A stretch of 43,377 bases of DNA, taken from assembly GCA_026388255.1 (NCBI GenBank), contig JAPLKC010000037.1, positions 1-43,377 on the forward strand. Reading direction: 5' to 3'. Position 1 is the stretch's first letter, and the number at the start of each line of letters is the position of its first letter. Positions 1-43,377 of this stretch are shown in pieces. Both the position numbers and the translations under genes were made by a program. This DNA comes from Pseudomonadota bacterium. GTDB lineage: Bacteria; Desulfobacterota; Syntrophorhabdia; Syntrophorhabdales; Syntrophorhabdaceae. The notes under the pieces are model-generated. The model was given only the letters and a program-made list of their open reading frames with translations, was not told the origin of the DNA and did no database searches.

Positions 1-51
1 TTCTCTCGTTACGTATTGCGTGTTGCCCGATGATGCATTGATGTAGGTCAT
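1..51 (-). CDS. 5' end of an unidentified gene leaving the window
   Basis: A minus-strand reading frame starts at an ATG (51 to 49) behind a strong Shine-Dalgarno (AAGGAGAGAAAC) and stays open for 17 codons (MTYINASSGNTQYVTRE) to the window edge. The ribosome site makes a real gene start likely. The 17 residues are too few to name a family. It would be divergent from the polysaccharide genes that start at 127. Confidence 0.45.
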   Translation of the reverse strand, partial: MTYINASSGNTQYVTRE

Positions 52-126
52 GTTTCTCTCCTTTTTTTCTTACAGAAAAAACAAAGAGATAATGACCCTC
101 TGATGGTCTAAGAATCAAGTATCATT

Positions 127-1083
127 TTGTTACGTATAGCAGGTGTTAATGGATACATTGGAGCGAAAATTGCCTTAGATTTTTTACAAAAAGGCAACAA
201 GATAATCGGACTTGATTCGCGTTACGAGAATGTCTCCTCCTTAGCTAATAATCCCCATTTCCAATTTTTTAAAACCGATATTACTAACGCCACAACATTG
301 CCCGATGAAGTCAGAGAGGCTGATATTCTGGTTCACTGTGCCGCACTTGTGCATAAGCAATCATCTGATTTATCGAGGGAAAATTATTTCAGGGTTAATT
401 GTGAAGGAACAAAGAATATACTGAACTTTCTCGATAAAGGCAGGCTTAAACAGATTATTTTTCTCAGCACGGTGTCGGTATATGGAGATATATCAAACAA
501 TGTGGCTCCGGATGAAAATACGCCGACTAATCCGGAAGACTTCTATGGTGAAAGTAAATTGGCGGCGGAAAATGCAATCAGGGGGTTTTCTGAGAAATAC
601 CATATACCTTATACAATCTTCAGGTTGGTTCCCGTTTATGGGGACCTTTTTTTACTGAATATCAATAAAAGGATATATTTGCCGGGGAAGATAGCTTTTT
701 ATAAAATAGGGGCTGGGCGGCAATGTCTGTCGCTTGTTTCTGTTAATAATGTTGTTGATATTGTTGCTGCGTGCATAAATAATCCATTGTTTTTTAATGA
801 AACTTTTATTGTGAAAGATGTGGAGGATTATTCGATTAACGGGATAATAGCAACTTTCAAAGATATGTATTCGCAAAGAGGCAAACCTGTTGTGCGGATA
901 CCATTGTGCATTCCTGAGACAGCTTTTAAGTTACTGGGTCTTGTTATGCCCGAAAAGGCTAAGTTTTATGAATATCAATTGAAGAAGATCGCCAAAGATG
1001 CTGTGTATTCAGGGGGGAAGCTTCGTTCGAGAGTTCAATTGAAATGGAACATAAAAAACACGCTGAAACAGTTGAGTAGGTGA
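127..1083 (+). CDS. NAD-dependent epimerase/dehydratase (extended SDR)
   Basis: A 318-residue extended short-chain dehydrogenase acting on nucleotide sugars, probably a UDP-sugar 4-epimerase-like enzyme for surface polysaccharide. The N-terminus carries the Rossmann motif GVNGYIG, followed by the STVSVYGD region and the catalytic YGESK (YxxxK). The start is a TTG. The frame is closed by a stop at 109-111, and no ATG or clear ribosome site lies between. The protein begins a residue or so shorter than relatives, so the start is uncertain. Its neighbours, a sugar transferase and a CapD-type dehydratase, support a role in making lipid-linked sugars for O-antigen or capsule. The exact substrate cannot be read from the sequence. 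Confidence 0.8.
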   Translation: MLRIAGVNGYIGAKIALDFLQKGNKIIGLDSRYENVSSLANNPHFQFFKTDITNATTLPDEVREADILVHCAALVHKQSSDLSRENYFRVNCEGTKNILNFLDKGRLKQIIFLSTVSVYGDISNNVAPDENTPTNPEDFYGESKLAAENAIRGFSEKYHIPYTIFRLVPVYGDLFLLNINKRIYLPGKIAFYKIGAGRQCLSLVSVNNVVDIVAACINNPLFFNETFIVKDVEDYSINGIIATFKDMYSQRGKPVVRIPLCIPETAFKLLGLVMPEKAKFYEYQLKKIAKDAVYSGGKLRSRVQLKWNIKNTLKQLSR

Positions 1084-1100
1084 GTAGAAAGATAAAAAAG

Positions 1101-1377
1101 GCAAGGCTTTTTTCACCACAGATGTAAATCTGATGAACACAGATGGATACGATATAATGATTGAGTTTGTGGACTGTATTGTGATAAACCGTCAATACAA
1201 TCCACACTTCCTGCCTTTGCAGGGCAGAATAACTGACCTCTGTATACAGTAAGCCGTTCAACAATAGCACCGAAGGCGCTGATTGTTTTACCTGATTTGC
1301 CGCTCTATCCCAAATCAGGTAAAGAAAATATTCATCTGTGTTAATTTGCGAACATCTGTGGCTAAAAAAAAGAAAGG
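1101..1377. repeat. MITE-like element with imperfect terminal inverted repeats and internal hairpins
   Basis: The gap between the epimerase and the sugar transferase is fully structured. The left end has CCACAGATG (1116-1124) and AACACAGATG (1136-1145). The right end has their reverse complements, CATCTGTGTT (1333-1342) and CATCTGTGG (1353-1361), with matching spacing and an A/T-rich flank. Inside are a 14-bp hairpin with one G-T mismatch (1168-1181 with 1193-1206) and a perfect 13-bp hairpin (1287-1299 with 1311-1323). No protein-coding frame is convincing. Non-autonomous inverted-repeat elements look like this. I cannot see the target duplication clearly. Confidence 0.6.
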
Positions 1378-1388
1378 CAATGTAAGGA

Positions 1389-1955
1389 GTGAATAATAAG
1401 CGTATTTTCGATATTGTTGCGGCCACAATTTTATCAAGTATTCTTTGCATACCGATGCTGGTAGTGACGGTTATGGTGAAGCTAAGCTCCAGGGGGCTGG
1501 TGTTGCACTGGTCGGATAGGATAGGGATAGACAATAAAATATTTAAAATGCCAAAATTTAGAACAATGCGCATAGATACTCCTGATGTTGCTACGCACCT
1601 TTTAGAAAATCCTGATACTTACTTAACCCCTATAGGTCCTTTCCTGCGAAAGTTCAGTCTGGATGAATTTCCACAATTATGGAGTGTTTTAAAAGGCGAT
1701 ATGAGTTTTGTGGGGCCTCGCCCTGCTCTATATAATCAGGATGACCTTATTAAACAGAGAACAAAAAAAGGAATACATAAGATTATTCCCGGCATAACAG
1801 GATGGGCGCAGGTGAATGGCAGGGACAAACTGCCTATCCCAGTGAAAGTAGAATATGACGAATACTATTTGAAAAACAGATCGTTTTTATTTGATCTCAA
1901 GATATTATGGCTAACTTTCTATAAAGTTGTCAAAACAGAAGGGGTTAAACACTAA
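1389..1955 (+). CDS. Bacterial sugar transferase (undecaprenyl-phosphate sugar-1-phosphate transferase family)
   Basis: A monotopic membrane enzyme that moves a sugar-1-phosphate from a nucleotide sugar to undecaprenyl phosphate, the first step of repeat-unit assembly. The 188 residues match the PglC-type core. It has a hydrophobic N-terminal segment (about 10-34), [26 protein letters not shown] split over 95-115, and [13 protein letters not shown]. The only listed start is GTG 1389, but the AAGGAG (1384-1389) overlaps it, and a stop at 1383-1385 closes the frame. An ATT at 1404 has better spacing. The 5' end may have been altered by the adjacent MITE-like element. The next gene starts 1 base after the stop. 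Confidence 0.85.
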
Positions 1956-1956
1956 A

Positions 1957-3939
1957 ATGAATTTAATGTCCCCCTCCCATGCCAAACGATTTTTATTTTT
2001 TATTTTTTTTGATATTGTATTAATTGCGTTTTCCCTCCTTTTTTCCTTCTTTTTTCATTTTGATTTTGATCTGAATGTTCCCTATCTAACCCTTATGCCG
2101 GGGGTGTTGCCTTATTTTATAGTGATTAAGCTGCTTTCCTTCGGAATATTCAGGGTATACCGGATGACTTGGAGATATGTAGGTATATTTGACCTTGTAA
2201 ATATTGTCATTGCTCTTGTTGTTTCGGCAATGGTATTAATAATCCTGAGTCTGCCTATATCATCATTCTTGCACCTTAACTTATCTATTACAGGTTTCCC
2301 TAAAAGGATTATCCTTGAGGATAGTATCATTTCTGTATTTCTTATCTCAATTTTAAGAATATCGAAAAGGCTATACCTGGAAGTAATAAGGAAGAAAAGA
2401 CCAACCAAAATGAGCAAAAGAACAATTATTATCGGGGCTGGAAATACTGGCGAGATGCTTATCAGGGATATGGCACGTAACAATTTTAACGAGTTTTATC
2501 CTATTGGATTTCTTGATAATGATAAGACTAAGGTAGGAACATATATACATGGAGTAAAGGTGCTCGATACAACAGATAGATTAAAAGATATTATTTCAAT
2601 ACATAGCGCCAATGCTTTAATAATAGCCATACCTTCTCTGAACCATACAATTCTTAAGGATATATACGATTCAGCTAAAAAATTAAACGTAGGTACCGTA
2701 AAGATTGTCCCCCGCATTTACAATTTTGATAAACCGGATATGAACCTTAAAGGGCTTGAAGATATAAGTATTGAAGACCTTATTGGGCGTCAGTCTGTTA
2801 AAATTGATTACAAAGAAATTAGGAACTTTTTAAATTACAAATCGGTCCTCATTACAGGCGCAGGGGGTTCGATAGGTGCTGAAATTGTTAGCCAGGTGTG
2901 TGCCTTTAATCCTGCCATGGTAATTCTTTTCGATATTGATGAGACAGAATTGCATAACCTCGGTCTTAAACTCAATAGACTATTTCCTCACATGTCCGGA
3001 CAGGTACATTACATAACCGGCGATGTAAGGGATGAAATGAGGTTGAAAGAAGTTTTTGAGGGCTACCGGCCGCAGATTGTATTCCATGCCGCTGCATACA
3101 AACATGTGCCTATGATGGAATATAACCCGAAGGAGGCTGTGAAAGTAAATATTTTTGGCACATATAATCTTGCAAAGACGGCAGTGGAGTGTGGTGTTGA
3201 AAGATTTATCATGATTTCTACCGATAAAGCGGTGAGACCGACAAGTATCATGGGCGCGACAAAAAGAATGGCAGAGCATGTTTGTAAAGCGATGAATAAT
3301 TTCGAATTTCGAATTTCTAATTTCAAATTGAAGAGCGAAACAAGAATTGAAACAAATACCGATTCACTCAACCCCTCAACCCCTCAACCCCTCAACCCCT
3401 CAACTAAATTCATATCCGTCCGGTTCGGTAATGTGCTGGGGAGCAGAGGTAGTGTGTTGCCGCTTTTTCTTGACCAGTTGAAACATGGCGGACCTCTTAC
3501 GGTAACACATAAAGATATGAAAAGATATTTTATGACCATTCCAGAAGCAGTGTCTCTTGTGTTGCAGGCGTCTGGAATGGGCGAAGGAGGTGAGGTCTTT
3601 GTTCTTGATATGGGTGAACCGGTAAATATCATCGATGTAGCAGAAGAACTGATAAGGATACACGGTCTGGAACCATACAAGGATATTGATATAGAATTCA
3701 CAGGCTTACGACCTGGGGAAAAGCTTTTTGAAGAGATCCTTACTGCCGAAGAAGGCACTGTTGCAAGCAAGCACGAGAAGGTTTTTATCGCAAAAAACAG
3801 TGAAAAATATTCCCTGGAGAACATCGAAGAAATCCTGAAGGAGTTCAGGGAGCTTATAGCGGAACCTTCGATCGGCAACAACGGTAAAGTAAAAGAAATA
3901 CTTAAAAAATATGTGAAACATTATGAAGAACCGGAATAG
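1957..3939 (+). CDS. UDP-GlcNAc 4,6-dehydratase-like polysaccharide biosynthesis protein (WbpM/CapD/PglF type)
   Basis: A long membrane-bound NDP-sugar dehydratase that starts the path to rare amino sugars. It has four hydrophobic N-terminal segments (about residues 12-130), a first nucleotide-binding domain (TIIIGAGNTGEM, about 156), and a second, catalytic SDR domain (SVLITGAGGSIGAEIV, about 296). Typical for WbpM relatives, Tyr of the YxxxK motif is replaced by Met (STDKAVRPTSIMGATKR). I chose ATG 1957 over the upstream TTG because it follows the previous stop by 1 base and has an AAGGGG ribosome site at 1938-1944. Residues about 448-483 are a repeat-derived insert absent from relatives, which normally run from CKAMN directly to TKFISVRFGNVLGS. 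Confidence 0.9.
   Translation: MNLMSPSHAKRFLFFIFFDIVLIAFSLLFSFFFHFDFDLNVPYLTLMPGVLPYFIVIKLLSFGIFRVYRMTWRYVGIFDLVNIVIALVVSAMVLIILSLPISSFLHLNLSITGFPKRIILEDSIISVFLISILRISKRLYLEVIRKKRPTKMSKRTIIIGAGNTGEMLIRDMARNNFNEFYPIGFLDNDKTKVGTYIHGVKVLDTTDRLKDIISIHSANALIIAIPSLNHTILKDIYDSAKKLNVGTVKIVPRIYNFDKPDMNLKGLEDISIEDLIGRQSVKIDYKEIRNFLNYKSVLITGAGGSIGAEIVSQVCAFNPAMVILFDIDETELHNLGLKLNRLFPHMSGQVHYITGDVRDEMRLKEVFEGYRPQIVFHAAAYKHVPMMEYNPKEAVKVNIFGTYNLAKTAVECGVERFIMISTDKAVRPTSIMGATKRMAEHVCKAMNNFEFRISNFKLKSETRIETNTDSLNPSTPQPLNPSTKFISVRFGNVLGSRGSVLPLFLDQLKHGGPLTVTHKDMKRYFMTIPEAVSLVLQASGMGEGGEVFVLDMGEPVNIIDVAEELIRIHGLEPYKDIDIEFTGLRPGEKLFEEILTAEEGTVASKHEKVFIAKNSEKYSLENIEEILKEFRELIAEPSIGNNGKVKEILKKYVKHYEEPE
3298..3405 (+). 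repeat. In-frame repeat insertion: AATTTCG-type heptamers plus (TCAACCCC)4.6
   Basis: Inside the dehydratase gene lie degenerate heptamers (AATTTCG, AATTTCG, AATTTCT, AATTTCA; about 3299-3329), a short linker, and four complete TCAACCCC octamers with a partial fifth (3368-3404). The stretch encodes about 36 extra residues with the 8-residue period LNPSTPQP. The same heptamer family occurs at 21700-21732. The insert stays in frame and breaks no other part of the domain. Confidence 0.8.
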
Positions 3940-4023
3940 TGTCCTTAAAATTCTTGGTTGGAGATATATCATAAAAAAATATCAGCCAAGACTATTTTCA
4001 TATTCAATAAGGGAGGAGAAAGT

Positions 4024-4551
4024 ATGAAAAAGAGATCAATAGTTGTTTTAATAAGCATTTTTTTCACGTTAACACTGTTTTTATCTGCTTATGCTATTGA
4101 TACCGAGATTACCCGAAAGACAATGAACGGTCTCCAGGGTGTATGCGTAACGGTGGAAAATATTCAGCCGAATATCCAGAAATATGCTCAAAAAGCAGGC
4201 GTTACAAGGGAACAGATGCAGAAGGATATTGAAACAAAATTAAAATCAGCAGGCATTAAAGCACTTAACAGGGAAGAATGGCTTACCGCTCCGGGAAAGC
4301 CTATGCTTTATGTAAATGTGAATACTCACGAATATGAAAAATACTGGTATGCCTATGATATTAAGGTGGAATTACAACAGGTTGTTTCTCTTGAAATGAA
4401 TCCGTCCATTAAAACTATGGCAGATACTTGGTCAACAAACATGACAGGTATAGCGAACATCGGCACCCTCAATTTAATAAGAAATAATGTGGGAGTATTA
4501 TCTGAAAGGTTCATAAATGCATATAAGTCAGTAAATGGGAAAAAACAGTAA
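4024..4551 (+). CDS. Hypothetical periplasmic protein
   Basis: A 175-residue protein with a clear Sec signal peptide (MKKRSIVVLISIFFTLTLFL then SAYA, cleavage near residue 23). I do not recognise the mature domain: it has a mixed alpha/beta look, LYVNVNTHEYEKYWYAYDI in the centre, and no cysteines beyond one near the N-terminus. The start is ATG 4024 with GGGAGGAG at 4011-4018. The frame extends further upstream without a ribosome site. It is separated from the dehydratase by 84 bases and may have its own promoter. Confidence 0.75.
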   Translation: MKKRSIVVLISIFFTLTLFLSAYAIDTEITRKTMNGLQGVCVTVENIQPNIQKYAQKAGVTREQMQKDIETKLKSAGIKALNREEWLTAPGKPMLYVNVNTHEYEKYWYAYDIKVELQQVVSLEMNPSIKTMADTWSTNMTGIANIGTLNLIRNNVGVLSERFINAYKSVNGKKQ

Positions 4552-4786
4552 AAAACAACTTACAGTCTGGTTTCAAACTCGCAGCTTAATGAAATGGCTT
4601 TTTGAAAATGTAATGTGCAAAATGTATCAAACTTAATATAAAATCAATATAATAGCTCATAGTTTTTAATAATGTTAATATAACAGTTGTAAACACGAAC
4701 AATGGGCTAATCAATACCCCCCCCGTTTTTAATCAACCACCCCAGTTTTTTCCGGCAGTAGAATCCCCTATAGTTTAATAAATCAG

Positions 4787-4823
4787 TTGTCAAATGCGAT
4801 TACATGTTATATAAATTAACATG
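4787..4823 (+). promoter_or_regulatory. Candidate promoter with inverted repeat over the start codon
   Basis: TTGTCA (4787-4792), a 17-bp spacer and TATAAA (4810-4815) lie directly before the ATG at 4821. A perfect 7-bp inverted repeat, CATGTTA (4803-4809) and TAACATG (4817-4823), brackets the -10 box and ends in the start codon. If the promoter is used, transcription would begin at or next to the ATG, giving a leaderless message. No ribosome site is present. The rest of the 4552-4820 gap is A/T-rich with a run of eight C at about 4718-4725. Confidence 0.45.
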
Positions 4824-5828
4824 ATCTATCTATTGCTTGCTGTTTTTTTGCTTCTCCCGCAATCTCTGACAGCAAACAATGAAATCACCGCTGCTTCTTA
4901 TCTGCTTGTTGAAAAAGACACTTTTCAGGTCATATCCGGCATGGATTATCATGCAAAAATGGCGCCTGCAAGCACGACAAAAGTAATGACGGCTATCATG
5001 GCTATTGAGAAGCTTTCAGGGGAAGAGATGGTAGTGCCTGACAGTAACATGCACACAATTCCTGCGTCAAAGCTGAATCTTGTCCCGGATAGAAAATACA
5101 GAGCAATGGATCTGGTAAAAGGCGCATTGGTTAAATCTGCAAACGATGCTGCCTATGCGCTTGCCGTGCATATAGGCGGTACAGAGAGCAACTTCGCCCG
5201 CATGATGACCGAAAAAGCAGAGGAAATCGGCGCACACAACACACAGTTTAGAAATGCCTCGGGTCTTTTTGCTGATGGCCAGTATACAACCTGCTACGAC
5301 CTTGCATTGATTTTCCGTTATGCTTTGTCAAATGAAACGTTCAAGGAAACATCTGCAACAAAATATTTTTTTTTCAACAAGGGCAGCCAAAATATAAAAT
5401 ACAAGAATCACAACAGACTTTTATTTTGTTTTGAGCCTACTATTGCCGGAAAGACAGGTTTTACAAAACTCTCAAGGCATTGTTATGTCGGTGCATTTGA
5501 GAAGGACGGGAAAGTGTATATTCTGTCCATGCTTGGCAGCAATAACCTCTGGGGTGATGTGATCCTGATATTGAAAAACCTTTTCAATGAATTGCCTTCC
5601 GATAAAGAAATAAAACTGGCAAAGGCAAGTCCGATTCTCCTTGCCTCTTATAGAGAAAACGGGGGAAACAAACAAATAAAACTAACAGCAAAGAAAAAAA
5701 CGGCAGCAAAAAGTCCTGTTACCCTTACCTCTTACAAATCACAGAAAGATACGAAACCAACAGCAAAAAGAAAATTAAAAAACCACAAAAACCAGAAAAA
5801 ACATAAGAATACAGCCAAAAAAGTTTAA
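4821..5828 (+). CDS. D-alanyl-D-alanine carboxypeptidase (peptidase S11, PBP5/DacF-like)
   Basis: A periplasmic serine peptidase that trims the terminal D-Ala of peptidoglycan stem peptides. The 335 residues contain a signal peptide (about 1-18) and the three penicillin-binding motifs: STTK (SxxK, about 51-54), SAND (SxN, about 108) and KTGFT (KTG, about 212). The usual PBP5 C-terminal beta domain and amphipathic anchor are missing. In their place is a low-complexity, lysine-rich tail over about the last 50 residues (many K, with T, A, N, Q). The tail could bind anionic cell-wall or LPS groups, but that is inference. The gene overlaps the next by one base (TAATG). Confidence 0.9.
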   Translation: MIYLLLAVFLLLPQSLTANNEITAASYLLVEKDTFQVISGMDYHAKMAPASTTKVMTAIMAIEKLSGEEMVVPDSNMHTIPASKLNLVPDRKYRAMDLVKGALVKSANDAAYALAVHIGGTESNFARMMTEKAEEIGAHNTQFRNASGLFADGQYTTCYDLALIFRYALSNETFKETSATKYFFFNKGSQNIKYKNHNRLLFCFEPTIAGKTGFTKLSRHCYVGAFEKDGKVYILSMLGSNNLWGDVILILKNLFNELPSDKEIKLAKASPILLASYRENGGNKQIKLTAKKKTAAKSPVTLTSYKSQKDTKPTAKRKLKNHKNQKKHKNTAKKV

Positions 5829-7138
5829 TGAAATTTAAGTATCCTGTAATAATATTCCTCATATTATTCCTTCCAATACAAATATATGCTCTGACCCTTG
5901 AGGAAGAAAGGAAATACGGACAGGAAATATATCGTGAAATAGCCAATTCCGTAACTATTAATAACGATCCCTATATCTCCATATATTTAGGCAACATAAA
6001 AGACAGTCTTGAAAACGCAACAAATTTACCGTTTCCCATAGTGCTTACCATTATAGAGTCGAATACGGTTGATGCCTTTGCCACAATCGGCGGTTATGTG
6101 TACTTGACAACCGGGCTTATCGGGATGTGCGATAAGGAAGCAGAGGTGGCCGGAGTGCTTGCACACGAGATTGCCCATATTGCAAAAAGGCATGTCGCCA
6201 AGCGTTTGGAGAAGGAAAAATATATCAATATCGGTATGTTGGCTACTCTTTTGGCAGGGATATTGATTCCTGACCCGAAAGCAAAGGAGACCATACTTGC
6301 TACCGGTAGCGCCTCTGCCATGACAATGTCACTTAAGTATTCCCGGGAAGACGAAGAAGAAGCCGACAGAGTTGGCGCTTACATTGCAGATAAAGCAGGA
6401 TATGGCGCCCTTGGCACGGCTGATTTTTTAAGAAAATTGAGGTCAGGAGGGAGCGATAAAACCTTACCGCAATATCTTCTGACTCACCCCTATCATGAAG
6501 ATCGGATCGTCAAAATTGAAAGCGCTTGGGCAGGAAGCAAAGTGCGGATAGACGGTGCCTTTTTCCCTTATCTGCTGGTAAGAATCAAGGTGCTTCACGG
6601 TCCTCTTACGGAAGGAATGAGGGATACATGGGTAAAGAAATACGCAAAAGATATTAACAACCCTTTAGCAATATATGGAATATCTCTTATGTACTCGCAT
6701 ATAGGTAATACAAATGACTCTGTCCATATTGCAAAAAGTATAAATTCGTCTTATAGAAGTCTGCTTCTCGGGGAAATCCTGGTGAATGCTCGTCAATACG
6801 AGGATGCCATTGGCGTGTTAAGGGACGAAACTTCCCCGATATCCCGTTTTTTTCTCGCAAAGGCTTATGAAGGCTATGGCGACAGGGGGATGGCGCTGAG
6901 CCTTTTTGGCGAATTATTGCAGTACGGGAGAATCTATCCGGAAATATATCACCGGTACGGTATGCTGCTGGGAAGAAGCGGCAGCCAGGCAAAGGGGTAC
7001 GAATATCTTGGCCGGTATTATCTGGAGATAGGCAAACAGCAACTTGCAAGAAGCAACCTTGAAAAAGCCATAACAAAGTATGGAATTAATTCGCAAGAAG
7101 CGAAGGATATATTAAAACTCCTTGGCACGATAAAATAA
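5828..7138 (+). CDS. M48 family zinc metalloprotease with TPR-like C-terminus (BepA/YfgC-like)
   Basis: A periplasmic protease of the BepA type, which helps quality control of outer-membrane proteins. The 436-residue protein has a signal peptide (about 1-18), the zinc site HEIAH (about 107-111) and the third-ligand region EEDEEEADRVGAY. A helical repeat-rich C-terminal half (about 250-436) reads like degenerate TPRs. The order of protease domain then TPR matches BepA. It starts one base inside the stop of the carboxypeptidase gene, so the two are translationally coupled and probably act together in envelope maintenance. Confidence 0.88.
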   Translation: MKFKYPVIIFLILFLPIQIYALTLEEERKYGQEIYREIANSVTINNDPYISIYLGNIKDSLENATNLPFPIVLTIIESNTVDAFATIGGYVYLTTGLIGMCDKEAEVAGVLAHEIAHIAKRHVAKRLEKEKYINIGMLATLLAGILIPDPKAKETILATGSASAMTMSLKYSREDEEEADRVGAYIADKAGYGALGTADFLRKLRSGGSDKTLPQYLLTHPYHEDRIVKIESAWAGSKVRIDGAFFPYLLVRIKVLHGPLTEGMRDTWVKKYAKDINNPLAIYGISLMYSHIGNTNDSVHIAKSINSSYRSLLLGEILVNARQYEDAIGVLRDETSPISRFFLAKAYEGYGDRGMALSLFGELLQYGRIYPEIYHRYGMLLGRSGSQAKGYEYLGRYYLEIGKQQLARSNLEKAITKYGINSQEAKDILKLLGTIK

Positions 7139-7142
7139 TAAC

Positions 7143-7217
7143 CCTGTAAACTTAATATATTACAGGATTGTCAGCATCATTTAATCAATTGATTCCTCGC
7201 AGCCCTGCTGCGGGGAG
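7143..7217. terminator. Two intergenic hairpins after the protease gene
   Basis: CCTGTAA (7143-7149) pairs perfectly with TTACAGG (7160-7166), just after the stop codon at 7138. A second GC-rich hairpin, CCTCGCAG (7195-7202) with CTGCG plus a bulged AGG (7208-7217), follows. Neither has a long T tract, so factor-independent termination is only a possibility. They separate the protease operon from the TRAP operon. Confidence 0.35.
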
Positions 7218-7232
7218 GTTCATTTTAATTTA

Positions 7233-7262
7233 TTGACACTTTTTAAAATTCTTTCTTATAAT
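7233..7262 (+). promoter_or_regulatory. Sigma-70-type promoter of the TRAP operon
   Basis: TTGACA (7233-7238), an 18-bp spacer and TATAAT (7257-7262) match both consensus hexamers exactly. The start codon of the binding-protein gene is 50 bases downstream, with AGGAAGGA at 7301-7308. This is the clearest promoter in the window. Confidence 0.8.
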
Positions 7263-7312
7263 GACAAATCGTTTCTATGATATGATGAACATTGTTTTGC
7301 AGGAAGGATAAT

Positions 7313-8344
7313 ATGGCGAAGAAGCATTTCGGATTAATGGCGGTTTTTGTGTTTGTTTTAGGTTTTTACTGTTTAGGATTTACTGCAAACTACAAACCGG
7401 AGTATAAGATGAGCATAATTGTTGGCCCGACAGGTCCCTGGGGGGAATCTGCCGCACGGTTTGCAGATGGAGTAAAAAAAGCTACGGACGGAAGGATTAA
7501 CATAAAGCCTTACTATAATGGACAACTTTTTGCCGGAAAACAGACCAATGAATTTCTTTTGATGAAACAAGGAGTTATAGACTTCGCCCTTGGCTCTACC
7601 ATAAACTGGTCCCCAACTGTAAAAGAGTTGAACATCTTTTCACTCCCCTTCTTTTTCCCTGGTTACAAGGCCCTTGATACCGTTGAAAACGGAGAGGTTG
7701 GCAAACAACTTTTTAAGCTCATCGAAGAAAAAGGTGTAATTGGGCTTGGATGGTGTGAAAATGGTTTCAGAGATCTTACGAACAACAAAAGAAACATAAA
7801 AAAACCTGAGGACATTAAAGGTCTTAAGGTAAGGGTGGTAAGCTCGCCCATATTTATTGACACATTCAAAGCAATAGGGGCAAACCCTGTATCTATGAAC
7901 TGGGGGGAGGCACTGAGCGCATTTCAGCAGGGAACAGTTGACGGACAGGAAAATCCTGTGGTTTCAGTTACTATTCCGAATAAGTTGTGGCAGGTTCATA
8001 AATATATAACTGTATGGAATTATGCTATCGATCCTATTATCCTTGGTGCAAGCAAACAGGCCTGGGATAGCTTTGATCAAAAGGACAGGGATGCGATTAA
8101 AACAGTTGCGGCAGAGGTGGCAAGATGGCAGAAAAAAGGTGCAAGAGAGGGGCTGGAACATAATGCAGTTTCACTTGATATTTTAAGAAAAAACGGAATG
8201 GAAGTAACGATACTCACACCCGCACAGATAAAAACTTTTAAAGATATGACTAAGCCGGTATATGAAAAATGGGAAAGGGAGATAGGCATAGAACTGGTAA
8301 AAGCTGCCGAAAAGGACATTCAGAAGGCAGCAAGGATTAGATAA
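7313..8344 (+). CDS. dctP: TRAP transporter substrate-binding protein DctP family
   Basis: A periplasmic binding protein that delivers a small organic acid, or a similar ligand, to the TRAP membrane complex. The 343 residues show a signal peptide (about 1-25, ending CLGFTA) and the DctP fold. Visible family landmarks are KGLKVRVVSSPIF with its conserved arginine (the carboxylate-binding Arg of the family), NPVSMNWGEALSAFQQGTVD and GQENP. I chose ATG 7313 because of the AGGAAGGA ribosome site. The substrate cannot be told from the sequence. The Arg suggests a carboxylate. Confidence 0.9.
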   Translation: MAKKHFGLMAVFVFVLGFYCLGFTANYKPEYKMSIIVGPTGPWGESAARFADGVKKATDGRINIKPYYNGQLFAGKQTNEFLLMKQGVIDFALGSTINWSPTVKELNIFSLPFFFPGYKALDTVENGEVGKQLFKLIEEKGVIGLGWCENGFRDLTNNKRNIKKPEDIKGLKVRVVSSPIFIDTFKAIGANPVSMNWGEALSAFQQGTVDGQENPVVSVTIPNKLWQVHKYITVWNYAIDPIILGASKQAWDSFDQKDRDAIKTVAAEVARWQKKGAREGLEHNAVSLDILRKNGMEVTILTPAQIKTFKDMTKPVYEKWEREIGIELVKAAEKDIQKAARIR

Positions 8345-8347
8345 AAA

Positions 8348-8818
8348 ATGTTCAGGAAGATATATGAAAACCTGGAAGAGGCAGCAGGTGTCTTACTCCT
8401 CGGTATTATGGCAGTATTTGCCTTTTTAAATGTAATCACCCGCTATTTTATCCATTACTCTTTTGCTTCAACAGAAGAGATTGAAGTTGCCTGTCTTGTC
8501 TGGCTAACCTTACTGGGAACTGCTGCCGGATTCAGGAGGGGGATTCATCTGGGGTTCAATTTGCTCGAACTCCGTTTTCCGAGTCTGGGAAAGAAGATTC
8601 TCTTCCCTCTTGCCTCTATAATGACGATTATTACCGTTTGCATCCTGATATGGGTCAGCCTGCTTCAGATCAGAGATGAAATAGCGCTTGGAATAAGCAC
8701 GGAAGCACTTGGCATCCCACAGTGGTGGTATACGCTTGCCATGCCGGTAGGCGGGATTTTAATGCTGTTTCGCATATCAGAAGCGCTGTGTAGGAACTTT
8801 AAAAAAGAGCGCCTCTGA
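8348..8818 (+). CDS. dctQ: TRAP transporter small permease DctQ family
   Basis: The small membrane subunit of the TRAP transporter, 156 residues with four hydrophobic helices (about 13-33, 46-64, 85-107, 126-147). The CLVWLTLLGTAAGFRRGIHL region holds the conserved W and G-x-R-x-G-x-H-L signature of DctQ. It lies 3 bases after dctP and 1 base before dctM, so the three genes form one operon. Confidence 0.9.
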   Translation: MFRKIYENLEEAAGVLLLGIMAVFAFLNVITRYFIHYSFASTEEIEVACLVWLTLLGTAAGFRRGIHLGFNLLELRFPSLGKKILFPLASIMTIITVCILIWVSLLQIRDEIALGISTEALGIPQWWYTLAMPVGGILMLFRISEALCRNFKKERL

Positions 8819-8819
8819 T

Positions 8820-10103
8820 ATGGAACAGGTGGTCATATTTTTTCTAATATTTTTAATTCTTCTTGTTCTTGGCATACCTATCGCGATCTCCCTCGGCTTT
8901 ACTTCTGTCCTTCTCATATGGAAATATAATCTGGGGATAGAGATCATTGCCCCTGCTTTTTATGCCAGTGCGGCAAAATTTCAACTTCTGGCACTTCCCT
9001 TCTTCATTCTTGCCGGTCTTATTTTGGAACGGTGCGGGATTTCAAAGAGGCTTATCCGCTTAGTAAGTTTGCTTGTCGGCCCGATACCCGGTGGGCTTGC
9101 AATTGTAACCATCATTGTCGGAGTAATCTTTGCAGGAATTTCCGGATCAGGTCCTGCGGATACGGCAGCCCTTGGGGTTGTATTATTCCCTGCCATGGTT
9201 GCAATGGGTTATGATAAGGGCTACGCGTCAGCGCTTATCGCAAGCACAGGTTCTCTTGCCATTGTTATACCGCCAAGTATTGCCTTTATTATCTATGGAG
9301 TCATAACAGCTACCTCTGTCCCTGCCCTCTTTGCGGCAGGGGTGATTCCAGGTGTTATTACTGCACTTTTTCTTATCGTACCATCGTATTTTATCGCCCG
9401 GAAACATGGATGGAAAGGCGAAAGGTGGGGCACATTGAAAGAAATACGGCAGGCTTTTAAGGAGGCTATATGGGGGCTATTCGCCCCTGTTTTTATCTTA
9501 AGCGGAATATACGGCGGTATTTTTACTGCAACCGAAGCAGCGGTAATGGCAATTTTTTACGGGCTCTTTGTGGGATTTGTCATATACCGGAGCCTTAACG
9601 TTAAAATTCTTTACGGTATATTCAGGGATGCCTTGCTTTCTTCGGCAGTTGTTATGTTTATTGTGGCTTTTGCAGGACTCTTTTCGTGGACCGGCTCTAC
9701 ACTGGGCGTGATGGACAAAACCGCTATGTCTCTCCTTTCACTTTCTTCCGACCCTTTTATCATACTCCTTCTTGTAAATATCATGCTTTTCATTGCCGGA
9801 ATGCTCATGGACGCAGTCTCTATTTATTACATATTCCTGCCAATTCTCATACCGATAATGTATCATTTCAACTGGGACCCTATCTGGTTCGGGGTTGTTA
9901 TGACCCTGAATCTTGCCATCGGTCAGATAACACCTCCGGTGGCCGTAAACCTGTATGTTATTGCTAATATAGCAGATCTCAGCCTTGATAAGGTTTCCAG
10001 GTCGGTTGTTCCCTTTGTTGCTACCATGCTTGTGGCACTGCTTGTAACGATATTTTTTCCATCTTTGTCAACGTACCTGCCGACTTTATTAGGACTGAAA
10101 TAA
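8820..10103 (+). CDS. dctM: TRAP transporter large permease DctM family
   Basis: The large permease subunit that uses an ion gradient to import substrate handed over by DctP. The 427 residues contain about twelve hydrophobic segments and the family signatures GISGSGPADTAALG (about 105-118), LIASTGSLAIVIPPSI and LAIGQITPPVAVNLYV. Length is normal. It is the last gene of the dctP-dctQ-dctM operon and faces the MgtE-N/CBS gene tail to tail. Confidence 0.92.
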   Translation: MEQVVIFFLIFLILLVLGIPIAISLGFTSVLLIWKYNLGIEIIAPAFYASAAKFQLLALPFFILAGLILERCGISKRLIRLVSLLVGPIPGGLAIVTIIVGVIFAGISGSGPADTAALGVVLFPAMVAMGYDKGYASALIASTGSLAIVIPPSIAFIIYGVITATSVPALFAAGVIPGVITALFLIVPSYFIARKHGWKGERWGTLKEIRQAFKEAIWGLFAPVFILSGIYGGIFTATEAAVMAIFYGLFVGFVIYRSLNVKILYGIFRDALLSSAVVMFIVAFAGLFSWTGSTLGVMDKTAMSLLSLSSDPFIILLLVNIMLFIAGMLMDAVSIYYIFLPILIPIMYHFNWDPIWFGVVMTLNLAIGQITPPVAVNLYVIANIADLSLDKVSRSVVPFVATMLVALLVTIFFPSLSTYLPTLLGLK

Positions 10104-10119
10104 GAGTGTGGGAGTAATT

Positions 10120-10139
10120 GAACCGTCTTCTGACAGTTC
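10120..10139. terminator. Hairpin between convergent genes
   Basis: GAACCGTC (10120-10127), loop TTCT and GACAGTTC (10132-10139) form an 8-bp stem with a single non-Watson-Crick pair, in the 37-bp gap between the convergent dctM and MgtE-N/CBS genes. The T tract is short, so its role as a terminator is uncertain. Confidence 0.35.
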
Positions 10140-10140
10140 T

Positions 10141-11409
10141 TTACCGGAATGCTCTCCTCTTCTTTTTTCTTATGGGGTTCGGGACAAGGAGGTCAATAAT
10201 ATCATCCACCGTGATGACCCCTTTTATCTTCTCATCTTCGCCAATAACGGGGATTGCAATGAAGTCATATTTTGATATGATTTCTGCTATATCTTGCCGT
10301 TCAGCCTCGCTATGCACGAATTTTACATTCTGCGTCATGATATCTTCCAATTTTGCATACAGCGGGCTTGTAAGAAGTTTTTTTAACGTCAGAACGCCAA
10401 GCAGGTGGTCGTTATCGTCTACTACATAGATATAATATATAAATTCAACATCAGGTGCAAGCAGTCTGATGTTGGCCAATACCTCATCGATTGTCATATC
10501 CGGAGGAAAATCAAGAAATTCGCTTGTCATCAGGCCGCCCGCCGTATCTTCCTCGTAGCTCAACAGGTCTTTCACCTCTGTTGCTTCTTCACTTTCCATT
10601 AGCGAGAGAAGTTCTTCGGATGCCTCTTCGGGCATATCCCCCAATATATCCGCAGCTTCATCCGGGGGCATCTCTTCAAGGATGTCAGAGATCATCTCCT
10701 TATCCATCTCTTTGAAAATCTTTTCTCTTACTTCTGTTGAGACTTCGTGGAGCGCTTCTCCTGCCAGTTCTTCATCAACAGATGACAGCAATAATGTTCC
10801 TTCTTCCGGCAGAATCTCGCTCAGGATCTGTGCCAGATCTGACGGATGCATTTCACCGAGCTGTTTTCTTGCAACATTTAAGGTTAAATTCCTTAAATGA
10901 GGGTCAATAGTCTGGAGAAAATTCCAGTCGATAATATGTTCTTTAATAGGTTTTTTAAAAAGCACAAGGGCCTTCTGAATCGTCTGTCCACCGTCTATTC
11001 TCCGAAGAATCCCGTTGAGCCCCACATCAATGCCCACTATACAGACAATGCCGTCACTCTCGCCAAGTTTTAAATCGTTCACTCTTACAACCTTTGCACC
11101 GTTTACATCGAGTATTTGTTTATCGAGGATATGCCTCTTTATCAGTATATCGCCTTCCTGATACCTGTAATTTGCCAGAGGCTTTTCTGACAGGTTAAGT
11201 GTAATGACAAATCTGTTAAAGAGATGGACGTCTGTAACGGAAACCTCGAATAGCTGTTTCCTGTTCTTCAGTACCAGTTTAATCACTCCAGGAAATCTGG
11301 CTCCGGGAACAATCACAAGGTCCCAGAGCGCCCCTACCCTTTTCCCGTGCTGGTCAATAACAACCTTTTTCAGCACCTCGCTCAGATAAACATCTGTTAT
11401 ATAAGTCAT
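10141..11409 (-). CDS. PRC-barrel / MgtE N-terminal / CBS-pair protein without a transport domain
   Basis: A 422-residue soluble protein. The N-terminal half has two PRC-barrel-like segments (TYITDVYLSEVLKKVVIDQ..., about 1-80 and again about 85-165). An MgtE intracellular N domain follows (about 190-290: HPSDLAQILSEILPEEG, EEMPPDEAADILGDMPEE). Last comes a CBS pair (about 295-415: TSEFLDFPPDMTIDEVL, DIMTQNVKFVHSEA). The five-helix MgtE channel is absent, and the protein ends in a basic KKKRRAF tail. In other genomes such proteins sit beside metal transporters and may act as Mg2+ or Mn2+ sensors. No transporter lies beside it here. Confidence 0.8.
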   Translation of the reverse strand: MTYITDVYLSEVLKKVVIDQHGKRVGALWDLVIVPGARFPGVIKLVLKNRKQLFEVSVTDVHLFNRFVITLNLSEKPLANYRYQEGDILIKRHILDKQILDVNGAKVVRVNDLKLGESDGIVCIVGIDVGLNGILRRIDGGQTIQKALVLFKKPIKEHIIDWNFLQTIDPHLRNLTLNVARKQLGEMHPSDLAQILSEILPEEGTLLLSSVDEELAGEALHEVSTEVREKIFKEMDKEMISDILEEMPPDEAADILGDMPEEASEELLSLMESEEATEVKDLLSYEEDTAGGLMTSEFLDFPPDMTIDEVLANIRLLAPDVEFIYYIYVVDDNDHLLGVLTLKKLLTSPLYAKLEDIMTQNVKFVHSEAERQDIAEIISKYDFIAIPVIGEDEKIKGVITVDDIIDLLVPNPIRKKKRRAFR

Positions 11410-11516
11410 GTTTCATTTTATCACCAAGCATTGTATATGACAACGATTTATTGAGTGATAAAGTCTGCCTCTCAAATATAAATTTCTGCAAGAACCATAA
11501 AATTTGACAGGGCAGG

Positions 11517-12572
11517 CTATAAATCCTGAGCCAACAGTTCAATGATCTTTGTTTCAATTACGGATATATCTATCATATCCATATCCTGTCTGAACGTCAG
11601 GAAGCGCCCCCTTGGATGCCATATAAGCGGGTTGAAATCAATAAAAATCGTAATAGAAAAAAGACCGCACATGCCTGCAAGATGAGCCATGCCGGAATCA
11701 TTAGAAACGAATATACCGCCATCCTGAAAGAATTCCTTGATATCAGAGAGTTCCTGAAAAGATATTTTGTCCTTAATATCTATGTTTATGCCCAGTGATT
11801 CAAGAATACACACGTTAATATCTTTTGACTTCAATGAGTTGTAAAGCCCTATAAAGTTATCAAGAGGCCATTTTTTCTTTTGAAAGCCTCTTTCAGGGTA
11901 GAGGATCGTCCGGTATAAGGGTTTTGACTTTATTTCTTTTTTAATTGCCTCAATCCCATATTGTGCAAGTTGCGCCAGTTGGTAATCTTCAACATGAACA
12001 TTGTTGGCAACATGGTTATTATTGGTTTCACCTGTGAGCTGTGAATTGTGAACAATTAACCGGTCTTCCGGATACATCTCTATAAATATAAGAGGCTCCC
12101 TCGAAAAACCCTGCCATCTTTGCCTTAAGTTTCCTTCCCTGTCTTTTCCTATAAATATGATCTGTTTATAAATGATGTCCGGACAATGACTTGAAAAAAG
12201 GTGAAGCCATTTTATCGATTCAATCCTGTGAATTTTTGCAAAATATTCGTCAAATAGTTTTAGAAATCTTGTGTATCCCAATGCTTCGATATTTCCTTCA
12301 AAATGTTTTGATAAAGAAAGGAATGTTGACTCGGAAAGGCACATATCCCCAAGTCCGCCGAGATGAATGAGGAAGGTTTTGTCGCTGTTCCCGTTTGCAT
12401 CCATGTTTAAATAGTATTTTATAAACCGATATATTGTCAATACTTCCCTGGTATTGTCCGGACCAAGCTCCTTCCAACTGTTTAAGTAACGACTGCTAAC
12501 TAAATTATTCAGAACGTAAAGGCTTAAAATATCGGGAGGTTTACCACAAGTAACGGGTTTTGAATTCCCCAT
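11517..12572 (-). CDS. Glycosyltransferase family 9 (heptosyltransferase-like)
   Basis: A GT-B fold enzyme related to LPS heptosyltransferases. Support comes from the N-terminal IHLGGLGDMCLSE motif (about 67-79), the central YPERGFQKKKWPLDNFIGLY, and FVSNDSGMAHLAGMCGL near the C-terminus, the family's sugar-nucleotide binding motif. Length is 351 residues from ATG 12572. The first 56 residues lie ahead of the usual GT9 start and have no ribosome site, so an internal ATG at 12404 (MDANGNSDKTFLIHL) is also possible. The donor sugar is unknown. It is a single minus-strand gene divergent from the tRNA. Confidence 0.8.
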   Translation of the reverse strand: MGNSKPVTCGKPPDILSLYVLNNLVSSRYLNSWKELGPDNTREVLTIYRFIKYYLNMDANGNSDKTFLIHLGGLGDMCLSESTFLSLSKHFEGNIEALGYTRFLKLFDEYFAKIHRIESIKWLHLFSSHCPDIIYKQIIFIGKDREGNLRQRWQGFSREPLIFIEMYPEDRLIVHNSQLTGETNNNHVANNVHVEDYQLAQLAQYGIEAIKKEIKSKPLYRTILYPERGFQKKKWPLDNFIGLYNSLKSKDINVCILESLGINIDIKDKISFQELSDIKEFFQDGGIFVSNDSGMAHLAGMCGLFSITIFIDFNPLIWHPRGRFLTFRQDMDMIDISVIETKIIELLAQDL

Positions 12573-12598
12573 GGATGACTGCCCGGTGTTCTTTTAAG

Positions 12599-12627
12599 TG
12601 GACTTTTTAAGTAATATCTCGTAATAT
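12599..12627 (+). promoter_or_regulatory. Candidate promoter of tRNA-Pro
   Basis: TGGACT (12599-12604), a 17-bp spacer and TAATAT (12622-12627) end nine bases before the 5' end of the tRNA. The placement is right for a tRNA promoter. Confidence 0.5.
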
Positions 12628-12636
12628 TTAACACAT

Positions 12637-12712
12637 CGGGGCGTAGCGCAGCATGGTTTAGCGCACCTGCTTGGGGTGCAGGAGGCCGCAGGTTCAAATC
12701 CCGTCGCCCCGA
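12637..12712 (+). tRNA. tRNA-Pro (anticodon GGG)
   Basis: A 76-base cloverleaf. The acceptor stem CGGGGCG (12637-12643) pairs with CGCCCCG (12705-12711), with discriminator A. The D-loop contains GGTTTAGC. The anticodon stem CCTGC/GCAGG encloses loop TTGGGGT, anticodon GGG at 12673-12675. The T-arm is GCAGG TTCAAAT CCCGT. The 5' C1 and the GGG anticodon fit proline. The CCA end is not encoded. Confidence 0.95.
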
Positions 12713-12734
12713 TTCTATTTCTTTAAGGTGTCCC

Positions 12735-13502
12735 TTGCAAATTCTTTTAACAAACGATGACGGTATTCACTCGGAGGGGCTTGCATTGCTGAGGGAATGT
12801 CTGTTGAAGCAACACGATGTGTATGTTATGGCGCCTGAGAAGGAAAGAACATGCGTCGGACATGCGATCACTCTCCATAAGCCTTTACGTGTGAAGGATT
12901 TAGGGGACAGGGTGTTTGCTTCAAATGGAACGCCTGTTGATTGCGTCCTGCTTGGACTAAAGACGCTGTTCTCTCAACCACCTGATTTTATTATATCCGG
13001 AATCAACAAGGGCCCCAATATGGGTCAGGATATTAATTATTCCGGAACTGTTGCAGCAGCGAGAGAAGGAGCTTTTCTGGGCATACCTTCTATGGCTGTT
13101 TCAATTAATGCAAGAAAAGATTATCGCTTTGCCGATGCAGCTAAAATTACCGAAGATATTATCGGCATGATGAAGGGTAGTACCTGCCTTGCCCGGACAT
13201 TTTTAAATATTAATATCCCCAATATATCCTATGAAAATATAAAAGATTTTATGGTGACAAGGCTCGGGAAAAGGGTTTATAATGATGCTATAGTTGAAAG
13301 AATTGACCCGAGGGGCGGGAGATATTACTGGATAGGCGGGAATAGCCACAGCTTTGATTTGATTGAAGGCACCGATTTTTATGCAGTAGAAAACGGTTAT
13401 GCATCGATTACACCAATAGATGTGGATACAATAAGTGACGGCTCAATAAATATATTAAAACAATATTTAGACAGTAAAAGCTTGGAGCGATGTTCAAAGT
13501 AA
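12735..13502 (+). CDS. surE: 5'-nucleotidase SurE
   Basis: A metal-dependent nucleoside 5'-monophosphate phosphatase of the stationary-phase survival family, 255 residues (normal length). The active-site motifs are all present: LTNDDGIHSEG (about 4-14, with the Asp-Asp metal ligands), SNGTPVDCV, and SGINKGPNMGQDINYSGTVAAA with the conserved Asn ligand. The start is TTG 12735 behind AAGGTG (12725-12730). It begins 23 bases after the tRNA and runs into miaB, 45 bases downstream. Confidence 0.93.
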   Translation: MQILLTNDDGIHSEGLALLRECLLKQHDVYVMAPEKERTCVGHAITLHKPLRVKDLGDRVFASNGTPVDCVLLGLKTLFSQPPDFIISGINKGPNMGQDINYSGTVAAAREGAFLGIPSMAVSINARKDYRFADAAKITEDIIGMMKGSTCLARTFLNINIPNISYENIKDFMVTRLGKRVYNDAIVERIDPRGGRYYWIGGNSHSFDLIEGTDFYAVENGYASITPIDVDTISDGSINILKQYLDSKSLERCSK

Positions 13503-13547
13503 GAACTAAGAGTTATTGCAAAATTCACGAATGAACTGAGTTTGGCT

Positions 13548-14879
13548 ATGAAATTTTATATTGAAACATTAGGTTGTCAGATGAATGAGCATGATTCGGA
13601 GAAAATGGCACATCTTCTCCGAATTGCCGGTTACGAGCATATTGATAACGCTCAAGAGGCGGATATTGTTATCGTTAATACATGTTGTGTCCGGGAAAAA
13701 GCCGAGCAGAAGTTCTATAGTCTTATGGGCAGGCTGAAGAGGATTAAAGCTATGAAGGGGACAATTCTGGGGGTGACCGGCTGCATTGCTCAGATGGAAA
13801 AAGAATCTATCTCCGACAGACTCCCTTTTATAGATTTTTCTCTGGGCACTTCCAGCATTCATAAAGTTCAGGAAGCCATTGAACATGCCTCAAAAAAAAC
13901 CAGATTCCTTGAATTTTCCGAAAACGGGTGCGGCAATACCATGTTTGCAGGGCCGGAAAATGTAAATGGAGGGATTAAAAAATTTATTACTATTATGAAA
14001 GGATGCAACAACTTTTGCAGCTACTGTATCGTACCATATGTAAGGGGCAGGGAGGCAAGCAGGGACAGTACGGGTATCCTGAAAGAAATCTATGAGCTGG
14101 CAAAAAAAGGTATTAGGGATGTGACACTTCTCGGCCAGAACGTTAACTCTTACAACATTGGAACGGATGGAATCTCCTTTCCTGAACTGCTGCAAGCTAT
14201 AAACAGGATAGAGGGAATTGAGAGGATCAGGTTTGTTACTTCTCACCCGAAAGATTTGTCTGACAAACTTATTGACTGCTTCGGAAGTATCGAGAAATTA
14301 TGTGAGCAGATTCACCTGCCCTTTCAGTCAGGCTCCGACAAGGTCTTAAAGCTGATGAACAGAGGTTACACGGTCGATGAATACAAAGAAAAGATACGTC
14401 GGCTGAGAAACAGGTATCATGATATCGCCATTACAGGGGATTGCATCGTTGGCTTCCCAGGGGAGGGTGAGAAGGCCTTCGAGGAGACCATGCAAATGAT
14501 AAAAGATATTGAATTTGACAGTATATTCTCTTTTGCTTATTCTCCGAGAAAATATACTTCCGCCTCAACCCTGCCGGATGAGGTGCCCAGAGATATAGCA
14601 CAAAAAAGACTGAAGCACTTGCAGGAAGCCCAGAAGGCAATAACATTAAAAAAGAACAGGACAATCGAGGGCAGCATTTTAGAGGTTTTGGTCGAAGGCT
14701 TGAGCAAGAATTCAAATGAAGACCTTATGGGAAGGACAAGAACAAACAAGATTGTCAATTTTGCAGGCAATGAAGATATGATTGGGAAGTTGGTGCATGT
14801 GAAAATAGTAAAAGGTTATGCAAATTCTCTGAAAGGGGAACTTGAAAAAGCAGGTGACAGGAAATATAGTGCCATATAA
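13548..14879 (+). CDS. miaB: tRNA-2-methylthio-N6-dimethylallyladenosine synthase MiaB
   Basis: A radical-SAM methylthiotransferase that modifies A37 of tRNAs reading UNN codons. The 443 residues carry both cluster sites. The UPF0004 domain has three cysteines (TLGCQMN, NTCCVRE, VTGCIAQ). The radical-SAM triad is CNNFCSYC (about 153-160). A C-terminal TRAM domain (about 372-440) binds tRNA. The start ATG 13548 fits the usual MKFYIETLGCQMN beginning. A TTG six bases upstream is less likely. In this phylum miaB is often followed by the bifunctional-nuclease gene, as here. Confidence 0.95.
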   Translation: MKFYIETLGCQMNEHDSEKMAHLLRIAGYEHIDNAQEADIVIVNTCCVREKAEQKFYSLMGRLKRIKAMKGTILGVTGCIAQMEKESISDRLPFIDFSLGTSSIHKVQEAIEHASKKTRFLEFSENGCGNTMFAGPENVNGGIKKFITIMKGCNNFCSYCIVPYVRGREASRDSTGILKEIYELAKKGIRDVTLLGQNVNSYNIGTDGISFPELLQAINRIEGIERIRFVTSHPKDLSDKLIDCFGSIEKLCEQIHLPFQSGSDKVLKLMNRGYTVDEYKEKIRRLRNRYHDIAITGDCIVGFPGEGEKAFEETMQMIKDIEFDSIFSFAYSPRKYTSASTLPDEVPRDIAQKRLKHLQEAQKAITLKKNRTIEGSILEVLVEGLSKNSNEDLMGRTRTNKIVNFAGNEDMIGKLVHVKIVKGYANSLKGELEKAGDRKYSAI

Positions 14880-14907
14880 CCCTGGCGACTGTATTGCGGA
14901 GGTATGA

Positions 14908-15405
14908 ATGTTAAAAGAAATGAAGGTTGCAGGCATTACTGTAGACCCCTTTACCAACACTCCGATTGTGCTTCTTAAAGACGTGGATGAAAAGGATGTT
15001 CTTCCTATCTGGATCGGCCTGCTTGAGGCTTCGAGCATTGCTACGGCGCTGGAAAACATAAATACGCCAAGGCCTATGACTCATGACCTTTTAAAGAATA
15101 TACTCGACCATCTGGGTGTTAGGGTTATCAGGATCGAGGTGAATGACCTTAAGGATAACACGTATTATGCATTATTGTATCTCGATGTAGATAATAAAAG
15201 ACTTGTTGTTGATTCAAGACCGAGTGATGCCATAGCAATCGCCTTAAGAACCGGGGCGCCGATATTTGTTGAAGAGACTGTTATAAAAAAATCGGCTAAA
15301 ATTGACCTCTCCGGAAAGGGCGACAAGGTGGTTACCGATGTAAACGAGTGGGAAGAGATACTCGAAAACCTCTCACCCGATGATTTTGGTAAATACAAGA
15401 TGTAA
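14908..15405 (+). CDS. Bifunctional nuclease family protein (DUF151)
   Basis: A 165-residue protein of the bifunctional nuclease (BFN) family, named from plant DNase/RNase enzymes. The bacterial role is not well fixed. Visible signatures are VLLKDVDEKDVLPIWIG, the EASSIATALEN segment and the conserved DSRPSDAIAIALR. The start is ATG 14908, with GGAGG at 14898-14902; the nearby ATG 14904 is out of frame. It is the second gene after miaB in what appears to be one operon. Confidence 0.9.
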   Translation: MLKEMKVAGITVDPFTNTPIVLLKDVDEKDVLPIWIGLLEASSIATALENINTPRPMTHDLLKNILDHLGVRVIRIEVNDLKDNTYYALLYLDVDNKRLVVDSRPSDAIAIALRTGAPIFVEETVIKKSAKIDLSGKGDKVVTDVNEWEEILENLSPDDFGKYKM

Positions 15406-15468
15406 TTATGGTTATCCGGTTTCTTTTGCCTGCCCTGCAAAAGAAAAAAAGGAATGGAGAGAAGATAA

Positions 15469-16122
15469 ATGATAGATTTACATACTCACTCATTATTAAG
15501 CGATGGTGAACTGCTCCCCGCAGAACTTGCGAGAAGGGCAAAAGTCATAGGTTACAAAACCATAGGAATATCCGATCATGTTGATCATACCAATATAGAG
15601 ACTGTTATCCGCTCCATACTGAAGCTGAGCGAGAAAATTACCTATCATGAAGGCATAACAATTCTTCCCGGAGTAGAGATTACCCATGTTCCCAAAGGAC
15701 TTATTAAGGAATTGATTGGGTTTGCCCGGAAACTGGGTATATTCTATGTGGTTGTTCACGGAGAAACCATCGCAGAGCCGGTAGAAGAAGGGACAAACAG
15801 GGCGGCAATCGAAGGCGGGGCCGATATAATAGCGCACCCGGGTCTTATTAAAGAGGCAGATGCTGCATTTGCACAGGAAAAAGGAGTTCTCCTTGAAATC
15901 ACCAGCAGAAAAGGACATTCCCTTGCAAACGGTCATGTGGCATTAATGGCAAAGAAAGCAGGCGCAAAGCTGGTATTTAATACGGATTCCCACAGCCCCT
16001 CTGATCTGGCAACCGAATATGGGGCTAAAAGGATAATCATGGGCGCAGGGCTTTTTGAGGAAGATTTTTATATAATGCAAAAGAATGCTGAAGAACTTGT
16101 AAGAAAGGTCCTTAAGCAATAA
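15469..16122 (+). CDS. PHP-domain phosphoesterase (histidinol-phosphatase-like)
   Basis: A 217-residue PHP metal-dependent phosphoesterase. The N-terminal MIDLHTHSLLSDGEL gives the HxH and SDG motifs. GISDHVDHTN, VVVHGETI and AHPGLI supply further metal ligands, and NTDSHSPSD is the last. It is short compared with HisK-type histidinol phosphatases (about 260-270). Its position before hisC is suggestive, but histidinol-phosphate as substrate is inference. The ribosome site GGAGAGAAG lies before ATG 15469. Confidence 0.85.
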   Translation: MIDLHTHSLLSDGELLPAELARRAKVIGYKTIGISDHVDHTNIETVIRSILKLSEKITYHEGITILPGVEITHVPKGLIKELIGFARKLGIFYVVVHGETIAEPVEEGTNRAAIEGGADIIAHPGLIKEADAAFAQEKGVLLEITSRKGHSLANGHVALMAKKAGAKLVFNTDSHSPSDLATEYGAKRIIMGAGLFEEDFYIMQKNAEELVRKVLKQ

Positions 16123-16167
16123 AGAATTAATGAAAGCAGAAAATGGAAAAATGAACTGTGAGCAAAA

Positions 16168-17232
16168 ATGAAACTCTCAATTGATAAAAATATACAGGAA
16201 ATACCTTTTTATCCGAAGGCCATGAAATACGGTCTTGACGATGAATGGATAAAATTGGCATCCAACGAAAACCCCTTTCCGCCATCACAAAAGGCGCTTT
16301 CTGTTATGATCGAAGCAATGACATCCGTAAACAGATATCCCGGCAGTGAATTTGAATTAAAAACAGCAATTTCGGACAAATACAATGTAAAGCCGGAGCA
16401 GGTTGTGCTTGGAGACGGTTCTGACGAGCTTATAGAGCTGGTATTAAAGGCAATGAAGTATGAAGTGAAAAACAAGGTCATTATTTCAGAGCCCTCATTT
16501 GCATTTTATGCCATTGCGTCAAAGATATATGGATACGAAACATGCAAGGTTCCCGTTACAAATATGACAGTCAACCTCGACCATATAAAAGAAGCCATCG
16601 ATGACAGAACACGGGTAATATTCTTAAACAACCCCCTGAACCCAACCGGTACGATTTTCGAGGATGATGCGTTTAAAGCCTTTTTACAGGAACTGCCGCC
16701 GGATGTACTTATCGTTGTTGATGAAGCCTATGCAGAGTTTTCGGAAAGCAGGACTTTTCCTGATACTTTTCAATATATTAACGATTATCCGGTTTTGATT
16801 TTAAGGACATTCTCAAAGGCGTATGCCCTTGCAGGTCTAAGGGTCGGTTATGGAATCGGTGAAGCATCCCTGGTATCCTTTCTTGAAAGAACACGGCAGC
16901 CCTTCAGCGTTAATACAATAGCTCTTGCAGGTGCGAAAGCGGCCATAGAGGATGTAGCTTATCTGGAGAAGGTGCTGGAGAACAACAGGGAAGGAAAGGA
17001 GTTTTTCTATAATGCCTTTAAAGAGTTATCTATAGAGTATGTCCTGACAGAGTCGAATTTTATCCTCTTCAAGTGTAGGAAGGATGCTGAAGCATTAATA
17101 AAAAGGCTCTTTGAAGAAAAAATCCTGGCAAGATGGATGGGGGCCTATGGGCTGCCTGATTATATCAGGGTATCAATCGGAAAAATGGAGGAAAATATAA
17201 GGTTTATAGAAACACTTGAAAGGATGTTGTAG
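16168..17232 (+). CDS. hisC: Histidinol-phosphate aminotransferase
   Basis: A PLP-dependent class I/II aminotransferase for the seventh step of histidine synthesis, 354 residues. Diagnostic stretches are LASNENPFPPS, GDGSDELIELV, NNPLNPTGT, VVDEAYAEF and the PLP lysine in RTFSKAYALAGLRVGYG (about 210). HisC enzymes of this type can also serve aromatic amino acid synthesis. The gene lies 46 bases after the PHP gene and 136 bases before cmk. That gap holds an 8-bp inverted repeat (TAGTTCAT/ATGAACTA). Confidence 0.92.
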   Translation: MKLSIDKNIQEIPFYPKAMKYGLDDEWIKLASNENPFPPSQKALSVMIEAMTSVNRYPGSEFELKTAISDKYNVKPEQVVLGDGSDELIELVLKAMKYEVKNKVIISEPSFAFYAIASKIYGYETCKVPVTNMTVNLDHIKEAIDDRTRVIFLNNPLNPTGTIFEDDAFKAFLQELPPDVLIVVDEAYAEFSESRTFPDTFQYINDYPVLILRTFSKAYALAGLRVGYGIGEASLVSFLERTRQPFSVNTIALAGAKAAIEDVAYLEKVLENNREGKEFFYNAFKELSIEYVLTESNFILFKCRKDAEALIKRLFEEKILARWMGAYGLPDYIRVSIGKMEENIRFIETLERML

Positions 17233-17368
17233 CACATAGCAAATGCAGCTTATGACTCGTAGTTCATGGCAAATGTTTTTCTATGAACTATTCACCGGGT
17301 TGAACAAGGGCTTGCAAAAAATCATATTCGTAAAACACTTTTACAGGAAGAAGGGAATATCTTAGCAA

Positions 17369-18049
17369 ATGAAGAAAAACCTGATTATTACAATTGACGG
17401 CCCCAGCGGCGCCGGCAAAAGTACGGTTGCCAGAATGGTCGCACATGCACTCGGGTATAGGTACATTGATACCGGGGCTATGTACCGGGGAGTGGCCTAT
17501 GCCTTTAAAGCACTGCGTGCTATGCACAATGTGCAGGGTGATTATACCGGCATGGAACAGTTCCTCAAAAACCTTGATATAAGATTTGAGTTCGGAGATA
17601 AAGCAACTGTTTTTCTGGACGGGGAAGATATTTCCGAAAAAATCCGTGATCCTGAAATATCTCTTCTCGCATCAAAGCTTTCTCAAAACAGAAGTGTAAG
17701 GGAATATCTTACTGTCAGACAGAGGGAAACAGGTAAAAACGGCGGGGTTGTACTTGAAGGTAGAGATACGGGCAGCGTTGTGTTTCCTGATGCCCATTTA
17801 AAGTTCTACCTTGATGCCAACCAGGACGAAAGGGCAAAGAGAAGGCACCTTGAATTATCTTTAAAGGGTATATTGTCCGGGCGATCTGTCGTTAAAGAGG
17901 AGATGCAAAAGAGGGACAGGGACGATTCTGAAAGGGATATTGCCCCGCTTATTATACCGGAACATGCCGTATATATTGATACAAGCGAACTGGATGTGCA
18001 AGGGGTTGTTGACGGCATGCTGAATGTTATCTTTGAGTCGGAGGTCTGA
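17369..18049 (+). CDS. cmk: Cytidylate kinase
   Basis: Phosphorylates CMP and dCMP with ATP. The 226-residue protein has the P-loop DGPSGAGKST (about 8-17), the YIDTGAMYRG substrate motif, the EGRDTGSVVFPDA region and the lid DRDDSERDIAPL. Length is normal. It overlaps ispH by one base (TGATG), and rpsA follows. The trio cmk-ispH-rpsA is a conserved block in this phylum and in Clostridia. Confidence 0.95.
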   Translation: MKKNLIITIDGPSGAGKSTVARMVAHALGYRYIDTGAMYRGVAYAFKALRAMHNVQGDYTGMEQFLKNLDIRFEFGDKATVFLDGEDISEKIRDPEISLLASKLSQNRSVREYLTVRQRETGKNGGVVLEGRDTGSVVFPDAHLKFYLDANQDERAKRRHLELSLKGILSGRSVVKEEMQKRDRDDSERDIAPLIIPEHAVYIDTSELDVQGVVDGMLNVIFESEV

Positions 18050-18870
18050 TGGAGGTCTTGAAGACAGAGCACCCGGGTTTCTGTTTCGGGGTACGCCGGG
18101 CAATAAATATTGTTTTACAGGAAAGGGAAAAAACTAAAGGCAGGATATTTACGATAGGCCCGATCATTCATAACCCGCAGATGGTCGAAGCACTGAGGCA
18201 TAGAGGAATTATCCCTGTGGACAACGCCTCCGAGATAGAGGACGGAACTGTTATATTCCGTACGCACGGGATCAAAGAAGAAGAAGAAGAAGATATCAAG
18301 CTGAAAGGACTGAAATGCATAGACGCAACCTGTCCTTTTGTAAAGAGGGTAAGAAAAAAGGCTATTTTCCTCCAAAAAAACGGTTATAAAGTAGTAATTG
18401 CAGGAGATGAAAACCACCCTGAAGTTAAAAGTGTATTGAGTTATTTACATAATGATGGTATTGTATTGCAAAAACCAGCCCTTATAATGTCAAAAAAGGT
18501 TGGTGTGGTAAGTCAGACAACGCTGGATAAAGACACCTTTTTTAATATAGTTTGCGGGCTTATTGATGGAGTTGAAGAATTGAGGGTCTATAACACAATT
18601 TGCGAGAGCACCGGTATCAGACAGAGGGAGGTTGCTATGCTTTCATCAATGGTAGATGCCATGCTGATTGTGGGTGGAAAGAATAGTTCAAATACAACAA
18701 AACTTTACAACATCGCAAAAAATATACAGCCCAATACATATCACATAGAAACAGAAACGGATATTAAACCTGAATGGCTTTCAGGTCTGAACAAAATCGG
18801 GGTAACAGGGGGTGCATCTACCCCCGATAACATATTAGATAGTGTGGAGAGGTATGTAAAAAAACTTTAG
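18049..18870 (+). CDS. ispH: 4-hydroxy-3-methylbut-2-enyl diphosphate reductase (LytB)
   Basis: The iron-sulfur enzyme of the last step of the MEP isoprenoid pathway. The 273 residues contain the three cluster cysteines: HPGFCFGVRRA (about Cys12), IDATCPFVKR and YNTICESTGIRQ. They also contain the substrate-binding GDENHPEV and SQTTLDKDTF. It shares one base with the end of cmk, and rpsA begins 8 bases after its stop. Confidence 0.95.
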   Translation: MEVLKTEHPGFCFGVRRAINIVLQEREKTKGRIFTIGPIIHNPQMVEALRHRGIIPVDNASEIEDGTVIFRTHGIKEEEEEDIKLKGLKCIDATCPFVKRVRKKAIFLQKNGYKVVIAGDENHPEVKSVLSYLHNDGIVLQKPALIMSKKVGVVSQTTLDKDTFFNIVCGLIDGVEELRVYNTICESTGIRQREVAMLSSMVDAMLIVGGKNSSNTTKLYNIAKNIQPNTYHIETETDIKPEWLSGLNKIGVTGGASTPDNILDSVERYVKKL

Positions 18871-18878
18871 GGGGCATC

Positions 18879-20591
18879 ATGGTAGATACAGGTGATACCG
18901 CAGCACAAAAAGAAAAGACACCAGAAGAAATGAGGGAACTTTATGAAAACTCAATGAAAAGCCTGCAGGATGGTAATATCCTTAAAGGCAGGGTCATTAA
19001 CATAAACGGTGATTCGGTGATTGTTGACGTTGGCTTGAAATCCGAAGGAAAACTCTCTATTGATGAATTTATTGACAGATCGGGAGCGCATAATGTCAAT
19101 ATTGAAGACGAGGTTGAGGTAATGATAGTAGGCAGGGAAATGGGATTTGGCCTGCTTCTGCTTTCAAAACAAAGAGCAGATATTATCAGAACATGGGAAA
19201 GGGTAAACAGGGCAGCTGAAGATGGTACTCCCATGGAAGGAGACATTGCATCAGAAGTTAAGGGTGGTTTTTTAGTGGATATCGGGGTGAATGCCTTTCT
19301 CCCGATATCTCAAGTGGATATTAAGCCTGTAAAGAACCCTGCTTCCTTTGTGGGGAGGCATTTAAAATTCAAGGTCATCAAGTTAAACCAGCGTAAAGGA
19401 AATGTAATAGTTTCAAGAAGAATGTTTATGGAAGAAGAGAGGGACAGGAAAAAGAAAGAGTTCTGGAAAAATGTAAAAATAGAGCAGGTTATTTATGGTA
19501 TTGTCAGGAATATAACCGATTACGGTGCTTTTATAGATTTGGGCGGTGTTGACGGCCTCCTTTATCTGAACGAGATAACATGGGGGAGGATAACCCATCC
19601 CAAGGAGTACTTAAGGGTTGGAGACGAGATTAAGGTAAAAGTGATAGATATAGATACTGAGAAAGAGAGGGTTTCTGTCAGCATAAAACAACTTAAGCAG
19701 GATCCGTGGCTAAATATTGATGAAAAGTATGGCGTAGGAATAAAGGTAAGAGGCAAGGTCGCCGGGATCGTTGATTACGGCGTTTTTGTTGAGCTCGAGC
19801 AGGGTATTGAAGGACTCCTTCATATCAGCGAGATGAGTTGGGACAAGCGACTTAAAAACCCGAACAAGATTGTAAAGAAAGGCGACTGGCTCGACCTTGT
19901 AGTACTTGATGTGGACAAAGAAAAAAACAGGGTTTCTCTTGGCTTAAAGCAGTTGTTGCCGGATCCCTGGGAGGAACTTCTTGCCCAGTATCCCCCGGGT
20001 GCTGTAGTAAAGGGGAGGATCAAGAATATCACAGATTTTGGCATGTTTGTGGGCATAGGCAACGGGATTGACGGATTGGTCCACATGTCTGAGGTATCAT
20101 GGTCAAGAAGAAAAAAAATTGTTTCGGAGATATTTAAAAAGGGGGCAATGGTCGAAGCCCTTGTAATTAATGTCGATAAAGCACAGAAAAAGTTTTCCCT
20201 GAGTCTGAAACAAATGAAAGAAAATCCATGGAAAGGGCTCGTATCACGATATCAAGTTGGAGAAATAGTCGAGGGCTATGTGACAAGCATAACAGACTTC
20301 GGCGTTTTTGTGGAAATCGAGGAAGGTATTGAGGGACTCATACATTTGTCTGAGATGGATGAAGCGAAGGGGAAACATCCATCCGAAATCTTTAATATTG
20401 ATGATAAAGTAAAGGCAATGATTTTGAATATTGACGGAAAGGATAAAAGAATCGGGCTGAGTATCAAGGCAATCAAGAAAATTGAAGAAATCAAGCCAAC
20501 AGAAACTCTCAAAAAGGACGATAACTTTTTTTCAACTCTTGGCGATATACTTGAGCCTGTGATAAATAAGGAAAATAGCGAAATTTCCTAA
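18879..20591 (+). CDS. rpsA: 30S ribosomal protein S1
   Basis: A 570-residue, six-domain S1 protein that binds mRNA at the ribosome. S1 motifs recur at about residues 33, 118, 205, 290, 378 and 465 with typical endings (GLLYLNEITW, GLLHISEMSWDKR, GLVHMSEVSW, GLIHLSEMDEAKG). Full length is close to the E. coli protein (557). It starts 8 bases after ispH and is followed within 18 bases by the Trm112-like gene. Confidence 0.95.
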   Translation: MVDTGDTAAQKEKTPEEMRELYENSMKSLQDGNILKGRVININGDSVIVDVGLKSEGKLSIDEFIDRSGAHNVNIEDEVEVMIVGREMGFGLLLLSKQRADIIRTWERVNRAAEDGTPMEGDIASEVKGGFLVDIGVNAFLPISQVDIKPVKNPASFVGRHLKFKVIKLNQRKGNVIVSRRMFMEEERDRKKKEFWKNVKIEQVIYGIVRNITDYGAFIDLGGVDGLLYLNEITWGRITHPKEYLRVGDEIKVKVIDIDTEKERVSVSIKQLKQDPWLNIDEKYGVGIKVRGKVAGIVDYGVFVELEQGIEGLLHISEMSWDKRLKNPNKIVKKGDWLDLVVLDVDKEKNRVSLGLKQLLPDPWEELLAQYPPGAVVKGRIKNITDFGMFVGIGNGIDGLVHMSEVSWSRRKKIVSEIFKKGAMVEALVINVDKAQKKFSLSLKQMKENPWKGLVSRYQVGEIVEGYVTSITDFGVFVEIEEGIEGLIHLSEMDEAKGKHPSEIFNIDDKVKAMILNIDGKDKRIGLSIKAIKKIEEIKPTETLKKDDNFFSTLGDILEPVINKENSEIS

Positions 20592-20608
20592 AACTGACCG
20601 GAGGTATA

Positions 20609-20782
20609 ATGCCTGTTAATAAAGATCTCCTTGAAATACTCTGCTGCCCGAAGTGCAAGGGGGATATAAGATTAAACGAGCCGGAAGACGGTCTCATATG
20701 CGATGCATGCAAGCTTATGTATCCTATTAAGGACGACATCCCGATAATGCTCATCGACGAAGCCATAAATATCAGCCCTTAA
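20609..20782 (+). CDS. Trm112-family small zinc-ribbon protein (UPF0434/YcaR-like)
   Basis: A 57-codon gene. It has GGAGG at 20600-20604 and ATG 20609. The product begins MPVNKDLLEILCCPKCKGDI and ends in a region reading ICDACKLMYPIKDDIPIML. The paired cysteines (CPKC and CDAC) form a zinc ribbon as in YcaR/Trm112 proteins. These activate methyltransferases in eukaryotes and are of unsettled function in bacteria. In E. coli, ycaR lies beside lpxK and kdsB. Here it precedes the lpxL-like gene, so an LPS-linked context is kept. Confidence 0.88.
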   Translation: MPVNKDLLEILCCPKCKGDIRLNEPEDGLICDACKLMYPIKDDIPIMLIDEAINISP

Positions 20783-20792
20783 GCAGAGTCAT

Positions 20793-21677
20793 GTGTTTAT
20801 AGATTTCTTTCTTATATCTATTGTTAAAACCCTCCAACAGATTATCCGTATCCTCCCGGAGCATTTACAGCGCGCGACAGGTGTGTTTTTCGGGAAATTG
20901 GCATTTTTCATCTTAAAAGGCAGAAGGAATATCGCCATATCAAATATAAGAAGGGCTTTCGGCAGTCTGAACCATGAAGAAATCAAAGGTATTGCAAAGA
21001 GGTGTTTTGAAAAACTGGGGGTTAATTTTGTAGAGATGCTTACAATACCGTATATTCCAAGGAGTGAATATGGCAGCAGGTTTACAACGGAAAACCGGCA
21101 TCATATTGACGATGCCTTAAAGCAGAATAAAGGGGTAATAGTCCTTATTTTTCATTTTACAAACTGGGAAATTATGGGCGTTGCGTCAGCCTCACTTTCA
21201 AGCGATATCGTTGTCCTTGCACGTCCCTTAAAAAAGCATATTTATATCAATAAGTTCCTGAATAGCCTGAGAAGTTCAACAGGCTTAAAAGTTATTTCAA
21301 ATGCGGATACAGCAAAAGATGTGATGAGGTATCTCAAGTCGAATAGTATTGTTGCTATTCTCGCTGACCAGAGAGAAAAGAGATCCCGAGGGGTCTTTGT
21401 TGAACTTTTTGGTGTAAAGGTTCCCACATCAAAGGGCATTGCAGCCATAGGAATGAAAACGGGCGCGCCTGTCATCCCTATGTATTTCGTGAGGGAAGGT
21501 TTCTTGAGATACAGGGTTGTCTGGAACGAGCCCATTGAAATGGAAAGAAAAGGCGATATAGATGAGTTGATTTACCTGAACACAAGAAAAATAAATGCAT
21601 TTTTGGAGACAATAATCCTGAAGCATCCTGACGAATGGTTCTGGGTGCATAGGAGATGGGGCGGAAAGCGCAAATAA
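20793..21677 (+). CDS. Lysophospholipid / lipid A acyltransferase (LpxL/HtrB family)
   Basis: A 294-residue inner-membrane acyltransferase that would add a secondary acyl chain to lipid A. It has the family HX4E catalytic box in HFTNWEIMG (about 110-118), the ILADQREKRSRGVFVELFG segment and the C-terminal WFWVHRRWG. The start is GTG 20793. The ATG two bases earlier is out of frame, and no good ribosome site is visible, so translation may be coupled to the Trm112-like gene 10 bases upstream. The stop lies inside the terminator hairpin. Confidence 0.88.
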   Translation: MFIDFFLISIVKTLQQIIRILPEHLQRATGVFFGKLAFFILKGRRNIAISNIRRAFGSLNHEEIKGIAKRCFEKLGVNFVEMLTIPYIPRSEYGSRFTTENRHHIDDALKQNKGVIVLIFHFTNWEIMGVASASLSSDIVVLARPLKKHIYINKFLNSLRSSTGLKVISNADTAKDVMRYLKSNSIVAILADQREKRSRGVFVELFGVKVPTSKGIAAIGMKTGAPVIPMYFVREGFLRYRVVWNEPIEMERKGDIDELIYLNTRKINAFLETIILKHPDEWFWVHRRWGGKRK

Positions 21678-21699
21678 AAACGGAGGTTTTTATTTGCGC
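21668..21699. terminator. Bidirectional terminator with a perfect 14-bp stem
   Basis: GCGCAAATAAAAAC (21668-21681), loop GGAG and GTTTTTATTTGCGC (21686-21699). The A/T-rich inner stem serves both strands. The hairpin contains the stop codons of the convergent lpxL-like and Kdo-kinase-like genes. Confidence 0.8.
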
Positions 21700-22541
21700 A
21701 ATTTCGAATTTAGAATTTCGAATTTAGAATTTATTGACTCCTGATTCCCATACAAAAGTGATTCAAAAAACCAGCCTATCCGCGAAAAAATCCTTTTTAA
21801 ACCAATCTTTTTCACCATTGCCTCGGCCATATCAAATCTTGAGCATTTCCGGTATGTTCTGAGGAATAGCATCTTTTCCTTTATATCAACCTTAAGCTTA
21901 CCTTGCCTCTCCATCTTTTCCACATATCTGTTGAGCCTCCAGAACATCCATTCCATATCTGTCTTGGCGATAGATTTTCTCTGTGCCCTGTCAAAATCGA
22001 GGAATGTCAATGCGCCTTCGGCAGTCACGAGCACATTGTTCAGGTGCAAATCGGGATGGTATACGCCAAGCGTCTCCATACGCCACATAAGTTGCGCAAG
22101 CATTTTTATAATTCTGAACCTTTTTTTCCGGGTTGAAGCATTCAAGACCTCCAGAAGATCGGCTGCATTTTCCTCAAATACAGTAAGAATGCACAGTGAT
22201 TTTGTGACAAAGTTCTTTCTGACGATAAGACCGTATGGCTGCACTACCGGAAATCCTCTTTCCTTCAGGTATAGCAGAATCTCCAGTTCCTCGTTTACCC
22301 TCTTTGCGCTGAAAAAGATATCTCCTGTTATAGCCCGTAGCAATCCGCCGTGAATATACTTCCGGCAGGCTATATGTCTGCCATTTATATCGAACAATTT
22401 AATGCCGCCCCTGCCTTTTTTTGCTAAAGGAGAGGCGCCGCGGAACCGGGCAATTAGAGTGGAAGGGTCAGCGATTGATAATGCCGCGTCTTCAATGGTA
22501 TAGATTTTGTACCGGTTATATGTCGTTTTCTTCAAATTCAT
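21690..22541 (-). CDS. Kdo/LPS-core kinase-like protein (KdkA/WaaP family)
   Basis: A 283-residue kinase-fold protein of the LPS core kinase group. The catalytic loop reads YHPDLHLNNVLV (about 158-169), the metal-binding motif is FLDFDRAQ, and the N-terminal lobe contains GRHIACRKYIHGGLL, as in 3-deoxy-manno-octulosonic acid kinases. It is convergent with the lpxL-like gene, which fits LPS modification. The last dozen residues (NSKFEILNSKLRK) are encoded by the heptamer repeat and terminator, so the natural C-terminus has been extended or replaced. Confidence 0.8.
   Translation of the reverse strand: MNLKKTTYNRYKIYTIEDAALSIADPSTLIARFRGASPLAKKGRGGIKLFDINGRHIACRKYIHGGLLRAITGDIFFSAKRVNEELEILLYLKERGFPVVQPYGLIVRKNFVTKSLCILTVFEENAADLLEVLNASTRKKRFRIIKMLAQLMWRMETLGVYHPDLHLNNVLVTAEGALTFLDFDRAQRKSIAKTDMEWMFWRLNRYVEKMERQGKLKVDIKEKMLFLRTYRKCSRFDMAEAMVKKIGLKRIFSRIGWFFESLLYGNQESINSKFEILNSKLRK
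21700..21732. repeat. AATTTCG/AATTTAG heptamer tandem repeat
   Basis: Alternating heptamers AATTTCG and AATTTAG repeat four times with a partial fifth unit, directly after the terminator. On the minus strand they are translated as the C-terminal tail of the Kdo-kinase-like protein. A diverged run of the same family lies within the dehydratase gene near 3300. Confidence 0.85.
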
Positions 22542-22611
22542 AGGTTTTCCCGCTTCATTGTCTTTCCCACTTCACAAGTCCGCTTATCTTTTTCGCTATT
22601 CACTGCCTTTC

Positions 22612-23502
22612 TCACACCTGTGGCGGCCTTTTCTTGCCGTATGGGATTTTAGGCACCTGTTGTTGTACATAATCACAGAAAACCTGAAGTTCATAGAGAT
22701 ATTTTTCAACATCTTCCCGTATATAGGTTCCAAGCCCTTTATCAAAATCTGTCTTTATGGATATCAGGCCTTTAACCTGTTTCTTAACGGATTTGGGTTT
22801 CGTATCAACAGTGTCAGGTTTGACCTTCTTGTACGCGGTTAGTCTGCTCTCTAACGATTTATAGGTCACCGGTGTTTCTAAAATTTCGGTAAATATCTTC
22901 ATAAGATCAGGGCAATCAAGGTTTGCGGCAAAGAGATACCCCTGGGAAACGGGGAGATTTCCTGCCCGTATTGCGGCCTGAAACTCATCGGAAAGTTTTA
23001 AAAGTGAAAGCCCGTTAAACAGCGTCCTTATTGTCTTTCCTGAGATTTCTACTGTTTCTGAAAATGTTTCAGAAACTTCCTTCGACAGATAGTCGGGGGC
23101 TCGCTCGAAATTTACCAAATCACTCATTACCCCATCCACATCATACCCTTTATTGGGATGTCTTGCTTGAATAAATGACAAAATCCCTTTGGCCTGGTCT
23201 ATGGGGTTGAGATCTTCCCTCTGAAGGTTTTCTGTCAGTTGATAGGCCAGTATCTCATCTTTCTGGGTGATTGTATTGACGATAAGCGCCGGGATGGATG
23301 CCAGTTCCAGCTCCTGTGCAGCCTGATAACGCCTTTCCCCGCAGAGAAGGAGATATTTGCCGTCTTTAGAAGTTACAAGGACAGGCTCAAGGACCCCCCG
23401 GTCATTGATAGATTCCATGAGCGCCTTAAGGGACTCGCTTTCCGTATCTATCCCTGAGCGAATCTGTTCTTCCACGATAATACTTTCCAGAGGCAGGTAC
23501 AT
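22612..23502 (-). CDS. Orphan ParB-like partition/nuclease-fold protein
   Basis: A ParB N-terminal-like protein without a ParA partner. The CTP-binding fold is shown by GERRYQAAQ (ParB box) and ENLQREDLNPIDQA (box II), followed by a central helix-turn-helix region (about 130-200) and a charged C-terminus. I prefer ATG 23502 (MYLPLESIIVEEQI), with GAGGA about eight bases upstream. The ATG at 23517 has AAAGGGG directly abutting it. Stand-alone ParB proteins occur in plasmids and islands. Here it stands at the edge of the repeat and TA region, so it may belong to that accessory block. Confidence 0.8.
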   Translation of the reverse strand: MYLPLESIIVEEQIRSGIDTESESLKALMESINDRGVLEPVLVTSKDGKYLLLCGERRYQAAQELELASIPALIVNTITQKDEILAYQLTENLQREDLNPIDQAKGILSFIQARHPNKGYDVDGVMSDLVNFERAPDYLSKEVSETFSETVEISGKTIRTLFNGLSLLKLSDEFQAAIRAGNLPVSQGYLFAANLDCPDLMKIFTEILETPVTYKSLESRLTAYKKVKPDTVDTKPKSVKKQVKGLISIKTDFDKGLGTYIREDVEKYLYELQVFCDYVQQQVPKIPYGKKRPPQV

Positions 23503-23536
23503 AAATTCATTCCTCATCCCCCTTTATTTGAATTTC

Positions 23537-23643
23537 GTGAAGCGTTCATCGTGAAGCGTGAAGCGTTAAAGGTCGCATTCTGTAATCAATAAAATTGCCT
23601 TGTGCGAAATCCGTCCCCATCCGTGTGGCTTGTGGCTTGTGGC
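23537..23643. repeat. Heptamer tandem repeats GTGAAGC and TTGTGGC
   Basis: GTGAAGC occurs at 23537-23543, 23551-23557 and 23558-23564, with a degenerate unit GTTCATC between. A second heptamer run, GTGTGGC, TTGTGGC, TTGTGGC, fills 23623-23643. Both are non-coding. Tandem seven-base repeats resemble the short repeats described as STRRs in other bacteria. Confidence 0.7.
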
Positions 23644-23657
23644 CTTATGTCTTCTCG

Positions 23658-23728
23658 CAATGTCCTGTCTTCGGCAGGATTAAGGCTTACGAAATTAGTT
23701 TTACCCCTGTCCCTTGTCAGTGCCTGAC
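23658..23728. repeat. 71-bp direct repeat, copy 1
   Basis: Runs from CAATGTCCTG to AGTGCCTGAC. It contains a small hairpin (CCTGTCTTCGGCAGG) and matches copy 2 at 24342-24412 over the same length with about eight substitutions. Similarity continues weakly into TGGTTT after the end. Copy 1 abuts the truncated 3' end of the PIN toxin gene. Confidence 0.85.
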
Positions 23729-23738
23729 TACTATGGTT

Positions 23739-24002
23739 TTACACGAGAATAATAGCTTCAGCTTCACCCATATCAAGCAATCCCGAAAGAAAAATTGATT
23801 CTGCCTGTCTTGCCTCATCGGGCAACAATGGCTCGACTTTTATCCACCCCGGTTTATCTGTTTTCCACAATAAAGGTTGTGATGCCATTTCAATGTCTAC
23901 CCTCTGCGGGATATAAACCTTGCCTGCCTTTTTGATTAGTTCCAGCAAACCGGCTTCATGTAAATGAAGAATTGGGCCGGTATCACAGACAATAAGTCTC
24001 AC
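23739..24002 (-). pseudogene. PIN-domain toxin (DUF3368-like), C-terminally truncated
   Basis: Starts at GTG 24002, overlapping the antitoxin stop (GTGA). The 87 residues begin MRLIVCDTGPILHLHEAGLL, with the first catalytic Asp, and end at DMGEAEAIILV, which carries the conserved Glu region. Related proteins continue for about 60-70 more residues with a LLTDD motif holding further catalytic acids. Those are missing: the frame stops just before the 71-bp repeat. So the nuclease is probably inactive. A naturally short protein is less likely. Confidence 0.75.
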
Positions 24003-24211
24003 TTTTTATCTCCAAGACCATCTTTTACTTTTATAGCCCATTCAATATCTTCCTTCATAAACTGTTCGGCCAATTTGAGACGGTTGTGCATGATAAATTC
24101 CTGCAGGGCAGTCCGTAAAACCTCTGCTTCGTTTGTAAACCAACCATTTTGAATATAGTTATTAACTTCTGCCCTCATCCTCTCCGGTAGGGTAACGCTA
24201 ATTGCCTTCAT
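23999..24211 (-). CDS. Ribbon-helix-helix antitoxin (ParD/CopG-like)
   Basis: A 70-residue DNA-binding antitoxin. The N-terminal MKAISVTLPERMRAEVNNYI is the ribbon-helix-helix strand and first helix, and GWFTNEAEVLRTALQEFI the second. AGGAGG lies before ATG 24211. Its stop overlaps the PIN start by four bases, the usual coupling in such modules. It lies opposite in direction to the three cassette modules that follow. Confidence 0.85.
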   Translation of the reverse strand: MKAISVTLPERMRAEVNNYIQNGWFTNEAEVLRTALQEFIMHNRLKLAEQFMKEDIEWAIKVKDGLGDKK

Positions 24212-24341
24212 CTAAATACCTCCTGTATTTATTGCCATATTATATCATAAAACAGAAAAAAACCTTTTATTGTTGTTTAAACTTATAAAAGCATCGTGCC
24301 CCGCTGTCTCTTTGTCTGTTAAATTTGCAATTTAGACTTCT

Positions 24342-24412
24342 CAATGTCCTGCCTTCGGCAGGATTAAGACTTACGAAATTAGCTTTGCTCCTGTATCTTG
24401 TCAGTGCCTGAC
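24342..24412. repeat. 71-bp direct repeat, copy 2
   Basis: Same orientation as copy 1 (23658-23728). The two copies flank the RHH/PIN module. The inner hairpin keeps pairing (CCTGCCTTCGGCAGG) where copy 1 has a G-U pair instead, so the fold is maintained. The remaining part of the 24212-24341 gap is A/T-rich with no gene. Confidence 0.85.
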
Positions 24413-24426
24413 CTCCCTGGTTTCCC

Positions 24427-24461
24427 TGAAAACAGCCCTCTGGCTGACGCTGGTTTTCGCT
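24427..24461 (+). repeat. Partial attC-like site before hicBA
   Basis: GAAAAC/GTTTTC outer arms and AGCC/GGCT inner arms surround CTCT. The right half (CTCTGGCTGACGCTGGT) matches that of the site at 27368-27435. At 35 bases it lacks the usual central part. The right core reads TTTCGCT (24455-24461), with T in place of the G expected at the recombination point. TTCGCT is complementary to the AGCGAA at 24950-24955. Confidence 0.5.
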
Positions 24462-24519
24462 TTGAATAGAAGATGAAAGATTTTTTTCTATGTTATTATA
24501 AGGAATGAAGGATATTAAA

Positions 24520-24729
24520 ATGCATAGAGAATTTAGTGTAGTTATTGAAAAGGATGAAGATGGATATTTTGTAGCCTCGGTGCCCACGTTGCGAGGGTGT
24601 CACACACAGGCAAAATCACTTGATATACTAATGAAAAGAATCAAAGAAGCAATTGAACTTTGTCTGGAAGTAGAAGACCCTGCAAATACTGAGTTTATTG
24701 GTGTACAGCGTGTGGCGGTCACTGCGTGA
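24520..24729 (+). CDS. hicB: HicB-family antitoxin
   Basis: A 69-residue HicB partial-RNase-H-fold antitoxin: MHREFSVVIEKDEDGYFVAS then VPTLRGCHTQAKSLDILMKRIKEAIEL. I chose ATG 24520 because GAAGGA lies seven bases before it and the sequence aligns with the family start. An ATG at 24505 is also in frame. The protein lacks the C-terminal DNA-binding domain of longer HicB proteins. Its stop overlaps the GTG of hicA. The order hicB before hicA is the reverse of the E. coli locus but common elsewhere. Confidence 0.88.
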   Translation: MHREFSVVIEKDEDGYFVASVPTLRGCHTQAKSLDILMKRIKEAIELCLEVEDPANTEFIGVQRVAVTA

Positions 24730-24950
24730 GCTATTTTCCTGCCATAACCGGTAAACATCTTATTAAAGCCCTAAAGAAGATAGGTTTTGAGGTAGTTCGA
24801 AGCAAGGACAGCCACAACTTCCTCCAACACTCTGATGGCAGGTGCACGGTGGTGCCTGTACATCCAGGTGAAACAATCGGACGCGGACTTTTAGCTTAAA
24901 TTATACGTGACTGTGAAATAACCTCAGAAGACTTGAAGAACATATTATGA
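24726..24950 (+). pseudogene. hicA: HicA mRNA interferase with an in-frame nonsense codon
   Basis: GTG 24726 opens a frame reading SYFPAITGKHLIKALKKIGF, then SKDSHNFL with the catalytic His of HicA, and VVPVHPGETIGRGLLA. A TAA follows at 24897-24899. The same frame continues IIRDCEITSEDLKNIL to TGA 24948-24950, which matches the normal HicA C-terminus (family: G-T-L-x-x-I-I-R-x-A-G-L). So one codon, perhaps an original AAA, became TAA. The truncated 57-residue product keeps the catalytic His and may or may not be active. Confidence 0.85.
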
Positions 24951-25017
24951 GCGAACAAGCCGCTGAAGCCAATCGGCAGGAAAAGGCGCCTGCCTCTGGC
25001 TCGGCTTGTCTTTATGC
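24950..25017 (+). repeat. attC-like site of the hicBA cassette
   Basis: A 68-base site. The left core AGCGAAC (24950-24956) starts on the last base of the hicA stop. Outer arms ACAAGCCG and CGGCTTGT pair perfectly. Inner arms AGCC...GGCAG and CTGCC...GGCT pair around an A/G-rich loop, with an unpaired CTGA on one side only. The right core is TTTATGC (25011-25017). The 40-base middle differs at only about three positions from the site at 27368-27435. Confidence 0.65.
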
Positions 25018-25042
25018 GAGAGATAAAGATAACTAGTAACGC

Positions 25043-25071
25043 TTTACATTATTATCGTATAGCGCTACTAT
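25043..25071 (+). promoter_or_regulatory. Promoter of the higBA remnant
   Basis: TTTACA (25043-25048), a 17-bp spacer and TACTAT (25066-25071), followed by ATG at 25081. A short palindrome TAGCGCTA overlaps the end of the spacer and may be the autoregulatory operator. No ribosome site is visible. Confidence 0.5.
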
Positions 25072-25080
25072 TATTTTATT

Positions 25081-25365
25081 ATGTTAAAGGCCTTTCGTTG
25101 TAAACACACCGAGAAGGTATTTCTAAGGGAACAGGTTTCCAAATTCTCACAAGACATTTGTGTCCCCGCTCGTCGTATTAATGAAATAGTACATGGAAAA
25201 CGTGCAATTACTGCTAATACAGCGCTCCGCCTTTCCCGCTATTTCAGGTTATCGGAACGTTTCTGGCTCAATCTCCAAACTCGATATGATCTCGAAACAG
25301 AGAAAAACAGGCTCAAGGGGCATCTTGAAGAAGAGGTAAAGGTGCTTGAAAGGAAAACCGCATAA
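25081..25365 (+). pseudogene. HigB-HigA fusion remnant created by internal deletion
   Basis: The 94-residue frame joins two proteins. Residues 1 to about 25 (MLKAFRCKHTEKVFLREQVS) match the N-terminus of the HigB/RelE-type killer protein. From about 27 on (VPARRINEIVHGKRAITANT, LRLSRYFRLSERFWLNLQ, YDLE) it is the HigA/VapI-type Xre antitoxin, lacking its first 30-35 residues. A deletion of most of higB and the start of higA explains this. Toxin activity is surely lost. The recognition helix and the back half of the antitoxin remain, so DNA binding may be weak or lost. The stop lies inside the following attC-like site. Confidence 0.8.
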
Positions 25366-25425
25366 CCCGCAGGTGCATCGGACGTGGCAGAATAGCGTGC
25401 CACACCGGTAACCACTATGTTATCC
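25360..25425 (+). repeat. attC-like site of the higBA cassette
   Basis: A 66-base site with the best attC architecture here. The left core GCATAAC (25360-25366) contains the stop codon of the higBA gene. The right core is GTTATCC (25419-25425), with ATAAC/GTTAT pairing. Inner arms GGT...CGG pair with CCG...ACC, and the central stem is GTGGCA (25384-25389) with TGCCAC (25398-25403). An unmatched base block lies between the arms. Confidence 0.7.
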
Positions 25426-25473
25426 ATGGACGACAAAGATGCAGACATTATTCATTCAAACAGGAGGAATTAA

Positions 25474-26481
25474 ATGATAACGTTCAGAAACTTCTTTAAA
25501 GGAACTTCCGGAAGAATTAGATCTTTGACGATAATAGGCCTGTTATGTCTCTCCCTTTCCCTTTCCGCTCCAGCACTGTCAGCGGATGATTTTTCAGTCA
25601 CCCTGCTTGGCACCGGGATGCCGGTACCCTCTCCCGACCGCTTCGGGAACAGTACCTTAGTTGAAGCAGGGGGGCAGCGGCTCGTCTTTGATATGGGGCG
25701 AGGCGTTACTATCCGTCTGTGGCAGAAGCAGATTCCTCTTGGCAGCATCGATGCACATTTCCTTACACATCTGCACTCAGATCACATTAATGGCCTTTCT
25801 GACCTCTGGCTAAGTGGATGGATACAAACCCCCTTCGGTGGTCGGAAAAAACCTTTTTTGATCTATGGTCCTCCAGGAACAGAGAAAATGATGGCTAATC
25901 TATGGGAAGCATTCTCTGAAGACCGCCGCATTCGTCTCGAGGATGAGAAGAACCCTTTGGTAGGTATACAAGTGGATGCGCACGATTTTAAGCCGGGTGT
26001 TGTATATGAAAAGAATGGTGTTGTTGTGACCACCTTTGAGGTAGATCATGGCGACCTCGTTAAACCTTGCTACGGTTTCAAAATCACCTACAAAAACCAC
26101 TCAGTGGTAATTTCGGGCGATACCCGATATAGCGTAAACCTTGAGAAAGCGGCTCGTGGCACTGACCTGCTCATCTGCGAAGTTGCTATGATTCCCGAAA
26201 AGCTCTTTGCCAAGTTCCCTGCCTATAAGGCAATATATGAACACCACATTTCACCGGAATTAGCAGGAAAGTTGTTCACTGCTAGTCGGCCAAAACTGGC
26301 TGTTTACACACATTTAGTATTGTCAGGCCTTCCTAAGGAAGGTATTCCATTCCCTACACCTGAAGAACTGTTGGCTGCGACACGTAAGACATACGATGGG
26401 CCAGTTGTGGTTGGTGCGGACCTTATAGGCTTCAAGATAGACGACAGCGGCGTCTCGATTATTGAGTCTCCTCGAAAGTAG
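25474..26481 (+). CDS. Secreted metallo-beta-lactamase-fold hydrolase (RNase Z/arylsulfatase-like)
   Basis: A 335-residue MBL protein with a signal peptide (about 1-37, ending APALSA), so it acts outside the cytoplasm. The metal site THLHSDHINGL (about 98-108) is HxHxDH. Further ligands sit in DHGD, SGDTRYS and YEHHIS. The MPVPSPDRFGNSTLVE start resembles AtsA-type and RNase Z-like hydrolases. The substrate is unknown. A GGAGG lies before ATG 25474. Its better ribosome site and leader differ from the TA genes on each side, and the region breaks the attC pairing pattern, so it may have arrived separately. Confidence 0.85.
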   Translation: MITFRNFFKGTSGRIRSLTIIGLLCLSLSLSAPALSADDFSVTLLGTGMPVPSPDRFGNSTLVEAGGQRLVFDMGRGVTIRLWQKQIPLGSIDAHFLTHLHSDHINGLSDLWLSGWIQTPFGGRKKPFLIYGPPGTEKMMANLWEAFSEDRRIRLEDEKNPLVGIQVDAHDFKPGVVYEKNGVVVTTFEVDHGDLVKPCYGFKITYKNHSVVISGDTRYSVNLEKAARGTDLLICEVAMIPEKLFAKFPAYKAIYEHHISPELAGKLFTASRPKLAVYTHLVLSGLPKEGIPFPTPEELLAATRKTYDGPVVVGADLIGFKIDDSGVSIIESPRK

Positions 26482-26493
26482 GGGAAAAACACT

Positions 26494-26952
26494 GTGAACA
26501 ACATTATGACTCAAACTTTTGCTGAAATCCTACTTCTTGTCCCTACGGCCCTCTGTGCCGGTTTTGTTATATTTGTTGCGGGGGTAATACAGGGGGTTAT
26601 GAATGATTTGGACGAAGCCATGTTCAAACGTTTTTTGACCATGTTGAAGACACGTGCGTTGAGGTCACCTTATGCTATCGGTATATCCAGCATTACGTTT
26701 GTCGGCATGGTGCCTTATTTTATCTACTACGGTTTCAGCAATAGGTGGTTCACGGCTGGACTTGTCCTGTGGGTGATAACCTCGATTGTCTCAAAGGCCA
26801 CCACTCTTCCGATTTATGCGAGAGTTGATGCCATAGAAAGCAGCGATGTGTCTCGACTAAGGGAGGAACGCCGGAAACTGCAAATCGCAAATATTTTGCG
26901 CGCAACGCTAAGCGTTGCATCCGTCGTTCTGATGGTGATTGGTTTTGTTTAG
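26494..26952 (+). CDS. Small membrane protein, four predicted helices
   Basis: A 152-residue integral membrane protein with hydrophobic segments at about 8-30, 62-82, 86-106 and 130-150. GVIQGVMNDLDEAMFKRFL after the first helix recalls DUF1772-like proteins, but I do not assign it firmly. The start is GTG 26494 with AGGGG about nine bases ahead; an ATG at 26506 lacks a ribosome site. It lies 12 bases after the MBL gene and is probably co-transcribed with it. Confidence 0.65.
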   Translation: MNNIMTQTFAEILLLVPTALCAGFVIFVAGVIQGVMNDLDEAMFKRFLTMLKTRALRSPYAIGISSITFVGMVPYFIYYGFSNRWFTAGLVLWVITSIVSKATTLPIYARVDAIESSDVSRLREERRKLQIANILRATLSVASVVLMVIGFV

Positions 26953-27367
26953 AAGTTTCAGCTCGATACCAGATGCACTGAAAAGGGGACGTGGGAACAT
27001 CCTTCAATATTTCAATTAAACGGATGGCTGGAAGTAAAAGTAACAGTCATAAATCTTCAATAATGAGACTTTTCAGACACTGTGTCTGTAGCATTTGCTC
27101 TAACATTTAGAGCAAAGAGAGAAAACTCTGTAAAGGCAATACAGGCTTTGGTTTGGGCAATTAAGTATATTTTACATTCAATTTGAATGTAAGTATGGAA
27201 ACTTTTTGAAAAATGTCTTTTTTGGAGTACATGAAAGCAGAATAAGAAGGTTCTTGAAAATGGTGGGTTTTCATCTTATTGAAAGTTGAGAAAAGAATAA
27301 CGACAAAAAAAGAAATAGAAGATATAATAAAAAAAACATGGAAAAACCGATAAAAGCAAAAAAATAG
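26953..27367. other. Gene-free stretch with three perfect palindromes
   Basis: No convincing gene on either strand (frames here are short and low-complexity). It contains CAGACA CTG TGTCTG (27074-27088), a perfect 10-bp hairpin TTTGCTCTAA CAT TTAGAGCAAA (27094-27116), and the near-contiguous palindrome TTACATTCAA T TTGAATGTAA (27172-27192). The last 130 bases are very A-rich. No attC core that would close the MBL segment was found. Confidence 0.6.
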
Positions 27368-27435
27368 TTCCAACGAATCGCTGGAGCCAATCGGCAGGAA
27401 AAGGCATCTGCCTCTGGCTGACGTTGGTGTTACCC
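27368..27435 (+). repeat. attC-like site before phd-parE
   Basis: A 68-base site with left core TTCCAAC (27368-27374) and right core GTTACCC (27429-27435). Outer arms CCAACG and CGTTGG pair perfectly although they differ in sequence from those of the site at 24950-25017. The middle (AGCCAATCGGCAGG then TGCCTCTGGCT) is nearly the same in both. The right core keeps the GTT needed for recombination, and TTACCC is complementary to the GGGTAA at 28086-28091. Confidence 0.7.
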
Positions 27436-27455
27436 GTAAATTATGAAACAGATTC

Positions 27456-27510
27456 TTGACGAAAACATCTTTTAGTAGTACTATTAATACTATTATAGGA
27501 GGTACTACTA
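27456..27510 (+). promoter_or_regulatory. Promoter and palindromic operator of phd-parE
   Basis: TTGACG (27456-27461), a 17-bp spacer and TACTAT (27479-27484). A perfect 9-bp inverted repeat TAGTAGTAC (27473-27481) and GTACTACTA (27502-27510) brackets the -10 and the AGGAGG ribosome site and ends at the ATG. This layout fits autoregulation by the Phd antitoxin. Confidence 0.65.
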
Positions 27511-27792
27511 ATGACAAACGCTCCCAAAATTATACCAATTTCCGATCTTAGACAAAACGCAAGTAATGTTGTCAAAAGCATCTCATCTTCGAGAGAACCT
27601 GTTTTTATTACCCAACGCGGGAGAGCGGCGGCAGTCATGGTCAGTATGGAAGTCTATGAGAACTCACAACACGAAATGGATGTTTTGCACTTATTGGCCA
27701 GAGGCGAGAAAGAAATAGAGGCAGGCATCGGCTACGAACTTGAAGATGTCCTGAAAGAGGCCGACCGCTTTCTTGAGAGTTCAAAGCCTTGA
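27511..27792 (+). CDS. Phd/YefM-family antitoxin
   Basis: A 93-residue antitoxin. IIPISDLRQNASNVVKSISS (about 7-26) and EPVFITQRGRAAAVMVSMEV (about 30-49) are the Phd/YefM DNA-binding fold. The acidic C-terminal part (about 58-93) should cover the toxin. AGGAGG precedes ATG 27511, and the stop overlaps the toxin start by four bases. This and its toxin are the only TA pair of the array that appear complete. Confidence 0.9.
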   Translation: MTNAPKIIPISDLRQNASNVVKSISSSREPVFITQRGRAAAVMVSMEVYENSQHEMDVLHLLARGEKEIEAGIGYELEDVLKEADRFLESSKP

Positions 27793-28091
27793 AAGTTCTT
27801 TTCACTCCTACAGGTCGCCGCCAGTTTCTTGAAGCAATTGCTTATATTTACCGGGATAACCCTTCGGCGGCAGTAGATTTTCGCAAAAAGGCTGAGGAGG
27901 CTCTCTCTCGCTTGAAGAAGTTCTCAGAATCAGGGAGACTCATTCCCGAGTTTTCAGATCTCCCTTTTCGTGAATTGATTGTGAGGCCTTATCGTTTTTT
28001 CTATAGGATCAAAGATAGCACCACCGTGTGGATCATTGCTGTATGGCATAGCGCTCAGCTGCCTGATGGACCCGAAAATGACATCGGGTAA
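27789..28091 (+). CDS. ParE/RelE-family toxin
   Basis: A 100-residue toxin: KVLFTPTGRRQFLEAIAYIY, DNPSAAVDFRKKAEEALSRL, GRLIPEF and FRELIVRPYRFFYRI give the ParE/RelE fold, ending WIIAVWHSAQLP. The conserved RPYRxFYR stretch is intact and there is no frame break. ParE-type (gyrase) and RelE-type (mRNA) action cannot be separated by eye; the R-x-Y-R-x-F-Y-R form is more ParE-like. Its stop codon lies in the left core of the next attC-like site. Confidence 0.88.
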   Translation: MKVLFTPTGRRQFLEAIAYIYRDNPSAAVDFRKKAEEALSRLKKFSESGRLIPEFSDLPFRELIVRPYRFFYRIKDSTTVWIIAVWHSAQLPDGPENDIG

Positions 28092-28144
28092 CAAGTGCAT
28101 GCAGCGAACCGGCCTGAAAGCAGGCTTCTCGCTGACTGCTATAT
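28086..28144 (+). repeat. attC-like site of the phd-parE cassette
   Basis: The left core GGGTAAC (28086-28092) contains the parE stop and is the exact reverse complement of GTTACCC at 27429-27435. Inner arms CAGCGA/TCGCTG and CCTG/CAGG form the stem around AAAG. The right core (GCTATAT, 28138-28144) has lost the second base of GTT. Confidence 0.65.
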
Positions 28145-28251
28145 AAGCCGAAAAATGGCAACATTATACAATACAGGTATTATTTCATGGGTTATGCTTC
28201 TTTCATAAAGGCACGGCGGTCTAAATACATTTAACGATGAAGGGAGATTAT

Positions 28252-28644
28252 ATGGAAACAAGAGAGATTGTGGCATGTATGGCGAATGGGTCCGCAACAT
28301 ATATGGACAGGGAAGAAATGATGGGAGAAATTCCATGGAATCAGCATCCTGTATTCAAAGGCGTCTTTTTAAAACATATCGTCAAAGGCACTGATACTGA
28401 AGGTATGCTAAGTTGCCATATGGTAAGGATCGATCCCAACGCTATTTTGGAAGAACATGCTCACGAGAACCAGTGGGAGCTTCATGAAGTCATAGAGGGT
28501 AATGGCAAGTTCGTTTTGGAGTCAAAAGAGACACCGTACCATCCAGGACGAATGGGGATAATTCCAAAGGGTACGAAACATAAAGTAATGGCGGGGGAAA
28601 ACGGCCTGATTCTGCTTGCAAAGTTCTTCCCTGCATTAGTGTAA
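28252..28644 (+). CDS. Cupin-domain protein
   Basis: A 130-residue single-domain cupin. The metal-binding motif is seen in EEHAHENQWELHEVIEGNG (HxHxxxxxxE) and the second cupin motif in PYHPGRMGIIPKGTKHKVMA. ATG 28252 has AAGGGAG at 28239-28245. It lies 31 bases before the AraC-type gene in the same direction. A role as a small ligand-binding or isomerase-like protein is possible. No substrate can be read. Confidence 0.8.
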   Translation: METREIVACMANGSATYMDREEMMGEIPWNQHPVFKGVFLKHIVKGTDTEGMLSCHMVRIDPNAILEEHAHENQWELHEVIEGNGKFVLESKETPYHPGRMGIIPKGTKHKVMAGENGLILLAKFFPALV

Positions 28645-28674
28645 AGACTATAAACAAAGAGAGGTAGGCAGCAA

Positions 28675-29547
28675 ATGAGGAGAAGAAACCAACAAATCAT
28701 TCGTTTCTTCAATCCACGAGGTTTGCAGTACGTACAAGCTGTTCATGGCGTTAACGTGGCCAATGAATTCCGTCGTCATGTGCACAACAGATTCTGTATT
28801 GGCATTATACAGAAAGGGGCACGGGTCATATGCCAGAGAGGTACGTCGATCGTTGTTCCGGAAAACAGTCTGTTTGTTATCAATCCGGGGATATCCCACG
28901 CGTGTAAATCCCAGTATGAAGAACACAGTTACTTCGTTATCTGCGTTGAAGCGGAAAGCATGAAGGCTATTGCCTCACAAATATCCGGGAAGACGCACGA
29001 TGTCCCGTATTTCAAAAGTATTCTCATACACAATAGAGAGCTGGGTTCAAAATTTCGCCTCTTCTTTTCACTTGTTGAGAATACAAGTTCAGCTCTGGAG
29101 AAGGAATCGGTCTTGGTTTCATTACTTTCAGCACTTATTATGCAATACGGGAATAAACCACCCATTCCTTTTCAAGCGGGTTCACATGGTGATGCAATTA
29201 ATAGGGCCTGCGAATTCATCAGGATGCATTACGCACAAGATTTGTCGTTGAAACAAATATCAAGAGTGGCCTGCTTAAGCCCGTTTTATTTTCAACGCTT
29301 GTTTCTTGAAAAGACAGGCGTTTCCCCTCACGACTATCTTGTTCAGACAAGAATCAGGAAGGCACTTGAGCTTCTTTCGGAAGGGCATAATATAGCCGAT
29401 GTCTCTCTTGACACGGGGTTTGTCGATCAAAGTCATTTTACCCGTTTTTTCAAGCGAGTAACAGGAATCACTCCTGGAGGTTATCTCCACAATGTGAGAA
29501 AAGATTGCAGGCAAACATCGGTCGGGGGTCATAGCTTACAGGGGTGA
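28675..29547 (+). CDS. AraC-family transcriptional regulator
   Basis: A 290-residue regulator with an N-terminal cupin-like sensing domain (about 15-150; NSLFVINPGISHACKSQYEE) and a C-terminal double helix-turn-helix. That region reads CEFIRMHYAQDLSLKQISRV and ACLSPFYFQRLFLEKTGVSP, then LDTGFVDQSHFTRFFKRVTG. Its likely targets are the neighbouring accessory genes, but no operator is recognisable. It follows the cupin gene closely and may be co-transcribed with it. Confidence 0.88.
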   Translation: MRRRNQQIIRFFNPRGLQYVQAVHGVNVANEFRRHVHNRFCIGIIQKGARVICQRGTSIVVPENSLFVINPGISHACKSQYEEHSYFVICVEAESMKAIASQISGKTHDVPYFKSILIHNRELGSKFRLFFSLVENTSSALEKESVLVSLLSALIMQYGNKPPIPFQAGSHGDAINRACEFIRMHYAQDLSLKQISRVACLSPFYFQRLFLEKTGVSPHDYLVQTRIRKALELLSEGHNIADVSLDTGFVDQSHFTRFFKRVTGITPGGYLHNVRKDCRQTSVGGHSLQG

Positions 29548-29598
29548 CAGAATCGGAATAATCTCTATGAGACAATCCCGCAAAAAGGAGATTGATAT

Positions 29599-29649
29599 AT
29601 GAAAGCTGAGGAATTCGATAAGAAGTTTTATGAATTTAAAAATGAATAG
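29599..29649 (+). pseudogene. Short remnant of a CopG/BrnA-type antitoxin gene
   Basis: AAGGAG (29585-29590) and ATG 29599 start a 16-codon frame, MKAEEFDKKFYEFKNE. The first ten residues are those that commonly begin a family of CopG-type antitoxins, which normally continue for about 80 residues. Here the frame stops, and the ribosome site of the next gene follows. It may also work as a leader peptide. The family assignment is from memory of the conserved N-terminus. Confidence 0.4.
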
Positions 29650-29665
29650 AGAATAGGAGATCGTT

Positions 29666-29920
29666 ATGACAAAGCACTCCCATAGTTTTGTAGAAACTTT
29701 TGAAGGTTTTGCGGGATATGGTCTGGACAGGCAATCCGACGAGAACACTGTTCAACTGTACCTGCAGAAATTTTCGGATGACGATTTGATGAAAACAATT
29801 CTGAAACGGATGACCGATGACGATTTAACTGATGTATTTGAGATTACAGGTAAAATGCTGAAAAAATATCTGACTGAGCCTGAATACCATCAATTGTTTC
29901 TCAAAGATGAGGAAAGATGA
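29666..29920 (+). CDS. Conserved hypothetical protein
   Basis: An 84-residue acidic protein beginning MTKHSHSFVETFEGFAGYGL and rich in charged helices (SDENTVQLYLQKFSDDDLMK). No cysteines, signal peptide or membrane segment. It resembles a small cytoplasmic protein I have seen annotated in sulfate-reducing and syntrophic Desulfobacterota, function unknown. A strong hairpin GCACCCGC TT GCGGGTGT (29959-29976) lies 39 bases after its stop and may limit transcription. Confidence 0.65.
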   Translation: MTKHSHSFVETFEGFAGYGLDRQSDENTVQLYLQKFSDDDLMKTILKRMTDDDLTDVFEITGKMLKKYLTEPEYHQLFLKDEER

Positions 29921-29996
29921 ATATCAATCCCACATCGCGGGTGAGAGGGGACGGACGGGCACCCGCTTGCGGGTGTCACGGTAATTAAGAGGAGGA

Positions 29997-30959
29997 ATGA
30001 TGAACCGATTGATTGTGCAAATGGCCTGGGGACTATTAGCCCTGAGCCTTATTGCGGGGAGTTGTTACACAGCACAGGGCGGCGAATCGGTGCCCACTAA
30101 GAAAGAAAATATACAAACAACAGGGTCAATGGTCCCGGGAGTTGATTTTGATGGGGAATTCTACCCTCCTCAGGGGTGTCCGAAGAAGCTGGCGGTTCTC
30201 GTCCTGGGCGGATCCGATGGTGGCATTCCAGGCCGTCGCGCCAAATATATTGCAGAGAAAGGTTTCCCGGCGCTGGCTCTGGCATACTTCAAAACCAGGC
30301 GCACACCGGAATACCTGGACATGATCCCCCTTGAATACTTCGACCAGCCAATTGAGTGGCTGAAAAAAAGCGAATATACTCAAGGAAGTAGAATTGTCGT
30401 CATCGGGGAGTCCAAGGGCGCCGAGCTTGCCTTGCTGCTTGCTTCAAGAAAATCGGAGATCTCAGGCCTTGTCGCCTTTGTTCCCAGCGCAGTCGTATTC
30501 CAGGGGATTCCAAAGGACTACTGGCCTCCCGGATCAAGCTGGAAGTACATGGGTGAGCAGATTCCTTTTGTCCCGTATGATCTCAGCAATCTCTCTGATC
30601 CAAAGAATGTTCTTAGTATTTATCGTAATTCTCTGAAACAACAGGAAGCCGTTAGAAGAGCTTTGATTCCGGTGACCAGGATCAAAGGGCCGATCCTGCT
30701 TTTCTCCGCGAGGGATGACCACATGTGGCCTTCCGTTGAAATGAGCGATATGATTATACGCACCTTGAGAGATCAAAGGTTCAGCTACATGTACGAACAT
30801 ATAACATACGATAATGCAGGGCATACGATGACGGAATATTACATGATGGGCGGCACCGAGGAAGGCAACCGAAAAGCAAGGATTGATTCTAATGAAAAAA
30901 TGTTGTCTTTTCTGAATAGACTATCTGCCGAAGAACCGGGTGCAGCCAATTGCCGGTAA
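29997..30959 (+). CDS. Exported alpha/beta hydrolase (BAAT/dienelactone-hydrolase-like)
   Basis: A 320-residue hydrolase with an N-terminal signal region ending LIAGSCYT (a possible but non-ideal lipobox). The catalytic triad is visible: the nucleophile in VIGESKGAELAL (about Ser138), Asp in SARDDHMWPS (about 241) and His in DNAGHTMTEYY (about 277). The LVLGGSDGGIPGR segment forms the oxyanion region typical of the bile-acid-CoA thioesterase C-terminal domain. The start is ATG 29997 (ATGATG) behind AAGAGGAGG. The last residues and the stop lie in a GC-rich hairpin (GCCGG TAAAT CCGGC). Confidence 0.82.
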   Translation: MMNRLIVQMAWGLLALSLIAGSCYTAQGGESVPTKKENIQTTGSMVPGVDFDGEFYPPQGCPKKLAVLVLGGSDGGIPGRRAKYIAEKGFPALALAYFKTRRTPEYLDMIPLEYFDQPIEWLKKSEYTQGSRIVVIGESKGAELALLLASRKSEISGLVAFVPSAVVFQGIPKDYWPPGSSWKYMGEQIPFVPYDLSNLSDPKNVLSIYRNSLKQQEAVRRALIPVTRIKGPILLFSARDDHMWPSVEMSDMIIRTLRDQRFSYMYEHITYDNAGHTMTEYYMMGGTEEGNRKARIDSNEKMLSFLNRLSAEEPGAANCR

Positions 30960-31001
30960 ATCCGGCTTCCGGTGAACTGTTATATTAGGGGAAAGAGATC
31001 G

Positions 31002-31802
31002 ATGGGGCTGGTGAAGCACAACTGGAATGCCGATGATTATGCAAATAACTCCTCTGTTCAGCTACAATGGGCTGATGAGCTTATTGCAAAACTCGACTTG
31101 AAGGGTTCCGAATATCTGCTCGATATCGGGTGCGGGGACGGGAAGATCAGCGCCCAACTTGCACATGTTGTCAAAAATGGACATGTTCTTGGCATAGATT
31201 CATCGGAAAGCATGATTAATCGTGCCTCAGAGCGGTTTCCACCAACAACAAACCCCAACCTGTCCTTCCTCCAAATGGACGCAACAGAGATTCACCTTTC
31301 CCAAAGATTCGATGTCGCATTTTCAAACGCTGCTCTTCATTGGGTGGAAAACCATATCGCTGTTCTTCGTGGCGTGCATTCATGTCTCAAACCCGGCGGT
31401 AAAATCCTGTTTCAAATGGGCGGTCGCGGCAACGCAGCCGAAGTCTTCAGTGCCATTCGAGAGATCATACAGCGCCCCCAATGGAAGCTATATTTTGAGG
31501 TCTTCGCGGCGCCCTACCACTTCTACGGACCTGAAGATTATGAAGATTGGCTCTTGGAGAGCGGTTTTAGTTCCGCACGTGTTGAACTGATATTGAAAGA
31601 TATGCAACACAACGGAGCAAAGGGCCTTATGGGTTGGCTGCGCACAACCTGGTTCCCCTATACAGACTGCTTACCTGTCGAACTGCGCGATGCTTTTCTT
31701 GGGGAACTGATTGAGGCTTATGCTGCAACACATCCGGCTGATGCTCACGGCAATACACATGTTAAAATGGTCCGTCTGGAGGTCGAGGCATATGCCCTCT
31801 AA
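31002..31802 (+). CDS. SAM-dependent methyltransferase (trans-aconitate methyltransferase-like)
   Basis: A class I methyltransferase of 266 residues from ATG 31002. The GTG at 30972 is in frame but lacks a ribosome site. Motif I is LLDIGCGDGKISAQLA (about 38), the acidic loop is LGIDSSESMINRA, and motif IV reads FDVAFSNAALHWVENH. The N-terminal WNADDYANNSSVQLQWADEL is like Tam, which methylates trans-aconitate. The substrate is unproven. Confidence 0.82.
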   Translation: MGLVKHNWNADDYANNSSVQLQWADELIAKLDLKGSEYLLDIGCGDGKISAQLAHVVKNGHVLGIDSSESMINRASERFPPTTNPNLSFLQMDATEIHLSQRFDVAFSNAALHWVENHIAVLRGVHSCLKPGGKILFQMGGRGNAAEVFSAIREIIQRPQWKLYFEVFAAPYHFYGPEDYEDWLLESGFSSARVELILKDMQHNGAKGLMGWLRTTWFPYTDCLPVELRDAFLGELIEAYAATHPADAHGNTHVKMVRLEVEAYAL

Positions 31803-31932
31803 TTAACGGCTTGCAGCAAATCACATATTGTCCCAAAATAATGGATACTCTCGACTAATGAAATAAGAAAGTGTAAAATGGCTACAGGGAAATAATATAA
31901 AAACTGAACACTACTCGAAGAGGATGTAAAAC

Positions 31933-32628
31933 ATGAAGACAGTCGGAATTATCGGGGGGATTGGACCGGAGTCAACCGTTGAGTACTATCGATTGATAAT
32001 CCAATTGTATCGCCAACAAGAACTCGATGGCACCTACCCCCAAATCGTTATCAACAGTATTGACATGAAAAAGATGCTGGATCTGATAGAGGTGAACAAT
32101 TTGGCGGACGTCACTACCTATCTCCTGGCAGAAATCAGGAATTTGGCCTTTGCTGGAGCCGATTTTGGCCTCCTGGCCTCCAACACGCCACATGTTGTAT
32201 TTGATGCGCTTCTTCCACAATCGCCGATACCCTTGATCAGTATTGTCGAAGTAACCTGCCGGGCCGCTAAGAAGCAGGGGCTAAAGCGTGTAGGACTTTT
32301 CGGCACCCGTTTCACGATGCAGGGGCGATTCTATTCTGATGTACTTGACAGAGCAGGGATAACCTTGGTCCTGCCGGGTACTGAAGAGCAAGCTTACATT
32401 CATGACAAATATATGAGTGAATTGGTGAACGGGATTCTGCTGTCTGAGACGCGAGAGGGCTTATTATCGATAGCCCGTCGATTGAGGGTCGAGGAAAAGA
32501 TAGATGGCTTGATACTGGGTGGTACGGAATTACCACTGATCATGCGAGGTACTGAAGACCAGGGCATCCCTTTTCTGGACACGACAAAGCTTCATGTTGA
32601 ATCTGTGGTTTCAAGGCTATTGCAATAG
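31933..32628 (+). CDS. Aspartate/glutamate racemase-family protein lacking both usual catalytic cysteines
   Basis: A 231-residue protein with the family start KTVGIIGGIGPESTVEYY and the two-domain alpha/beta fold. In classical aspartate racemases Cys is present in PCNTAH and in the GCTE motif. Here these read LLASNTPH and LILGGTELPL, so Ser and Gly replace the cysteines. It may therefore not racemise by the two-thiol route. Its own relatives may act as a different isomerase or lyase. It lies 66 bases before the UPF0261 gene. Confidence 0.8.
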   Translation: MKTVGIIGGIGPESTVEYYRLIIQLYRQQELDGTYPQIVINSIDMKKMLDLIEVNNLADVTTYLLAEIRNLAFAGADFGLLASNTPHVVFDALLPQSPIPLISIVEVTCRAAKKQGLKRVGLFGTRFTMQGRFYSDVLDRAGITLVLPGTEEQAYIHDKYMSELVNGILLSETREGLLSIARRLRVEEKIDGLILGGTELPLIMRGTEDQGIPFLDTTKLHVESVVSRLLQ

Positions 32629-32694
32629 TGACCGACATGGCCTCAAGGTGCATCACAGAAGAGAGTGCCTTTGAGAAAGAAGAAAGGAGAGAAA

Positions 32695-33921
32695 ATGAAA
32701 ACGATATGTTTGATCGGGGCCTTTGACACCAAAGGTGCGGAGTATGCCTTCGTTCGCAAGCAAATACTTGCCAGAGGACATAAGGTACTCACAGTCAACA
32801 CAGGCACAATGGGTTCAACCGACCTTTTCCCTGTGGACGTACAGGCCTATGATGTCGCACAGGCCGGCGGCGGCAGTCTTGAACAACTTAGAGAGCGGAA
32901 AGACCGTGGCGAGGCAATGAAGGTTATGTGTGCGGGTGCACCAGCAATAGTTAAATCGCTTTATGATAAGCAGATGTTTGACGGTATCATCGGTATGGGT
33001 GGCACCGGAGGAACAGCAGTTGTGACTTCAGCCATGCGTGTCCTTCCGGTTGGCGTACCCAAGGTCTGTGTCTCTACAACTGCATCAGGCGATGTCGGAG
33101 TTTACGTGGGAACAAAGGATATCACGATGATCCCCTCCATCGTCGACGTGGCCGGTATTAATCGCATCTCCCGCATCGTTTTCTCACGCGCCGCCGGTGC
33201 GATTTGCGGCATGGTGGAAACCGATATCCCCGAAAGCTCAGAAGACAAGCCGGTCATCGCCGCATCTATGTTCGGCAACACGACTCCCTGTGTAAACGCC
33301 TGCATGGCAAATCTTTCGAACGAGGGATACGAGGTCCTTGTCTTCCACGCAACCGGAACCGGCGGGAAGACGATGGAAAGCCTCGTGAGGGAAGGTTTGG
33401 TTGACGCTGTTCTGGATATCACAACAACGGAATGGGCAGACACTGTTTGCGGCGGGGTATTCGATGCCGGCTCCGAACGACTCGATGCTGCCGGACAAAT
33501 GGGAATACCGCACCTCATCGTACCGGGATGCGTGGACATGGCCAATTTCGGTGGAATGGACACAGTGCCCGAAAAATACAAGAAGGGAAACCGCACATTC
33601 TACGAATGGACTCCATCAGTTACCCTGATGCGTACCGACAAAGAAGAGAATGAGAAAATGGGAAAAGTATTCGCGGAAAAGGCGAACGTTGCCAAGGGGC
33701 CGGTTGCATTTCTCATCCCTCTCAACGGGGTATCCATGCTCGATAGCGACAATCAGCCGTTCTGCGACCGCGATGCCGATAAGGCAATGTTCGACGCCAT
33801 CAAGGCAAACCTCAGGGAAGGTATTGAAGTAGTCGAGATGGACAACAATATCAACGATCCGGAGTTCGCAACCAGGGCGGTTGAAATGATGCTGGCCCTT
33901 ATTAAACAAGCCAGTGCCTGA
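32695..33921 (+). CDS. UPF0261 / Tm-1-like ATP-binding domain protein
   Basis: A 408-residue protein of the UPF0261 family. It starts at ATG 32695 with AAAGGAG. KTICLIGAFDTKGAEYAFVR is the N-terminal signature. MGGTGGTAVVTSAMRVLPVG and CVSTTASGDVGVYVGTKDIT are glycine- and threonine-rich nucleotide-binding-like loops, and VFHATGTGGKTMESLVREG follows. The plant relative Tm-1 binds ATP and inhibits viral replication. The bacterial reaction is not known to me. Relatives often pair with a TIM-barrel gene, which is absent here. Confidence 0.85.
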   Translation: MKTICLIGAFDTKGAEYAFVRKQILARGHKVLTVNTGTMGSTDLFPVDVQAYDVAQAGGGSLEQLRERKDRGEAMKVMCAGAPAIVKSLYDKQMFDGIIGMGGTGGTAVVTSAMRVLPVGVPKVCVSTTASGDVGVYVGTKDITMIPSIVDVAGINRISRIVFSRAAGAICGMVETDIPESSEDKPVIAASMFGNTTPCVNACMANLSNEGYEVLVFHATGTGGKTMESLVREGLVDAVLDITTTEWADTVCGGVFDAGSERLDAAGQMGIPHLIVPGCVDMANFGGMDTVPEKYKKGNRTFYEWTPSVTLMRTDKEENEKMGKVFAEKANVAKGPVAFLIPLNGVSMLDSDNQPFCDRDADKAMFDAIKANLREGIEVVEMDNNINDPEFATRAVEMMLALIKQASA

Positions 33922-33994
33922 CCCGGAGGACTCTTTCTCCCTCGTAGCAGTCCAGAAGGACGTAGTTGGCTAACGTGACAAAGCCGGCTCCATA

Positions 33995-34004
33995 GGGGGG
34001 GGGG
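33995..34004. repeat. Run of ten G in the 33922-34130 gap
   Basis: A G10 tract in the intergenic space before the selenoprotein gene. Such tracts slip easily in replication and sequencing. Nothing else clear is seen in this 209-bp gap. Confidence 0.6.
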
Positions 34005-34130
34005 TGACAGGTGACTAAGGTAAGGAATGATTGCGCAGAAGACAGATGACTGAACATGGAGATAGGTATCAAATTATTCCGTGTTGATGGATAACACTTT
34101 TTGTATGATTCATAGACAAAAGGAGGCGTT

Positions 34131-34367
34131 ATGAACATTTTTATTGAATATTGTGCTGCTTGAAACTTTCTTCCTCAAGCTTCCAGGGTGGAAGCGGAAT
34201 TGAAGTCAAAATATCCTGATTCAATTATTAAATTGATCGAAGGCGGCGGCGGCATCTTCGATGTAAAGTTTAACGGCAAGTTGATCTACTCTAAACAAAA
34301 TATTAAGGGACAGCGATTCCCTGACAAGGGAGAAATCTCCAGGTTGATCGACCAGGAGATAGGCTGA
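34131..34367 (+). CDS. SelW/Rdx-family selenoprotein (UGA decoded as selenocysteine)
   Basis: A gene of 78 codons with an in-frame TGA at 34161-34163. AGGAGG (34121-34126) precedes ATG 34131. The protein reads MNIFIEYCAA-U-NFLPQASRV (U = codon 11), then KLIEGGGGIFDVKFNGKLIY, and ends near RLIDQEIG. This is the whole thioredoxin-like Rdx domain: the redox motif is CxxU at residues 8-11, where relatives have CxxC or CxxU, and the GGxFDV loop is conserved. TGA at exactly that site and unbroken homology afterwards argue for selenocysteine rather than a nonsense mutation. The role is probably thiol redox; the partner is unknown. Confidence 0.88.
34171..34199 (+). promoter_or_regulatory. Bacterial SECIS-like hairpin
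   Basis: A stem GCTTCCA (34179-34185), loop GGG (34186-34188), TGGAAGC (34189-34195) pairs perfectly. It is extended by TTCC (34171-34174) and GGAA (34196-34199) after a TCAA bulge. The loop begins 22 bases after the UGA, in the distance range for bacterial SECIS elements read by SelB, and holds the guanosines expected in the apical loop. Confidence 0.75.
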
Positions 34368-34600
34368 CTTTTAACAGGAAGCCGTAAGTAAAGTCGAGGT
34401 GTAGAAGGAAAGAAGGGCAAATAATAGTGTATAAAAAGCCCTCTTTATTTCTGTGAAACGATGTGGTATATGAGAAGTCTCTCTTAACTCGCACAGCATA
34501 CGAGAAGGGGAGGTCGGGGTATTCGCTTGCGGGTCCCTTTATGCTCGTGAAGAACTCAACCTGTTTATTGACGGGCCGGTTAAGTCACTTTGATAAAAAG

Positions 34601-35563
34601 ATGAAAACAATAATTTATGACGGAAAGCTGAAGTATGTTAAGAACTACCCCGCCCCCATACCAGAGGAGGGAGAGGCCCTGATACGGGTAACATTGGCAG
34701 GTATCTGCAATACCGACCTTGAAATCATGCAGGGCTATCTGGGATTTCAGGGTGTTATGGGGCACGAATTTGTTGGGGTTGTTGAAAATGTGAATAGCAA
34801 AAGCTGCCATTTAGTCGGAAAAAGGGTGGTCGGAGAAATTAATTGCGACTGCGGTGTCTGCGATTACTGCATGAAGGGTCTTCAAAAGCACTGCCCTGAC
34901 CGGAAGACAATGGGGATTTCAGGTAAAAACGGGGCCTTTGCCGAGTACATAACGCTGCCGGCAGACAATCTGTTGGAAGTGCCGGACAACCTTTCCGATG
35001 AAGAAGCTGTATTTGCCGAGCCTTTGGCGGCTGCCTTTGAGATATTGGAACAGCTTCATATAAAACCAACAGATAGGATTATTATCCTCGGAGATGGAAA
35101 ACTGGGAATACTCGTCTCCCTTGCCCTCAATCTTACCCAGGCCGATGTAACACTTGCCGGAAGGCATGAAAAAAAATTGCAGGTCGCACGGGAACAGCAC
35201 GTAAAGACTATTCATCTCAAGGACTTAAACATCAGAAAGGAATACGATGTTGTTGTGGAGGCAACAGGCTCTGCAGACGGTTTTGATTTTGCCCTTAAAC
35301 TGGTGAAACCAAGGGGGACAATCGTTCTGAAAACCACCGTTGCATATGGAAAAGAGATGAACCTTGCACCTGTTGTGATTGATGAAATACAGGTTATCGG
35401 CTCACGTTGCGGACCCTTTGAACCGGCGCTCCGGGCAATGGCAAAAAAGCTTATAAACGTAAAGCCTCTTATAAGTGCGACTTACAAACCGGACATGGTA
35501 TTGGCAGCCTTTAAAAAGGCAAGATCAAGAGAAGCGCTTAAAGTACTTCTGGACTTCAGTTAA
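34601..35563 (+). CDS. Zinc-dependent alcohol dehydrogenase (threonine/sorbitol dehydrogenase-like)
   Basis: A 320-residue MDR enzyme from ATG 34601. The frame is open for 46 more codons upstream, but those residues do not fit the family. The catalytic zinc ligands are Cys in GICNTDLEI, and His and Glu in GHEFVG. The four cysteines of the structural zinc are in CDCGVCDYCMKGLQKHC. The nucleotide-binding loop is GDGKLGILVS. It oxidises a secondary alcohol or amino alcohol with NAD; the substrate is unknown. The 34368-34600 gap shows nothing convincing. Confidence 0.87.
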   Translation: MKTIIYDGKLKYVKNYPAPIPEEGEALIRVTLAGICNTDLEIMQGYLGFQGVMGHEFVGVVENVNSKSCHLVGKRVVGEINCDCGVCDYCMKGLQKHCPDRKTMGISGKNGAFAEYITLPADNLLEVPDNLSDEEAVFAEPLAAAFEILEQLHIKPTDRIIILGDGKLGILVSLALNLTQADVTLAGRHEKKLQVAREQHVKTIHLKDLNIRKEYDVVVEATGSADGFDFALKLVKPRGTIVLKTTVAYGKEMNLAPVVIDEIQVIGSRCGPFEPALRAMAKKLINVKPLISATYKPDMVLAAFKKARSREALKVLLDFS

Positions 35564-35572
35564 GCAATCAGG

Positions 35573-36178
35573 CTATTTTTTTATAATTACCCATAATCCC
35601 CCTTCGGTAACAAGTTCAGCATGTCCGGGTATCTTGCCGGTGCCTATGTCTTCAAGCAATCTGTCTGCCGTTATCTCAGTTTTACCGATCATTAAATTGA
35701 GTTCGCGTGACCTTTCCCCAATTACATTAATCACTTCTTTGGGGGTATATTTTCCGAAACCGCCGCCTACCATTGCAATCCCGTTTTTTCTTAAAACCCT
35801 GTATATTGCTGAAAAATCAACCTTGAAGAGAGACGGAAAGAATAATGCGCCCCGAAATATTACCAGATCAATCGAATGCCCTGCGATCCCCATTAGCGAG
35901 GCATTGCTCTCAACAACCCGTATCTCATTGTCAATTTTATGCTTTTCCGCCTTTTTACGGAAGAAGTCCCCCATGTCCGGCGGAAATGCTGCAATCGAAA
36001 AGGAGTCGCCGATCCCGTGAGTATGCATAGAAAATACAACCCCGCAGAAAGGACCCATTTCAAGGATATCCCCGGGCCTGCGGCCATAGATTTCTTCTAT
36101 ATGCCTCATTAAATAAGGATAAACAGGATTCCACAGGTCATAAAGTTCTTTAATAGGGTCAAGGTCGACTGTGTTCAT
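35573..36178 (-). CDS. Class I methyltransferase-like protein
   Basis: A 201-residue protein from ATG 36178 (MNTVDLDPIKELYDLWNPVY). The first ATG-less extension upstream (TTG at 36271) adds 31 residues with no family support. ILEMGPFCGVVFSMHTHGIG takes the place of motif I, and SIDLVIFRGALFFPSLFKVD is like motif IV, so it is a divergent SAM-dependent methyltransferase. It is convergent with the dehydrogenase gene and divergent from the MBL gene. Confidence 0.65.
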   Translation of the reverse strand: MNTVDLDPIKELYDLWNPVYPYLMRHIEEIYGRRPGDILEMGPFCGVVFSMHTHGIGDSFSIAAFPPDMGDFFRKKAEKHKIDNEIRVVESNASLMGIAGHSIDLVIFRGALFFPSLFKVDFSAIYRVLRKNGIAMVGGGFGKYTPKEVINVIGERSRELNLMIGKTEITADRLLEDIGTGKIPGHAELVTEGGLWVIIKK

Positions 36179-36310
36179 AGGTTTTTCACAGACTTTATAA
36201 TAACAGATACGTTGGGGATCATAAACAGAATTTCTTGTTGAACGCCCGATGCGGAAATATGAGTTGTTCAACAGCAGGTTTTATGATAAGTACAAAAAGG
36301 GATTTTTCTA

Positions 36311-37009
36311 TTGGAACCGAAAAAAATAACAAAAGAGATATACCGGATAGGCGGGGCTGATCTTACATCTGCGAAAGATTGTGCCGTATATCTTCTGGAC
36401 CTTGGTGAACTTGTTTTGATAGATATCGGTTCAGGTGAGGGTTTTGACAAATTGATTGACAATATTGAAAAGGCAGGTTTCAGGCCTCAAGATATCTCCA
36501 CCATGATAATGACTCATTGTCATGTTGACCATATCGGAGGCGCCGGCGCCTTTCGTGAACACTTCGGTACACGTCTTATCATGCACGCCCTGGATTCAGA
36601 GATCGTTGAAAGAGCAGATATGAGACTAACGGCAGCTCTTTGCTTTAATATTAATTTTCAGCCTCTCGCTGTTGACACAAAGCTCATGGGCGAAAAAGGC
36701 ATAATTACAATCGGCAGGCACCAAATATCCTGGCTCCGCACACCGGGTCATACACCGGGCTCTATATCTGTTTATGTGAATATTGACGGTAAGAGGATTC
36801 TTTTTCCGCAGGATATTGCAGCACCGCTTCTCAAGGAATTCGACTGTGATCCTGCTGCATGGATGGAGTCTATCAATAAATTACTTGCCCTTGATGCAGA
36901 CATCCTTTGTGACGGACACTCGGGCGCCTACGGACCGAAAAATGTTGTAAAGGATTACCTGGAATATTGTATAGATTCCCAGCGTCAGATGGGGTATATA
37001 ACCCTATAA
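36311..37009 (+). CDS. Metallo-beta-lactamase-fold hydrolase
   Basis: A 232-residue cytoplasmic MBL protein starting at TTG 36311. The HxHxDH site is in MTHCHVDHIGGAG (about 67-73). Further ligands are His in RTPGHTPGSIS, Asp in LFPQDIAAPL and His in CDGHSGAY. The fold is of the glyoxalase II-like subgroup. The substrate is not assignable. The formiminotransferase gene follows in the same direction after 51 bases. Confidence 0.85.
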   Translation: MEPKKITKEIYRIGGADLTSAKDCAVYLLDLGELVLIDIGSGEGFDKLIDNIEKAGFRPQDISTMIMTHCHVDHIGGAGAFREHFGTRLIMHALDSEIVERADMRLTAALCFNINFQPLAVDTKLMGEKGIITIGRHQISWLRTPGHTPGSISVYVNIDGKRILFPQDIAAPLLKEFDCDPAAWMESINKLLALDADILCDGHSGAYGPKNVVKDYLEYCIDSQRQMGYITL

Positions 37010-37060
37010 TAATCATGATAATTAACCGATTTTTCTGTATAATTACAGGAGAGATAAAGG

Positions 37061-37957
37061 ATGAATAAAATTATCGAATGCGTACCGAATTTCAGTGAAG
37101 GCAGAGACACAGATAAAATAAAAAAGATCACAGGTGCATTTCAAGGAATTGACGGTGTAAAATTTCTCGATTATCATAAAGACGCAGACCATAACCGGCT
37201 TGTTGTCACTGTAGTCGGCGAACCGCAGCCCCTTATGCTTGCAGTCGTTGCCGCTGTCGGCGTTGCTGTAGAAATTATAGATATGCGGACACACCGGGGT
37301 CAACATCCAAGGATGGGCGCTGTCGATGTAATTCCCTTTATCCCTATAAAGCATGTCACCATGGAAGAGGCTGTCCTGCTTTCAAAAGAGGCGGCAAAGG
37401 CAGTCTGGGAAGCTTACCGGCTTCCTGTCTTTTTGTACGAAGCCTCTGCTGCAAACCAGGAAAGAAAAAATCTGGCCGACATACGCAAAGGACAGTTTGA
37501 GGGGATGGCGGAAAAGATAAAGATGCCCGAATGGAAACCTGACTACGGAGATGCCCGGATACACCCTACAGCAGGGGTGGTTGCCATCGGCGCCCGTAAG
37601 CCCCTTATTGCCTTCAATGTAAACCTCGATACGGATAACATTGAGATAGCAAATGCTATAGCAAGGTCAGTTAGGCATATAAGCGGGGGACTCAAGCATT
37701 GCAAGGCCATCGGTATTGCGCTGAAGGAAAGGGGTATTACCCAGGTTTCCATGAATATGACGGATTTTACAAAAACACCGCTTTACCGGGTGGTTGAACT
37801 TATCAGGATCGAGGCAAAACGATATGGCGTCAATGTCGCAGGAAGCGAGATTGTAGGCCTTGCCCCGATGGAAGCATTGGTTGACGCTGCTTCTTATTAC
37901 ATGGGGCTGGAGAATTTCACGATAGAACAGGTGCTCGAAGCAAGGATCACGGAGTAA
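37061..37957 (+). CDS. ftcD: Glutamate formiminotransferase
   Basis: A 298-residue enzyme that passes the formimino group of formiminoglutamate to tetrahydrofolate, in histidine or purine breakdown. MNKIIECVPNFSEGRDTDKI is the N-terminal signature. DYHKDADHNRLVVTVVG and HRGQHPRMGAVDVIPFIP contain the catalytic His region. ARKPLIAFNVNLDTDN starts the second subdomain. The cyclodeaminase domain of the animal protein is absent, as in most bacterial versions. AGGAGAG precedes ATG 37061. Confidence 0.92.
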   Translation: MNKIIECVPNFSEGRDTDKIKKITGAFQGIDGVKFLDYHKDADHNRLVVTVVGEPQPLMLAVVAAVGVAVEIIDMRTHRGQHPRMGAVDVIPFIPIKHVTMEEAVLLSKEAAKAVWEAYRLPVFLYEASAANQERKNLADIRKGQFEGMAEKIKMPEWKPDYGDARIHPTAGVVAIGARKPLIAFNVNLDTDNIEIANAIARSVRHISGGLKHCKAIGIALKERGITQVSMNMTDFTKTPLYRVVELIRIEAKRYGVNVAGSEIVGLAPMEALVDAASYYMGLENFTIEQVLEARITE

Positions 37958-38035
37958 GAGGGCACAGGATCATCCTCGCCGTCGCCGTCATAGTTTATTT
38001 TTATACAAACACAGGCTGTGCAGACGGCCCCATCC

Positions 38036-38539
38036 CTATATGCTGAATCTCCATTTACAGAAGCAGTCAGCAGGGTGATCAGGCGGCGCAAAAATACACT
38101 CTACTTTGATGCCCTTATCAACTGCATGGGCAAAGGATTCAAATTCTCTCTGATGCATATCGCGGCAGTAGAATTCAGGCAAACCGCGTTTTACCCGCGC
38201 AACCTGTGTAACGCATCGGGGCGCGGAAACAATAACCTCGTCCTCTTTTTCTTCAACAAGATAACCTACAATCATTGTCCAGGGACAAAACTGCATTGCC
38301 TTCGCAAACCCTTTCAGCCCTTTTTCCTTGATGTGAAACCGGCTTACGATATCCTTTGCCGACATACCGGCAATTTTTCCCCAGACTGCCTCATCAAGAT
38401 ATTCCGCTGCTGCCCGGTCATATTTTTCTTCCACACAGAGAAACCAGAAGCCATCGACTACCCTATAGTGCCAAAGCAGAAATTTAAGATAGCCTTTAAG
38501 CTCCTCCTTCTCCAGATTTTCAAGTATTCCCAAGTCCAT
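38036..38539 (-). CDS. DUF6125-like protein
   Basis: A 167-residue protein: DLGILENLEKEELKGYLKFL at the start, then a motif-like MQFCPWTMIVGYLV, and a cysteine-containing end (CVTQVARVKRGLPEFYCRDM, ADCFCKWRF). Related proteins with conserved Cys and His occur in syntrophic and sulfate-reducing bacteria, some labelled as L-2-amino-thiazoline-4-carboxylate hydrolase-like. The reaction is unknown. The five C-terminal cysteines suggest metal or cluster binding. It lies 16 bases after the flavoprotein gene. Confidence 0.65.
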   Translation of the reverse strand: MDLGILENLEKEELKGYLKFLLWHYRVVDGFWFLCVEEKYDRAAAEYLDEAVWGKIAGMSAKDIVSRFHIKEKGLKGFAKAMQFCPWTMIVGYLVEEKEDEVIVSAPRCVTQVARVKRGLPEFYCRDMHQREFESFAHAVDKGIKVECIFAPPDHPADCFCKWRFSI

Positions 38540-38555
38540 AAAATATACCCCTTGT

Positions 38556-39230
38556 TTACATATAGTTCTTTTTTTTCCAGCATTCTATAACATAATCATA
38601 TTGTTCGGGATTTTTATTAAATATAAATTTACGCATGACCATCCTGTCCACTGCAAAAAATATCCGTTCAAAAATGCCCCTCGAACAACGGTTTTTAATA
38701 CGATAAATCAGTTTTTCCGTCGCCTTTTCCAATCTCGATTCAATATCAGGAGCCCTGACCTTGTTCGGAATCCCGACCTTGCAAAAAATAAAGTCGGATA
38801 ATCTTGTGTGGCAAACATCCTGAAGAGCGACCAGTTTTTTATTTACCGTCTTTCCGCCCATAAACCCCACGCTGGAGATGGCGAGGGTATGTTTATCTTC
38901 AAGTGCAAGGGTAAAGCCGAGCAAATAGGTTATACGTTCATAAAAACGCTTGTAGCAAGCCGTGGTAAGCCCGTTACGTACAGGCGACCCGATTACAAAA
39001 CCGTCCGCTTCCAGCATTGCCTGCCTGATTTTATCCATATCATCAGTCAGCGCACACTTGCCGGTTTTCAAACATTGAAAACATCCTATACACTCTTTGA
39101 TATCAGCGTCTGCCAGACGGAGATTTTGAACCTCGACATCTTTTGCTTTAAGGTAAGATGAAACAATTGCGAGTGCTTCGGCTGTAAAACCTCCCTGTTT
39201 TGCGTTTCCATTGATGACAAGTATTTTCAT
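38556..39230 (-). CDS. Iron-sulfur flavoprotein / NADPH-dependent FMN reductase-like
   Basis: A 224-residue flavodoxin-fold protein. MKILVINGNAKQGGFTAEAL forms the FMN phosphate loop, and CIGCFQCLKTGKC (about 48-60) supplies four cysteines, as in archaeal and bacterial iron-sulfur flavoproteins. DGFVIGSPVRNG is the second FMN-contacting loop. The C-terminal 60 residues are basic and helical. Relatives move electrons from ferredoxin to acceptors; the partner here is unknown. Confidence 0.85.
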   Translation of the reverse strand: MKILVINGNAKQGGFTAEALAIVSSYLKAKDVEVQNLRLADADIKECIGCFQCLKTGKCALTDDMDKIRQAMLEADGFVIGSPVRNGLTTACYKRFYERITYLLGFTLALEDKHTLAISSVGFMGGKTVNKKLVALQDVCHTRLSDFIFCKVGIPNKVRAPDIESRLEKATEKLIYRIKNRCSRGIFERIFFAVDRMVMRKFIFNKNPEQYDYVIECWKKKNYM

Positions 39231-39458
39231 TTGTTTTGCCCCCTGAGAGATTATTTAGCTTTTCGGGCAATACTATCTTCAGGTCATCTCCTTGTATATA
39301 CAAATTTCTAAAAATTATCAAGATTAATGCTTTACCGGGGTTTTCATAGACAATGCTGAAGCGCTATTTTATTTAACGCGGCATATAAGTGATTGCAATA
39401 AAATAAGGCGCCATATTTGAGTAGCAGGCAACTCCAAAAATTAAAATACTTTCCGCAG

Positions 39459-40196
39459 TTAGGCTATCACGGTTTTTGGTTCTTCCAGGGTACTATTCTG
39501 AGCCGTAACTGCAATCTCACTAATCTGTCCATCTCTCATTTCGAGCATACGGTCTGCATAGCGGGCCAATTCCTGATTATGAGTCACCATGATGACTGTC
39601 AGACCTTCACTCCTGCTGAGTCCTTGAAGAACCTTTACAATTTCTTCGGAACGTTTTGTATCAAGGTTTCCAGTCGGCTCATCGGCCAGGAGTATTTTCG
39701 GCTTATTTACCATGGCCCTTGCTATTGCCACCCTCTGCATCTCGCCGCCTGATATCTGACCCGGGAGATGATCCTTCCGGTGGTCTATGCCCATAAGGGC
39801 AAGCAGTTTTTCCGTTTCCTTCTCCGTGCCCGGCTTACGATAAAATGTAAGGGGCAGCATCACGTTTTCTGACACATTCAGGGTCGGGATGAGATAGAAA
39901 TTCTGGAAGATATAGCCGAATGTCTCTCTCCTTATTTTTGTCAATTCACGTTCAGAAAGGCGTTTTTTCTTACCGAAGATTGATCGGCCATCGAGAAAAA
40001 GCTCCCCTGACGTGGGATTATCAAGACAACCGAGAAGGTTGATCAGTGTGGTTTTGCCCGACCCCGAAGGCCCTATAATGGAAACGAAGTCCCCCGCGTT
40101 GATCCGGAAAGAGACGCTATTTACGGAAATTACCTCTTCGACTCCACGGGAATAGATTCTGGTAAGGTTTATTGCTTCTATCACATTCTGGCTCAT
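39459..40196 (-). CDS. ABC transporter ATP-binding protein (LolD/MacB type)
   Basis: A 245-residue ATPase. Walker A is GPSGSGKTT (about 43-51), the signature is SGGEMQRVAIARA, Walker B is ILLADEPTG, and the H-loop is VTHN. I chose ATG 40196 because GGGGGAGG lies just before it and it overlaps the permease stop (ATGA). An upstream ATG gives a non-family extension. It powers the FtsX-like permease encoded directly upstream in the same operon. Confidence 0.93.
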   Translation of the reverse strand: MSQNVIEAINLTRIYSRGVEEVISVNSVSFRINAGDFVSIIGPSGSGKTTLINLLGCLDNPTSGELFLDGRSIFGKKKRLSERELTKIRRETFGYIFQNFYLIPTLNVSENVMLPLTFYRKPGTEKETEKLLALMGIDHRKDHLPGQISGGEMQRVAIARAMVNKPKILLADEPTGNLDTKRSEEIVKVLQGLSRSEGLTVIMVTHNQELARYADRMLEMRDGQISEIAVTAQNSTLEEPKTVIA

Positions 40197-41386
40197 CTGC
40201 CTGCCTCCCCCCTGATTGCCTCCAGGGGCCTTATCCTGCCTGCTCTCCATGCGGGATAAATGCCGCTTAAGAGTCCGATGCAAAGGATTCCAATCAGCGT
40301 GATTACAATAAGTTTCAGATCAATGAGTACGAGACCGCCGCCAGGGGCGTAAGGCAGAATACGGCGCATTACTATATCCGTTATCCTTGAAAGTGTAAGC
40401 GCAAAGATAATGCCGAGAACGCCGCCTATTGCGCAAAGCATGAGGGTTTCCATCCAGATCAGTTTAAATACGTCCCAGGGCATGGCGCCGATGGTTTTTA
40501 GAATACCGATCTCCTGAAATCTTTCCCAGACTGACGTGAGGATTGTGTTTACTACTCCGACCATGGCTATCATAATAGCAATGATCGCTATGGAGAGCAC
40601 CATCACCTTTGCAGTGGAAATAAGCTTCATAATGGTGTCTTTCACCTGGGCCAGACTTACTATCTGGACATCAGGCAGCTTATACAGTTTTTCCTCAAGG
40701 TGCCCGCTGTCAACACCCTTTTTTAATTTGATGCCTATGGTAGTGATTTCGTTGGGTCTATTGAATATCTTCTGTAGTGTATTGAGGGGTACAAAGACTG
40801 TTCCGTCGTCCTGCGTGCCTGTTCTGTCTAAAATACCCACCACCTTGAACTGGACGTTCTTTTCCGGCATAAGGATCATATCGCCCACTTCGCGCTGTTC
40901 AAGCTCAGCCGCCTCAAAACCCATGACAGCCTCATGACTGTTTGTATCAGTAAACCACTTGCCCTGTCTGAATTTGAGAAAGGGTTTCATTTCGGCGAAA
41001 CTTTTGGGTTCCACCCCGAAGTATCCGGCTATACCCCCGTTTGCCCCTTTATTCGGATCAAAAACGGCTGACATAAGGATCGGCGTGATCTTTTCCACTT
41101 CAGATTCTTTCATAATATCCTTCATGATGGACTCGTCCATATAGCGCAGTCCTGTCCCTCCCTTGAGCATCAGGGTAGCAGCTTCATAGGGACAGCCTTT
41201 GGCCATGATCATCAGTTGGAAGCCCATGTTGTCAATATCCCTGTTAAGAGAGGTCTCGTAGCCGCGGTTGAACCCCAGTAAACTCACAAGGACCCACGCT
41301 GAAAGGGCGATGCCGACCATGGTCAAAAGGCTTCGCACCTTTTTTCTGAAGAGATTTTTATAAGCTACCTGAAATATGGTGATCAT
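40193..41386 (-). CDS. FtsX/MacB-family ABC permease
   Basis: A 397-residue permease with one N-terminal helix (about 14-36), a large periplasmic domain (about 40-265) and three C-terminal helices (about 275-295, 320-345, 360-380). RKKVRSLLTMVGIALSAWVL starts the protein, IAIMIAMVGVVNTILTSVWE is the conserved third region, and the C-terminus ends IYPAWRAGRIRPLEAIRGE. Such permeases act as mechanotransmitters for export or lipoprotein release. Its ATG directly follows the stop of the FMN-binding-like gene. Confidence 0.9.
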   Translation of the reverse strand: MITIFQVAYKNLFRKKVRSLLTMVGIALSAWVLVSLLGFNRGYETSLNRDIDNMGFQLMIMAKGCPYEAATLMLKGGTGLRYMDESIMKDIMKESEVEKITPILMSAVFDPNKGANGGIAGYFGVEPKSFAEMKPFLKFRQGKWFTDTNSHEAVMGFEAAELEQREVGDMILMPEKNVQFKVVGILDRTGTQDDGTVFVPLNTLQKIFNRPNEITTIGIKLKKGVDSGHLEEKLYKLPDVQIVSLAQVKDTIMKLISTAKVMVLSIAIIAIMIAMVGVVNTILTSVWERFQEIGILKTIGAMPWDVFKLIWMETLMLCAIGGVLGIIFALTLSRITDIVMRRILPYAPGGGLVLIDLKLIVITLIGILCIGLLSGIYPAWRAGRIRPLEAIRGEAGR

Positions 41387-42031
41387 TTATTTCGTGCCTC
41401 CTTCGGAAGATTGGACCGGTTGTGCGGAAAGAACAAACTCATCCATAAGGATAAGGTTTTTTTTCGTGGCCCTGAGTGCTGCCCTGAAATCAGCCTCGGC
41501 CTCCGGCGCAGGATTCTTTATTGCATCTACCTTTCCGGATGACTTGCCTAAAACCGCATCATAATTGGCGAAATCCTTGATTGTCAGGCCTATGAACTGC
41601 TTCCCGAACTTCTGATCCCGCAGCTTTCCGGCATACTGGCTCGTCATTTTCTGTATATAGAAGCCCCTGATGGTTCCTTCGAGGTTCAGCACCAGGAATA
41701 CCTGGATGCCCCCGAACTGGCCCTTCTGGTTTACCCCGTGGATATAGCCGATCTTCTTTTTATTTGTAAAGATCTCGTAGATCGTGTACGGGACGTCGAT
41801 GGTTTCATAAATGCCCTGGAATTTAACTCCAAGTCGCGTTTCCACTGTTGTAAGGAGTGTTTCGCCCCCCTTTTTCAGAATTGAGGTGTAGATCGTCTTA
41901 TACCCTGTTGATTCCGGGAAAAGTCTTGCCACATCGCGGTCAGGATCGTTCAGATCACAACCCACCGCTCCGAAGACTGCTGTGTAAAATGCAAAGACAA
42001 GGAATAAAGCTAAAACTATGTGTTTTATCAT
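41387..42031 (-). CDS. Exported FMN-binding-domain-like protein with a degenerate flavinylation motif
   Basis: A 214-residue secreted protein from ATG 42031 (MIKHIVLALFLVFAFYTAVF signal peptide), with AAAGGA seven bases ahead. The ATG at 42058 is less good. QFGGIQVFLVLNLEGTIRGF and SQYAGKLRDQKFGKQFIGLT match the RnfG/NqrC-type FMN-binding fold. The usual SGAT motif, whose Thr carries covalent FMN, reads LGKSSGKVDAI here. The protein may bind FMN non-covalently or not at all. It sits between the barrel-like and permease genes of the operon. Confidence 0.75.
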   Translation of the reverse strand: MIKHIVLALFLVFAFYTAVFGAVGCDLNDPDRDVARLFPESTGYKTIYTSILKKGGETLLTTVETRLGVKFQGIYETIDVPYTIYEIFTNKKKIGYIHGVNQKGQFGGIQVFLVLNLEGTIRGFYIQKMTSQYAGKLRDQKFGKQFIGLTIKDFANYDAVLGKSSGKVDAIKNPAPEAEADFRAALRATKKNLILMDEFVLSAQPVQSSEGGTK

Positions 42032-42054
42032 TGGAAAGTCCTTTATTTTTCTAT

Positions 42055-43086
42055 TCATATCACCGGCATATAGAAATAAAATTGCAAAACAACACTGTTG
42101 TCACTTCTGTTGTGGTCGTACTGATACATCATGCGGACTGTCAGATTTGAGGTGACCAGACTTGAAATGCAAAATGCCGCCTGCCATTTTTTTTCATCGC
42201 CGAACTTCCAGTACGTCGGCTGAGCTTCAATTTTAAGCCTTCCCTCAGGGTCCACATTGAAGCCCAACCGGTACATGAGCGCGTAAGTATCCTGATTGAG
42301 CCACGTTCCTGTGAGCACATCAAAACGGTGCTCAAAGCTGTTCCTTAAAATTGTCAGGTCAGCGCCTGCAAGTCTCATCTCCTGGGGTTTCTGGTCCAAC
42401 AGGTTGTAACCCATGGTGTCGAGTGTGTTCCCGTAACCGAGGGAAAAACCCAGGTTGAAATTGTCCTGACTCAATACTCCATATGAAATTCTTGCTGCAG
42501 CCATAGAATTGCCCTTCGTATATACGGGCATACCTGAACCCGTGGTAAGGCTGGCTGCAATATCTCCCCATGAGAAGTCCTTGGAAAGCCCTCCGCCCCA
42601 GTCACGGTCATATCCGAAGCCCTGTACAGCAAGGGTGCGGAGCAATAGGCCGTGGCTGTCGAAGTAGGACCCGAGACCGAAGGCAGGACGGTTATGCCCG
42701 ACCCATACATAAGGCCCGGGAGTTTTTACTTTAAAATATGCGTTATATACCTGGGGTTCCCACTTTATGCCGTTTGCCCCGTCCAACCCGTTGATAGTCA
42801 AAGCAGCACGAGCCTGGAGGGCGAAGGTGCCCCAATCTCCGGACTCGCCGGAAAATCGTTTTAAATAATCGAAGCCCACACTTGGTTTCTGCATCTCCGC
42901 ATCCGGGTTCATTGAATAGTAAACCGGCTTTCTCAGTTCGGAAGAATAGCCGGCAATACCCTGGGCTTCGAAATAGAGAAGCTGATCCGCGGCTTGGACT
43001 GTATTAGTAACAAATAAAAGAACTGCGCATATAATGAGGGTTCTAAACGTTAAAATTGTATCTGCCCCTTGCGACGACTTTTCCAT
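42055..43086 (-). CDS. Outer-membrane beta-barrel-like protein
   Basis: A 343-residue exported protein with a signal region (LIICAVLLFVTNTVQA, cleavage before AADQ). It is followed by many alternating-hydrophobic strands with aromatic girdles (GYSSELRKPVYYSMNPDAEM, NAYFKVKTPGPYVWVGHNRP, WGGGLSKDFSWGDIAASL). It has the look of a porin-like barrel, but the last residue is Ile, not the usual Phe. The ATG 43086 overlaps the preceding gene by 44 bases. No specific family is assigned. Confidence 0.65.
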   Translation of the reverse strand: MEKSSQGADTILTFRTLIICAVLLFVTNTVQAADQLLYFEAQGIAGYSSELRKPVYYSMNPDAEMQKPSVGFDYLKRFSGESGDWGTFALQARAALTINGLDGANGIKWEPQVYNAYFKVKTPGPYVWVGHNRPAFGLGSYFDSHGLLLRTLAVQGFGYDRDWGGGLSKDFSWGDIAASLTTGSGMPVYTKGNSMAAARISYGVLSQDNFNLGFSLGYGNTLDTMGYNLLDQKPQEMRLAGADLTILRNSFEHRFDVLTGTWLNQDTYALMYRLGFNVDPEGRLKIEAQPTYWKFGDEKKWQAAFCISSLVTSNLTVRMMYQYDHNRSDNSVVLQFYFYMPVI

Positions 43087-43375
43087 CTCTCATGACGGTA
43101 AGTTTAATTTCCCAATCCCCGGGCATGACAATGTTTATAGGCAGGAGATAGTCCCCTTTCTTTGAAAGCACAAACGGCCGGTCTCCCGTTGCATGGGCGC
43201 CTCTCATGGAAGGCATATCAGTATCAGCTTTCACTTCGAAAGAGGTATCTTTCTTACCTTCCCTGGTAAATATCTCCACCTTCATGATCGCTGTGCCGAG
43301 CTTTGGTTTCTTATCAAAACCATATATCAGATAATAGCCATTCCCAATCTGCACCTTTTTGCCTGGCTCGGACAT
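43043..43375 (-). CDS. YtkA-like domain protein, N-terminus probably outside the window
   Basis: A 110-residue readable part starting at the edge ATG (43375), MSEPGKKVQIGNGYYLIYGF. The rest is a beta-sandwich as in YtkA/FixH-like proteins: FEVKADTDMPSMRGAHATGD, YLLPINIVMPGDWEIKLTVM. The DMPSM segment is like the Met-containing motif of copper-related YtkA domains. A signal peptide would be expected upstream of the window, so this is likely partial. It heads the operon. Confidence 0.65.
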   Translation of the reverse strand: MSEPGKKVQIGNGYYLIYGFDKKPKLGTAIMKVEIFTREGKKDTSFEVKADTDMPSMRGAHATGDRPFVLSKKGDYLLPINIVMPGDWEIKLTVMRDGKVVARGRYNFNV

Positions 43376-43377
43376 GA

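Follow-up and report, generated by a model that had tools for sequence, protein, structure and literature searches.

SelW-like proteins were the most abundant selenoprotein family, with 48 genes, in the 2005 survey of the Sargasso Sea, and their function was described as unclear, the CxxU motif suggesting a redox function (PMC1088965). Among Deltaproteobacteria, SelW-like selenoproteins are tabulated for Geobacter sulfurreducens and Desulfotalea psychrophila in a 2006 study whose list also includes Syntrophus aciditrophicus, there without a SelW-like entry (PMC1794560). A 2015 study found SelW genes of Epsilonproteobacteria that had been wholly missed by annotation (PMC4607533), which is the same situation as a sequence-only reading had described for the locus analyzed here, found within a stretch of 43,377 nucleotides (the window). 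We conclude, with a probability of about 96%, that this locus is an intact gene for a small thioredoxin-fold SelW/Rdx selenoprotein in which UGA specifies selenocysteine (Sec). It was found by reading raw sequence; genes of this kind tend to be cut short or overlooked by gene callers.

The selW-like gene lies on the forward strand (34131..34367), with its ATG at 34131, its coding part at 34131-34364 and a TGA stop at 34365-34367. A Shine-Dalgarno sequence, AAGGAGG (34120..34126), stands 4 nt upstream of the ATG, and a GGAGG-type site is found ahead of the ATG in most close relatives as well. The frame encodes 78 residues, of which the eleventh is specified by an in-frame TGA (34161..34163) in a CxxU motif (C8-A-A-U11), and 67 sense codons follow that TGA. 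When the TGA is read as Cys, the product matches the Pfam Rdx domain (PF10262) with 64 bits (E 1.4e-17, cut-off 22.6) over residues 3-74, on both sides of the TGA, and it also scores above cut-off with NCBIfam NF041051 (90.8 bits, only slightly higher than the cut-off of 88) and TIGR02174 (50.4 bits). The sequence-only reading had listed a ribosome site, an ATG, 78 codons with C8 and U11 and Rdx homology continuing for 67 residues past the TGA, and direct reading and the profile match agree with it on each of these points. One could instead take the UGA as a real stop, giving a short peptide and a separate downstream protein started internally, for which the 67 open codons might speak; however, the downstream frame is without a Met codon, no ribosome site lies ahead of the hairpin described below, and the Rdx fold cannot do without beta strand 1 and C8, both encoded upstream of the UGA, so we give this explanation practically no credence. 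The window contains 12 in-frame TGAs outside the main ORFs that are followed by at least 45 open codons, and of these the one in the selW-like gene was searched against the family libraries. At gathering thresholds, the sole Rfam match in the window is a tRNA-Pro at 12637. Elsewhere in the window, a short frame at 24690-24900 (+) (CGGHCVSYFPAITGKHLIKALKKIGFEVVRSKDS) looks by eye like a HicA-type toxin, as in toxin-antitoxin pairs.

Because the TGA is a single base away from TGC and TGT and the assembly is a draft of 147 contigs, a Cys codon that has mutated in a pseudogene, or has been misread in sequencing, must be considered. Against this, all 13 relatives recovered from bacterial and archaeal genome contigs have TGA at the Sec codon; these loci come from independent assemblies, mostly Syntrophus, Syntrophales and Deltaproteobacteria MAGs, and the TGA is kept at the same codon in 61 distinct sequences, with the remaining frame conserved and the hairpin covarying. 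In the family of the source genome, 8 of 39 genomes hold a relative, and the gene is therefore dispensable; all full-length matches there carry TGA with the exception of one tandem paralogue, and a further match (L043) ends at a contig edge, short of the Sec codon. Across the phylum (395 genomes), 57 Rdx matches were found in 56 genomes, 52 with the in-frame TGA (one of them, in G154, additionally with an in-frame TAG) and five without it, namely those of G135, G149 and G117, the G029 paralogue and that of G391. The codon was read for the first four: it is TGT in G135 (L045) and G149, likewise a Cys codon in G117, and GGA (Gly) in the G029 paralogue. Comparison with Cys-bearing SelW homologues had been proposed as a check, and in these homologues the Cys sits at the position of U11 in CxxU. 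Neither a random stop nor sequencing error can explain this pattern, and we rejected sequencing error as the source of the TGA, the same codon being TGA in dozens of species. The conserved TGA already refutes the pseudogene or error explanation, to which we give a negligible probability. In one TGA-bearing member, from the Nitrospirae MAG MYbin3 (L033), Trp replaces the first Cys of the motif (YWVVU) and the C-terminal part lacks conservation; that gene is possibly decaying.

A hairpin of 7 bp closed by a GGG loop had been noted 15 bases after the UGA, and we read it there, at 34179..34195 (+), as GCTTCCA-GGG-TGGAAGC; its invariant loop G (34186) is the 23rd base after the UGA. According to the bSECIS model given in a 2026 review (PMC13188914), an upper stem of 4-16 bp carries an apical loop of 3-9 nt that has G in its first two positions and, as a rule, G or U next; the distance from the UGA to the apical loop is 16-37 nt. 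The hairpin in the window fits a bacterial SECIS element in stem, loop and distance: it can be drawn with 7 bp and GGG, at 22 nt from the UGA, or with 6 bp and AGGGU, at 21 nt, the latter loop (A-G-G-G-U) conforming to N1-G-G-N-N2 with A-U as N1-N2. Folded alone, the 17-nt hairpin has an energy of -8.3 kcal/mol, equalled by 2 of 200 shuffles. The 66 nt after the UGA have an ordinary folding energy (z -0.37), and because this context is not unusually stable, we base the case for the hairpin on covariation, not on energy.

For this purpose we used the 61 distinct TGA-bearing sequences that were left once unrelated frames among the regular-expression matches had been filtered out. They align without any gap between the TGA and the end of the hairpin, and position 1 is the base that follows the UGA. 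Two pairs, 18-30 and 21-27, each join two third-codon (silent) positions, and both are canonical in all 61 sequences while occurring in five types apiece (TA, CG, GC, TG and AT for 18-30; CG, TA, AT, TG and GC for 21-27). In 10,000 permutations of codons within amino acids, the number of canonical pairs averaged 37 and reached at most 48 for 18-30, and averaged 52 with a maximum of 59 for 21-27; a stricter, stratified permutation gave maxima of 54 and 60, respectively, so that 61 was never reached. When synonymous codons were drawn by usage, the means were 16 and 21, and the 11 combinations of wobble positions that are not partners were canonical in 9 to 53 of the 61 sequences. By parsimony on a tree that is rough, being built from short proteins, position 18 changed at least 8 times and position 30 at least 10 times, and positions 21 and 27 at least 7 and 6 times, so the compensation has been repeated and does not go back to one inherited switch. 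Within the window's close subgroup, the stems of L030 (GCCTCT/AGAGGC) and L033 (GCTTCT/AGAAGC) depart from GCTTCC/GGAAGC by paired changes of this kind alone. In the loop, position 23 is G in 61 of 61 sequences and position 24 is T in 45 and G in 16. Pair 16-32, the outermost, is disrupted in 20 of the 61 sequences, and the widely conserved stem therefore consists of the inner 5 pairs; the sixth is retained in the window's subgroup. With its silent-site covariation, this SECIS family of 61 sequences could serve as a tool for detecting further members.

The G029 genome provides a control, in that a second Rdx copy, the tandem paralogue with GGA in place of the Sec codon (L098, G029:C134:8200-9300, from about base 696), lies approximately 340 bp downstream of a TGA copy. 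Its hairpin is weakened by TCC -> TTC and GTG -> GCC, which turn pair 20-28 into U-G and pair 21-27 into C-C. In this single case, the copy that lost the UGA also has the decayed hairpin, as expected. The Cys-bearing L045 has, by inspection, only three inner pairs left. A further coupling concerns residues 17 and 20 (Sec being residue 11), whose codons contribute to pair 19-29 and which are either Ser-Glu or Ala-Ala, a pattern striking in the counts. It could reflect a constraint of SECIS pairing on helix 1 from which a paralogue without the UGA would drift freely, and if true it would offer a case, open to testing, in which a signal in the RNA directs how the protein evolves. We consider such a constraint unlikely, and we did not retain the coupling as evidence: the 3' side of pair 19-29 changes once only on the tree, the Cys homologue L045 is likewise Ala-Ala, and the coupling could equally be one inherited switch.

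The sequence-only reading implied a genome encoding SelA, SelB, SelC and SelD, and it would have been abandoned had selB and selC been absent. We searched the source genome (3.83 Mb, 98.3% complete, the 147-contig draft) family by family and obtained profile matches for all four: SelA (573 bits), SelB (373 bits, with the C-terminal winged-helix domains SelB-wing_2 and wing_3), SelD (375 bits) and a tRNA-Sec with anticodon UCA (74.1 bits, above the family cut-off). SelD itself has one in-frame TGA, in the N-terminal active-site segment GAGU (G000:C36:16706-17620, L018); a formate dehydrogenase alpha chain (G000:C101:29559-31565, L099) and a second Fdh-like frame (G000:C93:2065-2835) each have one in-frame TGA as well. 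SelD and the formate dehydrogenase alpha chain are probably selenoproteins, and as candidate selenoprotein genes they fit a working Sec system. SelA was above cut-off in 52 of the 53 genomes that hold the TGA form, the exception being 82% complete, but 19 of 21 sampled relatives in which Rdx gave no match have SelA too; since it is nearly universal in the group, its co-occurrence is necessary but not discriminating. This complete machinery also bears on the suggestion that the UGA is decoded as some other amino acid, such as Trp or the product of near-cognate readthrough. Nothing specific favors such decoding, which we regard as very improbable given the Sec machinery, the CxxU position at which Cys homologues have Cys, the covarying SECIS-like hairpin and the use of TGA as an ordinary stop elsewhere, including at the end of the selW-like gene itself. 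The original assignment of the TGA to Sec in a CxxU motif is supported by the conserved TGA, the covarying hairpin and the Sec machinery.

In the explanation that we favor, SelA would charge tRNA-Sec using selenophosphate from SelD, and SelB would carry the Sec-tRNA-Sec and read the UGA at codon 11 as selenocysteine. The C-terminal winged-helix domains of SelB are predicted to bind the hairpin 15 nt past the UGA, and SelB bound in this way would let translation pass the UGA to yield the full 78-residue protein, a small thioredoxin-fold product with C8-x-x-U11 as its presumed thiol/selenol redox centre. Both the insertion of Sec and the redox activity of the product are what we infer for this gene.

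An AlphaFold2 model built from a 14-row alignment has a pLDDT of 95.4, and the 23 best PDB matches to it are all SelW-related or MIEN1, with TM values of 0.82-0.88 to bacterial SelW-related crystal structures. C8-A-A-U11 lies between strand 1 (2-8) and helix 1 (14-27) of the predicted structure, as the motif does in thioredoxin-like CxxC proteins, and the motif and the family together suggest a redox role for it. Upstream of the gene are an Asp/Glu racemase-family protein and a UPF0261 protein, and downstream is a zinc alcohol dehydrogenase. A conserved neighbor was seen in one genome of the same genus (the alcohol dehydrogenase) and also in two nearly identical MAG loci; otherwise, comparison of the neighborhood across relatives gave no conserved neighbor. 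Because they are not common to most relatives, the neighbors do not point to any partner; the selW-like gene probably stands alone, and the neighborhood adds nothing on what bacterial SelW-like proteins reduce. The ORF at 34463-35563 (+) starts with GTG at 34463 and has alcohol dehydrogenase homology from residue 69 only, and a start further in, at an ATG near 34602, is likelier.

In mammalian SelW the SECIS element is located in the 3'-UTR, in contrast to the hairpin just past the UGA here. The Rdx structures 3DEX, 2FA8, 2OJL, 2OBK and 2OKA and mouse SelW (2NPB) have the same fold as our prediction, with 3DEX differing by a Cys at the Sec position, where the window protein has U11. The protein clears the curated cut-off of TIGR02174 and barely that of NF041051 (SelT/SelW/SelH family (seleno)protein), a model named for Campylobacter-type members, and a search of plasmids gave one SelT/SelW/SelH protein, 33% identical, and nothing else of use. 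The gene resembles the bacterial SelW-like genes described earlier (PMC1088965, PMC1794560) in its CxxU motif, its small Rdx domain and its UGA followed by a SECIS hairpin; the window copy and its Syntrophales-type MAG relatives form a subgroup with the loop (C/A)G(T/G)GT, which is no difference in principle. That anaerobe-type genomes which use Sec encode Rdx proteins with a CxxU motif is already known, and the evidence supports well the view that the gene in the window is a further, ordinary member of the bacterial SelW-like family known since 2005.
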